From: Melioribacter roseus
GTDB taxonomy: Bacteria > Bacteroidota > Ignavibacteria > Ignavibacteriales > Melioribacteraceae
Assembly: GCA_020724265.1 (NCBI GenBank)
Contig: DYHH01000017.1
Location: forward strand, 1 to 64,000
Direction: 5' to 3'
DNA: 64,000 bases
This document shows positions 1 through 64,000 of this stretch, piece by piece; the stretch's first letter is position 1; each line of letters opens with the position of its first letter. A model generated the notes under the pieces. The model saw only the letters and a program-made list of their open reading frames with translations, made no database searches and was not told where the DNA came from. A program made the position numbers and the translations under genes.

Positions 1-21
1 TTTACTGACATTTCTATTGAG

Positions 22-70
22 TTATTTACATGACATTTTTAACGAGTTATTACATGGTAATTGTTGATAA
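22..70. promoter_or_regulatory. Two DnaA-box-like 9-mers upstream of dnaN
   Basis: TTATTTACA at 22-30 and TTATCAACA on the minus strand at 62-70 each differ by one base from the DnaA-box consensus TTATNCACA. The 134 bases before dnaN are very AT-rich and hold no gene. In many bacteria dnaA lies just upstream of dnaN and origin sequences lie near it, so these may be part of oriC or of a DnaA-regulated dnaN promoter. Two one-mismatch hits in AT-rich DNA can be chance, so the call is weak. Confidence 0.25.
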
Positions 71-134
71 GTAATAAATAATTGAAAAAGAGAGCTTATT
101 TTGATATATTTCAATTTTAATTTGGAGCAAAAAA

Positions 135-1262
135 ATGGAATTTAAGGTCAACAGTAAAGAGCTTGAAAAACTTTTAACAAAAATAATCCCTGCCGTTCCA
201 ACCCGAACTCCAATGCCTATTTTAGAGAATTTTTTATTCGAGATAAAAGACGGTAAATTAACAATTCACGCAACCGATTTAGAGATTTCGCTTAAGTCGT
301 CTTTAAATGTAGTTGCCGAAGAAAATTTTGAAGCTGTTGTACCGGCTAGACTCCTTTACGATGTTGTTAGATCATTAAAAGAAACAACAATTTTGTTCTC
401 CGCAGATAGTACCGGAAAACTAAATCTAAAGACCGAAAAAGGAAGTTATACACTAAGTTACACAGATCCGGCAGAGTACCCCGAAATTCCCTCTTTCCCG
501 GCTGAAGGAAGTGAAGATATTTCTCAAATTTCTATTAACGGAAATGATCTTAAGTATGCATTTGAAAAAACAGCTTTTGCAATGAGTAAAGAAGAAATGC
601 GCCCGGCTATGATGGGCACGCTGTTCGATTTTGAAGAAGAAGGGTTAAGAGTTGTTGCAACAGATGGTCATAGATTAGCAAACCTTCTCCTAAAAAAAAT
701 AAATTATGGTAAAGTTGAGCAATATATAATTCCCGAACGAGCTGTTACGGTTTTGTTGAAAATCTTTGACTCAAATGATGTGAAGATTTTTATGAGCAAA
801 ACACATATGTCGTTCTCATTAAATGATATTGAATTAATTACAAGGTTGATAGGTCAAAAATACCCGGATTATCAAAGCGTTATTCCTTTAGAAAACGAAT
901 TTGAACTAAAAGTAAAAACAAGAGAATTGCACGATGCAATAAAACGAATGATGCTTTTCTCTACATCTAATACTAAGAGAGTTAAGTTTTCTATTTCTAA
1001 TAACAATCTTGAAATATCTGCCGAAGACCTTGATTTGGGTGCAAGCGGAAACGAAAATATCGAATGTAAATATTCGGGTGATTCTATTGATATAGGTTTT
1101 AACTCAGCCTATGTTAATGATCTTCTCAATCACATTGATGATGAAGAAGATATTATTTTCAAACTGCACTCACCAACCAAAGCTGTTATTGTAGTTCCGG
1201 AAAAGAAAAAAGAAGATGAAGAATTAATGATGTTATTAATGCCCGTAAGGTTGAACAACTAG
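135..1262 (+). CDS. dnaN: DNA polymerase III beta subunit (sliding clamp)
   Basis: Encodes a 375-residue beta clamp, the ring that tethers replicative polymerase to DNA and serves as docking platform for repair proteins. Length is close to the usual 366-380 residues, and the three-fold domain pattern is visible: an N-terminal segment with KIIPAVPTRTPMPIL, a central segment with the FAMSKEEMRPAMMGT and VATDGHRLA motifs around residues 145-185, and a C-terminal segment ending in MLLMPVRL, the usual clamp terminus. The ATG is preceded by TTTGGAG at a suitable distance. It is the first gene of a dnaN-recF-DUF721-gyrB-gyrA run; recF begins one base after its stop, so the two are surely cotranscribed. 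dnaA is expected just left of the window. Confidence 0.97.
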   Translation: MEFKVNSKELEKLLTKIIPAVPTRTPMPILENFLFEIKDGKLTIHATDLEISLKSSLNVVAEENFEAVVPARLLYDVVRSLKETTILFSADSTGKLNLKTEKGSYTLSYTDPAEYPEIPSFPAEGSEDISQISINGNDLKYAFEKTAFAMSKEEMRPAMMGTLFDFEEEGLRVVATDGHRLANLLLKKINYGKVEQYIIPERAVTVLLKIFDSNDVKIFMSKTHMSFSLNDIELITRLIGQKYPDYQSVIPLENEFELKVKTRELHDAIKRMMLFSTSNTKRVKFSISNNNLEISAEDLDLGASGNENIECKYSGDSIDIGFNSAYVNDLLNHIDDEEDIIFKLHSPTKAVIVVPEKKKEDEELMMLLMPVRLNN

Positions 1263-1263
1263 A

Positions 1264-2379
1264 ATGGTTTTAAAAGAACTTGAGTTAACAAGTTTTAGAC
1301 TACATACAAAAACGGTTCTTAAATTTTCTGATAAACTGAATTATATAGTTGGCGGCAACGGACAAGGAAAAACAACTATTTTGGAAGCTATATATTATTT
1401 ATGTACAACTAAAAACCTTAACCAAGCCTTAGATAAAGAAGTAGTTACATTTAATAAAGACGATTTTGAAGTTAAGGGACTTTTCAAAGAAAAAGTTGAA
1501 AATAAAGTTCAGCTGCTCTTCTCAAAAGAAACTAACAAAAAAAATACTTCATTAAACGAAAAAACGGTTAGTAAAGCCTCAAATCTAATAGGAAAATTTC
1601 CGGTTGTAACTTTAATTCAACTTGACCATGCTATTACAATGGGAAGTCCCGCAGAAAGAAGGAAATTTGTTGACTCGGTTATATCTCAATCGAGCGACAC
1701 ATACCTAAAAACATTAATAGATTATAACAGGATACTGAAACAGCGCTCACAATTACTTTCTAATATAAGAGAGAATTATAGTAAATCGTTGATGATGCAG
1801 CTTGATTCATGGACGGAACAGCTTGTTAAAAACGGAACGTATTTAATAGAACAAAGAATAGCTTTTTGCAACGGGTTCAAAGAATACCTTAAAAAGTCTT
1901 ATGAAAAAATTATGGGTGATAAAGAAACTCCGGGCATAGAATACATTTTCTTTAATAACAACAACGAGTTGATTGAAAAAAAGTTTTTCGACTTACTTAA
2001 TGAGGAAAGAGATAACGAAATTCGAAGAGCTGCAAACTTGATAGGACCACATAGAGATGATTTTCTCTTTACAATTAACGGGATGGAATTAAGAAAATAC
2101 GGCTCGCAAGGTCAGCATAAAACTTTTCAAATTGCATTACGATTCGGAGAATTTTTCTTTATTAAAGATAAAAAAGGAATTACACCGGTATTTTTAATGG
2201 ATGACGTTTTTGGAGAGCTTGATACATACCGGGCTCAGAAAATAAGTGAATATTTGAGAGAAATCGGGCAAGCATTTATTACAATGACAGATTTCGGCAA
2301 ATTAGAAGAATTATATACCGGCAACGGCAACTTGATTATTAAAGTCGACAACGGCATCGTTTCATATGAGGAGCTATAA
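1264..2379 (+). CDS. recF: DNA replication and repair protein RecF
   Basis: A 371-residue SMC-like ATPase that loads RecA at single-strand gaps together with RecO and RecR. The Walker A motif GGNGQGKTT lies around residues 30-38, the ABC-type signature region GSQGQHKTFQIALR near residue 280, and Walker B PVFLMDDVFGELD near residue 312. Length matches the family (about 360-375). It starts one base after the dnaN stop and its end overlaps the next gene by 14 bases, so translational coupling is likely on both sides. The order dnaN-recF is conserved in many bacteria. Confidence 0.95.
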   Translation: MVLKELELTSFRLHTKTVLKFSDKLNYIVGGNGQGKTTILEAIYYLCTTKNLNQALDKEVVTFNKDDFEVKGLFKEKVENKVQLLFSKETNKKNTSLNEKTVSKASNLIGKFPVVTLIQLDHAITMGSPAERRKFVDSVISQSSDTYLKTLIDYNRILKQRSQLLSNIRENYSKSLMMQLDSWTEQLVKNGTYLIEQRIAFCNGFKEYLKKSYEKIMGDKETPGIEYIFFNNNNELIEKKFFDLLNEERDNEIRRAANLIGPHRDDFLFTINGMELRKYGSQGQHKTFQIALRFGEFFFIKDKKGITPVFLMDDVFGELDTYRAQKISEYLREIGQAFITMTDFGKLEELYTGNGNLIIKVDNGIVSYEEL

Positions 2380-2647
2380 AAGTATATCGGAAATTTTAAA
2401 CGAAGAAAAAACCTTCAAGAAATTTAAAACGGCAGTAGACGGTTACACGGTAGTTGACGAATTTCATGAAGTTTTTCCGGAATTAAAAAAGGTTGCGAAA
2501 GCAAAAAAGTTTGAAAACAGTATTCTTTTTATACATGCCGAAAACTCTGTTTGGAGAAGCGAGTTAAATCTTAACAAAGAGAAAATTATTTCCAAACTAA
2601 ACAAGTTTATAGGCAAAGAAGTAATTAAGAAAATAAAATTTATTTAG
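2366..2647 (+). CDS. DUF721 (DciA-like) protein
   Basis: A 93-residue protein of the DUF721 family. The family signature is visible as a hydrophobic strand FENSILFIHAENSVWRSEL (residues about 49-67) followed by a lysine/asparagine-rich helix. DUF721 is the core of DciA, which in bacteria lacking DnaC/DnaI loads the replicative helicase. The gene overlaps the recF end by 14 bases and lies 23 bases before gyrB, a position DUF721 genes often occupy. The role in helicase loading is inferred from the family, because this short form lacks any extra domain. The ATG lies inside recF, where TGAGGAG-like sequence could serve as the ribosome binding site. Confidence 0.8.
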   Translation: MRSYKSISEILNEEKTFKKFKTAVDGYTVVDEFHEVFPELKKVAKAKKFENSILFIHAENSVWRSELNLNKEKIISKLNKFIGKEVIKKIKFI

Positions 2648-2670
2648 CCAATTAAGGAATAGGTGAGTAA

Positions 2671-4617
<1,947 letters not shown>

Positions 4618-4644
4618 TAACAAAAGAAAAATGAGAATAATTAA

Positions 4645-7095
4645 ATGGCTACAATTTTTGAAAAAATAACACCTGTCGCTTTAGAAGAAGAAATGAAATC
4701 GTCATATATAGATTATGCAATGTCGGTTATTGTTGCAAGAGCATTGCCGGATGTTAGAGACGGACTTAAACCGGTTCACAGAAGGGTTCTCTTCGGAATG
4801 CATGAACTAGGAGTTGCATTTAATAAACCGTATAAAAAATCAGCAAGAATAGTTGGTGAAGTACTCGGTAAGTATCACCCCCACGGCGATAGTGCCGTAT
4901 ATGATACTATGGTAAGAATGGTTCAGGATTTTTCTCTACGGTATCCATTGGTTGACGGACAAGGAAACTTTGGTTCAATAGATGGAGATTCGCCTGCAGC
5001 GATGCGTTATACCGAAGCTCGTATGGCTAGAATAGCAGAAACAATGCTTCGCGATCTTGATAAGAACACCGTACACTTTGTTCGTAACTTTGATGAATCG
5101 CTTCAGGAACCAACGGTTCTTCCTTCGTATCTTCCTAATTTATTAGTAAACGGAGCCAGCGGCATTGCGGTTGGTATGGCAACCAACATTCCCCCGCATA
5201 ATTTAAACGAAGTAGTTGACGGACTTGTTTATCAAATAGATAAACCTAATTGTAAAACCGAGGATTTAATAAAATTTGTTAAAGCTCCGGATTTTCCGAC
5301 AGGTGGAATTATTTACGGTTACGAAGGAGTTAGAGAAGCTTATCTAACGGGAAGAGGAAGAATTGTTGTAAGAGCTAAAGCAAATATAGAAGTTCAAAAA
5401 AACGATCGCGAAAATATTATCATTACAGAAATACCTTACCAGGTTAATAAAGCAAACCTGATTGAAAAAATAGCCGACCTTGTAAGAGAAGGCAAGATCA
5501 ACGATATATCCAATATTAGAGATGAATCGGACAGAGACGGATTAAGAATAGTAATAGAATTAAAGAAGACAGGGCAACCGGCAGTTATATTAAACCAGTT
5601 GTTTAAACATACACAAATGCAGGTTACGTTTGGCGTAATTATGCTTGCGCTTGTAAACGGTCAACCGAAAGTGCTTAATCTTCAAGAAATGATGCAGCAC
5701 TTTTTAGATCACAGGATGGATGTTCTTGTTAAAAGAACAAAGTTTGATCTTGATGCTGCCGAAAAAAGAGCACACATTTTAGAAGGCTACATAATTGCCC
5801 TGGATAACATTGATGAAGTAATTGAAACGATAAAAAAATCAAGGGACGTAAATACTGCCCAAGCCAACTTAATGAAGAAGTTTAAGCTTTCGGCTGTTCA
5901 GGCAAAAGCTATTTTAGATATGAGACTGCAAAGATTAACGGGTCTCGAAAGAAAGAAAATAGAAGACGAATACAAAGAAACTATTAAACTCATTGAAAAA
6001 CTCAAATCAATTTTATCAGATGAAAAAAAGCGAAAGAATATAATTAAAGAAGAATTGATTGAGCTAAAAGAGAAATACGGCGACGAAAGAAGAACAGAAA
6101 TTGTTCACGATTATAAAGAGTTCGATATAGAAGATATTATAGCCGAGGAAGATGTTGTTGTAACAATTTCTCACGGAGGATTTATTAAAAGATTTCCGGT
6201 AAGCGGGTATCGTAAACAATCGCGCGGCGGAAAGGGAGTTACAGGCGCCGGCACAAAGGATGAAGATTTCATAGAACACATGTTTATTGCATCAACCCAT
6301 CATTATATAATGTTCTTTACAGACAAAGGAAAGTGTTACTGGCTTAAAGTACACGAAATTCCCGAAGGAGGAAGAGCATCAAGGGGTAGATCGATATTAA
6401 ACCTTGTTGAAAAAGATAAATCCGAACTTATCACTGCTTTCATTAGCGTTAAAGAATTTACAGACGATAAGTACTTGTTGATGTATACCGAGAACGGCAC
6501 AGTTAAAAAAACAGTACTAAGTGCATATTCAAATGTACGGAAAGGTGGAATACAAGCAATTAATCTTTCTAAAGAAGATAGGTTAATAGAAGTTCGTGTT
6601 ACCGACGGTACGCAAGATATTATTATCGGAACCCACAACGGAATGGCGATCAGATTTAATGAAAGTGATGTTAGAAATATGGGAAGAACCGCCACGGGTG
6701 TTAGAGGAATTAAACTCGGCAAAGGAGATAAAGTTATCGGCGGTATATCCGTTAAACATGCTACAACTTTGCTGGTAGCAACCGATAAGGGCTTTGGCAA
6801 ACGCTCCGACTTAAACGATTATCGAATCACCAAACGCGGCGGTAAAGGTATTATTACAGTGAAAACCGGCGAGAAAAACGGCAAGATGATTTCCATTATG
6901 CAGGTAAATGACAACGATGAGTTGGTTATTATGACCGTAAAAGGGATGATAATACGACAAGGAGTTAACAATATAAGAGTTATGGGAAGAAATACTCAAG
7001 GCGTTCGCTTAATTCGTCTTAATGAAGGCGATCAAATTGCTGACATTGCAAGAGTTGTTAGTGAAGAAGAGGAAGATCAAAAACTAAAAGAATAG
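4645..7095 (+). CDS. gyrA: DNA gyrase subunit A
   Basis: An 816-residue cleavage-religation subunit of gyrase. The catalytic tyrosine is in AAMRYTEAR around residue 120, within the winged-helix domain that also carries the DGLKPVHRR and [15 protein letters not shown] motifs. The coiled-coil region follows at roughly residues 360-490. The C-terminal beta-pinwheel carries QSRGGKG near residue 530, a one-residue variant of the GyrA box QRRGGKG; this and linkage to gyrB identify GyrA rather than ParC. The protein ends with an acidic tail (SEEEEDQ), as in many gyrases. It is the last gene of the operon and is followed within ten bases by an intrinsic terminator. Confidence 0.97.
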
Positions 7096-7100
7096 ATTAA

Positions 7101-7129
7101 AAGGCTGATCGATTAGGTCAGCCTTTTTT
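7101..7129 (+). terminator. Intrinsic terminator after gyrA
   Basis: An 8-bp perfect stem (AAGGCTGA at 7101-7108, TCAGCCTT at 7118-7125) with a 9-base loop runs into a six-T tract. It lies six bases after the gyrA stop codon and should end the dnaN-gyrA transcript. Confidence 0.85.
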
Positions 7130-7156
7130 CGTTTAAAATAATTTACAGGTGAAATC

Positions 7157-8365
7157 ATGTCGCATAAAAACCCCAATATTGAATCTAAGTGTGTACACTC
7201 CGGAATTAAAGAATATCAATACGGACCTGTTGTACCCCCTATTTATCAAACATCTACATTTAAATTTGAGAATACCTCTCACGGGGCAGCATTATTTAAG
7301 GGTGAAGAAAAAGGATACATTTACACCAGAATGTCGAATCCGACAATAGAAGCGATGGAAGATGCGATTGCCGATTTGGAAGAAGGATACAAAGCTCTTG
7401 GCTGTGCAAGCGGAATGGCGGCTATACACACCGCGCTTGCTGCACTTCTTAACGCCGGTGATCATGTAGTATGTTCTAAATCGGTTTATGGACCCACGGC
7501 AACATTGTTAAGCACAGTCTTTTCTCGTTTTGATATTGAAACAACTTACGTCTCCGGTTCAGACATAGAAGAAGTTAGGGAAGCTATAAAACCAAATACA
7601 AAAGTTATTTATTTAGAAACACCGGGTAACCCGACTCTTGAAATAACCGATATAGAAGAAGTATCAAAAATTGCACACGCAAGCAACATAAAGGTTGTTG
7701 TTGATAATACATTTATGAGCCCTGCGTTGCAGAAGCCGATTACATTAGGTGCCGATGTCGTAGTTCACAGCTTAACAAAATTCTTAAACGGTCATGCGGA
7801 TGTAGTAGGAGGTATTATTGTTGTTAAAGACGAACTATCTTACAAAAATTTTAGAAAAGTATTAAATCAACTTGGCGGTGTTATTGATCCGTTTAATGCA
7901 TTTCTCGTTCATCGAGGAATTAAAACCCTTGCGTTAAGAATGGAACGCCACACAGAGAACGCAATAAAAATTGCAAAATATTTGGAAGAGCACCCTAAAG
8001 TTAAATGGGTCCGTTATCCCGGACTTAAATCACATCCGCAGTATATGATAGGACAAAAACAGCACAAACTTCCGGGCGGGATGATAACGTTTGAATTAAA
8101 GGGCGGATATCACGCGGGCGAAACAGCGATGAATAGTGTTGGGTTTTGCCAGTTAGCAGTAAGTCTCGGCGGAGTTGAAACTTTAATTCAACACCCCGCC
8201 AGCATGACACATTTTTCTATGGGAAAAGAAGCAAGAGTAGCTGCCGGAATTACAGACGGTTTGGTTCGGCTTTCCGTCGGTATTGAAAATGTTAATGATA
8301 TTATTGAAGATTTGGAACAGGCTTTTTCCAAAATAAAACTCGAAGTTAAAGAACCTGTTTTATAA
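7157..8365 (+). CDS. Trans-sulfuration PLP enzyme (methionine gamma-lyase / cystathionine gamma-lyase type)
   Basis: A 402-residue enzyme of the Cys/Met-metabolism PLP family, fold type I. The PLP-binding lysine is in VVHSLTKFLNGHADVVGG around residue 209, the substrate-side YTRMSNPT motif near residue 56, and GCASGMAAIHTAL near residue 86. The C-terminal part (LPGGMITFELKGG, then AVSLGGVETLIQHPASMTH) reads closest to methionine gamma-lyases in my memory. However, the active-site cysteine that typical methionine gamma-lyases carry in a YGC motif is proline here (VYGPTA, about residue 112). It could therefore be a cystathionine gamma-lyase/synthase or O-acetylhomoserine sulfhydrylase. It stands alone between two terminators. 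The ATG at 7157 follows ACAGGTGAAATC, a fair ribosome binding site. Confidence 0.85.
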   Translation: MSHKNPNIESKCVHSGIKEYQYGPVVPPIYQTSTFKFENTSHGAALFKGEEKGYIYTRMSNPTIEAMEDAIADLEEGYKALGCASGMAAIHTALAALLNAGDHVVCSKSVYGPTATLLSTVFSRFDIETTYVSGSDIEEVREAIKPNTKVIYLETPGNPTLEITDIEEVSKIAHASNIKVVVDNTFMSPALQKPITLGADVVVHSLTKFLNGHADVVGGIIVVKDELSYKNFRKVLNQLGGVIDPFNAFLVHRGIKTLALRMERHTENAIKIAKYLEEHPKVKWVRYPGLKSHPQYMIGQKQHKLPGGMITFELKGGYHAGETAMNSVGFCQLAVSLGGVETLIQHPASMTHFSMGKEARVAAGITDGLVRLSVGIENVNDIIEDLEQAFSKIKLEVKEPVL

Positions 8366-8374
8366 ATTTAACCT

Positions 8375-8417
8375 AACCCCAAATTGATTATATTATAAAA
8401 TTAATTTGGGGTTTTTT
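8375..8417 (+). terminator. Intrinsic terminator after the PLP enzyme gene
   Basis: An 11-bp perfect stem (8375-8385 with 8403-8413, core CCCCAAATT/AATTTGGGG) and a 17-base AT-rich loop are followed by a run of six T. It begins nine bases after the stop of the upstream gene and ends the monocistronic transcript. It also shows that the next gene starts downstream of it. Confidence 0.85.
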
Positions 8418-8444
8418 ATATCTATAAATAAAAATAAGAGAGCC

Positions 8445-10310
8445 ATGAAAACTATTATTACTTTTTTATTGCTATCAATTATACTTGTTTCTCAAACTAC
8501 AAACCTTTATATCCCCCAGCCGATTAAAAAAGCCTATCAAAAAGAAACTCGTTCTTATAACGGAGCGCCAGGGAAAAATTATTGGTTGAACGAAATCAAC
8601 TATATAATAAAAGCCGAAGTTGATCCAATTACAAAAATATTGGACGGGCAATTGTCGGTAAGATATGTTAATAATAGTCCCGATACTTTAAAAGAAATTG
8701 TTATGCATCTTTATCCCGATTTGTTTAAGTCAGGAACAGTTCGCGATTGGCCCATACCTAAAGAAGCTGTTAATGACGGCGTCTTAATTAAAAAGTTATC
8801 CGTTGATTACAAAGATTATGATGTGTCCGATACGAGCAGAAGCATAAGCAGATCAACTACAAACATGAAAATTAAATTAGACGAGCCCCTCAATCCCAAA
8901 GACGAATTATTAATAGAAACAGAGTGGAGCTTTCCGATACCTGAACTTCGACCGGTTAGAACCGGTGCATATTCCGATACATCTATGTTTATTGCTTATT
9001 GGTATCCTAAAATTGCCGTTTATGACGACATACACGGCTGGGATGAAATCACTTATACAGGCACTGCAGAAATGTACAGCAGTGTTGCATCTTTTAGTGT
9101 TGAAATTACAGTCCCGCAAAATTACATTGTTTGGGCTACAGGTGTTTTTGAAAACCCGGACGAAATTCTGACAGATAATGTTTTGGAAAGGTATAATAAA
9201 GCACAAGAATCGGAAGAGATTATAAATATTATAAAAGCAGAAGATATTCACTCCGATGTAACCAAAAGAGAATTTTCTGCTTGGAAGTTTAAAGCGGATA
9301 AAGCTCCGGATTTTGCTTTTGCATTAGGCAAGAACTATTTGTGGGATGGAGCAGTTGTTAATCTGAAAGACAAAACAGTTTTCGTTGACGCCGGGTATTT
9401 AAAAGAATCGGTGAACTTTAAAGAGGTTGTAAGAATTTCAACGGAAGCGATCAAGTTTCATTCATTTGAAATGCCGGGAGTTATTTTTCCTTATCCGACG
9501 TTTTCAGTTTTTAACGGTCGTGGCGGTATGGAGTTTCCGATGATTGTTAATGACGGAGAAGCCAGAACTTACGAAAGCACTGTTGGATTAACAACACATG
9601 AACTTGCTCATACATATTTTCCGTTTTATATGGGAATCAACGAACGGCGTTACGCATTCTTAGATGAAGGATGGGCTGTTTTTTCCCCAACCAGAATACA
9701 AAGAAGATTAGGTGAATATAATCCTATAGAGGGGAGGTTTAAAGTTCAAGAAAGGCAATTGGAAACCATTCTTGAAGTTCCACCAATGACTCCATCGTTT
9801 TTATTGAAAGGAACACACTATCGTGTAGCTTCTTATTCACGTTCGGCAGGCGCGCTGTTTGCTCTTGAAGAGCTCTTGGGTAAAGAACTTTTTCTGAAAG
9901 CCATACAAACATTTATTTCCGAGTGGAAAGAAAAACACCCCACCCCGTATGATTTCTTTTTTACTTTTGATAGAGTTGCTAAAGAAAATCTCTCGTGGTT
10001 TTGGAAGCCGTGGTTTTTCGAGTTTCATTCTCCTGAACTTAATTTAGTTGAATATATTAATGAAGGCGGAAGAAAATATGTTACTGTTAGTAATGACGGG
10101 GGTCTGTCTCTTCCGATTAAATTGAAAATTTATTTTGCCGATAATTCGGAAGAAAATATATCTGTTTCGCCAAGAGTTTGGAAGAACGGAGAAAAAAAAG
10201 TAGAAGTAAATTTAAATACGAATAAAGAGATTTTAGAAATAGAATTAGGTGATGAATTAGTTCCCGACATAAATTACAGCCAAAGGAAAATCCTAAAAGG
10301 TGACAATTAA
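8445..10310 (+). CDS. Secreted M1-family metallopeptidase
   Basis: A 621-residue gluzincin peptidase. The zinc site is HELAH with the third ligand glutamate in FLDEGWAVF about 20 residues later (near residues 385-410), and the exopeptidase-type motif is GRGGMEFPM around residue 362. A Sec signal peptide is clear at the N-terminus (MKTIITFLLLSIILVSQ). I chose the ATG at 8445: an in-frame start at 8406 lies inside the preceding terminator hairpin, whereas 8445 follows AAGAGAG and starts directly with the signal peptide. No C-terminal sorting domain is visible. Members of this family trim N-terminal residues from peptides; here the location is probably periplasm or outer membrane. A second M1 peptidase lies at 57288-58937. 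Confidence 0.88.
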   Translation: MKTIITFLLLSIILVSQTTNLYIPQPIKKAYQKETRSYNGAPGKNYWLNEINYIIKAEVDPITKILDGQLSVRYVNNSPDTLKEIVMHLYPDLFKSGTVRDWPIPKEAVNDGVLIKKLSVDYKDYDVSDTSRSISRSTTNMKIKLDEPLNPKDELLIETEWSFPIPELRPVRTGAYSDTSMFIAYWYPKIAVYDDIHGWDEITYTGTAEMYSSVASFSVEITVPQNYIVWATGVFENPDEILTDNVLERYNKAQESEEIINIIKAEDIHSDVTKREFSAWKFKADKAPDFAFALGKNYLWDGAVVNLKDKTVFVDAGYLKESVNFKEVVRISTEAIKFHSFEMPGVIFPYPTFSVFNGRGGMEFPMIVNDGEARTYESTVGLTTHELAHTYFPFYMGINERRYAFLDEGWAVFSPTRIQRRLGEYNPIEGRFKVQERQLETILEVPPMTPSFLLKGTHYRVASYSRSAGALFALEELLGKELFLKAIQTFISEWKEKHPTPYDFFFTFDRVAKENLSWFWKPWFFEFHSPELNLVEYINEGGRKYVTVSNDGGLSLPIKLKIYFADNSEENISVSPRVWKNGEKKVEVNLNTNKEILEIELGDELVPDINYSQRKILKGDN

Positions 10311-10384
10311 TACTTCGGATGATTTTTTATATTGCTAATTCACACAGCTTTTTACATATAGAAAAAATTAAATCGGCGGGTTAA

Positions 10385-13255
10385 ATGAAAAGAATCTTTA
10401 TAGCTCTATTGTTTTTTGTATGTTCGACTTTTTCACAAGATCAGGTTATACAAAAAGGAGATGTATATTATCTTGCAAACAAAGTTGTTGTGAAGTTTAA
10501 AGAATCTTCAAACAATGTTTTTTATAAAAGTTCGTTAATCCCATCGGAAACCGCGAAACATTTAGACAACATAAGCGCAACAAAAGTTGAAAAAACATAT
10601 ACGGTATTAAATGAAGAAGCGGTTAACTATTCCGATATAAACAGAACATACGTAATTGAATATTCATCGCCTTATGATCCGCTTGCATTATCAAAAAAAT
10701 TATCAAACACGTCAAACATAGAATGGGCAGAGCCCTGGTATGTATATAAAATAAGCTTAGAACCAAACGACCCCAAATATTTAGACGGAACCCAGTGGTA
10801 TCTGAATAAAATCTCCGCCCCACAAGCATGGGATTTAAGCACGGGCAGTGAAGGTATTGTTATTGCAATTATTGATACCGGGGTAGATTGGGATCACCCC
10901 GATCTTGCTGATAATATTTGGATGAACCCGGGCGAGGTTCTCGACGGTACCGATACCGACGGCAACGGATTTGTTGATGATATTAGAGGTTGGGATTTCG
11001 GTGGTACAAATGGGACACCGGACAATGATCCGATGGAAGATGCGCCAACACACGGAACATATGTCGCCGGATTTGCAAGTGCAGTTACTAATAACGGAGA
11101 AGGAATTGCATCGATAGGTTATAATTGTAAATTAATGGCAGTTAAAACTTCGCGGCAGGATTTAGGGAACGGAATTATTGCTTACGGACGGGAAGGAATT
11201 TTGTATGCAGCAAACAATGGAGCTGATGTAATTAACTGCAGTTGGGGAGGAAGTCCATATTCACAAGCATTACAAGACGCAATTACTTATGCAACTTCGC
11301 TCGGTGCTTTAGTTGTCTCTTCTTCGGATAACGATAATAAAATTGAACCTGCTTATCCATCGGCATACAAGGGGGTGCTTTCGGTAGGAGGAACAGACGC
11401 AAATGATTTAAGATATTCTGCTTCTAACTATGGTGCAACAGTTGATGTTACTGCCCCCGCAACAGGATTTACAACCGGGCAGGGAATGTATTCAACTTGG
11501 CAGAATGATACTTATTGGCAAAGCAGCAGCGGTACATCTTTGGCGTCACCTCTTGCCGCCGGGCTTGCCGGGTTGGTTATTCAAAAATTTCCTGATTATA
11601 CTCCTTTACAAGTTGCAGAACAAATTAGAGTTAATACTGATTATATAGCTGACAAAATCGATCCATTTTTTGAATATTATCTCGGCACAGGAAGAATAAA
11701 TGCATACAAAACACTAAACAATACTAATTCGATATCGGTACGTGCAGAAGATTTTGTCTATACCGACCTTTCTAATGGTAATGGCATAGTTGAACCGGGA
11801 GAAAATTTTAATCTCGGTGTTGTCTTTAAAAATTATTTAAGTCCCGTATCAGCCTTACAAGTATCGCTTGAAAGCAGAAGTCAATATGTAACAATAAATC
11901 AAGGAAATTATACTATTGGCAGCGTTGGCACTCTTGAAGAAACGAACAATTTTTCTTCGCCTTTTTCTTTTTCGGTTTCTGAAGATATTCCTGTTAACCA
12001 AGATATAGAACTGCTACTTAAACTAACCGATGGAGCAGGGTATAATGATTTTCAATTGGTTAGAACCAAGTTTAATACAACATATTTAACTCAAGCAGGA
12101 AATAATATTGCGCTTACTATTACCAGCAAAGGAAATCTTGGGTATAATGATTATGGTTCTCTTCCATCGGAAGGAGACGGATTGTTTTTTAATAACGGCG
12201 ACAACTTGCTTTTCGAAGGTGCTTTGATTTACGGAAGCTCACCGACTACGGTTATGGATGCTGCGCATGTTGATTATCTTATAAACCAAAGTGAAGATTT
12301 TAAAACTATAATTCCTTTCAGTATTAGCGTTCCCGGGGAATATGCCGACTATGAAGGTTTCACAATGTTTAACGATGACTTTGCCGATGAAAAACTTGGT
12401 ATACAAACCGAACTTTTTACATACAGCTTTTCGCAGGAAGAATACAGTGATTTTATCATCCTTCGCTATAGGTTTACAAATAACGGGGATACTACAATTC
12501 GTACATTTCACGCCGGCGTGTTCTTCGATTTAGATTTTCATGACTTTGATGATGATTATACCGCATGGGATTTTGAAGATCACTTCGGATATGTATATGA
12601 TATGGACCCCAATCAAAATGCTAGAATCGATGATTACATTGGTGTTGCATTAATATCCGATACAAAATACGGTTACCGTGCAATGTCTAACGAAGGCACA
12701 TACGGCGGCATAAATATTATTAACGGTTACAGCAAAGAAGAAAAATGGCTGACCATCGCAAGCGCTACAACAATTGTTGAATTTGGACCCGGAGATATTG
12801 CCTTTGCAGTTTCTGGAGGACCATATACATTACAACCGGGTGAAAGAGTTAATGTAGCCTTTGCTGTTGCCGGGGGTTATTCTCTAGAGGAAGTTAGAAC
12901 CGCAATTAGAAACAGCAGAGTGGCTTATGGTACGATTCCAACTTCTGTAGATCAAATCGATGAAATTCCTATTGATTTTTCTTTATCACAAAACTATCCC
13001 AACCCATTTAACCCGGCAACAAAAATAAAATTCACTTTGCCAAGCGTAGGGGACGAACATATTCGCCCCCTTAAAACGCGATTAATTGTGTATGATATAC
13101 TTGGCAGACAAATAGCAACTCTTATAAACGAAGAACTTTCAAGCGGTGTTTATGAAGTTGAGTTTGACGGACGCGGATTAAGCAGCGGAGTATATTTCTA
13201 CAAATTAACATCCGGTAGTTTTGTGGAAACAAAAAAAATGATGATCCTAAAATAA
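10385..13255 (+). CDS. Subtilisin-like serine protease with type IX sorting domain
   Basis: A 956-residue S8 peptidase. After the signal peptide (FIALLFFVCSTFSQ) comes a propeptide-like region. The catalytic triad follows: Asp in AIIDTGVDWDHPDL (about 163), His in THGTYVAGFA (about 222), Ser in SGTSLASPLAAG (about 384). A large beta-rich region covers about 450-860. The last 80 or so residues form a type A Por sorting domain: LSQNYPNPFNPATKIKF, then a YDILGRQIATL strand and a GVYFYKLTSG-MMILK end. Type IX secretion therefore exports it to the cell surface or medium, where it would degrade proteins. The ATG follows an AATCGGCGGG stretch; ppk2 starts 13 bases after its stop and may be read through from it. 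Confidence 0.92.
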   Translation: MKRIFIALLFFVCSTFSQDQVIQKGDVYYLANKVVVKFKESSNNVFYKSSLIPSETAKHLDNISATKVEKTYTVLNEEAVNYSDINRTYVIEYSSPYDPLALSKKLSNTSNIEWAEPWYVYKISLEPNDPKYLDGTQWYLNKISAPQAWDLSTGSEGIVIAIIDTGVDWDHPDLADNIWMNPGEVLDGTDTDGNGFVDDIRGWDFGGTNGTPDNDPMEDAPTHGTYVAGFASAVTNNGEGIASIGYNCKLMAVKTSRQDLGNGIIAYGREGILYAANNGADVINCSWGGSPYSQALQDAITYATSLGALVVSSSDNDNKIEPAYPSAYKGVLSVGGTDANDLRYSASNYGATVDVTAPATGFTTGQGMYSTWQNDTYWQSSSGTSLASPLAAGLAGLVIQKFPDYTPLQVAEQIRVNTDYIADKIDPFFEYYLGTGRINAYKTLNNTNSISVRAEDFVYTDLSNGNGIVEPGENFNLGVVFKNYLSPVSALQVSLESRSQYVTINQGNYTIGSVGTLEETNNFSSPFSFSVSEDIPVNQDIELLLKLTDGAGYNDFQLVRTKFNTTYLTQAGNNIALTITSKGNLGYNDYGSLPSEGDGLFFNNGDNLLFEGALIYGSSPTTVMDAAHVDYLINQSEDFKTIIPFSISVPGEYADYEGFTMFNDDFADEKLGIQTELFTYSFSQEEYSDFIILRYRFTNNGDTTIRTFHAGVFFDLDFHDFDDDYTAWDFEDHFGYVYDMDPNQNARIDDYIGVALISDTKYGYRAMSNEGTYGGINIINGYSKEEKWLTIASATTIVEFGPGDIAFAVSGGPYTLQPGERVNVAFAVAGGYSLEEVRTAIRNSRVAYGTIPTSVDQIDEIPIDFSLSQNYPNPFNPATKIKFTLPSVGDEHIRPLKTRLIVYDILGRQIATLINEELSSGVYEVEFDGRGLSSGVYFYKLTSGSFVETKKMMILK

Positions 13256-13267
13256 CTTCGGGAAAAA

Positions 13268-14137
13268 ATGAAAATCAACGTTGATAAATTCAAAGCCCGG
13301 TATAAAAAATTTCGATTGAAAGATTATTGGACAACTTACAACTCAAAAGTTGAATCAAAATCGGAAGGGAAAGAGCTGCTGGATGATAACATTGGAAAGC
13401 TCACCCAGCTTCAAGACAAATTATATGCATACGATAGATACGCATTACTGCTAATCTTTCAAGGTATGGATGCTGCGGGCAAAGACGGTGCAATCAAACA
13501 TGTGATGAGCGGATTAAATCCCCAGGGTGTTCAGGTTTTTAGTTTCAAGCAGCCTTCCGCCGAAGAGATGGATCACGATTATCTGTGGAGAATAAATAAA
13601 TCTTTACCGGAGAGAGGAAGAATCGGAATTTTTAATCGTTCACATTATGAAGATGTTCTAATTGTACGTGTTCACGATTTATTGAAGAAAAGAAAACTCC
13701 CGCAGCACTTAGTAACAAAAAACATCTGGAAGGAAAGATTTAAACAAATAAGAAACTTTGAAGAATATCTTTTTAAAAACGGAATTGTAACCATAAAATT
13801 CTTTTTAAATATCTCTAAAGAAGAACAGAAAAAAAGATTTATGAACCGGCTCGAAGAAGATTCCAAGAATTGGAAATTTTCCTCTTCAGATATAGAAGAA
13901 CGGAAACATTGGGGTGAGTATCAAAAATGTTTTGAGGATGCAATAAACAACACTTCAACTGAATATGCCCCGTGGTATATTATACCGGCGGATAAAAAAT
14001 GGTTTGCCAGATTATTAATCTCGGAAATTATAGTTAATGAAATGAAAAAGCTTAAACTCGATTATCCGAAGTTAAGCGACGAACAAATAAAAATGCTGGA
14101 TGTATATAAAGACAAATTATTGAAGGAAGATTCTTAA
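13268..14137 (+). CDS. Polyphosphate kinase 2 family protein
   Basis: A 289-residue PPK2-family phosphotransferase, which uses polyphosphate to phosphorylate nucleotides (or the reverse). The Walker A-like LIFQGMDAAGKDGAIKHV lies around residues 62-80, the Walker B-like GIFNRSHYEDVLIVRVH around 120-136, and the lid region RFMNRLEEDSKNWKFS near 192-207. The length and the KFRLKDYWTTY N-terminus match the single-domain PPK2 group that acts on nucleoside mono- or diphosphates; which substrate cannot be told from sequence by eye. It begins 13 bases after the protease gene. Its stop codon overlaps the convergent histidine kinase stop by four bases, leaving no space for a terminator. Confidence 0.9.
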   Translation: MKINVDKFKARYKKFRLKDYWTTYNSKVESKSEGKELLDDNIGKLTQLQDKLYAYDRYALLLIFQGMDAAGKDGAIKHVMSGLNPQGVQVFSFKQPSAEEMDHDYLWRINKSLPERGRIGIFNRSHYEDVLIVRVHDLLKKRKLPQHLVTKNIWKERFKQIRNFEEYLFKNGIVTIKFFLNISKEEQKKRFMNRLEEDSKNWKFSSSDIEERKHWGEYQKCFEDAINNTSTEYAPWYIIPADKKWFARLLISEIIVNEMKKLKLDYPKLSDEQIKMLDVYKDKLLKEDS

Positions 14138-16833
14138 GTTGTTAATAAGGGAAATAGTAAAGTAAACTTAGACCCGGCATTTTTTTCGCTTTCAACTGAA
14201 ATTTCGGCTTTATTCAACTCACAATATTTTTTAACTAAAGCTAACCCCAAGCCATTCCCTTCGTATTTTCTTGTATAGCCATGTTCTTCTTGGGTGAAGG
14301 GTGAAAACAACTTAGGTAAATAATCTTTTGAAATACCAATGCCGGTGTCTATGATTTCTGCTTTAATTTTGTTTTCCATTCGAGAAATGTTTACGGAAAT
14401 GTTTCCTTTGTGTGTATATTTAATAGCGTTGTGAATCAGGTTGTCAAAAATTTGCCTAACCGAATATTCATCACCTAAAATTTTCGCATTGTCGGCATCG
14501 TTGTTTATTTTCAGAGAGAGACGCTTTTCACTTGCAAGCCTTGAAAGTTCCGGGTACAGATTTAATAAAATATCCTGATAAAGATCGACTTCTACAAAGT
14601 TTGATTGATATGAACCCGTTTGTAATTGCGACATGTTAAGAATCAAATCAATCGTTCTTATTATTCTTCTTGAAGCATTATCTACAATACTGAAACTGTT
14701 GAAAAGCTCATCACTTAAAACTCCGCGCACTTCATCTTTAATTAAATTTGTGAAACTGAAAACTACATTTATAGGCGTTCGAATTTCGTGCGACATTTGA
14801 GCAAGGAATTCGCTTTTTAATTTATCCGATTGTTCCGCTGCGTTTTTTGCTTCAATAAGCTTTTCTTCTGCCTGTTTGTGATTTGTAATGTCCTCAATAA
14901 TACCTTCGTAATATAGAATATTTCCGTCTCCGTCTTTAACCGCACGTGCGCTTTCTCTTATATTAAAAGTGGAACCGTCTTTTCTTTTGGCAGTAGTCTC
15001 GAAACCATGAAGCGCCCCTTTTATATTCATTTCATTTATAAAATAATCTCTTATAGAAGAATCTTCATAAAGAGCTTTTGAGGCTCCCATACTTTTAAAT
15101 TCCTCAAACGAATCATAGCCTAACAATTTGTACAAAGCAGGGTTAGCCATAATAATTTCGCCGGAAGGGGTTGTTCGGTAAATTCCGAGAATTGCATTTT
15201 CATATAAGCCTCTAAATCGCTCTTCGCTTTCTTTTAGTGCTTGTTCGGCTTTATATTTTTCGGTCACATTTCTTAATGCCCCGGTGATGCCAATTACTTT
15301 TCCATGCTCATCTTTAATTGGGGATTCGGAAACTTGAACATAAATTCGGCTCTTATCTTTCCGCATTAATTCAAGCAAGTATTCTTCCTGTTTTTCTCCT
15401 GTTTGAATTGCCTTCTCTGTTTTCATAAATCCGATTTGGTTGATAGGATTGTCGGTTGCAAAATCCGTCCACTTAATCATCAACTCGTCTGGAGTGTAAT
15501 CGAAGAATTCTTCGGATTGAGAGCTTACATATTTTAACACGTGGTTAGTATCATGTATATAAAACAATTCATTGCTGTGTTCAATAATATTTCTAAGTTT
15601 TTCTTCGCCTTCTTTTAACGCACCCTCAGTCTGTTTTCTGTCGGTTATATCCTGCATCATTCCTATTATAGAAAGGTTGCCGTCTAATATTGCTCTTGAG
15701 CCAAGAACTTCAACATTAATAATTCTTCCGGATTTTGTAACGCCCCGAAACTCATATCTCAAACTCGTAATTTCATCATCCAGCCTCTTTCTAATATTCT
15801 CTTGTACCATTTCCAAATCGTCAGGATGAACAACATCTTTGGGAGACATTTTATTTATTATTTCTTCATTATCATATTCGAACATTTTTGCAAGATGAGG
15901 ATTTACGTATGATATTAGTCCGTCGGTAATTATATAAATGCCCACCATAGATTGCTCAACAAGAACTTTGAATATATTGGCGGTATTTATAGCCTCTGTT
16001 TCAACATGTTTTTTTTCGGAAACGTCTAACTGTACAACCTGCAGTGCAGGTTTTCCATTGTAGTTGATAAACGAAGCCAGAATCTCAATCCAAGAAACCA
16101 TACCATCTTTTCTGATTGCCCTGAATTCCTGTTTTGGGGAAACACGTTTACCCGTAAAACTCAAACGCATAAGCTCAAAGAGGCGCTCTCTATCGCCGGG
16201 ATGAACCAGCTGTTTAACACCGTTAATATCCAAGGAATATAACTCTTCGGCGGTGTAACCGGAAATCTCGGCAGCGCGTTGGTTTGCAAAGACAATCTTG
16301 AAATCCTGGATTATAAATATTGCTTGTAAAGAATTTTCAATTACGTTTTTATATGCTTCTTTAAATTTTACTTCTTCGGAGATATCCTGAAGAATAATAT
16401 GAACGGCATGTTTTAAATTATCATCGTACTCAAAAAAACGGGCGGTTATATCATAGGCAGATAACGAGGAGGTCTTTGATTTAATCTCAATACGGTCTCT
16501 ATATTTCCCGGACTTTTTGTTAAATAGATTTTTAATGCTTGATCTAATTTTTTCAATTCTATTATCCTGTTTTAGAAAATCGAGAAAGTTATAGGCTGTA
16601 ATTTTTTCTTTTTCTAATTCGAAAAGGTCAACAAAAATATCGTTGCCGAATATAATTGAACAATTTTCGTCAACAACCACAAACGGAACAGAGGAGCTTT
16701 CCAAAAGAATATCCAGCTTTTGTTTGTTCATTTTGGAGGAGTTATAACGCTCCAACTCCAGCGTAAGCTTATCCAACTTGTTTACAAGTTCGGGGAGAGA
16801 ATATCCACCATGTTTTGAGAAAGGTTTATCCAT
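14134..16833 (-). CDS. Multi-PAS sensor histidine kinase
   Basis: An 899-residue kinase of a two-component system. Five PAS/PAC modules can be read in series, starting near residues 45, 160, 285, 410 and 535. They are followed by the HisKA dimerisation domain with FLAQMSHEIRTPINV (phospho-acceptor His about 682) and an HATPase domain (DNLIHNAIKY, IIDTGIGISK, EGNGLGLALVKKY). No membrane span or signal peptide is visible, so it should sense a cytoplasmic signal; the PAS pockets do not reveal the ligand. No receiver domain is fused and no response regulator gene is adjacent, so it is an orphan kinase here. It converges on the PPK2 gene with overlapping stop codons. Confidence 0.93.
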   Translation of the reverse strand: MDKPFSKHGGYSLPELVNKLDKLTLELERYNSSKMNKQKLDILLESSSVPFVVVDENCSIIFGNDIFVDLFELEKEKITAYNFLDFLKQDNRIEKIRSSIKNLFNKKSGKYRDRIEIKSKTSSLSAYDITARFFEYDDNLKHAVHIILQDISEEVKFKEAYKNVIENSLQAIFIIQDFKIVFANQRAAEISGYTAEELYSLDINGVKQLVHPGDRERLFELMRLSFTGKRVSPKQEFRAIRKDGMVSWIEILASFINYNGKPALQVVQLDVSEKKHVETEAINTANIFKVLVEQSMVGIYIITDGLISYVNPHLAKMFEYDNEEIINKMSPKDVVHPDDLEMVQENIRKRLDDEITSLRYEFRGVTKSGRIINVEVLGSRAILDGNLSIIGMMQDITDRKQTEGALKEGEEKLRNIIEHSNELFYIHDTNHVLKYVSSQSEEFFDYTPDELMIKWTDFATDNPINQIGFMKTEKAIQTGEKQEEYLLELMRKDKSRIYVQVSESPIKDEHGKVIGITGALRNVTEKYKAEQALKESEERFRGLYENAILGIYRTTPSGEIIMANPALYKLLGYDSFEEFKSMGASKALYEDSSIRDYFINEMNIKGALHGFETTAKRKDGSTFNIRESARAVKDGDGNILYYEGIIEDITNHKQAEEKLIEAKNAAEQSDKLKSEFLAQMSHEIRTPINVVFSFTNLIKDEVRGVLSDELFNSFSIVDNASRRIIRTIDLILNMSQLQTGSYQSNFVEVDLYQDILLNLYPELSRLASEKRLSLKINNDADNAKILGDEYSVRQIFDNLIHNAIKYTHKGNISVNISRMENKIKAEIIDTGIGISKDYLPKLFSPFTQEEHGYTRKYEGNGLGLALVKKYCELNKAEISVESEKNAGSKFTLLFPLLTT

Positions 16834-16950
16834 ATATGCTTTGGTTTTATCCTACCACCTTGATAGAAATACAAAAATTTAAGGATAACAGGTGCTATAT
16901 ACAACATTGGTTAAAACAAAACAGATTGACAATTGAATCATTGCAACTAT

Positions 16951-18297
16951 CTATTGAATACTGCTGAATACTTTGTACGTCCATGCGTCGAGATTAAATT
17001 CATCGTTCCCTGTTATAAAAATATTTTCTTCGCTAAAGAGATTATAATAACCGCCGGAAATATCCCTGTTGTTTAATTTTATGGTTTGAGGGGTAGGGGA
17101 GAGATTTATTATTACAAAAACTTTGTTTCCGTCCTTTTCTCTAAGAAACGAATAAACACTTTTATCCTTACCGGTTTTTATTTTTTGAATATTACCCCCA
17201 AAATTACCGTTCCAAAGGGCTTTGTTTTTCTTTTTCAGTGAGAATAATTTTTTATATAAATCAAAAAACTTGTGTTCTTTCCACTCGATTAAATCTTTTT
17301 CAAAAAACTCAAGACGTTTATCAAGCCCGGCTTCTTGCCCGCTATAAACTAGTGGCATTCCCTCAACGGTTGCGGAAAGCACAAGCATAGCTTCTGCCGC
17401 ATCCCCCAGTCTTTCGAATACGGTTCCGTTCCATGAGTTTTCGTCGTGGTTGGATGTAAAGATCATTCTATATGCTTCTTCGGGGTAATTCTTCCTTTCT
17501 TTTTTCCAATACTTGTTTAAGTCCTCTACGGATTTTGTCCCTTGAGAAATATCATTCATAAGGTGATGCAAATCCCAGGCATAAGTCATGTCAAAAGCAT
17601 ATTCGTGCATTTCGGGGGTTTCCCACTCAGCAAGCATAAATACCGGTTTAATTTCGTCAAGTTCCTTTCGTACCTCATTCCAAAACTCGGTTGGAACCAT
17701 ACCTGCAACATCGCATCTATATCCGTCTATATTACACTCTTCAACCCAAAATTTTAATGCGCTTTTCATATAGTTCCACAACTCTTTGTTGTCATAATTA
17801 AAGTCGATAACATCACTCCAGTCCGGGACAGGCGGAATGAAGTTTCCGTTTTTGTCTACAGTAAAAAATTCAGGATTTGTATCAACCAAAACATTATCCC
17901 ATGCAGCATGATTGGCAACCCAATCAATTAAAACATACATTCCCAGTTCGTGTATTTGATTTACAAGAGATTTAAAATCTTCTATTGTTCCGTGTTCGGG
18001 ATTAACAGCTTTGAAATCTTTTACGGAATAGTAACTTCCTAAACTGCCCTTGCGATTTTTTTCACCTATTGGATGAATGGGCATAAACCAAAGAATATCA
18101 ATTCCCATCTCTTTTAAGCGCGGAAGGTGTTCCGCAAAAGCATTAAATGTTCCCTCGTCTGTATATTGTCTTAAATTAACTTCATATATTACAGCGTTTT
18201 TACTCCACTTAGGGGGAACAACATGACTTTTTTGAGCGAATATTTTTATACCGAAAATTGATATCATAAGCAAAATTACTATTGTTTTGTTTTTCAA
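16951..18297 (-). CDS. Secreted alpha-amylase family (GH13) protein
   Basis: A GH13 glycoside hydrolase of about 448 residues. Catalytic residues seen: nucleophile Asp in GYRCDVAG (about 196), acid/base Glu in FMLAEWE (about 223), and the transition-state Asp in TSNHDENSW (about 283); LIDWVANHAAWD is conserved region I. A beta-sandwich C-terminal domain follows. It probably cleaves or rearranges alpha-glucans outside the cytoplasm. I chose a TTG start at 18297: it gives an ideal signal peptide (KNKTIVILLMISIFGIKIFA) and is preceded by GAGGA four bases upstream, whereas the first in-frame start at 18354 adds 19 charged residues without a clear ribosome binding site. Exact substrate is unknown. 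The gene stands alone, divergent from the permease gene. Confidence 0.88.
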   Translation of the reverse strand: MKNKTIVILLMISIFGIKIFAQKSHVVPPKWSKNAVIYEVNLRQYTDEGTFNAFAEHLPRLKEMGIDILWFMPIHPIGEKNRKGSLGSYYSVKDFKAVNPEHGTIEDFKSLVNQIHELGMYVLIDWVANHAAWDNVLVDTNPEFFTVDKNGNFIPPVPDWSDVIDFNYDNKELWNYMKSALKFWVEECNIDGYRCDVAGMVPTEFWNEVRKELDEIKPVFMLAEWETPEMHEYAFDMTYAWDLHHLMNDISQGTKSVEDLNKYWKKERKNYPEEAYRMIFTSNHDENSWNGTVFERLGDAAEAMLVLSATVEGMPLVYSGQEAGLDKRLEFFEKDLIEWKEHKFFDLYKKLFSLKKKNKALWNGNFGGNIQKIKTGKDKSVYSFLREKDGNKVFVIINLSPTPQTIKLNNRDISGGYYNLFSEENIFITGNDEFNLDAWTYKVFSSIQ

Positions 18298-18403
18298 ATT
18301 TTCCTCAAATTTGTGTGTAGATACAAATATTTTTATGTTTTTTAAAATTACCAAATAATTAATAGATTATAATCATATTTTAGCAATAAAATAATTGATA
18401 AAA

Positions 18404-19537
18404 ATGAAAAAAATTTTTGATGACCCGGCAATAAAATTCTTTGTTAGTGTAATTGGTCTGGTAATAATATTTGTTGTTTTAAGAGAACTGCACCATATAT
18501 TTATTCCTTTTGTAATTTCATATTTTCTTTTCTTCATCTTCGAACCGTTGAATAATTTTTTAATTAAAAAGAAAATTCCTTCCGTGCTGACAATATTCGT
18601 TGATCTGTTTATAATGATATTGATCATCTGGGGTATTTCAAGAATTGTTATAGAATCATTCAGCCGGTTTGCAGACCAAATAAATGTGTATGAACAAAAG
18701 CTTAATAGTATTGTAAGCAATACTGCAACCTCAATTGGAATAGAAGATCCTTTCTTTACGGAATTCAGCCTAATGGGAATTATAGAAGATTTGGATTATG
18801 GTGGAATTGTGGGTAGCTTTTTTACTTCAACGCTTACAATTTTTTCGACAACGTTTTTTGTTTTATTCTTTTTCATTTTTATAAGTATCGGGCATAAAAA
18901 TTTATATGAAGTTGTTAAGGGAAGATTTGTTGATAGACAAGTTAAAGGATCGCTTAAAAAAATCAAGAAACAAATTAAGAAACAGGAAGTGCCGGTTAAC
19001 GAAAGCACAAACACGTTGGAAAACCTCAAGGTTAATAGGGGGGTACAAATAGAGAAAACTTTTAAAGACATTACTTCACAAGTGCAAAGATACATTGCGA
19101 CAAAGTTTTTGCTTAGTTTGCTCACCGGTTCATTAGCCGGCTTTATACTTTGGTTGTTCGGTGTTGACTTCTTTATTGTTTGGGGTGTTTTTGCCTTTTT
19201 GTTAAACTTCATACCAAATATTGGTTCTGCAATAGCAGTGATTCTGCCGGCAGTAATGACGCTTGTGCAGTATGAATCATTTGGTTATGCTCTGTTGGTT
19301 ACCGCCATACTCATTGTGATTCAGACAATAATTGGTAATGGATTAGAACCAAAAATATTAGGAGATAGATTGGGATTAAATCCGCTTGTTATTTTGCTGT
19401 CATTGTTGTTGTGGGGATATATCTGGGGAATAGTTGGAATGTTTCTTTCCGTTCCATTAACCGCGGTAGCAAAAATTATTATGTCAAACTCGCATTCGGA
19501 GAACTTAAATTTTATTAGTGATTTGATGGGTAATTAG
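18404..19537 (+). CDS. AI-2E/PerM family permease
   Basis: A 377-residue polytopic membrane protein of the AI-2E transporter (formerly UPF0118, PerM) family. Paired hydrophobic segments are seen near residues 12-55, 60-85 and 145-170, a charged cytoplasmic stretch at about 175-225, and a C-terminal cluster of four spans holding the family signature FLLNFIPNIGSAIAVILPA and GNGLEPKILGDRLGLNPLVI. Some members export autoinducer-2 and others act in Na+/H+ exchange; the substrate is not readable here. The ATG at 18404 is preferred over a TTG nine bases upstream. It is divergent from the GH13 gene. Confidence 0.88.
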   Translation: MKKIFDDPAIKFFVSVIGLVIIFVVLRELHHIFIPFVISYFLFFIFEPLNNFLIKKKIPSVLTIFVDLFIMILIIWGISRIVIESFSRFADQINVYEQKLNSIVSNTATSIGIEDPFFTEFSLMGIIEDLDYGGIVGSFFTSTLTIFSTTFFVLFFFIFISIGHKNLYEVVKGRFVDRQVKGSLKKIKKQIKKQEVPVNESTNTLENLKVNRGVQIEKTFKDITSQVQRYIATKFLLSLLTGSLAGFILWLFGVDFFIVWGVFAFLLNFIPNIGSAIAVILPAVMTLVQYESFGYALLVTAILIVIQTIIGNGLEPKILGDRLGLNPLVILLSLLLWGYIWGIVGMFLSVPLTAVAKIIMSNSHSENLNFISDLMGN

Positions 19538-19788
19538 CACAATTACAGATTTTTTAACTCTATTAATAAAATAAATTTCGTTTATAAAACTTTTTTATCT
19601 TTATCGGCAATTAACTTTAATAGTTGTTCTTTTCAAGAAAAAAAGCGCCCGCCTAAAAAACATAAATCCTCGTAAAATCCGAAAGTCAGTCACCGCAAAA
19701 AAAAATTAATAATGTTTTAACACAAAAATTTTCTTATATTTCTCTTAATTGAGGATAATTTATTTATTAATTAAGGATGGTTGAAGTT

Positions 19789-20219
19789 AAGCTGATGATC
19801 CAAGCATGGCAATTACCCCGACTAAGTCGGGGAGGAAAGTCCGAACTCCGTAGAGCAGGGTGCCGGGTAACACCCGGGTTCCGCATTGCGAAAGCAGCCG
19901 GAAACGGCTAGTGCCGCAGAAAACATACTACCAGTCTGTTTAGACTGGCAAAGGTGAAATGGCGGGGTAAGAGCCCACCGCTTCGGTAGTAATACCGGAG
20001 GTCCCTTTGAAGGGAGTCCCGACTTGTCGGGATCAAGGTAAACCCCACTCGGAGCAAGGTCAAGCAGAAGGTTCTTCTTTTTTGAAGTGCGGGTTGCTCG
20101 CCCGTTTTCCTTCGGGTAGACCGCTAGAATCCAATAGTAATATTGGAACAAGATAAATAATTGCCGTCCCGACTTGTCGGGATTACAGAATTCGGCTTAT
20201 ATGCTTGGTCTTTTAGCTT
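19789..20219 (+). ncRNA. rnpB: RNase P RNA, bacterial type A
   Basis: The catalytic RNA of RNase P, which matures tRNA 5' ends. The conserved 5' P4 strand GAGGAAAGTCC starts at 19832, GGTAAGAGCCCACCG lies near 19967-19981, GGTAGACCGCTAGAAT near 20116-20131, and the 3' conserved strand ACAGAATTCGGCTTAT at 20186-20200. Ends were set from the P1 helix: AAGCT (19789-19793) with AGCTT (20215-20219), and GATCCAAGCAT (19797-19807) with ATGCTTGGTC (20201-20210). P3, the P13/P14 region and P18 contain a CCCGAC...GTCGGG palindrome (see findings). recJ starts 20 bases after the RNA, so the two may share a transcript. The boundaries are good to a few bases. Confidence 0.95.
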
Positions 20220-20238
20220 TTCTTCTCCAGTGTTAACT

Positions 20239-21969
20239 ATGTTAATAAAACGCTGGAAACTTAAAGAAGGCAGCAACCAGACGGATGTTCTGGCGCTTGC
20301 CGATAGCTTAAATATATCTCCTGTTTTAGCCAATCTTTTAATCGCAAGAGGCATTTCTAACTTTCACGAAGCGAAGGCTTATTTTCGCCCTTCTCTTGAA
20401 GGGATGCATAACCCATTTTTAATGGGGGGGATGGAAGAAGCTTCTATTAGAGTTATTAATGCAATAACCGGTAACCAAAAGATTGCTATCTATGGCGATT
20501 ATGATGTTGACGGCACATGTGCCGCAGCACTAATGTATTTATTCCTTAAAGAACTCGGGGCAAATGTTGAAATATATATTCCCAACAGATTAACCGAAGG
20601 ATACGGTTTATCGAAAGAAGGAATAGATTACCTTAACGAACAAAAAACGGATCTCATTATTACCGTAGATTGCGGCATTACAGCCGTTGAAGAAATTGAC
20701 CATGCTAATTCACTAGGTATTGATTCGATAATTTGTGATCATCATAAACCAAAAGAAGTTATTCCAAATGCCGTTGCTGTATTAGACCCCCTTAAGCCGG
20801 GCTGTAATTATCCGTTAAAATATTTATCCGGCGCTGGTGTTGCTTTTAAATTAGCACAAGCAATTGGTGATAGAATTGGGCACAAAGATATGGCGCTGAA
20901 GCACTTAGACTTGGTGGCGCTTGCAGGCGCGGCAGACATTGTACCATTGGTTGACGAAAACAGAATTCTTGTAAGAGAAGGACTTGATTTGATTAATAGA
21001 AGTCCTAGACCGGGCATTCTGGCATTAATAAGAAGTGCGAGAATGGAACCTGGTAATTTAAGTGCCGGACAGATTGTGTTTACAATTGCCCCAAGAATTA
21101 ACGCGGTTGGAAGACTCGGAGATGCAATTCGTGCTGTTGATTTATTTATTACTCAAAATCCTGACGATGCGATTAAGCTTGCCGAAGTTTTAGAGAGCGA
21201 GAATCAACAGAGAAGAAAAATAGATGAAGCTACCTTTTCACATGCAGTTGAACTTGTTGAAATGGACCATGATTTTCATAAAAACTATGGTATAATTTTA
21301 CACGATGATAATTGGCATCCCGGCGTAATAGGCATTGTTGCTTCACGCCTGGTTGAAAAATATTATAGACCGTCAATAATGCTTACAACAATTGATGGCG
21401 TTGCCAAAGGGTCGGCAAGAAGCATATCGGGTTTCAACATTTATAAAGCTTTAGAAGCGTCGGAAGATTTACTTCTTCAATTTGGGGGTCATGAAGCTGC
21501 CGCTGGACTAGCAATTGAAATTGATAAAATTCCGGAATTCAAAGAAAGATTTAACAATTATTTGCGCGAACACCTTTCCCAGGAAGAAATTCTTCCCGAA
21601 ATTCACATCGATACGAAAGTTTCGCTTTCCGAAATAACACCTAAGTTTGTAAGAATATTAAACCAATTTGCACCCTTCGGTCCCGGTAATATGAGGCCTG
21701 TATTCCTTTCCGAAAATGTTCAACTTGTTTATCCGCCAAGAATAGTGGGGACAAACCACCTGCTTACTTGTGTTAAGCAAAACGGAAATGATAAAATTTT
21801 TGATTCGATAGGATTTAATTTAGGTTATTACGCAGACAAAATAGATAAAGAGAAAAATCTTGTAGATATGGCATTTACTATAGAGACGGTTGTTAAAGAC
21901 GGTAAATCATATCCGCAGTTAAGAATAAAGGACTTAAAAATAAAAGAGAAAGAACTAGTAAGTAATTAG
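20239..21969 (+). CDS. recJ: Single-stranded-DNA-specific exonuclease RecJ
   Basis: A 576-residue 5'-3' exonuclease of the DHH family, acting in recombination and mismatch repair. Motifs: AIYGDYDVDGTCAAA (about residues 78-92), VDCGI, ICDHHKP (about 170), GAGVAFKLAQAIG, PRINAVGRLGDA, then the DHHA1 domain with WHPGVIGIVASRL and GSARSISGFN and FGGHEAAAGL, and a C-terminal OB fold. Length equals typical RecJ (570-580). I set the start at the ATG at 20239 because longer in-frame starts lie inside rnpB; no strong Shine-Dalgarno is seen. It leads a recJ-yebC-ruvC-ruvA repair cluster, with yebC starting 12 bases after its stop. Confidence 0.94.
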   Translation: MLIKRWKLKEGSNQTDVLALADSLNISPVLANLLIARGISNFHEAKAYFRPSLEGMHNPFLMGGMEEASIRVINAITGNQKIAIYGDYDVDGTCAAALMYLFLKELGANVEIYIPNRLTEGYGLSKEGIDYLNEQKTDLIITVDCGITAVEEIDHANSLGIDSIICDHHKPKEVIPNAVAVLDPLKPGCNYPLKYLSGAGVAFKLAQAIGDRIGHKDMALKHLDLVALAGAADIVPLVDENRILVREGLDLINRSPRPGILALIRSARMEPGNLSAGQIVFTIAPRINAVGRLGDAIRAVDLFITQNPDDAIKLAEVLESENQQRRKIDEATFSHAVELVEMDHDFHKNYGIILHDDNWHPGVIGIVASRLVEKYYRPSIMLTTIDGVAKGSARSISGFNIYKALEASEDLLLQFGGHEAAAGLAIEIDKIPEFKERFNNYLREHLSQEEILPEIHIDTKVSLSEITPKFVRILNQFAPFGPGNMRPVFLSENVQLVYPPRIVGTNHLLTCVKQNGNDKIFDSIGFNLGYYADKIDKEKNLVDMAFTIETVVKDGKSYPQLRIKDLKIKEKELVSN

Positions 21970-21981
21970 GAGAAACAGTAT

Positions 21982-22725
21982 ATGTCCGGTCACTCAAAAT
22001 GGTCGACAATCAAAAGAAAAAAAGCAGCGATTGACGCAAAACGAGGAAAGATTTTTACCAAGCTGATAAAAGAGATTACCGTTGCAGCACGTAACGGAGG
22101 CGGAGATCCCGATGCCAATCCCCGGTTAAGATTAGCTATTGATAATGCTAAGGCAGCAAACATGCCTGCCGACAATATTGACAGAGCGATTAAAAAAGCG
22201 ACAGGCGAACTAGAAGGTGTAAGCTATTCTGAAATGACTTATGAAGGTTATGCTCCGGGGGGTGTTGCTGTTATGATTGAAAGTGTAACAGACAATAAAA
22301 ACAGAACCGTTGCCGAAATCCGTCATGCATTCAGCAAACACGGCGGCAGTATGGCAGAATCCGGAGCGGTTTCATACGGCTTCAATAGAAAAGGAGTAAT
22401 AACGCTTCGGGCTCAAGATAAAACCGAAGATGATATAATGGAAATTGTTTTAGATGCCGGTGCCGATGATATTTCTACGGAAGAAGAATTTTTTGAAATA
22501 ACTACTTCTCTCGAAACATTTGAATCAGTTCGAAAAGCTCTAATTAATGCAGGGTTGGAAATAGAAAACGCTTCGTTACAATGGGTTGCTCAGAACATGA
22601 TAGAGGTAAAAGGAGAAGAAAGCGAACGAATAATGAAACTTATCGATATGCTCGAAGATAATGATGATGTTCAAAATGTTTTTACTAATGCAGATTTTGT
22701 TGAAGAAGAACAGCAAATAAAATGA
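21982..22725 (+). CDS. YebC/PmpR family regulatory protein
   Basis: A 247-residue YebC-family protein. The signature N-terminus MSGHSKWSTIKRKKAAIDAKRG, the helical domain with GGGDPDANPRLRLAIDNAK, and YEGYAPGGVAVMIE and FSKHGGSMAESGAVSYGF all match. Family members have been described as DNA-binding regulators and, more recently, as ribosome-associated factors helping translate proline-rich stretches (TACO1/YebC); which applies here cannot be told. AGGAG lies before the ATG. Its last codons overlap the ruvC start by four bases, a conserved yebC-ruvC linkage that suggests coupled translation. Confidence 0.94.
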   Translation: MSGHSKWSTIKRKKAAIDAKRGKIFTKLIKEITVAARNGGGDPDANPRLRLAIDNAKAANMPADNIDRAIKKATGELEGVSYSEMTYEGYAPGGVAVMIESVTDNKNRTVAEIRHAFSKHGGSMAESGAVSYGFNRKGVITLRAQDKTEDDIMEIVLDAGADDISTEEEFFEITTSLETFESVRKALINAGLEIENASLQWVAQNMIEVKGEESERIMKLIDMLEDNDDVQNVFTNADFVEEEQQIK

Positions 22726-23261
22726 TTATTCTTGGAATTGACCCCGGAACAATTTACACCGGTTTCGGGGTGGTTAAATATTTTAGAAATCAACTTAGCT
22801 TGATTGATTCCGGTATAATTAAAACCCCTGCCGTAAAAGAAATGGCACCCCGTCTTGAAACAATTTATAATGAACTTACTTTGTTGATTAGAAAATACGA
22901 TCCGGATTCATTTGCGCTTGAAACAGCATTTTATGGAAAGAATGTTCAATCTGCATTGAAGATAGGGTATGCGCGAGGTGTTTCGATGCTTGCTGCAAAA
23001 CATAATAATTTAGATACAGCCGAATATAGTCCGCGCGAAGTTAAGAAATCCGTGGTAGGTAACGGAGCGGCATCAAAAGAGCAAGTTCAGTATATGATTA
23101 AAAAACTTTTGAGTATAAGAAAAACTAAAATTAAATTTGATGAAACGGATGCGCTTGCCGTTGCAATTTGTCATGCATTCAAAATGACTTCTCCGCTAAA
23201 AAATGCGGGAAGCTGGAAAAAATTTGTAGAAGCAAACCCTGATAAAGTATTAAATAGATGA
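22722..23261 (+). CDS. ruvC: Holliday junction resolvase RuvC
   Basis: A 179-residue endonuclease that cuts Holliday junctions in the RuvABC complex. The first catalytic Asp is in ILGIDPGTIYTGFG (residue 7), the Glu in FALETAFYG (about 66), and the Asp pair in FDETDALAVAICH (about 139-142). The KNVQSALKIGYARG motif is typical. ATG overlaps the yebC stop by four bases (ATGA). ruvA lies 51 bases downstream on the same strand; ruvB is not in the window. Confidence 0.94.
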   Translation: MIILGIDPGTIYTGFGVVKYFRNQLSLIDSGIIKTPAVKEMAPRLETIYNELTLLIRKYDPDSFALETAFYGKNVQSALKIGYARGVSMLAAKHNNLDTAEYSPREVKKSVVGNGAASKEQVQYMIKKLLSIRKTKIKFDETDALAVAICHAFKMTSPLKNAGSWKKFVEANPDKVLNR

Positions 23262-23312
23262 TCATTGTTAGAAATTTAATAGTCAATTGAAAATAGTCAA
23301 TAGCAAATTAAA

Positions 23313-23906
23313 ATGATTGGTTATTTAACCGGTAAAATAATTTCAAAGAAACCGACAAGAATTTTGCTCGATGTAAACGGTGTCGGGTATACCGTTAATA
23401 TATCTATTTCTACTTTTGAGAAACTTCCTGATTTAAATGAATCAGCGTCTTTATTTATTCATACATCCGTAAAGGACGATGCGATTGATTTGTACGGTTT
23501 TTTTACTCCATCCGAAAAAGAAATGTTTGAACTGTTAATAAGTGTTAGTGGGATTGGTCCAAAGTTAGCACAAAGTTTATTATCGGGCATTCAAGTTGAC
23601 GAATTAAAATATGCTATTGATGAAGGCAATTTATCAAGAATAACGGCCGTGCCGGGTATAGGAAGAAAAACTGCCGAAAGATTGCTTGTTGAGTTAAGAG
23701 ACAAAATAAATAAACTTACCGAAAAATTTGAACCCGCCGAAGCGGGGGCACCCTCATCTATAAGATCGGATGCCATCGCAGCTCTTGTTAATCTGGGTTA
23801 TAATCTTAAAACAGCCGAAAAGATTGTTCGTGATGTAATGAATTCACGAACATCAATTACAATTGAAGATGTCATCAAGGAAGCACTCTCGCAGCTAAAT
23901 AAATAA
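23313..23906 (+). CDS. ruvA: Holliday junction branch migration protein RuvA
   Basis: A 197-residue RuvA, which binds four-way junctions and recruits the RuvB motor. The N-terminal OB domain (MIGYLTGKIISKKPTRILLDVNGVGYTV), two helix-hairpin-helix motifs (LISVSGIGPKLAQSLLSGI and ITAVPGIGRKTAERLLVEL), and a C-terminal three-helix domain (residues about 150-197) that contacts RuvB are all visible. The gap before it contains AT-rich short repeats (ATAGTCAAT twice at 23279-23303) and no clear Shine-Dalgarno. It ends base-to-base against the stop of the convergent small gene. Confidence 0.94.
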   Translation: MIGYLTGKIISKKPTRILLDVNGVGYTVNISISTFEKLPDLNESASLFIHTSVKDDAIDLYGFFTPSEKEMFELLISVSGIGPKLAQSLLSGIQVDELKYAIDEGNLSRITAVPGIGRKTAERLLVELRDKINKLTEKFEPAEAGAPSSIRSDAIAALVNLGYNLKTAEKIVRDVMNSRTSITIEDVIKEALSQLNK

Positions 23907-24119
23907 TTATCCTAACAACGAATAAGCTATCTCATCAAGCTCGAGTTCGGTTATTTTATACTTCACTCGATTTCTATCTTCAATATTTTTGATACTTTCT
24001 ACTGTAAGATGAACAATTTTATTTGTAACTCCTTCGCCTTCTAAATTTAGTTGAGATTGAAATATAAGCGAAGAACTATGTATTTGGTATTCCCCTTCTT
24101 TGCCGATAAAAGTTGTCAC
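23907..24119 (-). CDS. Small hypothetical protein (70 residues)
   Basis: I do not recognise this protein. It starts with GTG at 24119, preceded by AAGAGG with a five-base spacer, a strong ribosome binding site that supports it as a real gene. It has no signal peptide or membrane span; it reads as beta strands followed by an acidic C-terminal helix (ITELELDEIAYSLLG). Its stop codon abuts the ruvA stop. It may be monocistronic, lying 154 bases from uvrB, which is on the same strand and starts further upstream. Confidence 0.5.
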   Translation of the reverse strand: MTTFIGKEGEYQIHSSSLIFQSQLNLEGEGVTNKIVHLTVESIKNIEDRNRVKYKITELELDEIAYSLLG

Positions 24120-24273
24120 TTTTTCCTCTTAAGTTGAATTTAAGACAAAAGGTTTCATTTTGTGTGCCAGCCAAAAAATTTTGCAAAAAAGGTCTTTCGA
24201 ATTTTAGAAGTGAATTAAAGTGAAACAAAGCTAAGTTAGATGTCTCGGAATAGTGGTTGCTATAACAAGCTGA

Positions 24274-26289
24274 TTATTTTATCATCTTCTCCAACTTGGA
24301 AATCTCGTCTCTTAGCGAAGCGGCTTTTTCAAACTCTAAATCTTTTGCGGCGATGTGCATTTCTTCTCGCATTTGTTCTATTAATTCTTTTCTTTGATCT
24401 TGTGTCATATATCGAATTACCGGTTCTGCAACTTTTGTGAAGTATGCTTCTTCTTTCTCTTTATCTTTCTTACGTATATCCGCTATTGATGTGCCGGACA
24501 TAATCTGTTCGCGGCTTTTTAAAATAGTTTGAGGAGTAATTCCATGCGCCTCGTTATACTCCAGCTGAATTTTCCGTCTTCGTGTGGTTTCGTCAATGGT
24601 TTTTTTCATTGATTGAGTAATTATATCCGCATACATAATTACTTTTCCGTTCACATTACGGGCGGTTCTACCCGCAGTCTGCATCAATGATCTTTCACTC
24701 CGTAAAAAACCTTCTTTGTCTGCATCAATAATTGCAACCAAAGAGACTTCCGGCAAATCTAAACCTTCCCTTAATAAGTTTACACCGACGAGTACGTCAA
24801 AATCGCCTATTCTCAAATCACGTATAATTTCAACGCGTTCGAGTGCGTCAATGTCGCTATGAATGTAGCGAACGTTAATATTAAGTTTATCAAGATAATC
24901 CGTTAAGTCTTCAGCCATTTTTTTTGTTAGGGTAGTAACGAGAACTCTTTCTTTTAACGTGACACGTTTTCTAATTTCGCCGATTAAATCATCTATCTGT
25001 CCTTTAACAGGCCGAACTTCAATTTCGGGATCGAGTAAACCGGTTGGTCGAATAATTTGTTCAACATAAGCTCCCTTTGATTGGTTGAATTCGTAATCAG
25101 CCGGAGTGGCACTAACATAAATCACCTGGTTAGTGAGTTCTTGAAACTCCTCAAATTTTAACGGACGATTATCTAATGCAGAAGGTAATCTAAAACCATG
25201 TTCCACAAGTACTTCTTTTCGAGAACGGTCGCCTAGATACATTCCCCGAATTTGTGGAATTGTTACATGAGATTCATCAACAATTAATAGATAATCTTTC
25301 GGGAAATAATCAAATAAACACGAAGGACGAGAACCCGGAGGTCTGCCATCCATATGTCTTGAATAATTTTCAATACCGGAACAATACCCGAGTTCTTTAA
25401 TCATTTCCAAATCATAACGGGTTCGTTGCTCTAACCGCTGCGCTTCCAGATATTTTTCTTGAGACCAAAAGTACTCAAGTCGTTCTTTTAATTCCGCTTC
25501 GATATCTTTTACGGCTCTTTTTATTTGATCTTTGTTTGTAACAAAGTATTTAGCCGGGTAAATAGGAATGGAATCAACTTCATTAATTACATTTCCCGTG
25601 ATCGAATCGATAATTGATAACCGTTCGATTTCATCTCCCCACAATTCAATTCTAACTGCTTCCTCATTTTGATAGGCGGGAATAACTTCAATTACATCGC
25701 CGCGTGCACGGAAGGTCCCTCTTGTAAACTCAGCATCGTTTCTTGTATAATAGATATCAATTAGTTTTCGTAAAAGTTTTTTTCTTTCGATTGATTCACC
25801 TTTTTTTAGAAAGAGAATCTGTCTTGCATATTCATCCGGCGCACCGATACCGTAAATTGAACTAACGCTCGCAATAATTAATACATCGTTTCTTCCCTCT
25901 ATTAATGAAGTCGTTGCTTTTAATCTTAGCCGGTCAATTTCCTCGTTGATAGAAAAATCTTTTTCTATATATAAATCTTTCTTAACAACATAGGCTTCCG
26001 GCTGGTAGTAATCGTAGTAACTTATAAAAAATTCGACGGCATTGTTAGGGAAGAATGATTTAAATTCCGAATAAAGTTGTGCGGCTAAAGTTTTGTTATG
26101 AGATATAATTAATGTAGGTCGGTTAACATTTGTTATTACATTAGACATAGTAAAAGTTTTACCACTTCCGGTAACACCAAGCAGAACTTGATGCTTATCT
26201 CCGCGCAAAATACCGGACGTTAATTCGGCAATAGCTTTGGGTTGATCACCCGTCGGTTTATAATCCGAGACAAGTTCAAAATTTTTCAT
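24274..26289 (-). CDS. uvrB: Excinuclease ABC subunit B
   Basis: A 671-residue UvrB, the damage-verifying helicase-like subunit of nucleotide excision repair. Walker [14 protein letters not shown] lies around residues 39-51, the beta-hairpin region with [11 protein letters not shown] near 92-102, helicase motifs [13 protein letters not shown] (about 338) and [25 protein letters not shown] (split across 500-525), and QTAGRTARN near 540. The C-terminal UVR motif ([17 protein letters not shown]), which contacts UvrC, is complete. Length matches the family. No uvrA or uvrC lies in the window. Confidence 0.97.
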
Positions 26290-26358
26290 TCGCTCTTCAT
26301 CTTCTCTAACAATAAACGCAATAATATAATATCATAAATTGATATTGGTCTTTTTAAA

Positions 26359-26409
26359 AATCTTAATCATAATCTTACTCTTAATCCTACTCTTAATTCC
26401 TAATCCTAA
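26359..26409. repeat. Hexamer tandem array (AATCTT/ACTCTT type)
   Basis: About eight degenerate 6-7 base units read in order: AATCTT, AATCAT, AATCTT, ACTCTT, AATCCT, ACTCTT, AATTCCT, AATCCT. The right part overlaps the last four codons and the stop of the minus-strand gene at 26393. The same words form the inverted repeat at 46717-46783, so this is a dispersed repeat family and not a local slip. Confidence 0.75.
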
Positions 26410-26746
26410 CATCATGAGCATGAAAAGAATTATTTCGATTAAGATGACCGACTAAAACAATTGTCGGAGCGTCGTTCATTCCTGGGGGAAGTGATGAGGG
26501 TCCGCTGACAAGAACCTCTCTGCCATCGGCATCAACAACATAAAATATAGATTCTCCCGATGCGCGGTCTAACCGGATTCCTTTTTCTTTAACAAGCGAT
26601 ACAATAATTTCATGCGAGGCGTGACTGTTCGGGTCAAACTTCGAAAACGATCCTAATCCATCGCGCGGGGCAAAGTAGCCGAAATACATTATTGCAACGG
26701 CAGCTATAATTAATACAGGGAGTATAAATTTTTGTATCTTCTTCAT
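26393..26746 (-). CDS. Membrane-anchored CcmE-like OB-fold protein, probably C-terminally truncated
   Basis: A 117-residue protein with one N-terminal span (FILPVLIIAAVAIMYFGYF) and a small beta-rich periplasmic domain. The pattern IFYVVDADGREVLVSGPSSLPPGM ... TIVLVGHL ... SFHAHDV resembles the OB fold of CcmE-type haem chaperones of cytochrome c maturation. In those, the strand corresponding to FHAHDV continues into the conserved haem-binding His or Cys and SKY/ENY motif. Here the last residues RIRN and the stop are encoded by the hexamer repeat array, so the haem-binding tail is absent. The CcmE link is an inference from pattern only. No other ccm gene lies near. AGGAAATAAT precedes the ATG. 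Confidence 0.45.
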   Translation of the reverse strand: MKKIQKFILPVLIIAAVAIMYFGYFAPRDGLGSFSKFDPNSHASHEIIVSLVKEKGIRLDRASGESIFYVVDADGREVLVSGPSSLPPGMNDAPTIVLVGHLNRNNSFHAHDVRIRN

Positions 26747-26935
26747 ATTATTTCCTTTCGTTGAACTTTTTGATTTTTTATTCCGAATAGAACTATAAAT
26801 ATAAACAAAGACATAGTTTTTTGTAAAAAAATCGATATGTAAATTTGAATCGCCAGCAGGCGGTGTCGTTATTTTCCCAAATAAGCATTTTTAGTTATGT
26901 TTGAACCATTAAATTAAAATCAAAAGGAACGTACA

Positions 26936-27784
26936 ATGAAAATATTGATTTTTTCGCTTCTGTTTTCTCTTTTAACCTTAGTTATAAACTCACAAGATCA
27001 ACCGGACACTACGTTAAACAGATGGGTGCCAGGTGTTGTTGCGGGTCTGAATATAAGTCAAATTGCATTCAGCAATTGGACACAGGGGGGCGAAAATTCG
27101 TTAGCATGGACAATCACGGGAAAATTTAACGCAATGTATAAAGCTGAAAAGTGGGAATTCAAAAACGAATTAAAATCAGCTTACGGTCAAACAAAAATCG
27201 GAAGTGATCTTGTGAAAGTTACCGATAATGAATTGTTTCTTGAATCGGTTTTCTCTTATAATATCGGGTGGCTTGTTGATCCTTATTTTAGTAATAGTCT
27301 ATTAACGCAAATTGCTACAGGCTATGATTATTCCGATGATGATAAAGTTGAAATTGCGGACTTTTTTGATCCCGGTTATATTACCCAATCAATAGGATTT
27401 ACATACGGTAAAAGTAAAGTTGTTCAATCACGTTTGGGTCTTGCATTCAAAGAAACAATTACAAATAAATTCACAAAATACTCGGACGATCCCGAAACTC
27501 CTGATGAAATTGAGACTTTTAAATTTGAGACTGGTATTGAAAGTGTTACGGATCTAAAAATTCCGCTTGATGAAAATATAGCTTATGTTTCAAAGCTTGG
27601 TCTTTTTTCTGCTTTTGACAGATTGGATGTATGGGATGTAAGGTGGGATAATTTAATTACCGCGAAGATTAACAAATGGCTGAATGTTAATTTAACTTAT
27701 TTACTTATCTATGATAAAGTGCAGTCGCCGACAGCACAGATGAAACAAGGATTGCAGCTTGGTATTACATATACGATTTTATAG
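26936..27784 (+). CDS. DUF3078 outer-membrane protein
   Basis: A 282-residue protein with a signal peptide (KILIFSLLFSLLTLVINSQ) and a DUF3078 body. The family opening WVPGVVAGLNISQIAFSNWTQGGENS is clear, and alternating aromatic beta strands run to a C-terminal strand GLQLGITYTIL, typical of an outer-membrane barrel. DUF3078 is common in Bacteroidota and relatives; the function is not known to me. AAAAGGAACG precedes the ATG. It is followed 74 bases later by the esterase gene on the same strand. Confidence 0.85.
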   Translation: MKILIFSLLFSLLTLVINSQDQPDTTLNRWVPGVVAGLNISQIAFSNWTQGGENSLAWTITGKFNAMYKAEKWEFKNELKSAYGQTKIGSDLVKVTDNELFLESVFSYNIGWLVDPYFSNSLLTQIATGYDYSDDDKVEIADFFDPGYITQSIGFTYGKSKVVQSRLGLAFKETITNKFTKYSDDPETPDEIETFKFETGIESVTDLKIPLDENIAYVSKLGLFSAFDRLDVWDVRWDNLITAKINKWLNVNLTYLLIYDKVQSPTAQMKQGLQLGITYTIL

Positions 27785-27858
27785 AGAGTAAATTTCTCAG
27801 ATATTTCAGCATCACAAAAAATTTCGAAAATTAGTTTATAACATGCTGCGGGAAAATA

Positions 27859-28584
27859 ATGCATAAAGAAATTCATAAGTGGTACAGCAAAGCTTTATTT
27901 AAGGATATGGAAATAGCGGTTTACGGTAATTACGGGTATGCATTGCTTCTTTTCCCGACTGCTGCTGCGGATTTTTTGGAATACGAAAGATTCCACTTAA
28001 TTTATTCCATCGGTCATCATATAAAATCGGGTAAAATAAAAGTCTTTTGCGTTAATACGGTTAACAACGAATGCATTCTTAACTCAAAGAATGAACCCGG
28101 TCATAGGTCAATCCGTCATGGTCAATTCAACAATTATATTATTTCTGAAGTCGTTCCCTTTATACACTCTCACAGTAAGGGATTAGTGCCGATAGTAACT
28201 GCCGGAGCTTCGGTAGGAGCTTATCATGCCGCAAATTTATTTTTTCAACGACCGGATATATTCAGCGGGATGATAGCAATGAGCGGTGTTTATGATATTA
28301 AATATTATGTAAGAGATTATTACGACGACCATTGTTATTTCAACTCACCTGTTGATTATTTACCGAATATTACAGACCACTCTGTTTTGGAACAGATGCG
28401 AAAAAGTTCGATTGTAATTGCATCCGGTCAAGGAGCTTATGAAGATCCCGAATCATCACGGGGACTTTCCGAAATTCTTAACGCAAAAAGTGTTCCTCAT
28501 TGGCTGGATCTGTGGGGACATGATATGCGCCACGATTGGCCCACCTGGCGGGCTATGCTTCCTTATTTTATTAATAAGATTTGA
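27859..28584 (+). CDS. Alpha/beta-hydrolase, esterase-like (COG4947 type)
   Basis: A 241-residue cytoplasmic alpha/beta-hydrolase. The nucleophile elbow is GASVGAYHAA (about residue 116) and the C-terminal catalytic His lies in WGHDMRHDWPTWR (about residues 221-233), an ending conserved in this esterase group. There is no signal peptide. The N-terminal HKWYSKALFKDMEIAVYGNYG and central FNNYIISEVVPFIHS are family-like. The substrate is unknown. The start codon ATG at 27859 follows GCGGGAAAATA. Confidence 0.8.
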   Translation: MHKEIHKWYSKALFKDMEIAVYGNYGYALLLFPTAAADFLEYERFHLIYSIGHHIKSGKIKVFCVNTVNNECILNSKNEPGHRSIRHGQFNNYIISEVVPFIHSHSKGLVPIVTAGASVGAYHAANLFFQRPDIFSGMIAMSGVYDIKYYVRDYYDDHCYFNSPVDYLPNITDHSVLEQMRKSSIVIASGQGAYEDPESSRGLSEILNAKSVPHWLDLWGHDMRHDWPTWRAMLPYFINKI

Positions 28585-28892
28585 TTCGAAAAAATTTTGT
28601 GTTGATTATAAAGTAACCGCAGACATTTGTCTGTGTGAATATATAACTCGTAGTTTATAATTTATCGGATTCTTTTAATGTATATCGAGAGATTACCATC
28701 GCAGACGTAAAGTCTGCGGCTACAAGATTTTGCAAAATGATCCCCGGGATTTGTCAGATAGAAAATTATTAACCAAGATTATTGTTTTCTTATTTATCTA
28801 AGAAAATCCCGGGGATTTCCTCGGATTTGATATTCACCACATCTTTCAAGAAATTTAGAGACTTAAAACCCACATGCATAAAGGAATCAACA
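28585..28892. repeat. Intergenic region with two palindromic structures
   Basis: No gene is seen in these 308 bases. They contain a short palindrome CGCAGAC-GTAAA-GTCTGCG (28700-28718) and a 13-bp perfect inverted repeat, ATCCCCGGGATTT (28740-28752) and AAATCCCGGGGAT (28804-28816), separated by 51 AT-rich bases. Neither is followed by a T tract, so they are more like dispersed palindromic repeats than terminators. The promoter of the following gene must also be here but cannot be placed. Confidence 0.6.
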
Positions 28893-31805
28893 ATGAAGAG
28901 ATTATTTCTGCTACTATTTATCGGTTCAATTTTATTTGCACAGAATGTTAATCCAATCCCCGCAACTTCTTCTGAAAAAAGATTAGAAGGATATAACAAA
29001 AGAATAGAGCTTCAGCAAAAATCACCATTCAAAAATGTTGAGTTTAGAAATGTCGGTCCGGTTGTTCAAAGCGGACGCGTTACCGATATTGAAGCTAATC
29101 CCGAAGACCCGACACATTTTTATGTTGCGTATGCATCCGGAGGATTGTGGAAAACAACCAACAACGGAATTTCATTCAAACCGATATTTGATGATCAAGC
29201 TACAATGACCCTAGGAGATATAGCCGTTGATTGGAAAAACAATATAGTTTATGCCGGAACGGGAGAAAACAATTCAAGTCGTTCATCTTATGCCGGTACA
29301 GGTATTTACAAAACAACAAATGATGGTGAGAATTGGGAACATCTCGGTTTAGCCGGCACACATAGAACAGGCAGAATAATTATTCATCCCGAAAACACTA
29401 ATGTAATTTGGGTTGCAGCGGCGGGTGCGCTTTATTCACCTTCCGAAGAACGCGGTATTTATAAAACAACAGACGGCGGTAAAACCTGGAATAAGACTTT
29501 ATACGTTGATCAAAGCACAGGAATAATTGATTTGGTTATAGACCCGGTAAACCCGGATATACTTTATGCTTCATCTTGGCATAGAACACGCAGAGCCTGG
29601 AATTTTGTTGAAGGTGGAAATACTTCGGGTATTTACAAAAGTGTTGACGGCGGAAATAATTGGGAATTAATCTCTACCGAAAACAGCGGTTTTCCAACCG
29701 GCGATGGTGTCGGAAGAATCGGCTTAGCTGTTTATGAAAAAGACCCGGATATAATCTATGCTTTTTTAGATAATCAATTTCACCGTGATGAAGAAAAAGA
29801 AGATTATGCTGTTACAAAAGATTTATTAAGAAAAATCGGTAAAGAAGATTTCCTTAAACTCAATTCAAAAGATGTAAACGATTTTTTGGACAGACATAAT
29901 TTCCCTCAAAAATATTATGCCGAAATGCTCTTCGAAAAAGTTACCAACAATGAAATAAAACCTTCCGATATAGTTGCATATCTTGAAGATGCAAACAGCA
30001 TGTTGTTTGATACACCGGTAACCGGCGCAGAAGTTTACAGGTCAAACGATGCCGGTAAAACTTGGGTAAAGACTAACCTAGACTATATCGAAAATATGTA
30101 TTACACATACGGATATTATTTTGGTGAGATAAGAGTTGCACCGGATAACCCGGACGATATTTATATCTTGGGTGTACCTATTTTGCGTTCAACCGACGGC
30201 GGAAAAACATTCTTTACTATTAATAAAGAAAATGTTCATGTTGATCATCATGCATTGTGGATTAACCCCAACAATCCCGCACATATGATAAACGGTAATG
30301 ACGGCGGCGTTAACATTACTTATGATTACGGAGAAACATGGTTCAAGGCAAACACTCCTTCGGTAGGACAATTCTATACTGTAAATGTTGATATGGCTGA
30401 ACCGTACAATGTATACGGAGGCATGCAGGATAACGGTGTTTGGTTCGGTCCTTCTACTAATGTGGATGACTATTCATGGTATGCAAGCGGTGATTATGCT
30501 TTTAAAGGGTTAATGGGGGGTGACGGTATGCAGGTTGCTATCGATACACGAGACAACACAACTGTCTATACCGGTTATCAATTTGGTAATTATTTTAGAT
30601 TGAACACACAAAACCGAAATTCGAAATACATTACACCGGGACATGATCTCGGTGAAAGACCTTATCGTTTTAATTGGCAGACACCGATTCATCTATCGGT
30701 TCATAACCGGGATATAGTTTATTTCGGTTCTCACAAACTTCACCGCTCTTTAGATAAAGCAGAAACATGGGAAGCCGTTTCGGGTGACTTAACTAAGGGA
30801 GGTAAAAAAGGAAATGTACCTTACGGAACATTAACTACTATTGATGAATCCCCGCTCAAATTCGGTTTAATTTATGTCGGTACCGATGACGGTTATATCT
30901 GGATAACAAAAGACGGCGGTAATAATTGGGAAAGAATTTCGGATTCACTGCCGCAGGATTATTGGGTCAGCAGAGTTGACGCATCAAACCACAATGAAGG
31001 AAAAGTTTATGCATCACTTAATGGTTATCGCTGGGATAATTTTGATGCGTTAATTTATAGATCAACTAATTACGGGAAGACCTGGGAACAAATAGGTAAA
31101 GATTTACCCGCCGAGCCGGTAAATGTTATTAAAGAAGATCCGAAGAAACCGAATATACTTTATGTCGGCACAGATCACGGTGCATACATTTCAACCGATT
31201 ACGGTAAAACCTTTACTGCATTTTCAAAAGGATTGCCTTCGGTTGCCGTTCATGATTTAGTGGTTCATCCAAGAGATAATGATATTGTTTTAGGAACACA
31301 CGGAAGATCAATTTTTATAGCAGATGTTGAGTATATTCAAAAGCTTGAGGAATCAATTACTTCAAAAGATTTACATTTCTTCCCTGTTGAAAAAGAAATT
31401 AAGTATTCGCCAAGATGGGGTAGATTAAACTGGGATTGGAATTTAATTGAACCTTCGGCGGTTGAGTTTGTTTTTTATTCTAAGAATAACACAGAAGCTT
31501 CAATAAAAATTCTTACTGACGGTGGAATACTTCTAAGAGAATTAAAAGATGATTCGGATTACGGATTGAACTTTGTTAAATATGATTTGTCGATTGATTC
31601 TGCGGTAGTTGAAAAATATGTTAATGAATTAAATGAATCGGCAGAAGAAGAAATAAAAATAGAAAAAGCGGATAACGGAAAATTCTATATACAGCCGGGA
31701 ACATATAGCGTTGAGATTACTTTAAATGGAGTAACCGAAATTCAGACGCTTGTAATAAAAGCAGCAGACAAAAAGGAAAGAGGTAAACAAAAGAAAACCC
31801 CGTAA
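28893..31805 (+). CDS. Secreted VPS10/BNR-repeat beta-propeller protein
   Basis: A 970-residue exported protein built from repeated Asp-box (BNR) motifs: about eleven copies of the S/T-x-D-x-G-x-T-W type can be read, for example TTDGGKTWN, SVDGGNNWE, STDGGKTFF, TKDGGNNWE and STNYGKTWE. Such repeats form the beta-propellers of VPS10/sortilin-like and sialidase-like proteins; annotators often label these glycosyl hydrolases although catalytic residues are not evident. The start is placed at the ATG at 28893, which follows AAGGAATCAACA and opens with a signal peptide (KRLFLLLFIGSILFAQ); a longer in-frame reading to 28782 lacks these. No type IX sorting domain is present; the C-terminus is a short beta domain and a lysine-rich tail. 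Confidence 0.85.
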   Translation: MKRLFLLLFIGSILFAQNVNPIPATSSEKRLEGYNKRIELQQKSPFKNVEFRNVGPVVQSGRVTDIEANPEDPTHFYVAYASGGLWKTTNNGISFKPIFDDQATMTLGDIAVDWKNNIVYAGTGENNSSRSSYAGTGIYKTTNDGENWEHLGLAGTHRTGRIIIHPENTNVIWVAAAGALYSPSEERGIYKTTDGGKTWNKTLYVDQSTGIIDLVIDPVNPDILYASSWHRTRRAWNFVEGGNTSGIYKSVDGGNNWELISTENSGFPTGDGVGRIGLAVYEKDPDIIYAFLDNQFHRDEEKEDYAVTKDLLRKIGKEDFLKLNSKDVNDFLDRHNFPQKYYAEMLFEKVTNNEIKPSDIVAYLEDANSMLFDTPVTGAEVYRSNDAGKTWVKTNLDYIENMYYTYGYYFGEIRVAPDNPDDIYILGVPILRSTDGGKTFFTINKENVHVDHHALWINPNNPAHMINGNDGGVNITYDYGETWFKANTPSVGQFYTVNVDMAEPYNVYGGMQDNGVWFGPSTNVDDYSWYASGDYAFKGLMGGDGMQVAIDTRDNTTVYTGYQFGNYFRLNTQNRNSKYITPGHDLGERPYRFNWQTPIHLSVHNRDIVYFGSHKLHRSLDKAETWEAVSGDLTKGGKKGNVPYGTLTTIDESPLKFGLIYVGTDDGYIWITKDGGNNWERISDSLPQDYWVSRVDASNHNEGKVYASLNGYRWDNFDALIYRSTNYGKTWEQIGKDLPAEPVNVIKEDPKKPNILYVGTDHGAYISTDYGKTFTAFSKGLPSVAVHDLVVHPRDNDIVLGTHGRSIFIADVEYIQKLEESITSKDLHFFPVEKEIKYSPRWGRLNWDWNLIEPSAVEFVFYSKNNTEASIKILTDGGILLRELKDDSDYGLNFVKYDLSIDSAVVEKYVNELNESAEEEIKIEKADNGKFYIQPGTYSVEITLNGVTEIQTLVIKAADKKERGKQKKTP

Positions 31806-31815
31806 ATCATCGAGC

Positions 31816-31852
31816 AACCTTCGAGGTCACATGCTTTGAGACCTCGAAGGTT
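31816..31852. repeat. Hairpin after the BNR-repeat gene
   Basis: A perfect 13-bp inverted repeat (31816-31828, AACCTTCGAGGTC; 31840-31852) with an 11-base loop lies 10 bases after the stop. It has no T tract on the plus strand, so termination is uncertain. It resembles the hairpin at 46856-46891 in arm length, loop length and arm sequence. Confidence 0.65.
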
Positions 31853-31911
31853 ACTGTTTGGATTTCTAACAATGTTGCGTATACATTTTAAGATTTTAAG
31901 AAGGAATCATA

Positions 31912-32334
31912 ATGTCCATAAAAGAAATACAAAAAGAAATAGTAGAAGAATTTCAATACTTGCCGGATTGGGAAGAAAAGTATAGCGAGATAATTCGATT
32001 AGGGAGAAAACTTCCCGCTTATCCCGAAGAATTCAGAGATGAAAAATACAAAGTAAAAGGGTGCCAATCGCAAGTATGGCTGCACCCCGAATTTAAGGAA
32101 GGTAAAATTCTTTTCGATGCAGACAGCGATGCAATGATTGTAAAAGGATTAATCGGTTTATTGATGCGCGTTTATAACAACAGAACACCGAATGAAATTT
32201 TAGATAACCCTCCGGATTTTTTACAAGAAATCGGAATCGACAATCATCTTTCGCCAACAAGGAAAAACGGTCTCGGAGCAATGATGAAACAGATTCAAAT
32301 GTACGCGGTTGCGTTTAAGTCGATGGAAAAATAA
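31912..32334 (+). CDS. sufE: SufE family Fe-S cluster assembly protein
   Basis: A 140-residue SufE, which accepts persulfide sulfur from the cysteine desulfurase SufS and passes it to the SufBCD scaffold. The acceptor Cys is in YKVKGCQSQVWL (about residue 51); LPDWEEKYSEIIRLGRKLP and DADSDAMIVKGLIGLLMRVYN are family-typical. Length is usual. AAGAAGGAATCATA gives a good ribosome binding site. No other suf gene is adjacent. It converges on the yoeB gene with only four bases between stops. Confidence 0.92.
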   Translation: MSIKEIQKEIVEEFQYLPDWEEKYSEIIRLGRKLPAYPEEFRDEKYKVKGCQSQVWLHPEFKEGKILFDADSDAMIVKGLIGLLMRVYNNRTPNEILDNPPDFLQEIGIDNHLSPTRKNGLGAMMKQIQMYAVAFKSMEK

Positions 32335-32338
32335 AAGA

Positions 32339-32608
32339 TTAGTAATGATAACGGCACTGTAAAAAATTAATTTGTTCTTTACTCACCTTATAAACAATTC
32401 GGTGTTCTTGAGTAATTCTACGAGACCATATATCTTTCTTTAGATACTTCAATTGTTCGGGTTTGCCTATACCGCTGAATGGATCTCGCAAAATTGATTC
32501 CATCAAAAGAAAAATTCTTAGTGCCGTTTTCCGGTCAATCTCGACCCAATATTTCAAATCTTCGATAAATTGTTTTTGTAAAACGGCTTCCCTTATAATT
32601 TTACTCAA
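32339..32608 (-). CDS. yoeB: YoeB/Txe family toxin (ribosome-dependent mRNA interferase)
   Basis: An 89-residue RelE-superfamily toxin of the Txe/YoeB type, which cleaves mRNA at the ribosome. The family signature is clear: a helical N-terminal half (FIEDLKYWVEID, KTALRIFLLMESI), then DPFSGIGKPEQLK, WSRRITQEHRIVYKV with the conserved Arg and His, and the C-terminal CRYHY. Length matches YoeB (84-90). It overlaps the antitoxin gene by eight bases, so translation should be coupled, antitoxin first. Confidence 0.93.
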   Translation of the reverse strand: MSKIIREAVLQKQFIEDLKYWVEIDRKTALRIFLLMESILRDPFSGIGKPEQLKYLKKDIWSRRITQEHRIVYKVSKEQINFLQCRYHY

Positions 32609-32879
32609 TACCGAACTCTTTCTTTAAGTCATCGATAAGTACTTTCTTGCCTTTACCTTTTTCGGCATCTTTTACTGCTTCAAGTAAACGCTGTGCATTT
32701 TTAGGAGAGCGTAGTAAATGAGCAGTTTCTAAAAGCGATGAAAGTTCTTTCTCCGAAATCAGCGCGACACTATCACCACGTCGTCTATCGATAAAATATA
32801 CTTCGTTGTTTTCGGAAACTTTATTTAATATTTCGGCTAAGTTTTCTCTTGCTTTGGAATATGTATATCTTTCTGCCAT
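32601..32879 (-). CDS. yefM: YefM/Phd family antitoxin
   Basis: A 92-residue antitoxin of the Phd/YefM family that neutralises YoeB and represses the operon. The N-terminal DNA-binding part TYSKARENLAEILNKVSENN and the strand GDSVALISEKELSSLLETAHLLRS are typical; the C-terminal charged tail would bind the toxin. I chose the ATG at 32879: it follows AAAGGG with good spacing, while an upstream in-frame start at 32951 would put the operator inside the coding sequence. Two TGTACA hexamers lie just upstream. Confidence 0.92.
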   Translation of the reverse strand: MAERYTYSKARENLAEILNKVSENNEVYFIDRRRGDSVALISEKELSSLLETAHLLRSPKNAQRLLEAVKDAEKGKGKKVLIDDLKKEFGIE

Positions 32880-32895
32880 AACAAACCCTTTGTAA

Positions 32896-32916
32896 TTGTA
32901 CAAATGTATTGTACAA
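32896..32916. promoter_or_regulatory. Putative YefM-YoeB operator (paired TGTACA boxes)
   Basis: Two copies of TTGTACAA (32896-32903 and 32909-32916), with TGTACA cores 13 bases apart centre to centre, lie 17-37 bases upstream of the yefM ATG. The E. coli yefM-yoeB operator is known to be recognised through TGTACA hexamers at similar spacing, so these are strong candidates for autoregulation by the YefM-YoeB complex. Confidence 0.75.
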
Positions 32917-33057
32917 CTATTTGCAGAAAGATTCAAGGTCAGTTTTGTCATTCAACAACACGCTCTATTGGTTGAACACCTATTTTAATCAAATAAAAAT
33001 GATTCTATAATCGACTTTTGTTAAATTGCTAAACAAATCTTTTCAAATGAGTGAATT

Positions 33058-34326
33058 ATGAAAAATAATTTTTACACAGAATTTGATACAGAACGTTTAC
33101 ACGAGAGCAAGCGCGAACATGATTATCGTAATGCTTTCCAGATTGATAGGGATAGAATTATTCATTCGTCTGAATTCCGAAGACTACAAGGCAAAACACA
33201 GGTTTTTTTACCCGGAGAATATGATTTTTACAGAACACGATTAACCCACTCAATTGAAGTTGCACAAATTGGTAGATCAATTTGCAATTTCATTCATCAT
33301 AAAGAAAAAGATAAATTCACTGATGATTATTTTGTTGATCCTGATCTGGTCGAATCAGCTTGTCTCACACATGATTTAGGTCATCCCCCTTTTGGTCATG
33401 CCGGGGAAAGAACACTTCATAAACTGATGAAAGAATACGGCGGATTTGAAGGTAATGCTCAGACGCTTAGAATAATTACGGAAACAATTTACAGAACAGA
33501 GAATTCACGAAAAGGAATGAATCCGTGCAGAGCTTTCCTCGACAGCATTTTAAAATATAAAAGTTTGTTTAACGAACTTGATGATCCTTTCAATCACTAT
33601 CTATATAAAGAACAAAAGGAATACTTAAATTTTGTCTTTGATGGCGAAGATATTCATAGACATTTTTCGCACGGTGAGGAAGCAGATTCTTTCAGAAGTA
33701 TAGAATGTCAAATTATGGATTGGGCGGATGATACCGCTTATGCAATTAATGATATTCAAGATAGCATTATAGGCGGCTTTATTACAATTGCTAAACTTGT
33801 TAATTACGGTAAAGATTTTCCTTTGAACAAAAATGAATCCGGTTACTTAGAAGAATTAATCGAGTGGATTAAAGACGGTAAGATAAAACCAAAACTCGGT
33901 TCTCAGATTGGAGATTTTATCAATGCATGTTCAATTGAAGAACAAAAGACTTTTATGGATAACAAAACTAACCGCTATAAATATAAATTGGTTGTTGATG
34001 ATAGGTGTCTTGAGAAAGCAAACTTCTATAAAAAAATTGCCACCGAGTTGGTTTTCAAATCAACACAACTGCATCAAATGGAATCCAAAGGGGATTTTAT
34101 GTTGACAAACTTTTTTAATGTAATGAAAGAAAATTATATTGAAAGGGTAAACAACATAAAACTTGTCCCGGAATTCAGTCATAAAATTATTGTAAATACA
34201 AATGACAAACTTACCAGAGCAAGGTTGATCTGTGATAACTTAGCCGGAATGACCGATTCGTTTGCTATGCGTTCATACCGAAGATTGTTTGACCCGAATT
34301 ACAGCTCTATTGCCGATTTGGTTTAA
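33058..34326 (+). CDS. dgt: dGTPase-like deoxynucleoside triphosphate triphosphohydrolase
   Basis: A 422-residue HD-domain enzyme that splits dNTPs into nucleoside and triphosphate. The HD metal site is visible: His in RTRLTHSIEVAQIGRS (about residue 64), HD in CLTHDLGHPPFGHAGE (about 104), and Asp in MDWADDTAYAINDI (about 225). The N-terminal RIIHSSEFRRLQGKTQVF is a family hallmark. In this family members control dNTP pools or restrict phage. It is flanked by two toxin-antitoxin operons. AATGAGTG lies before the ATG. The intergenic space with yefM is a divergent promoter region. Confidence 0.9.
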   Translation: MKNNFYTEFDTERLHESKREHDYRNAFQIDRDRIIHSSEFRRLQGKTQVFLPGEYDFYRTRLTHSIEVAQIGRSICNFIHHKEKDKFTDDYFVDPDLVESACLTHDLGHPPFGHAGERTLHKLMKEYGGFEGNAQTLRIITETIYRTENSRKGMNPCRAFLDSILKYKSLFNELDDPFNHYLYKEQKEYLNFVFDGEDIHRHFSHGEEADSFRSIECQIMDWADDTAYAINDIQDSIIGGFITIAKLVNYGKDFPLNKNESGYLEELIEWIKDGKIKPKLGSQIGDFINACSIEEQKTFMDNKTNRYKYKLVVDDRCLEKANFYKKIATELVFKSTQLHQMESKGDFMLTNFFNVMKENYIERVNNIKLVPEFSHKIIVNTNDKLTRARLICDNLAGMTDSFAMRSYRRLFDPNYSSIADLV

Positions 34327-34464
34327 TCATTACCCCATCTCACCTTGGAAGTTTATTAATTAACCGTAGAGGCTCTAAGCTGTTTCATGTCAATTTACAT
34401 TTATTTTTAAATAATTATTAACTACTTTTGAACCAAATTGATTCACAAATGGTTCACTATCAAA

Positions 34465-34719
34465 ATGAAATCGATAACATTACATAACATGAACAATAAG
34501 CTGTACCAGTATCTAAATAAACGGGCAAAAGAAAAGGGTACAAGTTTAAATCAGACTATCAAGTTAATTCTTGAAGAACACTTCGGAATCAGTCCGCAAC
34601 AAAATAAAAAGGAAGAAGAGTTTCGAGAGTTTTTGGGTGTTTGGAATAAGCGGGAGCTGAAAGAATTCCAAAAAAGAACCGATGAATTTAATAAATTGAA
34701 TGGGGACGATTGGAAGTGA
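34465..34719 (+). CDS. Ribbon-helix-helix-like antitoxin (VapB role)
   Basis: An 84-residue protein with an N-terminal strand (KSITLHNMNNKLYQYLNKRAKEKG) and helix-turn-helix-like TSLNQTIKLILEEHFG, the pattern of CopG/Arc ribbon-helix-helix repressors, followed by a charged C-terminal helix that would wrap the toxin. It is the antitoxin by position, with its stop overlapping the PIN-domain toxin start. The ATG at 34465 was chosen over an upstream in-frame start because the ribbon-helix-helix strand begins there; no good Shine-Dalgarno is seen. Confidence 0.8.
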   Translation: MKSITLHNMNNKLYQYLNKRAKEKGTSLNQTIKLILEEHFGISPQQNKKEEEFREFLGVWNKRELKEFQKRTDEFNKLNGDDWK

Positions 34720-35114
34720 AAAAAGTACTGTTGGACACGAATGCATACAGCAGTTTGCTAGCCGGTGATGAAAAAGTATTGAAAGAAATTGAAAACTCGG
34801 CAATCGTTTATCTTTCAGTGTTTGTAATAGGCGAATTACTAACTGGATTTAAAGGAGGCAGCAAGGAGCAGGAAAACAAAAAAATTTTAACCCGCTTTTT
34901 TGAAAAACCCTCTGTTGAAATTATTAATGCAACAGTCGAAACGTCTGAATTCTTCTCACACGTAAAGCATCAATTAAAAATGAAAGGTTCTCCAATCCCC
35001 ATCAATGATGTCTGGATTGCCGCACATGTTTTTGAAACCGGTTCAACACTAATTACTTTTGATTCTCACTTCAGTAAGATTCCCGGTATCAAACTTTGGG
35101 ATCAGTTAGATTAA
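34716..35114 (+). CDS. VapC-type PIN-domain ribonuclease toxin
   Basis: A 132-residue PIN-domain toxin. Acidic catalytic residues are all visible: Asp in VLLDTNAYSSLL (residue 7), Glu in VIGELLTGF (about 42), Asp in PINDVWIAAHV (about 97), and Asp in LITFDSHFSKIPGI (about 116). Such toxins cut tRNA or rRNA when not bound by antitoxin. The start is taken as GTG at 34716, which overlaps the antitoxin stop (GTGA) and allows coupled translation; a TTG six bases upstream is an alternative. It is the second toxin-antitoxin pair within 2.5 kb. Confidence 0.9.
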   Translation: MKKVLLDTNAYSSLLAGDEKVLKEIENSAIVYLSVFVIGELLTGFKGGSKEQENKKILTRFFEKPSVEIINATVETSEFFSHVKHQLKMKGSPIPINDVWIAAHVFETGSTLITFDSHFSKIPGIKLWDQLD

Positions 35115-35174
35115 TATTCCGGTTATTGAATTAACTGCAAAAACATTGGACTTGTCTGCCAACAAAAGGCAAGC

Positions 35175-36398
35175 TTACTGTTTAAAGCTCTCAATAACTT
35201 CTTCGACTGTCTTTGTATTGTTAAAGAAAGATAAAATCTTACTAAGTACTTCATCCACATAAGCATCGGGGCAGGATGCACCGCTTGTTAAAACAATTTT
35301 AACCGACTCCTTTGTCGGAAGGAAATTATCGGAAGTAATTTCTTCTTTGCTGTGAATATTAAAATGACGGATCAATTTTTTAGATAAAATTTTATCCGCA
35401 TTGTTTATAAAGTATGTCGGAAATTTCTTTTCAAGCAGCTCGACGATATGAGAAGTATTTGAGCTGTTGTATCCCCCTACTACAATTGCTAAATCGGCAT
35501 TTGTATTTAATAAACCATAAGTTGCAGATTGATTATCATTTGTTGCATAGCAAAGAGTATCGCGTGTATCGGCAAAGTGATCCTGTATGTTTTCTTCACC
35601 ATATTTATCAACCATAGTGCGTTTTAGCAAATCAGCTATTTCTTGTGTTTCGGTTGCGAGCATTGTCGTTTGATTTACAACTCCGACTTTTTTCAAGTCT
35701 TTTTCTACGTTGAAGCCATCGGAATATTTACCGCTGAATATTTTATAAAAATCTTCTTTGGGAAGAATTCCTAAAATGATTTTGGCAAGTGTTTCGGTTT
35801 CCTTTATATCTCTAACTATAACCGATTTTGCGTTTCTAACGGAATGTGAAAATGTAGCTCTTGTTTCTTCGTGATTATGCTTACCGTGAATGATTACGGT
35901 ATGTTCTTTCTCTCCAAGTTCGTAAGCACGGTTCCAAACTTTTTCTACAAAGGGGCATGTTGTATCATACTGTTCGGTTGGAATTCCCATTTCAATTAAC
36001 TTCTTCTCAATTTCTATTGTCGTTCCAAATGCGGGAATTAAAACTATATCTTCTTTTGTAATTTCATCCCATTGCACATAATGATTACCTTCGGTATCCA
36101 TTATAAAATTAATTCCTTGCTGCTGAAGATCAGAATTTACACCGGGATTGTGGATCATTTCACTTAGAAGAAAAATTCTTTTACCCGGATTTTCTTCAAC
36201 GGTTCTGTAAGCAATTTCAATTGCGTTTTCAACCCCGTAACAGAAACCAAAGTGACGCGCTATGTAAAACTTAACCGGACCGAAATTCAATTCGGTGGGA
36301 GTAAAATCCTTTTTGCGCGGATCTTTAATTTTACGAAGCTCTTTTATTGTAGAAATTATTGAACTTCTATAATGCTCGGGTATGTCGAATTTTTTCAT
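35175..36398 (-). CDS. ispH: 4-hydroxy-3-methylbut-2-enyl diphosphate reductase
   Basis: A 407-residue IspH, the last enzyme of the MEP isoprenoid pathway, forming IPP and DMAPP with a [4Fe-4S] cluster. The three cluster cysteines are in GFCYGVENAI (about 53), TTCPFVEKVW (about 145) and GASCPDAYVDEVLSKI (about 373). HGKHNHEETRATFSH and the NQTTMLATET stretch are family motifs. At about 400 residues it is the long form seen in cyanobacteria, plants and Bacteroidota relatives, longer than the 316-residue E. coli enzyme. It is followed downstream by vapC on the opposite strand; the DUF2911 gene lies upstream on the same strand. Confidence 0.94.
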   Translation of the reverse strand: MKKFDIPEHYRSSIISTIKELRKIKDPRKKDFTPTELNFGPVKFYIARHFGFCYGVENAIEIAYRTVEENPGKRIFLLSEMIHNPGVNSDLQQQGINFIMDTEGNHYVQWDEITKEDIVLIPAFGTTIEIEKKLIEMGIPTEQYDTTCPFVEKVWNRAYELGEKEHTVIIHGKHNHEETRATFSHSVRNAKSVIVRDIKETETLAKIILGILPKEDFYKIFSGKYSDGFNVEKDLKKVGVVNQTTMLATETQEIADLLKRTMVDKYGEENIQDHFADTRDTLCYATNDNQSATYGLLNTNADLAIVVGGYNSSNTSHIVELLEKKFPTYFINNADKILSKKLIRHFNIHSKEEITSDNFLPTKESVKIVLTSGASCPDAYVDEVLSKILSFFNNTKTVEEVIESFKQ

Positions 36399-36431
36399 AA
36401 TTACTATTAATTATTCACGATAGCAAAAATG

Positions 36432-36959
36432 TTAATTTGTTTCTACTCTGAAGGAAACTTCTACCTCGTTCCATTCAATTACTACATCTGATGAATAAGG
36501 AGAAATATATTTGAATGTAAACAGGAGTCTATCGGTAAAATCGCTTTTGCGTGGTTTAACTTTAAACCGCAAAAGATCTTCATCTTCTTTATAATTAAAA
36601 GCGCCCCATTGATCCCAAACTTTATTAAAAATAATTGTCCATTCTTTTTCGCCGGGTATGGTAAACAAACCATATTTACCTTTAGGTACTTCGTTACCTT
36701 CAACAACAACATTATCCCCGAATTCAATTACCGTTGCTTCGTTAGCGCCGGTTCTCCAAACTTTATTGTATGGTACGAGTCCACCCCAAATTTCACGTTC
36801 TTTTACTCCGGGTCTACTGTAGTTTATTGAAACTTCGGTGTAACCAACGACTTGCGAGACGTATGCTTTCGGACTTAACCGGGGCGGATCGTTTTGTGAA
36901 AATGAAGTTGAAGCGGTTATCAGTAAGATTAATAATGAAACAAATAATATATTCTTCAT
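36432..36959 (-). CDS. DUF2911 secreted protein
   Basis: A 175-residue exported protein: signal peptide KNILFVSLLILLITASTSFSQ, then the DUF2911 domain with INYSRPGVKEREIWGGLVPY, VWRTGANEATVIEF and PKGKYGLFTIPGEKEWTIIFNK. The family is frequent in Bacteroidota and relatives and has no assigned function that I know. AGGAGAA precedes the ATG. It is cotranscribed at most with ispH, 33 bases downstream. Confidence 0.88.
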   Translation of the reverse strand: MKNILFVSLLILLITASTSFSQNDPPRLSPKAYVSQVVGYTEVSINYSRPGVKEREIWGGLVPYNKVWRTGANEATVIEFGDNVVVEGNEVPKGKYGLFTIPGEKEWTIIFNKVWDQWGAFNYKEDEDLLRFKVKPRKSDFTDRLLFTFKYISPYSSDVVIEWNEVEVSFRVETN

Positions 36960-37008
36960 AAATTCTCCTAAAACAATTCTAATATTGAAAGGAACTTAAC
37001 ACTAAAAG

Positions 37009-39045
37009 TTAATTATCTTCTTTTCTTTCTACAAGAGTTAGTATTGAATATACCGCAACAATCTCATCCTCTTGATTTACAACTTCAACATACCATTCAA
37101 CAACCCCATTGGGGATATCTTCAGGCTGACGTTTTTCTTTATATGTTTTTCTTTTACAAGTTAATTTAGCTTGAATCGTATCACCGATATAAACAGGTTT
37201 TGTGAATCGAAGGTTCTCTAATCCGTAATTTGCGAGTACAGGACCTTTTGCCGGATGAACAAACAAGCCTGCTGCTGCAGATAAAACAAAATAACCGTGA
37301 GCAACTCGTTTTTCAAACATTGAATGACGGGCAGCAATATCATCCATGTGCGCATAGAAATAATCACCGCTGATACCGGCAAAGTTTACAATATCTGTTT
37401 CTGTTACTGTGCGTCTTGGTGAAATAAGGGTCTCACCGATTTCCAATTCTTCAAAATATTTTCTGAATGGATGAATCAGATCGATTTTGTATTGCGCACC
37501 TTTAAGATATTGTCCGCTTACTTTTGTTAACATTGTCGGATGACCTTGAAGAGCAACTCTCTGCATATATTTTAATACGCTTCGGATACCTCCTAGTTCT
37601 TCGCCGCCGCCGGCTCTTCCCGGACCGCCGTGTGTCATATGGGGTAGAGGTGAGCCGTGCCCTGTTGATTCTTTTGCACAATCTTTATTGATGATATTTA
37701 TTCTACCGTGATATGAACCACATTCTAAAATAAATTTTTCGGCAGCGTCTGAATTTGTTGTGTATAACGACGCAACCAAACTTCCTTGACCGAGATTAAC
37801 TATTTTAATTGCATCATCTATTGTTTCGTACGGCATTACGGTATTGACTGGACCGAAAGCTTCAACCTCATGCGGTTCGGAAGTATTTAGCGGATCATTA
37901 CATTTAAGTAAAACGGGACTAGCAAATGCAGAATTTTTATTTTCAAATTTTTCGTTGCCTTCGTAAACGACTTCCAAAGAGTTTTTAAGTAATTCAATTT
38001 TTTCATTTAACATTTCCGCATAACGCTTGCCTCCGAGAGAACCCATTCTTGTTTCTTTATCGGAAGGATCACCGATTTTGATTTTAACCAATCTTTCTTT
38101 TATTGCTTCGGTAACATCACCTATTAAATTTGCCGGAACAAGAGTTCTTCTAATTGCCGTACATTTCTGCCCGGCTTTGGAAGTCATTTCATTTACTACT
38201 TCTTTAACAAATAGGTTGAATTCTTCCATATCTGTAGTTATATCAGGAGCAAGTACAGATGCATTAAGGGAATCTGCCTCAAGATTAAATCGAACAGAAT
38301 TTTTAATAATGTTCGGATGAGATTTAAGTTTTTGTCCTGTTGCAGCAGAGCCGGTAAAAGTAACAACATCCTGGTTTGTTAAATGATCAAGTAAGTCAAC
38401 CGGTTCACCTAATATTAATTGAAGCGCACCTTCAGGAAGAATTTTTGAATCAATAATTGCTTCGGTTATTTTTACTGCAAGATGAGAGGATACCGGGGCA
38501 GGTTTAACAACTGCAGGCATCCCGGCTAAAAGGGTCGGAGCTAACTTTTCAAGCATTCCCCAGACAGGAAAGTTAAATGCATTTATATGAATAGCGACAC
38601 CTTGTAAAGGAACACATATATGCTGACCAACAAATGTTCCTTCTTTTGAAAGCATTTCCATATTTCCTTCGACCCAAACTTTGCCATCGGGAATTTCTCG
38701 TCTTCCTTTGCTTGCATAAGTAAATAGAGTTGATATTCCTCCTTCAATATCTACCCACGAATCAATTTTGGTTGCCCCGGTTTGATAAGAAGGCGGATAA
38801 AATTCATCTTTTCTTGTCATTAAATACTGAGCTAATTCTTTCAACATTCTGCCGCGCTGGTGAAATGTCATTTCTCTTAAATTAGCTCCACCGACTTTTC
38901 TTGCATAGTTCAAGATCGCTTTTATATCCAAACCGTCTGAAAAAAACTCGGTAATTTTTTCTCCGTTTACAGGATTAAATAAGGGTATAATATCTCCCGC
39001 CCCTTCAATCCATTTACCTAATGCATAAGATTTTAGTCGAATCAA
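37009..39045 (-). CDS. paaZ: PaaZ: oxepin-CoA hydrolase / 3-oxo-5,6-dehydrosuberyl-CoA semialdehyde dehydrogenase
   Basis: A 678-residue bifunctional ring-opening enzyme of phenylacetate catabolism. Residues 1 to about 520 form an aldehyde dehydrogenase with catalytic Cys in KAGQKCTAIRRTLVPA (about 294), Glu in FNLEADSLN (about 258) and the GSAATGQKL nucleotide motif. The C-terminal 150 residues are a MaoC-type (R)-hydratase with GDYFYAHMDD and RVAHGYFVLSAAAG. The two-domain order and length match PaaZ/PaaN. It hydrolyses oxepin-CoA and oxidises the aldehyde formed. AGGAGTAAAAA lies before the ATG. It is the outlying end of the paa region, separated from paaY by a receptor, a lipoprotein and a sulfatase gene. 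Confidence 0.94.
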   Translation of the reverse strand: MIRLKSYALGKWIEGAGDIIPLFNPVNGEKITEFFSDGLDIKAILNYARKVGGANLREMTFHQRGRMLKELAQYLMTRKDEFYPPSYQTGATKIDSWVDIEGGISTLFTYASKGRREIPDGKVWVEGNMEMLSKEGTFVGQHICVPLQGVAIHINAFNFPVWGMLEKLAPTLLAGMPAVVKPAPVSSHLAVKITEAIIDSKILPEGALQLILGEPVDLLDHLTNQDVVTFTGSAATGQKLKSHPNIIKNSVRFNLEADSLNASVLAPDITTDMEEFNLFVKEVVNEMTSKAGQKCTAIRRTLVPANLIGDVTEAIKERLVKIKIGDPSDKETRMGSLGGKRYAEMLNEKIELLKNSLEVVYEGNEKFENKNSAFASPVLLKCNDPLNTSEPHEVEAFGPVNTVMPYETIDDAIKIVNLGQGSLVASLYTTNSDAAEKFILECGSYHGRINIINKDCAKESTGHGSPLPHMTHGGPGRAGGGEELGGIRSVLKYMQRVALQGHPTMLTKVSGQYLKGAQYKIDLIHPFRKYFEELEIGETLISPRRTVTETDIVNFAGISGDYFYAHMDDIAARHSMFEKRVAHGYFVLSAAAGLFVHPAKGPVLANYGLENLRFTKPVYIGDTIQAKLTCKRKTYKEKRQPEDIPNGVVEWYVEVVNQEDEIVAVYSILTLVERKEDN

Positions 39046-39146
39046 TTTTTACTCCTAAAAAATATTTAGTGCAATTTAAGACAAAGCGTCCGCTAAGTTA
39101 AAGGATTTTCGAATAGTTATCAATTTGGAGTTGAATAGAATAAAAA

Positions 39147-39318
39147 GAGGCTGTTTCAAAAGTAAATATCAAATAAAAAATCTGTGAAAATCTCGCCAGA
39201 GTTCGGTCGAAGACTCCGTTGGAGTCTTCGGACTCTAAAGAGCGTAATCTGCCGACAGTTCAAATCTGCGGTATCTGCGTTCTAATTTTATAATAAACTT
39301 TACTTTTGAGACCGCCCC
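39147..39318. mobile_element. MITE-like element with 20-bp terminal inverted repeats
   Basis: The left end (39147-39166, GAGGCTGTTTCAAAAGTAAA) matches the inverted right end (39299-39318) at 17 of 20 positions. The 172-bp unit contains no reading frame but has a 10-bp hairpin with a three-base loop (39208-39230, CGAAGACTCC arm). Ends of this GAGGCTGT(T/C)TCAAAAGT kind resemble insertion-sequence termini, so it is probably a non-autonomous derivative. No clear target duplication is visible. It lies between paaZ and the receptor gene. Confidence 0.6.
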
Positions 39319-39327
39319 CTATTTAAA

Positions 39328-41748
39328 TTAAAAATCGTCACCATCGAGACCACCGCCTTCACCGTTTTGAGGTCTTCGCTGCTGTTTGTAATTGTTGATA
39401 TTGAATCGAAGATTTAACATTATGTCTGTTGACTCTCTTGTGGCAAGTCTATAAGTATATAAATCGGGAGTTTGAAGAGTATGTTCTCTTTTAAATGAGC
39501 TTAGCACATCACGCATTTGAAGAGTTGCGGTTAACATATTTTCAATTACGTCATACCTTAAAGCGGCATTAACAAAAAGAAAATCTTCTGTTCTTCCTTG
39601 CGATGAAACTGATGGACTATTATATATTGCATTCAACTGCATCTGAAGTCTATCTGTTAATTTTATGATATTGTTAAATCTTACATTCCAGTTGAAGCTT
39701 GTTCTCGAAAATTCTCTATCGTTTATAGTTCCTTCAATTCTATAATCATAAATATTACCGATTAGGTTAACATTCCAATTTTTAATCGGGTCAAAATTAA
39801 AAAACAGCTCTGTTCCTAAAGAATAATCCTTTCCAACATTATCTACTGAGTTAAGAGTAATGCCGTCAGAATAAACGGAGCTAATCCTTTCGACTTTGTT
39901 ATTTACTATTCTATAATAACCCTCAACCGAAAAAACCATGTTGCCGATATATGTTTGATAACCCAACTCATATGAATCTATATACTCCGGGAGTAAACCA
40001 GGATTACCGATACGAACATTGTATGCATCCATCCACGTTTCAAAAGGTTCCAACTGCCAGCCGCGGGGACGGTTAATTCTTCTTGTATAACTTGTCATTA
40101 ACTGGTGCTTATCAAGAAATTCATAACTGAAGTGAGCAGAAGGAAAGAAATCCCATCTATCGATTTCAAAACTGCTGTTGTTTCGAGCGACATCAATTTG
40201 TCTGCCTGTATATTCACCTCTTGCACCGAATTGAAATCCTAATCTGCCGATTTTATTTGAATAAAGAGAATAAACAGAGTGAACGGTTTTGTCGTAGTTA
40301 GCTTCATTTCTGAAATCTATTTGTTCAACGTAATTATTAACATCGGCTTGATAATAGTAAAGACCGGTTCTTTCAGTCGATAATTCTAAATCAGTTTGAT
40401 AACCGGCTTCAAACTTACTCTTAGCATTAAGAGGCAATGTATAATCAAGTTTTATTCTAAAGTTTTCATCGGGACCTTCTTCGGTTGATTTTTGTCCGCT
40501 TATAACCGAACCATCTTGACGAAGATTGTTAATCGTATATTCTTCGTTTTCCGCATTATCATAACTTATATCTGCAGTTAGTTGGTGACCGGCTTCGTTA
40601 AACTTAAGGAGGTAATTAAGAAACAAACTATAAGAATATCCGCTTCTCTCACGATCGGAATAACTTCTAAAAAATAGTCTTGAGGGGTCATCTGAAGTCC
40701 ATTGGTTATAACTTAAGTTAGAAATTCTATTAAAAGCTCTATCGGAAAATCTTCCGCCCAGTGTAATAAGATTTCCTAAGCCCAAATTATATGAAAGTGA
40801 TCCGTTTAAACGAAGAAAAGTTCTGCCTCTTGTTCCGTTTCCATCGGAATCATAATAAGAATAGAATTCATCGCGGTTTGTCCAATTATTTTCTTCTTCA
40901 ACCATTTTGAACATACGTTTATTATAATTTGCTCCAAAGTTGGCTTGAAAATCACCGCTTTTATAATCAAAAATTCCTTCGGCACCGTATTGATCGTTTA
41001 ATCCGCCGTTTAATTCAGCAACACCGCTAATCCCAACTTGATCGGATTTTTTCATAACAATGTTAATAATTCCCGAAGTTCCTTCGGGGTCATATTTAGC
41101 GGAAGGATTAGTTATTATCTCTATGTTTTGTATTGAACTAGCGGGAATTTGCTGAAGAACATCACTTGCGTCAAGAACAGTTGGTCTTCCGTCAATTAAA
41201 ACCGTAAAATTTCCGCTTCCCCTTAAACTAACGTTTCCTTCAATATCAACAGTAACAGACGGAACATTTTCCAGGATATCAACTGCAGTACCGGAAGCGG
41301 CAGTAAATTGACTTCCGACATCAATTACTTTTTTGTCAATTTCATATGATATTGGTGAGCGTTGACCGCTGATTAATATTTCTTCCGTACCGTAAGTGTG
41401 AGGCGTCAATTTTATTTCGCCGATATCAAGTGGACCGGGATTTTGTATAATAATGTTATCAACAATTTTTTTATCAAACCCGATATAACTTGCTTCTAAG
41501 TAATAGGAACCGCGCTTTATTCTTTCAAGAAGGAAAATTCCATCTTTGTTGGTTACTGTTCCTGTAACTTGAGTACTATCTTCGGAATTAAATAAAACAA
41601 TATTGGCAAATTCCATAGGAATATTCGTGGAGAGTTCTAAAACTTTTCCCGTAATAGACGGTGGGTTCATCCCCCCGCCAGAACCTGGTCTTTGTTGTGC
41701 CGGAATTACTAAAAGAGGCAGCAGTAGAAGCAAAATATAAATACGCAT
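39328..41748 (-). CDS. TonB-dependent-receptor-like outer-membrane protein
   Basis: An 806-residue outer-membrane protein. Order of parts: signal peptide (IYILLLLLPLLVIPAQ), a carboxypeptidase-regulatory-like beta-sandwich (ITGKVLELSTNIPMEFANIVL, about 30-115), a plug domain (VDILENVPSVTVDIEGNVSLRGSG and ITNPSAKYDPEGTSGIINIVM, about 150-235), and a long beta-barrel of the OMP_b-brl_3 type ending near residue 790. The tail is Gly/Asp rich (GEGGGLDGDDF). Such receptors import or handle ligands with TonB energy; the ligand is not evident. Its place among paa genes could hint at aromatic uptake, which is only a guess. Confidence 0.88.
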   Translation of the reverse strand: MRIYILLLLLPLLVIPAQQRPGSGGGMNPPSITGKVLELSTNIPMEFANIVLFNSEDSTQVTGTVTNKDGIFLLERIKRGSYYLEASYIGFDKKIVDNIIIQNPGPLDIGEIKLTPHTYGTEEILISGQRSPISYEIDKKVIDVGSQFTAASGTAVDILENVPSVTVDIEGNVSLRGSGNFTVLIDGRPTVLDASDVLQQIPASSIQNIEIITNPSAKYDPEGTSGIINIVMKKSDQVGISGVAELNGGLNDQYGAEGIFDYKSGDFQANFGANYNKRMFKMVEEENNWTNRDEFYSYYDSDGNGTRGRTFLRLNGSLSYNLGLGNLITLGGRFSDRAFNRISNLSYNQWTSDDPSRLFFRSYSDRERSGYSYSLFLNYLLKFNEAGHQLTADISYDNAENEEYTINNLRQDGSVISGQKSTEEGPDENFRIKLDYTLPLNAKSKFEAGYQTDLELSTERTGLYYYQADVNNYVEQIDFRNEANYDKTVHSVYSLYSNKIGRLGFQFGARGEYTGRQIDVARNNSSFEIDRWDFFPSAHFSYEFLDKHQLMTSYTRRINRPRGWQLEPFETWMDAYNVRIGNPGLLPEYIDSYELGYQTYIGNMVFSVEGYYRIVNNKVERISSVYSDGITLNSVDNVGKDYSLGTELFFNFDPIKNWNVNLIGNIYDYRIEGTINDREFSRTSFNWNVRFNNIIKLTDRLQMQLNAIYNSPSVSSQGRTEDFLFVNAALRYDVIENMLTATLQMRDVLSSFKREHTLQTPDLYTYRLATRESTDIMLNLRFNINNYKQQRRPQNGEGGGLDGDDF

Positions 41749-41871
41749 AAATATTTCTTTCTTAACAATTATTGATGATTTTGGTTTATCTCTTTAAACA
41801 AATTAATGAGGTAAAAGGTTTAACAAAAAATTAGACGGGCAAAAATTTTTCGCCCGCTAGAATAATAAGGA

Positions 41872-42306
41872 CTAATTTTTTGTAAGAGTATATGTTCCGG
41901 TAATTTCAGGTACGAGGAATATTGATGGGAACTTAAAACTGCCAGTCATTGTGTTGCCGGATATTGTTCCTGTAAGTACCTCATCGTTGTTAGAGCCAAG
42001 AGAAACCGAAAAACTATTATTTACTACCTCCGCTAAACCGTCCGAAGAAGTGTTAGAATATGATCCCTGGGTTGTTGACGAACCCGAAACCATTTTATAA
42101 TTGACACTATAACTTGTAACAAATGCTTTCCCGCCAACATTTCCGATAATGATTGTCATGGTTGTATCCATACTGTTTTGCCCGCTATATGTCCCTACAG
42201 ATTCCGGAGCTTTTGGTTCTGCCGGATTTGAATCATCACTGCTGCAAGCAGCAAAAATTAAAGAAATTAATAATACAGTAAAAAAAAGTTTGCCTAGTCG
42301 TTTCAA
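41872..42306 (-). CDS. Lipoprotein of unknown function
   Basis: A 144-residue lipoprotein. The lipobox is LIFAAC with Cys at about residue 21, followed by a Ser/Asp-rich linker and a Ser/Thr/Asn-rich beta domain (GTYSGQNSMDTTMTI ... GTISGNTMTGSF ... GTYTLTKN), reminiscent of small lipocalin- or META-like barrels. No family is recognised. AGGAGAG precedes the ATG. It lies 123 bases upstream of the receptor gene on the same strand and may be cotranscribed. Confidence 0.7.
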   Translation of the reverse strand: MKRLGKLFFTVLLISLIFAACSSDDSNPAEPKAPESVGTYSGQNSMDTTMTIIIGNVGGKAFVTSYSVNYKMVSGSSTTQGSYSNTSSDGLAEVVNNSFSVSLGSNNDEVLTGTISGNTMTGSFKFPSIFLVPEITGTYTLTKN

Positions 42307-42394
42307 TTTTAACTCTCCTAATTTATTAATTATACCAAGTGTCTGATTTTATAAAGATACATGAAAAAAATATATTTTCAAACATAAACAAAGA

Positions 42395-44389
42395 CTAGTT
42401 ATGTAATGAATAATTTTCAATTATATATTGGGTTGATTGCAGCATTGAATGTGTATAGGTTAACATGCTGTCAACAACTTCCGGATAATCATCCGCAAAA
42501 TTTTTAATGCTTCGAGTTTTATATTCGTGTAGCTTTATGCCTCCATCTCGATTTTTGATTAAGAAAAATCTATCGCTTAGCACTCCAATATTATTGTCAT
42601 CCGTGAAATAAGCAAAACTTCGACTCTCCAATAATAAATCAATCCCCATTGTACTGTTGATATAAGGTAAGTTGAGCATACCAATAATTGTAGGCATTAC
42701 ATCGATCTGCATTGCTAGCTCATCATACTGCATGGGATTTTCTTTAATCCGTTCGGAAAAGAATATTAGAGGTGAATGAAAAAATGATAGCGGAATATCA
42801 TAAGGCTGAATTGTACTTCTTCCGTGATCTGCAAGAAAAACAAAAATGGTATTCTCATACCATTCACTTTGAGATGCTTTTTGCAAAAAATGTTTTATCG
42901 ACCAATCACAATATTGAACTAATTGCTCTTCTAAACTTGATGCGGTTGGAGTAAAATTAATTCCGGGTGGAATAATTTTAGGATCGTGATTACTTGCTGT
43001 AAGAATAGCAGCGAAAAATGGACGATTATCTTTTACTTCGTTTAATATATTCACTGTTTCATCAAACAAAATATGATCCGGCACCCCAAGTGTGCTTAAT
43101 ATCCATTCCGAAGGATAATTTCTTTCACAGAAAATTTTTTCAAATCCGTTTTCATATAAGAAGCCGGCGGTATTATCAAATTGATCATCGTGTGCAACAA
43201 AAAAATAATTTCGATAATTATTTTTCTTAAGCTCGTTAACAATTGTATGAATACGCGGAATTACAGCGGGCTTCATCGGGTGACGATTTAAAATTGTAGG
43301 GAAGGAAAAAAGTGTGGAATAAACCCCGTTGTAAGTGTGTATTCCCGAAGTGAAAAAATTGTCAAATGTTATTGCGTTTTCTGCTAAACTGTCAAGAACC
43401 GGGGTTAAGTTGCTGTTGTTTCCATACCTGTTCATTCTTACAGCTGCCATCGATTCCATTATTACTACTATAACATTTTGCTTTAATCCTTCACCTTTGG
43501 GAATAATTTTACGGGAAATCGGAGCTGGTTCAATTTCATTTTCTATTCCCAAAAATTTTCGACTGTACTCAATTGCTGTTTGATCATCAATAAAATTAAT
43601 TCGCTGTTCTTTAAGTTTGCTGTCCTCAAGCAGACTTGTAAGCAATGTAAAAACAGGATTCAAACCAAGCTGATTTGCAAACGAATATTCGGAAAAATAT
43701 GCTGTGCCAACTCTAATAGGTGACTTTTCTTCTATTCTTCCCCGGATTGCCAAAAAGATAAGTAAGAAAAAGAAGATGAATAAAAACAATCGTTTAACAA
43801 AAAACAGTACTGAGAATTTATTCGTGTTCTCTACAACTGTTTTTGTTTTTCGATAAAACTTTAGATCAATATAAACGAACAAAGAGCTCATCAACAAAAA
43901 CAGAATAACAAATCCAACCATAAACAAATCGCCCGCAATCATTCTAACTATAAAAGAAAAATCACTCACCCAGTTTAATATTACCGAAGTAGTGTTGGCA
44001 AAGTAATATTTGAAGTAGGGAATGTTTATGCTGGTTACTATAAATGCGGTTATGTAGAGAGGAATAATTAAAAACAAAATTAAAAAGTAGGGAAGCGTAT
44101 AGTTTTTTTTGAAAAACGAAAAAATCGATAGAACAATAAACGGAAGAATTAATATGTAACCTGAAATCACCGAGTCAAAACGGAAGCCGTACCAAAATGA
44201 AGTTAGTAAAAGTGAAATTCTTGAATCAACCGGAAGCTCTTCTGCATACTGCCAGTTAACGAAAAGCAGTATAATCCTAAATAAAGTGAAAAATAAAATT
44301 CCGGTTCCATACACAGATATTAAAAACTTTATATGAACCGGTATATAAGAAAATAAATTGTTTATAAGATTATTTTTGGAAGTCGTCAA
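42395..44389 (-). CDS. Membrane-anchored sulfatase of the LTA synthase family
   Basis: A 664-residue protein with five hydrophobic spans in the first 215 residues and a large extracytoplasmic sulfatase-fold domain after about residue 290. Metal-site motifs: VIVVIMESMAAVRM (Glu), the nucleophile-type Thr in FFTSGIHTYNGVYSTL, and FLADHGRS (Asp-His). The architecture is that of LtaS/phosphoglycerol transferases, which move polar head groups onto glycolipids or glucans. In a Gram-negative lineage the likely target is a periplasmic glycan or lipid; this is inference. The gene stands alone between the lipoprotein and paaY. Confidence 0.85.
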   Translation of the reverse strand: MTTSKNNLINNLFSYIPVHIKFLISVYGTGILFFTLFRIILLFVNWQYAEELPVDSRISLLLTSFWYGFRFDSVISGYILILPFIVLSIFSFFKKNYTLPYFLILFLIIPLYITAFIVTSINIPYFKYYFANTTSVILNWVSDFSFIVRMIAGDLFMVGFVILFLLMSSLFVYIDLKFYRKTKTVVENTNKFSVLFFVKRLFLFIFFFLLIFLAIRGRIEEKSPIRVGTAYFSEYSFANQLGLNPVFTLLTSLLEDSKLKEQRINFIDDQTAIEYSRKFLGIENEIEPAPISRKIIPKGEGLKQNVIVVIMESMAAVRMNRYGNNSNLTPVLDSLAENAITFDNFFTSGIHTYNGVYSTLFSFPTILNRHPMKPAVIPRIHTIVNELKKNNYRNYFFVAHDDQFDNTAGFLYENGFEKIFCERNYPSEWILSTLGVPDHILFDETVNILNEVKDNRPFFAAILTASNHDPKIIPPGINFTPTASSLEEQLVQYCDWSIKHFLQKASQSEWYENTIFVFLADHGRSTIQPYDIPLSFFHSPLIFFSERIKENPMQYDELAMQIDVMPTIIGMLNLPYINSTMGIDLLLESRSFAYFTDDNNIGVLSDRFFLIKNRDGGIKLHEYKTRSIKNFADDYPEVVDSMLTYTHSMLQSTQYIIENYSLHN

Positions 44390-44445
44390 TCCACAATACT
44401 CAGTCAGTATAAATTAATTATGGAAAGATATGAATTTCATTAAAA

Positions 44446-45036
44446 TTATTTAGTATCGCCCCATGTTTTATATTCAATGATATATTCGGGCAAATCTTTA
44501 GGAATTTCACGCAGAGGTTCACACTCTTTTAATGTTTCGTGAAGATGTTTGGGCAAGGCTTGATAAATTTTTGTCCCCTCGGTTTTCCATTTAGCCATCT
44601 CATCGGTAACATCTTTTACAATCTTTGCCGGGTTGCCGACAACAATTTTTCTATTAGGAATTTTCATTCCTTCGGGTACAAAGCAAAGAGCTCCTATTAT
44701 ACATTCATCACCGACTTCAACATTATCCATTACAACGGCGTTCATTCCTACTAAAGAATTTTTACCGATTGTAGCACCGTGAATTATTGCACCATGTCCA
44801 ATATGAGCTGATTCATGTAATCTAACGGTTACATTCGGGAACATATGGATAACACAATTTTCTTGAACATTGCATCCGTCTTCAATAATTATTTTACCGA
44901 AGTCGCCGCGTATTGCTGCACCCGGACCGATATAAACATCTTTTCCTATAATTACATTCCCGATAACACTCGCCGTCTTATGAACGAAAGCCGTCTTGTG
45001 GATTACCGGTTTAATGCCGCGATACTCGTAGATCAT
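44446..45036 (-). CDS. paaY: PaaY: phenylacetate-pathway hexapeptide-repeat thioesterase
   Basis: A 196-residue left-handed beta-helix protein of the gamma-carbonic-anhydrase-like family. The end WKTEGTKIYQALPKHLHETLKECEPLREI matches E. coli PaaY (also 196 residues) in position and pattern, which generic gamma-CA proteins lack. Metal-binding histidines are present in ENCVIHMFP and HIGHGAIIHGA. PaaY hydrolyses the dead-end CoA ester that inhibits the epoxidase. The ATG directly abuts an octamer repeat array and has no Shine-Dalgarno in front of it, so the repeat insertion may have altered its translation. A four-helix-bundle gene separates it from paaJ. Confidence 0.85.
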   Translation of the reverse strand: MIYEYRGIKPVIHKTAFVHKTASVIGNVIIGKDVYIGPGAAIRGDFGKIIIEDGCNVQENCVIHMFPNVTVRLHESAHIGHGAIIHGATIGKNSLVGMNAVVMDNVEVGDECIIGALCFVPEGMKIPNRKIVVGNPAKIVKDVTDEMAKWKTEGTKIYQALPKHLHETLKECEPLREIPKDLPEYIIEYKTWGDTK

Positions 45037-45068
45037 GTTATTAAGTTATTGAGTTATTTAGTTATTAG
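45037..45068. repeat. Left octamer array (4 x GTTATTNN)
   Basis: Four tandem octamers: GTTATTAA, GTTATTGA, GTTATTTA, GTTATTAG. They directly abut the paaY start codon and include the stop codon of the four-helix-bundle gene. The array is inverted relative to the one at 45450-45481, forming a pair that brackets the gene. Confidence 0.9.
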
Positions 45069-45438
45069 GGTGATTGTTTCTCTTTGCTTTGTTTAAGTAA
45101 CTTATATAACCGTTCAACAGTTTGAGGGTTTTCTCGTACATCCCCCGGAACTCTGATAAAATTTCATTGTCTATGTATTCTTCATCGAATGCCACAATCA
45201 TATGGTCCAATGTTTCACAAAGCGATCCACGCGCCTGTCTGCAGTATTGAATATTCTCTTGATAATGATATCTTCCAAATCCTTCGGCAATTTGGTTGGT
45301 AATTCCTCTTGAGGATCTTAACGTTTGATCCGTCAGTTTATATTTTTCTTCAACAGGAAATCTTTTAACAACCTTTGAAACAAATATGCGCAATTCCCGC
45401 GCAGACCTCCAAACTTCTAAATCTTCAAAAGTGTGCAT
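45058..45438 (-). CDS. Four-helix-bundle protein (23S rRNA intervening-sequence protein family), cassette A
   Basis: A 126-residue all-helical protein of the family first seen in 23S rRNA intervening sequences (TIGR02436/S23-like). The opening HTFEDLEVWRSARELRIFV, the central LRSSRGITNQIAEGFGRY and the RQARGSLCETLDHMI motif are characteristic. There is no rRNA here: the gene lies alone between paaJ and paaY, bracketed by inverted octamer arrays, with its own AAGGA ribosome binding site. Its last two Asn codons and stop come from the left array. The function of free-standing members is not known to me; related folds (diversity-generating-retroelement Avd) bind nucleic acid or reverse transcriptase. 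It looks like cargo or an effector of a small mobile cassette. Confidence 0.85.
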   Translation of the reverse strand: MHTFEDLEVWRSARELRIFVSKVVKRFPVEEKYKLTDQTLRSSRGITNQIAEGFGRYHYQENIQYCRQARGSLCETLDHMIVAFDEEYIDNEILSEFRGMYEKTLKLLNGYISYLNKAKRNNHPNN

Positions 45439-45449
45439 AGTTATTTTCC

Positions 45450-45481
45450 TTAATAACTTAGTAACATAATAACTTAATAAC
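45450..45481. repeat. Right octamer array (4 x TTAATAAC type)
   Basis: Four tandem octamers TTAATAAC, TTAGTAAC, ATAATAAC, TTAATAAC, the reverse complement of the GTTATTAA unit of the left array. The last base forms part of the paaJ stop codon (TAG on the minus strand at 45483-45481). Together with 45037-45068 it delimits a 445-bp cassette with 32-bp arms. Confidence 0.9.
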
Positions 45482-46686
45482 TAGATTTTCTCAATAATAC
45501 AGGCCATTCCCTGTCCAACACCGACACAAAGCGTACAAAGTGCGCGATTCTTTTTCTGCTCTTCGAGCTCAATCATTGCAGTAGCGATTAAGCGGGCGCC
45601 GCTCATGCCTAGCGGATGTCCTAATGCAATAGCACCGCCGTTTGGATTGACACGGGGATCATTCCACTGTATTCCGAGTTCTCTTAATACTGCAATACTT
45701 TGTGCGGCAAATGCTTCGTTTAATTCTATTACATCGAAGTCGGCTAATGTTAATTTTGTTTTTTCCAGAATTTTCTTAGTTGCATAAATCGGTCCAAGTC
45801 CCATTACTCTCGGCTCTAATCCAACAACAGATGAAGTAATAATTTTTGCTCGCGGAATTAGATTATATTTTTTAATCACATTTTCCGAGGCAAGCAATAA
45901 AGTGCATGATCCGTCATTCAAACCGGAAGAATTACCCGCCGTTACAGTTCCGTTTTTTCTGAAAGCCGGTTTTAAAGTTGCCAATATTTCCGGGGTTGTA
46001 TCCGGCTTAATGAATTCATCCTCGTCAAAAATTATGTTGTCACCTTTTCTTTGAGGAATTTCAACCGGCATTACTTCCTTTTTCATTCGACCGGATTGAT
46101 TTGCTTTAACCGCTTTCATGTGAGAGTTAAATGCAAACAAGTCTTGATCTTCTCTGCTGATTTTATATTCTTCGGCAATATTTTCGGCGGTTTCACCCAT
46201 CGCTTCTGTTCCATACATAGCTTTCATTTTCGGATTTACAAATCTCCATCCCAAAGTCGAATCGTGAATTTCCACTTTACCGGAGAATGATTTTTCAGCT
46301 TTGGATTGAACTAACGGGGCGCGGGTCATGTGTTCAACTCCGCCAGCGATATATAAATCGCCATCACCCACATTGATTGCCCGGGCAGCATTAATTACAG
46401 CGCTCATTCCCGAAGCACAAAGACGATTAACGGTTTCGCCGGGAATAGTTACCGGAAGACCTGCAAGAAGTAATGCCATTCTTGCAACGTTTCTATTATC
46501 TTCACCGGCTTGATTTGCACAACCGAGTATTACGTCCTCAACCCGTGAAAAATCAACCGACGGATTTCGGTTAATAATTTCTTTGATTGTTAATGCGGCA
46601 AGATCATCCGCACGAACAAAGGACAAAGACCCGCCTAATTTCCCGATAGGTGTTCTTATTGCATCTATTATAAATGCTTCTTTCAT
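45481..46686 (-). CDS. paaJ: PaaJ: 3-oxoadipyl-CoA / 3-oxo-5,6-dehydrosuberyl-CoA thiolase
   Basis: A 401-residue thiolase that performs the two thiolytic steps of phenylacetate degradation. The acyl-accepting Cys is in NRLCASGMSAVINAARAI (about 91), His in NPNGGAIALGHPLGMSGARL (about 356), and the second Cys in LCTLCVGVGQGMACI (about 387). DVILGCANQAGEDNRNVARMA and TLGWRFVNP are specific to the PaaJ/PcaF group and match E. coli PaaJ in length. Its stop codon touches the right octamer array of cassette A. Upstream there is a 220-base gap with a repeat hairpin, so it likely has its own promoter. Confidence 0.94.
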   Translation of the reverse strand: MKEAFIIDAIRTPIGKLGGSLSFVRADDLAALTIKEIINRNPSVDFSRVEDVILGCANQAGEDNRNVARMALLLAGLPVTIPGETVNRLCASGMSAVINAARAINVGDGDLYIAGGVEHMTRAPLVQSKAEKSFSGKVEIHDSTLGWRFVNPKMKAMYGTEAMGETAENIAEEYKISREDQDLFAFNSHMKAVKANQSGRMKKEVMPVEIPQRKGDNIIFDEDEFIKPDTTPEILATLKPAFRKNGTVTAGNSSGLNDGSCTLLLASENVIKKYNLIPRAKIITSSVVGLEPRVMGLGPIYATKKILEKTKLTLADFDVIELNEAFAAQSIAVLRELGIQWNDPRVNPNGGAIALGHPLGMSGARLIATAMIELEEQKKNRALCTLCVGVGQGMACIIEKI

Positions 46687-46716
46687 ATTGATTTACTTTC
46701 ATAGATTTTAAAAATA

Positions 46717-46783
46717 TTTTTAATCCTACTCTTACTCTGAAACCAAAAGCGATTAAGATTATGATTAAGAGTAAGATTAAAAA
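46717..46783. repeat. Inverted hexamer arrays (AATCTT/ACTCTT type)
   Basis: The left arm 46717-46734 (TTTTTAATCCTACTCTTA) and right arm 46766-46783 are inverted copies matching at 17 of 18 positions, with hexamer periodicity continuing inward on the right (AATCAT, AATCTT). The words are the same as in the array at 26359-26409. There is no gene between the arms. It lies between the paaJ start and the paaI end. Confidence 0.75.
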
Positions 46784-46855
46784 CAAATGTTATTCACTCA
46801 CCTTATGCAAAGATGTTATTATATTAAATGGCACTCTATTTTAGTCTATAAAAGC

Positions 46856-46891
46856 AACATTGAAGGTCAAAAACAAGCGACCTTCAATGTT
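46856..46891 (-). terminator. Possible terminator hairpin after paaI
   Basis: A perfect 13-bp stem (46856-46868, AACATTGAAGGTC; 46879-46891) with a 10-base loop lies 15 bases past the paaI stop on the minus strand. The sequence following it in that direction is only moderately T-rich (GCTTTTATAG), so termination is possible but not certain. It may belong to the same dispersed hairpin family as 31816-31852. Confidence 0.45.
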
Positions 46892-46906
46892 TGTGTATAA
46901 TGTGAT

Positions 46907-47332
46907 TTATTCAGTTAAAAACTCTTTCTTAGTTCTATAAACTGTTCCGCGAAAGATTCCGACTTTTACATTATGTTGATTGGTAACAGTTACATTATAA
47001 AAACCGACAGAATTTCCTTTGCTCTGTTCTTCGGCGGCGGCAGTTAGTTCGTCGCCTTCATAAACCGGTTTGGGGAAAGCAATACTTGTTTCAAGAGCAA
47101 CGGCAATTCTTCCATAATTATTTGAAGAAAATGCAAGCGCACTATCAGCAAGTGAAAATGTTATTCCGCCGTGTGTGGTTCCGAATCCGTTCAGCATTTC
47201 TTTTCTTACTTTCATCTTTATTTTTGCAAAACCCGGTTTAATTTCAATAACTTCTATTCCAAGCCATCTGCTGAACTCATCTATTTCAAGCATGTGTTGA
47301 ACAATTTTTTCGGCTTTATTTTGTTTATTCAT
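46907..47332 (-). CDS. paaI: PaaI: hydroxyphenylacetyl-CoA-type hotdog thioesterase
   Basis: A 141-residue hotdog-fold thioesterase that frees CoA from stalled phenylacetate intermediates. The PaaI signature MLNGFGTTHGGITFSLADSALAF (split across residues about 53-75) with the conserved Asn-Gly-x-x-x-H-G-G core is clear. I chose the ATG at 47332, which overlaps the paaH stop by eight bases and is preceded by GGAAAG; an in-frame ATG at 47347 would put the site and 23 bases inside paaH. Overlap with paaH shows that the two are one operon. Confidence 0.9.
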   Translation of the reverse strand: MNKQNKAEKIVQHMLEIDEFSRWLGIEVIEIKPGFAKIKMKVRKEMLNGFGTTHGGITFSLADSALAFSSNNYGRIAVALETSIAFPKPVYEGDELTAAAEEQSKGNSVGFYNVTVTNQHNVKVGIFRGTVYRTKKEFLTE

Positions 47333-48497
47333 AAAATTTCTTTCCATCTTTCTTCATTCTTTTAAGCAATGGACTAACTCTGTATCTATCTTCACCGTAT
47401 TCTTCGTAAAGGTTTTGTAGTCTGTCAACGACCGCATCAATACCAATTTCATCAGCCCATTCGCATAGACCTTTTGGATAGTTCACGCCTTTAGTCATAG
47501 CTAAATCAACATCTTTAACCGATGCGACATTCATAAATACGGCATCTGCGGCTTCGTTGATTAACATTGCTATAATTCTATCGAAAATTTCTTTACCTAA
47601 TTTGGGATCCGTAAGAGGCTTAGGATTCTTTGCAGCATCGGAATAATCATAAAACCCTTTACCGGATTTTTTACCGAAATGTTTTGCGTCTACAAGTAAT
47701 TTTTGAGTTTGTGAAGGTTTAAAACGAGGATCAAAATAAAATTGTTCAAATACTTTTTTTGTTACTTCATAATTTACGTCATTTCCGATTAAGTCCATTA
47801 GTTCAAACGGACCCATTTTAAAATTTCCAAATTCTTTCATTGCCCAATCAATTGTTGCAAAATCTGCAAAACCTTCTTCATAAATTCTGAGTGCTTCACC
47901 ATAGAATGGACGGGCAACTCGGTTAACAATAAATCCCGGGGTATCCTTTGCAACAACGGTTGTCTTTCCCCAGGCACTGATTAACTCCCGCGTTTCTTTA
48001 ATTACATGTTGACTTGTATTTAACCCCGGGACAATTTCAACAAGAGGCAATATTGGTGCAGGATTAAAAAAGTGTATACCGATAACGCGTTCGGGTTTCT
48101 TGCATGCTGATGCAATGGAGGTAACGGAAAGAGAAGAAGTATTTGTTGCAAGTATGGCGTTTTCCGAAAAAGTCTTTTCTAATTTTCTAAAAGCTTCTTG
48201 TTTGTTTTCCAGTATTTCAACTATTGCCTCAATTATAATTCCGCAATCTTCGGTAACACCGATAAATTCAGAATGATGAATTCTATTTAGAATACGAGTT
48301 GCTTCAATTTCACTAATTTTTTCTTTTTCAATAAGACGAGCAAATATTTTTTTTAATTTCTCTTTTGAATTTCGAAGAGCAGCTTCGTTGTTGTCGTAAA
48401 TATATACATCATGACCGTATGCTGCAGCAACTTGAGCAATGCCGGTTCCCATTGTTCCTGCTCCGAGTATGCCGACTTTTATTTTTTTATCAATCAC
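47325..48497 (-). CDS. paaH: PaaH: 3-hydroxyadipyl-CoA dehydrogenase
   Basis: A 390-residue NAD-dependent 3-hydroxyacyl-CoA dehydrogenase. The Rossmann motif GILGAGTMGTGIAQVAA lies at residues about 9-25; the catalytic His is in RVIGIHFFNPAPILPLVEIV (about 140), with DTPGFIVNRV and GPFELMDLIGNDVNYEV following. A second C-terminal 3HCDH segment (about 310-380) is present, though the protein is shorter than E. coli PaaH (475). In this context it oxidises 3-hydroxyadipyl-CoA. It overlaps paaI by eight bases; the ACC-deaminase-like gene ends 57 bases upstream. Confidence 0.92.
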   Translation of the reverse strand: MIDKKIKVGILGAGTMGTGIAQVAAAYGHDVYIYDNNEAALRNSKEKLKKIFARLIEKEKISEIEATRILNRIHHSEFIGVTEDCGIIIEAIVEILENKQEAFRKLEKTFSENAILATNTSSLSVTSIASACKKPERVIGIHFFNPAPILPLVEIVPGLNTSQHVIKETRELISAWGKTTVVAKDTPGFIVNRVARPFYGEALRIYEEGFADFATIDWAMKEFGNFKMGPFELMDLIGNDVNYEVTKKVFEQFYFDPRFKPSQTQKLLVDAKHFGKKSGKGFYDYSDAAKNPKPLTDPKLGKEIFDRIIAMLINEAADAVFMNVASVKDVDLAMTKGVNYPKGLCEWADEIGIDAVVDRLQNLYEEYGEDRYRVSPLLKRMKKDGKKFYE

Positions 48498-48554
48498 TTT
48501 AAGATTATTCTTTCATTATTAGTATGCCGAAACTAATAAATTAATTTGATTGAT

Positions 48555-49493
48555 TCACTTAAAAGGGGAGTAGCTGCTCTTGTATAACTTTTCAATCTTT
48601 GATTTCATTCCGGCTAAACCTTGCAGCCCGCCTGTATGAATTGCAACAATTCTCGAATTTGAAGGGAAATATTTTTTGCTGATCATATCATTAATTCCGT
48701 ATATCATTTTGCCGTTGTAAATTAAATCAAGTTGAATGTTGTTATTTTTCTTGAAGCAATTAACAAATTCAATAAGTTCACGACTAATTTTTGCGAAACC
48801 ACCGAAGTGGTAATCATGGTTGATTTTCCAATTGTCGAATTTGCGAATTGACGAATTAGAAATAAGCTCTCTAATCATTGCCGATAAATACTTTCCATCT
48901 TTTAACGAGGAAAAACCGATTACCTTTTTACCGTTGTTTAATCCCGTAATCAATCCGGCTAATGTACCTCCTGATCCAACCGGTACGCATAAATAATCAA
49001 AATCCGTCTTGATGTTTTGAAGAATTTCACCGGTTCCTTTTAAGGCTAATTCGTTTGTCCCTCCTTCCGGAAGTATATATACATCGCCAAATTGTTTTGC
49101 GATATCTTCTCTAAAATTTTTGTCAGTTCTATTACGGTATGATTTTCTATCAAGGTAGTACAGGGTCATTCCATTATCAACCGCAAACTGTAATGTTGGA
49201 TTTAATGGTTTATACTCTTCTCCTCTTATAATACCGATAGATTTGAATCCGAATAACTTTGCGGCTGCCGATACGGCGTATATATGGTTTGAATATGCAC
49301 CGCCGAAAGTTAAAATAGTTTCTTTGTTTTCCTTTTTTGCTTTTTCGAGGTTGTACTTTAGCTTATAATATTTATTCCCGCTAATAAAAGGATGAATTAA
49401 ATCTTCCCTTTGAAGATAAACTTCAACATTATTATTTGTGGCGGGAAGGAAAACTTTTTGCGTAATTGCATTATTAATATTTATTGATTGCAT
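48555..49493 (-). CDS. ACC deaminase / D-cysteine desulfhydrase family PLP enzyme
   Basis: A 312-residue fold-type-II PLP enzyme. The PLP lysine lies in HPFISGNKYYKLKYNL (about residue 40), preceded by VEVYLQREDLIHP; TFGGAYSNHIYAVSAAAKLFG and the phosphate-binding VGSGGTLAGLITGL match the 1-aminocyclopropane-1-carboxylate deaminase/D-cysteine desulfhydrase group. Which substrate is used cannot be told by eye; D-cysteine desulfhydrase is the commoner activity. It lies six bases after the deacetylase gene and upstream of paaH, yet has no obvious role in phenylacetate breakdown. Confidence 0.82.
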   Translation of the reverse strand: MQSININNAITQKVFLPATNNNVEVYLQREDLIHPFISGNKYYKLKYNLEKAKKENKETILTFGGAYSNHIYAVSAAAKLFGFKSIGIIRGEEYKPLNPTLQFAVDNGMTLYYLDRKSYRNRTDKNFREDIAKQFGDVYILPEGGTNELALKGTGEILQNIKTDFDYLCVPVGSGGTLAGLITGLNNGKKVIGFSSLKDGKYLSAMIRELISNSSIRKFDNWKINHDYHFGGFAKISRELIEFVNCFKKNNNIQLDLIYNGKMIYGINDMISKKYFPSNSRIVAIHTGGLQGLAGMKSKIEKLYKSSYSPFK

Positions 49494-49499
49494 TAATCT

Positions 49500-50450
49500 C
49501 TATTCGTATTGAATACCGGAATAATCTTTCAAATATTGCGGGACTTTTGGTTCGCCGTTAAAAAAAGATTTATCAACACCTTTTGTTAATGCCCATCTAT
49601 GAATCCAAGATGGACCGTATTTTCCGACAAAATTATTCTCCGAATTATACGCTTCATCTTGCAAAGCTTCATCCATTGAAACGAATTCATATCCTTCATT
49701 TTTAATTGCTTCGGCCAGTTCATCAAAATAATCGGCGTTAAGTAAATTAGAATGAACAAGCAAAACTTGTTTTATGTTTCTGTTAAATAATTGCTGAGAT
49801 TGCACTTCATAGTATTTTATTTTTTCTATCATATAGTCCACATAATCAGTACCTAATTTTTTCATCATCTCGATGTTGTTTTCCTTAAATGCTTTGTTGT
49901 ACCCGAATGCAAAAATCCATTCCGAGTTATCAATTGTAACAGGAGCTTCTTTGTAATTGTTATTCTTTAAGAATTTTTTTAATGCTAACATTATCTCTTC
50001 CGTCTCCCCGCTTCGTAAATAAGGATGGCGGAAATATTCATATTTAATATTTCTTTCTTCGGCAAGTCTTCTCGTAATTTTTTCACCCTTTAACAGATCA
50101 GCTTTGTATTCTTCGAATGGTAAGGCATTAATATTTGGATGAGAAAAAGTGTGATTACCCAATTCCAATCCGGCATCAAGCCACAATTTTAGAATATCAA
50201 GTTTGGTAGAATCTATTTTGTCATCGTCAAACAATTTTCCTTCATTAACAAATCCCACTGCGGGAATATCATATTGTAAAATGTGTGAAATAATTCTTTT
50301 ATTGAATTCCAGTTGTTCAACGGCTGAATAATCTCTGTTCTGTTGAAACGGAAGATCATCAAAAGTAACCGCCATAAATTTTTCGGTTTGTGCGTTATTA
50401 GAAACAACAGAGATTAATATTATTATGCACAGCTTGTATAGTGTTGACAT
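49500..50450 (-). CDS. Secreted polysaccharide deacetylase (NodB-like)
   Basis: A 316-residue CE4-family protein with a signal peptide (LCIIILISVVSNNAQ). The metal and base motifs are AVTFDDLPF (Asp-Asp), GNHTFSHPN (His-x-x-x-His) and FRHPYLRSG. The C-terminal half (QVLLVHSNLLNADYFDEL, PSWIHRWALTKG) is typical of the larger secreted CE4 subgroup. Such enzymes remove acetyl groups from N-acetylglucosamine polymers or peptidoglycan. It lies between the DUF1697 and ACC-deaminase-like genes on the same strand. Confidence 0.85.
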   Translation of the reverse strand: MSTLYKLCIIILISVVSNNAQTEKFMAVTFDDLPFQQNRDYSAVEQLEFNKRIISHILQYDIPAVGFVNEGKLFDDDKIDSTKLDILKLWLDAGLELGNHTFSHPNINALPFEEYKADLLKGEKITRRLAEERNIKYEYFRHPYLRSGETEEIMLALKKFLKNNNYKEAPVTIDNSEWIFAFGYNKAFKENNIEMMKKLGTDYVDYMIEKIKYYEVQSQQLFNRNIKQVLLVHSNLLNADYFDELAEAIKNEGYEFVSMDEALQDEAYNSENNFVGKYGPSWIHRWALTKGVDKSFFNGEPKVPQYLKDYSGIQYE

Positions 50451-50476
50451 GTTCTCCCAAAACTATTGGTGTTAAT

Positions 50477-51025
50477 TTAGTTTTTATCGATTTCGTTTAT
50501 CATTTCTAATAATTTATTTACGGTTCGCCAGTTACGTGCAGTTGCCGGAACGCCAAGCAATTTTTCTGCCCGGTCGGCAAGTTTTGATTTGCCGAATCCG
50601 TCCGGTGCATAAAAGTAGAAAAATTTATCAACCAATTTAAATTGTTCGGTTTCAGCTTTTAACTCATTCATCTTATCAAAATTTGCTTCGTCAGCTTTTC
50701 TCTCAAGAAAAAATACATGTAGTGATTTATGATTTTCACCGACTTGCGGAAACGGATTATTCTTAACTACTTTTTGAATGTCTTTTTTCTTTAATATGAT
50801 TATCCTCGGCTCAAAGCCGTGATTTCTTTTTATTTCTGCGGTTATCTTTTGAGACAATCCCGTAATGTCATTTTCATTATAATTGAAAACAACGTTCCCG
50901 CTTTGTATGTATGTTTTAATTTCTTCTACCCCGAGTTTTTCTAAAATTGATTTTAGATCTTTCATCGGCAGAATATTTTTACCGAGTACATTTATGGCTC
51001 TAAATAATGCAATGTATGTTGACAT
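50477..51025 (-). CDS. DUF1697 protein
   Basis: A 182-residue cytoplasmic DUF1697 protein. The family opening STYIALFRAINVLGKNILPMKDLKSILE, the YIQSGNVVFN strand and the end KLLGVPATARNWRTVNKLLEM are diagnostic. The function is unknown to me. It sits in a same-strand run between the amidohydrolase and deacetylase genes, 26 bases before the latter. Confidence 0.9.
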   Translation of the reverse strand: MSTYIALFRAINVLGKNILPMKDLKSILEKLGVEEIKTYIQSGNVVFNYNENDITGLSQKITAEIKRNHGFEPRIIILKKKDIQKVVKNNPFPQVGENHKSLHVFFLERKADEANFDKMNELKAETEQFKLVDKFFYFYAPDGFGKSKLADRAEKLLGVPATARNWRTVNKLLEMINEIDKN

Positions 51026-51062
51026 ATTTTTGTTTTTATAACTTAACTATCAGAGAAAGTTA

Positions 51063-52781
51063 TTAGTTGTTTCCTAATTCATAAACTACTTCACCTCCAA
51101 CAATTGTATATATAACCTGCGTGCTTAATATTTCCGAGTCTTCGCAAGTCAATAAATTATTGGACAGAATCACTAAGTCCGCAAGTTTGCCGGGAGTTAG
51201 ACTACCTTTTATATTTTCTTCAAACGATGCATAGGCTCCGTTAATTGTATATGAACGCAGGGCTTCTTCACGTGTCATTTTCTGTTCTGCATAAAAAGTG
51301 GTTCCGTCAGCGAGCATTCTTGTTACGGAGGCATAAAAGCTTGCAATCGGACTTACCTTTTCCACCGGGGCATCCGTACCGTTTGAAATTATTGCACCGG
51401 AATCAATTAATTTTCTCCAAACATAAGCACCTTCTTTTGCCCGGTAAGCACCAAGTCTTCTGTTTACAAACACGGCATCTGACGTACAGTGAATTCCTTG
51501 CATCGCAGCGATAACTCCAAGCTCACTAAACTTTTTTATGTCGGCATTTGATAAATGCTGCGCGTGCTCAATTCTCCATCTTAAATCTTTGTTATCATTT
51601 TTTGCATAAGCGGATTCATAGATTTTTAATATTTCTCTATTACCTCTATCTCCAATAGCGTGAGTATTCATTTGCAAATTATTTTCTAAGCAGATTTCCG
51701 CTGTTTCTTTTAATTCTTTTAACGGGGTTACATTTAATCCAAAATTTGTAGTATCGTCATCGTATGGAGATAGAAGCCAAGCACCGCGTGAACCAAGTGC
51801 TCCGTCAATATATTTTTTAACAGAGCGAACTGTTAAATGATTATCTCCGTATCCAACAACTCTATAATCTTTTACTTTCTCTTTTAATTCGTTATTGTCG
51901 GCATAAATCATAACATTAAGCCTTACAGGTATTTTGTCATCATCAATCAAACTTCTTATCAAATCAATTTCTTCAAAAGAAGATCCGGCATCGTGGAAAG
52001 AAGTGATGCCGTTTGATAAGCATTCTTCGGCAGCCAGTTCATATGCATGAATTTTTTCTTGTAAAATTTGTTCTTGTGTAAGTGTATTCCTGTAATCTTG
52101 ATATACATTCAGGATCAAATCTTCTGCATTCTCTTCAAATACACCGGTTAGCTTTCCTTCAGCATCTTTAACAATATTTCCTCCTCTTGGGTTTGGGGTT
52201 TCGGAAGTAATGCCGGCTAGTTCCATTGCTTTTGCATTAGCAAGCAAAGCATGTCCGCTTGCATGAGTTAAATAGACAGGATTAAGGGGTGAAGCATCAC
52301 TAAGTTGATCATGGTACGGATACCCGTTTACGTTATTCTTAGGCGTTGGGTCCCATTTTTCTTGATGCCAGCCACGACCGACTATCCATTCACCGGGAAG
52401 AGCATTTTCGGCAGCTTGAGCAACGATTGCAACTATTTCGTCAAAATTATTAACATTCATTAGGTCAAGAATTAATTTTGATTTACCAATACCAAGGAAA
52501 TGTGCATGACTATCAATAAATCCCGGCATAACAAAATTCTCATTTGCATCGATAATTTTTGTTGAGTCACCTCGGTATTTTAATATTTCATCGTTGGTCC
52601 CGACGGCTAATATTAATCCGTTTTTTATTGCAACTGCTTCGGTTATTGTATTTAATGAATCAACAGTAGCAACTATACCGTTCTTAATAATTAGATCTGC
52701 TTCCGGTAAATCGGAATCACCACATGAGAGTAGAATCATACCGGTTAAAAGAGTTAAAATAATTCTTAAAAAGATTTTCAT
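51063..52781 (-). CDS. YtcJ-like amidohydrolase lipoprotein
   Basis: A 572-residue metal-dependent hydrolase of the amidohydrolase-3 (YtcJ) group. A lipobox MILLSC gives a lipoprotein start with Cys at residue 20. Metal ligands: FIDSHAHFLG (His-x-His, about residues 91-93), MNTHAIGDRGNREIL (about 371), and Asp in ISNGTDAPVEKVSP (about 469). Family members hydrolyse varied C-N bonds; the substrate is unknown. It lies 40 bases after paaG on the same strand and may be cotranscribed with it. Confidence 0.88.
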   Translation of the reverse strand: MKIFLRIILTLLTGMILLSCGDSDLPEADLIIKNGIVATVDSLNTITEAVAIKNGLILAVGTNDEILKYRGDSTKIIDANENFVMPGFIDSHAHFLGIGKSKLILDLMNVNNFDEIVAIVAQAAENALPGEWIVGRGWHQEKWDPTPKNNVNGYPYHDQLSDASPLNPVYLTHASGHALLANAKAMELAGITSETPNPRGGNIVKDAEGKLTGVFEENAEDLILNVYQDYRNTLTQEQILQEKIHAYELAAEECLSNGITSFHDAGSSFEEIDLIRSLIDDDKIPVRLNVMIYADNNELKEKVKDYRVVGYGDNHLTVRSVKKYIDGALGSRGAWLLSPYDDDTTNFGLNVTPLKELKETAEICLENNLQMNTHAIGDRGNREILKIYESAYAKNDNKDLRWRIEHAQHLSNADIKKFSELGVIAAMQGIHCTSDAVFVNRRLGAYRAKEGAYVWRKLIDSGAIISNGTDAPVEKVSPIASFYASVTRMLADGTTFYAEQKMTREEALRSYTINGAYASFEENIKGSLTPGKLADLVILSNNLLTCEDSEILSTQVIYTIVGGEVVYELGNN

Positions 52782-52821
52782 ATCACCTCAGATAAAATTG
52801 TCAATAGTAAATAATCAATTA

Positions 52822-53610
52822 TTAGCTCCCCTTAAAATTCGGTTGGCGCTTTTCTAAAAATGCCAGGACGCCTTCTTTGTAATCGTCTGTATTACCGGCG
52901 GCAATTTGTAATTCTTTTTCAATCAGCAATTGTGAGTATAAATCATTTGCCATTGATTGCTGTAATGCTTTTTTTGTTAAAGCTAATCCGCGGGTTGGCA
53001 TTGCCGCTAGTTTATTTGCTAATGTATTAACATTATTTTCAAACTCTTCTTCATTATAGTACATGTAAATCATGCCTATCCTTTCGGCTTCTTGAGCGGA
53101 GATTTTATCTCCCAACATCATAATTGATGCTGCTTTCTGCAATCCGATAAGTCTTGGTAGAATGTATGTGCCGCCGCTATCAGGAATTAATCCGATCTTA
53201 GAAAAAGCCTGTACAAAAGATGCCTTTTCGGAAGCAAGGACAATATCACATGCTAATGCAATATTTGCACCGGCACCGGCAGCAACACCGTTTACTGCTG
53301 CTATAACAGGTTTTTCCAATTCATAAATTTTCTTAATAATCGGATTATAACATTCTTCCAAAATATTTCCTAAATCGGCAAGAGGTTGTTCTTTCGGTAC
53401 GGCTTCGGCTAAATCTTGACCGGCACAAAACGCTTTTCCTTCACCTGTGATAATAATTGCACGTATCGCTTTATCATTTGCACAAGTGTCTAATGCGTCT
53501 TGAATGTTTTTGCCCATCTCCATATTTATGCTGTTTAAAACTTCGGGGCGATTAAGTATAATTTTTGCAACAGAATTACCAACAGAAAAATTTATATGCC
53601 TGTATTCCAT
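52822..53610 (-). CDS. paaG: PaaG: 1,2-epoxyphenylacetyl-CoA isomerase
   Basis: A 262-residue crotonase-fold enzyme. KAFCAGQDLAEAV (oxyanion-hole Gly, about 63) and FSKIGLIPDSGGTYILPRLIG (catalytic Asp about 136) are the PaaG pattern; ordinary enoyl-CoA hydratases carry Glu residues in place of the latter. PaaG converts the epoxide made by PaaABC into oxepin-CoA, and can also shift double bonds later in the pathway. The start is divergent from the peptidoglycan-binding gene across 62 bases, which likely carries promoters in both directions. Confidence 0.92.
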   Translation of the reverse strand: MEYRHINFSVGNSVAKIILNRPEVLNSINMEMGKNIQDALDTCANDKAIRAIIITGEGKAFCAGQDLAEAVPKEQPLADLGNILEECYNPIIKKIYELEKPVIAAVNGVAAGAGANIALACDIVLASEKASFVQAFSKIGLIPDSGGTYILPRLIGLQKAASIMMLGDKISAQEAERIGMIYMYYNEEEFENNVNTLANKLAAMPTRGLALTKKALQQSMANDLYSQLLIEKELQIAAGNTDDYKEGVLAFLEKRQPNFKGS

Positions 53611-53672
53611 TTTATTCCATTCTTTTAATCAGTAATAAAAACTAAAATACTAATTGTTGGTCAAATAATCAT

Positions 53673-55289
53673 TTGGGAGTTTTCTGGGTTATTCTTTCTT
53701 TAAGAATCTTAGGTATTATAGTCCTCATTATTATTATTCTATTTATTCCGAGTTTAGCAATCCTTATATTTATAATACATCAACTTGGCGGACGGATGAA
53801 AGACATCGACGTAATCAAAGACCTTCACAAAAAAAAGCAAACGCAAAGCATATTAAAATATCTCTCAGAAAAAAAAGAATCGGTAAAGTCCTTACAAAAG
53901 GTACTTTTTGAACTTGGCTTCGGAAGAGAACTTAAATGGGATATGTACGGAGCAGACGGTGATTACGGAAATTGTACGGTGACGGCAGTTGATACTTTTT
54001 GCAGTTATAACAAAATTAAAGCGAGCGGTCGTGCAGTATCTGGTAAAACAGCTGAAAGAATAATTTATCTTTATGGACTAATTGATAATCTAAAAATTAT
54101 TAATGAAGCGGTTCAACAAGGTGAAATTGAAACAAGAATCAAACAAAAAGGAAGATACAAAACAGGTATAGCGGCTTTGCAAACATTACTTGCAGAACTT
54201 GGCTACACACGTCAATTGAAGTGGAATAAATACGGAGCAGACGGTGATTTTGGAAATTGTACAACCGCAGCATTAAAAAATTATGCAGAAGATGAAGGTT
54301 ATTTAGATTCCGGTGAAACTCTTACAGACAAACTTGCCGAATCAATTTTACAAAAATTCAAACCATACTTTGGTTCTGAATTTTTAAGAACAACTATTAA
54401 GGCACATGGATTATCTCAAACATTATCCGGTAAAAATATTATTATCTCCGACGGCTCATTAAGCTGGACTTTCAGAAAATATCAAAAAGGTTTATTTACA
54501 TACGGAAAGAACAGACCCAAAGATTTTATCGAATCACATTTTTCATCGCTTCCGAATTTAGGATTAACAAAATCCGCAATTAATGTTATGTTGTCCGTTT
54601 CCGAAAACGAAGGAAACCTGGATGCCGTAAACACATGGGATAATGCTCACCTTTCTTTCGGAATGTTTCAATGGACACTTGGAACAGCAACTAATCCCGG
54701 TGAGCTTCCTGCCCTTCTTAATAAAATAAAAACGAAAGCACCGGCAATATTTCAAAAATATTTTCTTGATTACGGACTTGATATTTTCCAAGCTAATGAA
54801 ACAACGGGATTTCTTAAGTGGGATGGTCAGCAGATTATAACTACATCAAAAAAAGAATTAATGAGAGATCCCGTATGGGCATTTAGATTTTGGAAAGCGG
54901 GTCAAGATGAATTAGTTATGGCGATTGAAGTTGAACATGCTTATTCAAGAATAAAAACTTTTTATAAATCGAACAGCTACAAAGTTGAAAATTATTTTAT
55001 TTCTGATTTAGTTACTTCGGAATATGGAGTTGCATTATTGTTGGATAATCATGTAAATCGTCCGGGTTATTTAGTTGATACATTGGCGAAAGCCATGAAA
55101 AATACCGGGTTAACTAATCCGAACACTTGGGGTACTGGGGAGGAAAAAATATTTTTGGACGAGTACCTTATTGTAAGAAAAACTTTTGGAAGGTATCCCA
55201 TGACGGATTCTGACGGAAGAGCATTGGTAACAAAAAGATATTTAACAAACGGGATTATTTCCGGTACAAAAGACAGTTTTAAAATATAA
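53673..55289 (+). CDS. Membrane-anchored protein with two peptidoglycan-binding-like repeats and a lysozyme-like C-terminal domain
   Basis: Up to 538 residues. A very hydrophobic N-terminal span (about residues 4-36) is followed by two related repeats of about 65 residues: LQKVLFELGFGRELKWDMYG at about 75 and LQTLLAELGYTRQLKWNKYG at about 168, each followed by ADGD(Y/F)GNCT. This is the core of peptidoglycan-binding type 1 domains. The C-terminal 250 residues contain SVSENEGNLDAVNTWDNAHL followed by SFGMFQWTLGT, a Glu-Asp arrangement reminiscent of lysozyme/chitosanase-like glycosidases. The start is uncertain: TTG at 53673 keeps the membrane anchor, while ATG at 53796 (after GGCGGACGG) would lose it and leave a protein without export signal. 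It overlaps the convergent PD40 gene end by 11 bases. Confidence 0.65.
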   Translation: MGVFWVILSLRILGIIVLIIIILFIPSLAILIFIIHQLGGRMKDIDVIKDLHKKKQTQSILKYLSEKKESVKSLQKVLFELGFGRELKWDMYGADGDYGNCTVTAVDTFCSYNKIKASGRAVSGKTAERIIYLYGLIDNLKIINEAVQQGEIETRIKQKGRYKTGIAALQTLLAELGYTRQLKWNKYGADGDFGNCTTAALKNYAEDEGYLDSGETLTDKLAESILQKFKPYFGSEFLRTTIKAHGLSQTLSGKNIIISDGSLSWTFRKYQKGLFTYGKNRPKDFIESHFSSLPNLGLTKSAINVMLSVSENEGNLDAVNTWDNAHLSFGMFQWTLGTATNPGELPALLNKIKTKAPAIFQKYFLDYGLDIFQANETTGFLKWDGQQIITTSKKELMRDPVWAFRFWKAGQDELVMAIEVEHAYSRIKTFYKSNSYKVENYFISDLVTSEYGVALLLDNHVNRPGYLVDTLAKAMKNTGLTNPNTWGTGEEKIFLDEYLIVRKTFGRYPMTDSDGRALVTKRYLTNGIISGTKDSFKI

Positions 55290-56277
55290 TTTCATTTAGT
55301 GAGTCGGCAATAAACCAATAAACCAAGCTTCTCCCCCCTTCGGGAAGATAAATATATGTAAACGGGTCTCTTGTGTCCGGGGATTTCTCTTGATAGAAAT
55401 GTTCGCCGCCCGTTATTAACCGGGTAAAAAACAAAAAATTGTTATCATAACTTAAGTAAGGAGAATATTCATATTCATTTGTGTTGATGTTTATCCCTAA
55501 ATTAACCGGGTCTTTCCAATTACCGGAATCATCTTTTTCAGAAAAATATATATCTCCGCTGCCGTACCCACCGGGTCTATCGGAAACGAATAAAATTTTG
55601 TTTTCATTCTTAAAGATATACGGATCAAAATCGCGGTACTTTGAGTTAATAGGACTTTCTAATTTTTGGGGTTCGGAATATTTTGTGTTTTTTAATTCTG
55701 CGTAATAAATATTCCAATATCCATCGGATTCATCACGCGCAGATGCAAAAAAGATTGTTCCGTTTTCAGAAACAGACGGAGAGTATTCATCTTCTATTGA
55801 ATTAATCTCATTAATAAAAACCGGCTCGCCCCAAAGACTGTCTGCTCTTTCAACGTACCAAATATTATAATCGTAATAATACTCATCTGTGTTAGGAGCG
55901 GGTCTATCCGATACAAAATAAAGCCGGTTATTATCATAACTAATAAACGGATCTGAATCATTAAACACACCGGAAAAAGATGCCGGAGTTGGTAAAGACC
56001 AAAAATCATTTTTAAGATGGGAGACAAATATTGTTGATGAGTCTGTATCTAATGTTGTTCGTGTAAAATAAAACTCCTTTCCATCGCGGGAAAAAGTAAC
56101 ATTCTGAATTGAATGCAGATCATTAACCAAACCATCAAGAAAAATTTCGGCTTTTGTAAATGGGAATGGTTCTCCTAAGTATTCATCACTCAGTAAAGTT
56201 AAATTGAGTAATTCTTTTTTTTCTTCGGACGAGCATGCAGAGAAAAATATTAGCAAAATAAAAAGGATTACTATCAT
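55279..56277 (-). CDS. PD40 beta-propeller lipoprotein, copy 2
   Basis: A 332-residue lipoprotein with lipobox IFFSAC and TolB/WD40-like PD40 blades: VTFSRDGKEFYFTR, DPFISYDNNRLYFVSDRP, SPSVSENGTIFFAS, DPYIFKNENKILFVSDRPGG, SPYLSYDNNFLFFTR. I chose the ATG at 56277 because it gives a clean lipoprotein signal and starts two bases after the upstream gene stop; a longer in-frame start at 56316 overlaps that gene. It is a paralogue of the gene before it and may bind a glycan or protein at the cell surface. No known partner can be named. Confidence 0.8.
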   Translation of the reverse strand: MIVILFILLIFFSACSSEEKKELLNLTLLSDEYLGEPFPFTKAEIFLDGLVNDLHSIQNVTFSRDGKEFYFTRTTLDTDSSTIFVSHLKNDFWSLPTPASFSGVFNDSDPFISYDNNRLYFVSDRPAPNTDEYYYDYNIWYVERADSLWGEPVFINEINSIEDEYSPSVSENGTIFFASARDESDGYWNIYYAELKNTKYSEPQKLESPINSKYRDFDPYIFKNENKILFVSDRPGGYGSGDIYFSEKDDSGNWKDPVNLGININTNEYEYSPYLSYDNNFLFFTRLITGGEHFYQEKSPDTRDPFTYIYLPEGGRSLVYWFIADSLNEIIF

Positions 56278-56279
56278 TT

Positions 56280-57284
56280 CTATTTTAGATTGTGAATAAC
56301 TTCTGTGCTTACCCAATATATATCTCCGTTTCCGTTTAATGGATTGTTAAATTCTCTTAACAATTGTTCGTATGAAGTTTTTGTTTCATAATCTCTCGAT
56401 AAAAGACGATTGCTTGTAAAGAAAAGAAATTTTCCGTCGGGTGTGATTGATGGAGAATAATCGAGATAACGCGAGTTTACATTTTCACCAAGATTTCTTG
56501 GTCTGCTCCACGTTTGATCATCTTTTTTAAAACAGACCCAAAGATCACCACGCCCAAAACCTGCACCGAATCCGGCAGTAGTATAAACCAAATATGAACC
56601 GTCCGGGGCAATAAAAGAGTTAAACTCTTCGTTAATCGAATTAACGGAATCACCCAAGTTTTCGTATTCTAAAAAGGCACCATCAACAAAGTGTGAAACA
56701 AAAATATCTTCCTTGCCTAATGATTTGTGATTATCGGAAGTAAAATATAAATCACCGCTTTCAGTTAACGACGGGTAAAATTCATTTGCTTCGGTATTTA
56801 CTTCGGGACCAAGCACAATCGGTTCGCCCCAACTGCCGTCATTCAATCTTTCGGAATACCAAATATCATAATCCTTCGGTTCGCTTCCTTCAACCGGTCT
56901 GTTTGAGGCAAAGAACAATTTCTTTCCATCGAGAGTTATAAAGGGTTCAATATCACTATAAATTCCGGAGAAAGAAACTACTCTTGGCAGAGTCCATCTT
57001 CCGTTAATTTGTTTAGTACTTACAATTATCCCCTTATTATTTTGAAAAACAGAGTAGTAAAACTCTGAACCATCGGGATAAAATGCAGCATCTCGTTCAT
57101 ACATGCCGGTTGAAATAACTCCGGGTGCAAATACTTCAGCATTGGTAGTTGGTAAAGGTTGTCCCATATATTCCCCGAATAGGTTCGTAAATCTTTTCGG
57201 GTTATCGGGAATTTCTTTTGTGCACGAAGAAAATAAAAGTAAACCTGTCATCGCGAAAAAAATAATTTTCAAAATATATCTCAT
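56280..57284 (-). CDS. PD40 beta-propeller lipoprotein, copy 1
   Basis: A 334-residue lipoprotein (lipobox LLFSSC, Cys about residue 21) with PD40 blades: AAFYPDGSEFYYSVF, EPFITLDGKKLFFASNRP, YPSLTESGDLYFTSDN, SFIAPDGSYLVYTT, SPSITPDGKFLFFTSNR. The start of the mature protein (LFGEYMGQPLPTTNAEVFAPG) aligns with the same stretch in the following gene (EYLGEPFPFTKAEIFLDG), showing a tandem duplication. It lies three bases after the M1 peptidase gene, so peptidase and both propellers form one operon. Confidence 0.8.
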   Translation of the reverse strand: MRYILKIIFFAMTGLLLFSSCTKEIPDNPKRFTNLFGEYMGQPLPTTNAEVFAPGVISTGMYERDAAFYPDGSEFYYSVFQNNKGIIVSTKQINGRWTLPRVVSFSGIYSDIEPFITLDGKKLFFASNRPVEGSEPKDYDIWYSERLNDGSWGEPIVLGPEVNTEANEFYPSLTESGDLYFTSDNHKSLGKEDIFVSHFVDGAFLEYENLGDSVNSINEEFNSFIAPDGSYLVYTTAGFGAGFGRGDLWVCFKKDDQTWSRPRNLGENVNSRYLDYSPSITPDGKFLFFTSNRLLSRDYETKTSYEQLLREFNNPLNGNGDIYWVSTEVIHNLK

Positions 57285-57287
57285 TGC

Positions 57288-58937
57288 TTAAAATCCTTTT
57301 TTAGAATATGTTTTAATTTTTATTTCACTTTTTGTAATCCAATTATCAGGATCAATTTGGGGAGTTATCAAATTAGGGAAAGTAATTTTTCCTTTCCCGA
57401 TTTTCATATTTATTTCCTTTTGATTGTTCCCCAAAAGAACTTCAACCGGCATTTCAAATATTGATCCGTCGGGTGTTATCCACTCCAAATTAAGTTCACT
57501 TTCATAATCTTTTTCTATTAGTACAGCATCAAGTTTCGGAAGTTTCGCATTCTTAAGATAAACATCAAACAACCAAGTCAATTTTTTTCCGGAGATTTCC
57601 TCAGCTTGTTTAATTAAGTCTTCTGTAGATACAAAACGGCATTGCGAACCGTCGGTTATTCTTTCAATTTCTTCATTGGGATAAGCCCATCTTCGTAAAA
57701 TTTTAAAGAATGTTTCATCACCCAAATAATATCTCAATGTATGAACAAACCAAGCTCCCTTATTATAAATATCGGGATGATATGCTTCGCTTGCGGGAAT
57801 GCTTCCTTCAAGTAGAACAGGTTTAATGTTCATAAATCTGTTTATTGTTTTCATATAATCATGAAGCCCCGATTTACCATGAAGTTCTTCGGTATAGAGA
57901 GCCTGCATATAAGTTCCGATCCCTTCATGGATCCAGAAGTCGCGCCAATCTTTTGCGGTAATTAAATTACCCCACCATTCGTGGGATAGTTCATGATGAT
58001 GAAGCCAGTCAAAACCGAACTCATTATTTTTATATCCGTTGCCGTAAGCGATTATTGTTTGATGCTCCATTCCCAAATAAGGAGTTTCTGCAATTCCGTA
58101 TTTATCAGCTCTGAATGGATACGGTCCGCAATATTTTTCATAAAATCTAATATGATCTAAAAACTGCAGGGTGAATACTTTCGCCGTATCATAACTTTCC
58201 GGCAGTACATAAAACATTACCGGGAATTCCTCGCCGGTTATACTTGTAAAAGTATGTTCAATTAATTTAAATGGAGCTAACGTTATGTTTATGTTATAAT
58301 TATTGATTGGTGTTGATACAAACCAGTGAGTTGTTTTTGTTCCGTCATTATTTACCACTTCGCTAATAAGTTTTCCGTTTGAAGCACATGTTAAATTATC
58401 CGGTGCGGTTATTATTATTGAAACAGAATCCGGTTCATCTGATGGATGATCTTTACATGGAAACCAAATATCAGCTCCACCACCTTGACAGGCTAAGCCA
58501 ATCCAATGCGAACCGTCTTTAGTTTTCTTCCATACAAATCCATCATCCCAGGGCGGCATTTTTGCTTCGCGGGGAATTCCTTCATACAATATCGTAGCTT
58601 CTAAAATATCACCAACCTGCACTTTCTCGATAGAGATTTTTATTAATCCGTTTTCGTGTTCGAAAGGTTTTGCTTCGTTGTCGATCAGTATTTGTTTTAT
58701 GCTATAGACATTATCAAGATGGAGAACAAAAAAATCAATAAGCGAAAGAACTTCGGCAACAATTAGTGTTGAGCCGGAAATAAACTTTTTATCCGGATCA
58801 ATATTTAGATCAAGTTCATAAAATTTCACATCATAAGCGGCTTGTTCGGGAAGAATTGGTCCTCCGGAATCTTGAGTGCCGAATTGAGCAAATATTACCG
58901 ATGAAAAAAGATAAAAGATGGCGAGAAAAATTTTCAT
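57288..58937 (-). CDS. Secreted M1-family aminopeptidase
   Basis: A 549-residue M1 metallopeptidase with a signal peptide (KIFLAIFYLFSSVIFAQ). The exopeptidase motif is GMEHQTIIAYG (about residues 289-299), and the zinc site is HELSHEWWGNLITAKDW with the third ligand in FWIHEGIGTYM (about 315-340). The downstream catalytic Tyr is probably in the YNKGAWFVHTLRYYLG region. It heads an operon with two PD40 lipoproteins. Its upstream gap carries the gene-less inverted heptamer arrays. It is unlike the first M1 protein in layout. Confidence 0.92.
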   Translation of the reverse strand: MKIFLAIFYLFSSVIFAQFGTQDSGGPILPEQAAYDVKFYELDLNIDPDKKFISGSTLIVAEVLSLIDFFVLHLDNVYSIKQILIDNEAKPFEHENGLIKISIEKVQVGDILEATILYEGIPREAKMPPWDDGFVWKKTKDGSHWIGLACQGGGADIWFPCKDHPSDEPDSVSIIITAPDNLTCASNGKLISEVVNNDGTKTTHWFVSTPINNYNINITLAPFKLIEHTFTSITGEEFPVMFYVLPESYDTAKVFTLQFLDHIRFYEKYCGPYPFRADKYGIAETPYLGMEHQTIIAYGNGYKNNEFGFDWLHHHELSHEWWGNLITAKDWRDFWIHEGIGTYMQALYTEELHGKSGLHDYMKTINRFMNIKPVLLEGSIPASEAYHPDIYNKGAWFVHTLRYYLGDETFFKILRRWAYPNEEIERITDGSQCRFVSTEDLIKQAEEISGKKLTWLFDVYLKNAKLPKLDAVLIEKDYESELNLEWITPDGSIFEMPVEVLLGNNQKEINMKIGKGKITFPNLITPQIDPDNWITKSEIKIKTYSKKGF

Positions 58938-58968
58938 ATAAGCAACGAGATTATTTTTTCTAAAATAC

Positions 58969-59095
58969 TAAATCCTAATTTCGAAATCCTAAACAAATTC
59001 GAAGTACCAAATACTAATATTCAACCTCAATTAATCGTCGCAATTTTTGGCTTTTTGAATTTAGAATTTGTTTAGAGATTAGGATTTCGGAATTA
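58969..59095. repeat. Gene-less inverted heptamer array pair
   Basis: Left arm 58969-58996: TAAATCC, TAATTTC, GAAATCC, TAAACAA. Right arm 59068-59095, read on the minus strand: TAATTCC, GAAATCC, TAATCTC, TAAACAA. Arms are inverted, four units each, separated by 71 bases without a gene. The units and their order match the arms of cassette B at 60661-61156, so this appears to be an empty relative of it. Confidence 0.85.
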
Positions 59096-59105
59096 GTGCT
59101 TCTTC

Positions 59106-59603
59106 TTAGATGCACTTAAAGTGCTCAAACGGTTGTTGACATGAGTTGCAGTAATGAAGTGATTTACATGCTGTTGATCCGAATTGTGAAGTAAGTTTTG
59201 TCTCTCTTGAATTGCAGTATGGGCATTCAATTGGTTTTGTAATTAGATCACGATAAAATTCGTTTTCGGCTTTTCCTTCGGGTGGAGCAATTCCGTATTC
59301 TTTTAATTTTCTTTTTGCTTCATCTGTTAACAAGTCTGTTGACCATGCTGGAGTAAATATTTTTTGTACCGAGATATTCTCAATACCATTTGATTTAAGT
59401 TCGGAAACAATATCATCCTCGATTGCTTTCATAGCTGGGCAGCCCGAATATGTAGGCGTGATCTTTACTACAAGTTCATTATCGATAAATTCAACATCAC
59501 GAACAATTCCCATTTCAACGATATTAATAACCGGAATTTCGGGATCGGGTATGTTCTTAAGAATATTTTTGATTTCTTGTAAATGTAGGTTAAGGTTTAC
59601 CAT
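59106..59603 (-). CDS. paaD: PaaD: phenylacetyl-CoA epoxidase assembly subunit
   Basis: A 165-residue protein with an N-terminal MIP18/DUF59 Fe-S assembly domain (IPDPEIPVINIVEMGIV, TPTYSGCPAMKAIEDDIV) and a C-terminal zinc-ribbon-like region with CPYCNSRETK, CKSLHYCNSC and the final C. PaaD is required for a functional epoxidase, probably for iron centre maturation of PaaA or PaaE. It overlaps paaC by seven bases. No paaE follows, unlike the common paaABCDE order. Confidence 0.94.
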   Translation of the reverse strand: MVNLNLHLQEIKNILKNIPDPEIPVINIVEMGIVRDVEFIDNELVVKITPTYSGCPAMKAIEDDIVSELKSNGIENISVQKIFTPAWSTDLLTDEAKRKLKEYGIAPPEGKAENEFYRDLITKPIECPYCNSRETKLTSQFGSTACKSLHYCNSCQQPFEHFKCI

Positions 59604-60376
59604 TTTGCACCCGGATGTGAACGTGCAACAATCTGCATTTCAGCTAATATATGTCCAAGATATTCTGTATGATCACCGTTTCTTCCACTTCGTAAATTTG
59701 TATTGGAATCATCGGGAATTTTAAGAGTTGCTTCAGTTAATGCAGATTCAATTACTTCTTTCCATTTCTGTTCAACTGATTTCGTTGAAGGAATAATTCC
59801 TTCTTGTATTAATTTTTTGTCGACATCATTTTCAAAAAAGAGTTCTCCTGTGAACATCCACAAATCATTAATTGCATTTTGAATTTTATTATGACTTTCT
59901 TCTGTTCCGTCTCCCAATCGCAAAACCCATTGCCTGCTATGTCTAAGATGATATTTAACTTCCTTGAGTGCTTTAGCGGCAATCCCCGATAAATCTTCAA
60001 CTATACTTTTCGAAAGTTCATCATATAAATGAACAGCAAAAGCATCAATAAAAAATTGTCTGGTAATTGTGTAAGCGAAATCAATATTCGGTTGTTCAAC
60101 TAATTGAAGATTTTTAAATTCTGTTTCATCTCTAAAGTATGCTAAATCATCTTCGGTTCTATTATTATTTTCGACTGCTGCTGCAAGAGTTAAAAATGCG
60201 TTAGCCTGACCGATACAATCGAGGGCAATATTAGCAAGAGCAATATCTTCTTCAAGAATTGGTGCATGCCCGCACCATTCGGATAATCTATGACCAAGAA
60301 TTAATCTATCGTCGCCGAGTCGAAGTAAATATTCAAACAAATCTGCTTTTATTTCATTTTTGATCTCGTTCATCAC
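59597..60376 (-). CDS. paaC: PaaC: phenylacetyl-CoA epoxidase structural subunit
   Basis: A 259-residue ferritin-like helical subunit that pairs with PaaA in the epoxidase core. The family opening YLLRLGDDRLILGHRLSEWCGHAPILEEDIALANIALD (residues about 16-53), the YFRDETEFKNLQLVEQPN stretch and RQWVLRLGDGTEESHNKIQ are diagnostic. PaaC lacks the di-iron site and acts structurally. It overlaps paaB by four bases and paaD by seven, so the block is translationally coupled. Confidence 0.95.
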   Translation of the reverse strand: MMNEIKNEIKADLFEYLLRLGDDRLILGHRLSEWCGHAPILEEDIALANIALDCIGQANAFLTLAAAVENNNRTEDDLAYFRDETEFKNLQLVEQPNIDFAYTITRQFFIDAFAVHLYDELSKSIVEDLSGIAAKALKEVKYHLRHSRQWVLRLGDGTEESHNKIQNAINDLWMFTGELFFENDVDKKLIQEGIIPSTKSVEQKWKEVIESALTEATLKIPDDSNTNLRSGRNGDHTEYLGHILAEMQIVARSHPGAKW

Positions 60377-60657
60377 ATTCCCCTAACACCTTTCGGAACA
60401 GAATAAAATTGCGGATGTCGATAAGCTTTGTCGTTTCCGGGTTCAAAGAATGGACCGCTGTCGCTTGGACTTGATGCAACAATCGCATCGGAAGGAACTA
60501 TCCAAAGACTGACGGCTTCGCCTCTGCGGGTATAAACATCACGTGCATTTTGTAGTGCGGTTTCGGCATCGGGGGCATGTACACTTCCGGCATGTTCATG
60601 CGAAGCACCCGTTTTTGATTGTGTAAATACTTCCCAGAGTTTTCCTTGATCGCTCAT
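60373..60657 (-). CDS. paaB: PaaB: phenylacetyl-CoA epoxidase subunit
   Basis: A 94-residue small subunit of the ring epoxidase. LWEVFTQSKTGASHEHAGSVH, DAETALQNARDVYTRRGEAVSLWIVPS and the proline-rich end are the PaaB pattern. Its ATG lies four bases past the cassette B left array; the array itself supplies an AGGA seven bases before the ATG, which may now act as the ribosome binding site. The insertion of the four-helix-bundle gene separates it from paaA. Confidence 0.94.
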   Translation of the reverse strand: MSDQGKLWEVFTQSKTGASHEHAGSVHAPDAETALQNARDVYTRRGEAVSLWIVPSDAIVASSPSDSGPFFEPGNDKAYRHPQFYSVPKGVRGM

Positions 60658-60660
60658 TTT

Positions 60661-60695
60661 TAAATCCTAATTTCTAATTTCGAAATACTAAACAA
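60661..60695. repeat. Left heptamer array of cassette B
   Basis: Five tandem heptamers: TAAATCC, TAATTTC, TAATTTC, GAAATAC, TAAACAA. They lie directly upstream of paaB and are inverted relative to 61122-61156. The order of units, ending inward with TAAACAA, matches the arms at 58969-59095. Confidence 0.88.
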
Positions 60696-60736
60696 ATTCC
60701 AAATCTAAAATGGGAAATTCAAAACAAGTTAAACAT

Positions 60737-61087
60737 CTATTTTGATTTTTCTAAAATAGCACCAAAAATTTTCATTAATTCTGTTCCTTCTTGAATAAGT
60801 TCATCACGCTCTGTTTCTTGATCTTCATTACACATTATTAAACTTAACCAATAAACAGTTTCTTTTGACTCTTTTCGAGAAATTTTTATTCTCATTAAAA
60901 AATCTTTCTTACTTAATGATTCATTTGCCTCTCTATAATTCGCCCCGATTGAACCTGAAGATCTTGTACACTGTTTTATATCTTCAATATTAACAATATC
61001 CTTTGGAACTCCTCGTAAAAACTTTCTAACATTAGCAGCATACTCAAGCGTTCTATCTTCCCAATCATATTTTTTATTTCCTTTCAT
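60737..61087 (-). CDS. Four-helix-bundle protein, cassette B
   Basis: A 116-residue all-helical protein of the four-helix-bundle family. YDWEDRTLEYAANVRKFL, CTRSSGSIGANYREANESLS and RIKISRKESKETVYWLSLI are the hallmarks of a subfamily distinct from the cassette A protein. It sits between paaA and paaB, an order normally uninterrupted, in the same orientation as the operon and between inverted heptamer arrays. An AAGGA lies about 14 bases before the ATG. The function is unknown; conserved basic residues suggest nucleic acid or protein binding. With cassette A it shows that this protein class recurs in repeat-bounded insertions. Confidence 0.85.
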   Translation of the reverse strand: MKGNKKYDWEDRTLEYAANVRKFLRGVPKDIVNIEDIKQCTRSSGSIGANYREANESLSKKDFLMRIKISRKESKETVYWLSLIMCNEDQETERDELIQEGTELMKIFGAILEKSK

Positions 61088-61121
61088 CAGAGTTTCAAAA
61101 TTCCTTATTAGAATTTAAATA

Positions 61122-61156
61122 TTGTTTCGGATTTAGCGTTTAGAATTTAGGATTTA
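61122..61156. repeat. Right heptamer array of cassette B
   Basis: Read on the minus strand, five heptamers: TAAATCC, TAAATTC, TAAACGC, TAAATCC, GAAACAA. They are inverted against 60661-60695. The outermost unit provides the last two codons (Lys-Ser), and the next unit the stop codon, of paaA, so the insertion point is inside the end of that gene. Confidence 0.88.
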
Positions 61157-62079
61157 CTTTTGTGTTTCTCAGCATAAGCCATCGCGGCTTTTCTTACCCA
61201 AGTTCCATCTTCGTGAGCTTTTCTTCGTGCGCGAAGTCTTTCTTTGTTCATCGGTCCGTTGCCTTTTACAACCTGCCAAAATTCATCCCAATTAATTTTT
61301 CCGAATTCCCAATGTCCGGATTCTTCATTGTATTTAAGATCGGGGTCGGGAATTGTTAAGTTGACTGCTTTTGCTTGTGGAATCGTTAAATCAACAAATC
61401 GTTGACGAAGTTCGTCGTTACTTTTTAATTTAACTTTCCATTTCATCAGTTCGGCGGAGTTTGGAGAATCTTTATCAGGTGGACCGAACATCATTAGTGT
61501 GGGCCACCACCATCGATTCACAGCATCCTGAGCCATTTTCTTTTGTTCAGGGGTTCCGTTAGCTAAAATTGTAATTATTTCATAACCTTGTTTTTTGTGG
61601 AAGTTTTCTTCCTTACAGATTCTTACCATAGCTCGCGAATATGGACCGTATGAACTTTTTGCCAACATAGTTTGATTAACAATCGCCGCACCGTCAACAA
61701 ACCAACCGATTACACCCATATCAGCCCAGGATAAAGTTGGGTAGTTAAAAATACTTGAATACTTTGCTTGTCCGGATAAAAGTTGTTCCAGCAATTCTGC
61801 TCTATCAATCCCTAAAGTTTCAGTGGCACTATAAATATAAAGCCCATGCCCGGCTTCATCTTGAACTTTTGCGAGGAGTGCCATTTTCCTTCTCAAACTC
61901 GGTGCGCGTGTAATCCAATTTCCCTCCGGGAGCATTCCAACGACCTCAGAATGTGCATGCTGACTCATCATTCTAATAAGTTGTTTTCTGTATCTCTCCG
62001 GCATCCAATCTTTTGGTTCTATTATTTCACCGGCGTGAATTCTATCTTCAAATTTTTGTAATAGTTGTTCTTCATTCAT
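61147..62079 (-). CDS. paaA: PaaA: phenylacetyl-CoA epoxidase catalytic subunit
   Basis: A 310-residue di-iron oxygenase subunit that, with PaaC, epoxidises the ring of phenylacetyl-CoA using O2. Ferritin-like ligands are visible: [40 protein letters not shown] (Glu-x-x-His) and [17 protein letters not shown] (Glu-x-x-His). Length equals E. coli PaaA (309). The last residues and stop are encoded by the cassette B repeat array. The gene heads the paaA-[insert]-paaBCD block; upstream is a 69-base gap to the outer-membrane protein gene. Confidence 0.95.
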
Positions 62080-62148
62080 GGCAATCCCTTTCCCTCTTTA
62101 CATGAATAATATATCACATCTTATTTTAGGATTCAATGCAGGGGGCAA

Positions 62149-62865
62149 TTAATTCAACAACTTAAATAAAGTTGTTGTGAAGCCAACGTTAAACTGCCAG
62201 TCAATAGCATGATCATTTAAACCGGCTGTGTAAGCGGCATCTAAAATAAATCGTGGCGATATTTGATATGAAATTCCCACATCAAAATAGAGAGGTTTGA
62301 AAGCTTCTGAGTTTTCACCGAAGACTTCAATATAGATTCCGGCTGGACTTTCAAAGTCGGGAGTTAGAGCAAATGCATAAATAAATGACTTATCCCCCTC
62401 GAAACTTTTTGAGTGAAATACTCCACCAAGAGTTGCATCTAATTGAAAAATGCCTCTATGAAAAGACCAAGCTGAATAAATTGTAAATCTGTTGTTTTTG
62501 TTCTCTAAAAATTCCGTACGCCCCAGTAGTGCAACAGCCATGCCCGGGTCTCTGAATATTTGTGATTTTAGTTGGACTCCGAAATCACCAACCTTGGTTT
62601 CGGATTTCCCTGCAAATTCAATATGATTTACAACGCCACTCATTAAAAATCCTAACTCAAAATTTGGAAGAGCGGTAAATTTTAACAATGCGGGAACACT
62701 CCAATAATTTTCTTCTACCATCCAACCTATTTCCAATTCAGTATAACCATATTCTGTTAAATATCCATTGTCCGATGCCGAAGGGCGGGTAGCATTTGAG
62801 AAAATTTCTTGAGAAAAAATTGCAGAAGAAAAGAAAATCATAAAAATTATAATTACGTTTTTCAA
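62149..62865 (-). CDS. Outer-membrane beta-barrel protein, phenol MetA-degradation-like
   Basis: A 238-residue exported protein with a signal peptide (KNVIIIFMIFFSSAIFSQ) and alternating beta strands to a C-terminal strand ending FTTTLFKLL. The layout (TEYGYTELEIGW, PNFELGFLMSG near the start, and SYQISPRFILDAAYTAGLNDHAIDWQFNVGF at the end) resembles the Phenol_MetA_deg family of small outer-membrane barrels often found beside aromatic degradation genes. It lies directly upstream of paaA on the same strand and may serve aromatic uptake; this is inference. Confidence 0.7.
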   Translation of the reverse strand: MKNVIIIFMIFFSSAIFSQEIFSNATRPSASDNGYLTEYGYTELEIGWMVEENYWSVPALLKFTALPNFELGFLMSGVVNHIEFAGKSETKVGDFGVQLKSQIFRDPGMAVALLGRTEFLENKNNRFTIYSAWSFHRGIFQLDATLGGVFHSKSFEGDKSFIYAFALTPDFESPAGIYIEVFGENSEAFKPLYFDVGISYQISPRFILDAAYTAGLNDHAIDWQFNVGFTTTLFKLLN

Positions 62866-63001
62866 TTTATCCTCCGGTTATTAACAAATAAATATAATGA
62901 TTTTGAGATACGTTATTAATCCTTTGTTAATGATAATCCAACCAAGATTTCTTATTTTTTAAGACAAATTTGTTTTATTTTTTAATTGGATACGGTAAAA
63001 T

Positions 63002-64000
63002 ATGGAAAACATAAAAAACTTCTTCTATCCGAAATCAATTTGTGTAGTTGGTGCATCGACTAAAGAAAAAAGTATTGGTTACGAATTGCTTCGCACGATA
63101 AGCAATTATGGTTACAAGGGAATAATTTATCCCGTTAATCCCAAAGCAGATAGTGTTCTTGGCTATAAATGCTACAAATCAATAGAAGTAATAGATGGAC
63201 AAATTGATTTAGGTATAATTGTAGTTCCCAAGCAGTTTGCCGAAGAGTCCGTTGATTCGTTGTTGGCAAAAAATGTAAAATCGATTGTCTTGATAACTGC
63301 CGGATTTAAAGAAGTCGGAAAAGAAGGCGAAGAAGTTGAAAATCGAATAACAAAGAAAGTAAAAGATGCAGGTGCAAGATTAGTCGGTCCTAATTGTATG
63401 GGAGTCATAAACACTCTCGAGTCCACAAAGCTTAATGCGACTTTCGTTGCAGAGAAACCGGAGACAGGCGGAACAGGGTTCTTATCACAAAGCGGAGCAC
63501 TTGGAGCTGCCGTATTAAATTCATTACGCGAAACAGATATTAAGTTTGCTCATTTTATTAGTGTAGGCAACAAAGCAGATATTAATGAAAATGATCTTCT
63601 TCATTTTTGGCAGAGCGATGATAACATAAAAACAATAACAACCTATTTAGAAAGTTTTATTGACGGTGAGAATTTCGTTAAACCAATAATAACCGGCGAA
63701 GTTACTAAACCGGTTATAGTTTTAAAAGCCGGGAAAACTTCTTCCGGAATGAAAGCTGCATCTTCCCATACAGGTGCATTAAGCAGTCGAGATCAGGTTG
63801 TTGAAGCAGTGCTTCGTCAGTTTGGAATTTTAAGAGTTAATGATATTAACGAATTATTCAATACAGCAAAAGGATTCGAGAATTTTCCTTTCCCAAAAGG
63901 AAACCGGGTTGCGATTATTACCAATGCCGGAGGTCCGGCTATACTCGCAGTTGATTCATTAGAAAAAGAAAATCTGATACTTGCAGAATTTTCGGAAGAA
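63002..64000 (+). CDS. ADP-forming acyl-CoA synthetase, N-terminal part (runs off the window)
   Basis: An open frame of 333 codons from ATG at 63002 reaches the window edge, so the gene is partial. It begins with a CoA-binding Rossmann domain (NFFYPKSICVVGASTKEKSIG), continues with NPKADSVLG, LITAGFKEVG, GPNCMGVIN and GFLSQSGALG, and contains VLKAGKTSSGMKAASSHTGALS with the phospho-relay His. This is the NDP-forming acyl-CoA synthetase (acetate-CoA ligase, ADP-forming) family, which makes acyl-CoA or ATP reversibly. It is divergent from the paa operon. No paaK is in the window, so it may activate phenylacetate or another arylacetate; this is a hypothesis. Confidence 0.88.
   Translation, partial: MENIKNFFYPKSICVVGASTKEKSIGYELLRTISNYGYKGIIYPVNPKADSVLGYKCYKSIEVIDGQIDLGIIVVPKQFAEESVDSLLAKNVKSIVLITAGFKEVGKEGEEVENRITKKVKDAGARLVGPNCMGVINTLESTKLNATFVAEKPETGGTGFLSQSGALGAAVLNSLRETDIKFAHFISVGNKADINENDLLHFWQSDDNIKTITTYLESFIDGENFVKPIITGEVTKPVIVLKAGKTSSGMKAASSHTGALSSRDQVVEAVLRQFGILRVNDINELFNTAKGFENFPFPKGNRVAIITNAGGPAILAVDSLEKENLILAEFSEE

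Follow-up and report, generated by a model that had tools for sequence, protein, structure and literature searches.

The stretch of DNA analysed here, referred to as the window, comprises 64,000 nucleotides of a Melioribacter roseus contig (DYHH01000017.1, positions 1 to 64,000). In it, a gap of 168 bases separates the genes of an M1 family peptidase and of PaaD, and most of this gap consists of a single palindromic heptamer array (Table 1). This array is beyond chance. The initial annotation placed its limits at 58969-59095, for which 58962-59099 is the better choice; the resulting element spans 138 bases between two protein genes, and its inverted doublet sits in extragenic DNA. Four heptamers and four inverted heptamers do enclose exactly 71 bases, as first described, but the outermost unit on the right is TAATTCC and not TAAATCC. 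The 71 bases are indeed gene-less; nonetheless, they are no separate core, as they mostly consist of array, with anchors running to approximately 59024 and again from approximately 59047. These anchors are AA dinucleotides, seen as invariant columns in an alignment of gene-less copies, with a spacing of 7-7-7-11-7-7-7 that is mirrored around a short loop. This spacing is further called the ladder. Both halves of the paaD/M1 element carry eight out of eight anchors, the element being among the copies from which the ladder was read. Similarly, the E values of its profile matches (1.4e-26 on the plus strand and 3.4e-16 on the other strand) come from a model in which this copy is one out of 14. 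No target duplication is visible at this copy.

Table 1. Features of the paaD/M1 gap and of cassette B, with positions in the window.
Feature	Position	Strand	Remarks
Whole gene-less element	58962..59099	+	Profile R1 positions 2-139, E 1.4e-26
Left arm, 4 heptamers TAAATCC TAATTTC GAAATCC TAAACAA	58969..58996	+	Read from the sequence
Right arm, 4 inverted heptamers, on the reverse strand TAATTCC GAAATCC TAATCTC TAAACAA	59068..59095	-	
Left AA ladder	58970..59024	+	Anchors 58970, 58977, 58984, 58991, 11-base step, 59002, 59009, 59016, 59023
Right TT ladder	59047..59101	-	Anchors 59047, 59054, 59061, 59068, 11-base step, 59079, 59086, 59093, 59100
Loop between both ladders, ~22 bases	59025..59046	no strand	Position of the S23 gene in cassette B
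M1 family peptidase gene	57288..58937	-	Downstream of the element in the direction of transcription
paaD	59106..59603	-	Stop codon 6 to 8 bases from the element
M1 leader and left arm	58938..59004	-	65/67 bases identical in G002
Cassette B arm, paaB side	60661..60735	+	Match from profile position 2, reliable to ~75
Cassette B gene, four-helix-bundle S23 protein	60737..61087	-	PF05635, TIGR02436
Cassette B arm, paaA side	61088..61156	-	paaA reading frame enters the arm

Cassette B, an S23 gene between two arms, starts 1.56 kb from the paaD/M1 element (at 60661). On either side of its gene, its ends align with profile positions 2-102 and 73-140, which correspond to both halves of the gene-less form and put the S23 gene at the position of the miniature's loop. 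Each arm contains eight out of eight AA anchors. The unit order, initially described as the same in both structures, is shared with respect to the ladder, but each arm of cassette B has five instead of four heptamers before the inner step. The paaA gene ends inside the adjoining arm, where heptamer 1 makes up its last two codons and heptamer 2 its stop codon (61147-61149); several arms supply a stop codon to the adjoining gene. Cassette B is the only long form of its family recognised in the genome, and it carries the S23 gene alone, with no transposase. When compared with solved structures, its protein has 2rld as sole match, deposited with five chains. An S23 relative from Xanthomonas forms a ring of five, according to the passages of PMC4990558 used here.

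The most telling new fact is that the ladder is shared with one clade of S23 genes. Across 164 genomes of the order, the cassette-B protein has 29 matches with 49-63% identity, all outside this genus, which are further called clade B. Of these, 28 were turned into loci, 26 of which entered the test, including three with a stop inside the gene; L193 and L194 were left out because they are cut short. The 26 relatives are absent from the alignment that defined the ladder, but their arms were inspected before the ladder test. With at least 7 of 8 AA anchors as criterion, the ladder is present in 18 (upstream) and 17 (downstream) of the 26 relatives, compared to 12 and 7 out of 260 dinucleotide shuffles. 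For other S23 loci, these numbers are 4/113 upstream and 0/113 downstream. The gene-less copies reach 13/13 and 12/13 (shuffles: 1/130 and 0/130), where the 13 are the very copies from which the ladder was read, L074 of the 14 aligned being omitted. Over steps of 5 to 14 bases, the mean anchor score of the clade-B relatives peaks at 11, although a step of 10 scores the same downstream (6.69) and nearly as high upstream (6.65 versus 6.88). As the ladder is common to cassette B, its clade-B relatives and the gene-less copies, the paaD/M1 element is, judged by its sequence, the miniature form of the cassette-B family that has no gene. This agrees with the gene-less form anticipated in the initial annotation, for which the profile, the two cassette ends and the ladder test all speak.

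In a DNA search of the whole genome, the element retrieved several gene-less copies of full length with 67-73% identity, next to many partial ones. Profile R1 was built from sequence only, using 14 copies at 10 sites in four members of the genus (seven copies from this genome, including paaD/M1). A search with this profile at E 0.01 yielded 15 gene-less places in this genome (paaD/M1 included) in addition to cassette B with its gene, and 21 places over three congeners (G002: 8; G001: 7; G003: 6). Matches on both strands were merged by hand into places; all 15 places of this genome were read, and those of the congeners partly. Of the 57 genomes drawn from the family, the 53 that belong to other genera give no match at E 1e-6, under strict filters that lose weak matches. 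The 15 gene-less places comprise eight full-length copies, five halves or short copies and two with extra DNA. A gene 3' end lies within 15 bases at eight of the 15 places (hand-scored), compared to 13% of the intergenic positions in the window (binomial 0.0003, or 0.026 with two chances per element). Among the eight full-length copies, 27 out of 28 pairs are 63-79% alike and one pair is 87% alike. Because the closest full-length paralogue of the paaD/M1 copy is only 73% identical and a single pair exceeds 79%, nothing points to very recent movement. In five loci (L073, L135, L140, L015 and L128), a small palindrome CCGTTAGCTAACGG or a near-variant occurs within a heptamer or replaces it. In four others (L122, L308, L321 and L155), the heptamer element is accompanied by a longer flanking sequence of approximately 100 bases that is itself dispersed and includes a run of G (or C).

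Along 139 bases, the copies of C44 and C3 have 87% identity, and their likeness begins exactly at TAAATCC. Their flanks do not appear clearly related in sequence, as the flank scores are reached by 172 out of 200 shuffles on the left and 10 out of 200 on the right, and the pair is therefore read as dispersal of the unit itself. The alternative raised at the outset, that the arms spread without the gene, thus draws on the many gene-less places, with this pair pointing to dispersal. No two-sided match to the C44 and C3 flanks is found in the congeners. Larger duplications also occur, since C21:39578-39960 has around 68 bases of right flank in common with C44. An S23 cassette belonging to a different clade is located in this genome between the NADH dehydrogenase genes for the 30 and 49 kDa subunits, and the corresponding site in G003 is empty. 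There, both genes overlap as TTAATGG (stop and start codons), and this one empty site reveals no clear target duplication. The cassette-B family is probably mobile. The C44 copy (L117, around 2005-2145) is flanked by a pair of direct repeats, each of some 45 bases. A further probable miniature repeat, whose ends read AAGAGGCTGTNTCAAAAGTAAA, is present at 39046-39327 of the window and in L128, where it is nested within the heptamer element at C21:39578-39960.

The paaD/M1 copy occupies the same site in G002, where it is 82% identical. In G001, the gap contains no element and an AAA_14/DUF4143 ATPase gene instead, so no empty site for this copy was found among the congeners; in G003, no orthologous M1 gene was found. 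Neither G002 nor G003 has a clade-B S23 gene at E 1e-10, yet both keep miniatures. Given that G002 has the element at the same site and no cassette-B-type gene was found there, the paaD/M1 copy does not stem from the neighbouring cassette 1.6 kb away. Based on this comparison of sites, the copy is old. Other copies are shared by site as well, as judged by their neighbours: C10 and C34 in three species each, and C43, C23, C36, C28, C56 and the short C21:114052 in at least two. The C14 copy is probably shared too, though its flank is itself repeated. These shared sites indicate that the family spread before the species in question separated, although not in a single episode, as the 87% likeness of C44 and C3 stands out from the 63-79% of the other pairs. 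Junctions may also be occupied differently. At the paaA/paaB junction, where this genome has cassette B, G002 carries a repeat with other words and no gene. In this genome, the C46 junction is occupied by a TAAATCC miniature; in G002 and G003, it contains a repeat of other words, likewise without a gene, and in G001 (L152:1600-2560, G001:C119) these other-word arms (GGATTTA.CGGATT...) surround a nucleotidyltransferase (PF18765/PF01909) and a HepT-like gene (PF01934). At the G001:C256 junction, G001 has a miniature and this genome a terminator-like sequence with no element. At the G002:2912096 junction, other words are found in this genome and one flank alone matches.

Beyond this genus, PF05635 is present in 55 of the 57 family genomes, with up to 31 matches per genome, and in none of 14 control genomes. 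The present genome has eight matches, seven of which are above cut-off, and its S23 cassettes use differing arm words (compared by eye; one has one side on the contig). Over 140 S23 loci, the median score for inverted-repeat similarity of the flanks is 31.5 versus 17 in both controls. A total of 70 loci lie above the 99% point of shuffles and 39 above that of cross-pairs; inverted arms hold for many S23 genes, though not demonstrably for all. In this set, L002 and L006 were dropped as they lack a flank, the contig ending on the downstream side of L006; L193, L194, L204 and L239 were not entered, L166 repeats L007, and L008 was retained though below the family cut-off. Arm words track the relationship of the S23 proteins (Mantel r 0.38, reached in 0 of 500 permutations), which holds above approximately 55% protein identity. 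Mean word similarity amounts to 0.28 within clade B plus cassette B and to 0.07 between these and the rest. The link may be due in part to common descent of whole loci. Six loci (L001, L209, L279, L280, L286 and L290) are S23 cassettes between apparently the same two NADH dehydrogenase genes, the gene families having been checked for L001 only; their arm words differ, except that L209 and L279 are alike.

We consider it probable that the paaD/M1 copy is a miniature of the cassette-B family that is old and has been passed on vertically. The family would consist of short elements able to form hairpins, with a long form carrying an S23 gene in its loop. Copies may have spread by transposition or retroposition. 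The clade-B S23 protein, by analogy probably a five-membered ring, would recognise the 7-7-7-11-7-7-7 ladder as DNA or RNA, a putative partner enzyme would cut or copy, and the miniatures would have used the S23 protein in trans. Insertions near gene ends would survive because both neighbours stay readable. The paaD/M1 copy now looks like a fixed relic, which the M1 gene may have recruited as its leader. The findings suggest that selfish hairpin elements of a poorly understood type also exist in a small version without a gene.

It appears unlikely to us that the array is instead an immobile, conserved site that lies between paaD and M1 and serves cis-regulation or mRNA processing. This reading would agree with the occupied site in G002, where the M1 leader with the left arm (65/67) exceeds all 1580 M1 coding windows of the same size (maximum 64). 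It would also agree with the good folding of the element as RNA, which is better than that of 200 out of 200 dinucleotide shuffles on both strands (z -4.33 and -3.23); the inverted ends can form a stem. The same comparison with G002, however, leaves the core at 33/47 (70%) and the right arm at 75%, compared to 80-83% for coding sequences, while other limits give 84% for the last 45 columns and 65% for the middle. Moreover, arms are unequally conserved in other shared copies (96% versus 76% for C43/G001; 60% versus 93% for C10/G001), so that the conservation on the M1 side may be due to chance and not to a leader function. A scan for intrinsic terminators (G+C-rich stem and T run) and sigma-70-like promoters, to which types it was confined, returned none of either in the element. 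Neither is a maintained RNA hairpin supported, as covariation does not surpass that of shuffles: in-register pairing of the arms over 14 copies involves 74.7% of cells versus 74.9% in shuffles, with no excess of double changes, and RNAalifold on the aligned copies gives a weak 12-pair structure. The parts kept among gene-less copies are the ladder anchors and the inner CTAAACAA/TTGTTTAG, from which we infer that spaced anchors are recognised rather than a stem; the decay of a relic would leave no covariation either. A search for RNA families in Rfam gave one match over the element, the microRNA family MIR9563 at 26.7 bits versus a gathering score of 90, which was taken as chance. The initial annotation regarded conservation of core and arms at this site in relatives as evidence against a mobile element, and proposed comparing the core among copies. 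The site is indeed shared with G002, and the core has a common length and can be aligned over the 14 copies, but it is the least conserved part of the element relative to G002. Considering this, together with the gap without element in G001, the failure to find an orthologous M1 gene in G003 and 14 other gene-less places with other neighbours in this genome, a paaD/M1-specific regulatory site is insufficient as an explanation.

It is also improbable that a former full cassette lost its S23 gene here by deletion in place. Cassette B does equal a miniature with a gene in its loop, and the other-word arms at the C46 junction enclose genes in G001 and none in G002 and G003; nevertheless, a common core length and an alignable core in 14 copies over 10 sites point to one miniature ancestor rather than to many separate deletions. 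A REPIN mobilised by its RAYT, a Y1 transposase, would likewise be an inverted, extragenic, hairpin-forming doublet, and the genome has two Y1_Tnp genes (PF01797). Neither of these, however, has the ladder arms within 1.5 kb on each side (best scores of 20-25, with shuffles up to 27), and they are flanked by other palindromes, by eye of the CCC..GGG type. Identity with this system, which we deem very improbable, was rejected since both Y1_Tnp genes of this genome are without ladder arms. Finally, the arrays may have arisen where they stand, with slippage and template switching enlarging them within AT-rich gaps and no movement involved, an explanation that we find hardly credible. Both arms are alike in words within many S23 cassettes, while the words of cassettes at the apparently same NADH dehydrogenase junction vary from genome to genome, which suggests that arms are homogenised locally. 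The same junction also holds different word families in different congeners. Yet, the same 11-step ladder at many places of one genome would be hard to produce in this way; one pair is 87% alike, and none were found in the 53 other genomes.

Several known systems resemble a mobile miniature of this kind. The intervening sequences (IVSs) of 23S rRNA also exist as short forms without an ORF. They share with the paaD/M1 element and cassette B the inverted-repeat stem ends, a long form with an S23 gene in its loop, and the heptamers. In Coxiella burnetii, two or three tandem heptamers are reported (GACAGAT) with a near-copy just before the S23 ORF (PMC4990558). Unlike an IVS, the paaD/M1 element is situated between protein genes, not inside an rRNA gene, and its arms have the 7-7-7-11-7-7-7 AA ladder. 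As in the excerpted account of REPINs and RAYTs (PMC3116915), inverted doublets are extragenic, dispersed and hairpin-forming, with a family-specific protein gene as suspected partner. In contrast to that system, no link to a Y1 transposase was found here, the candidate partner is an S23 four-helix bundle, and full-length copies within this genome are 63-79% alike apart from one pair at 87%. MITEs are short and gene-less with inverted ends, and have a long form with a gene. The paaD/M1 element with cassette B as its long form is similarly built, but that long form lacks a transposase and a target duplication was not recognised. S23 proteins are not known to have catalytic activity. The Avd proteins of diversity-generating retroelements provide a further likeness, as homology with PF05635 proteins has been suggested for them in the part of PMC10053308 considered here. 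In the passages cited from PMC4990558, S23 proteins are without known function and the origin of the rRNA intervening sequence is unclear. Among the open-licence papers listed in a literature search, with subscription journals and preprints outside its scope, none was seen to describe S23-type elements that lack a gene and lie between protein genes.

The ladder shared with one S23 clade offers a concrete candidate binding site and a way to look for movement, and the gene-less family links rRNA IVSs with the widespread cassettes at gene junctions. A tentative and rather doubtful generalisation is that mobile hairpin elements outside rRNA form a large class, so far undescribed, for which S23 rings provide the recognition. 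Each clade would read its own periodic ladder of 7-8 base words, possibly with every subunit contacting one word in the manner of TRAP-type rings, insert at gene junctions and drive miniatures in trans, and rRNA IVSs would be members that landed in rRNA. The window contains another S23 gene in cassette A (45043-45505), with arms of eight-base words AGTTATTA, one of which provides the TAG stop codon of the adjoining thiolase gene (PF00108). Near cassette A, at 46687-46906, gene-less inverted words of another kind (GATTAAGATTATGATTAAGAG...) are present.
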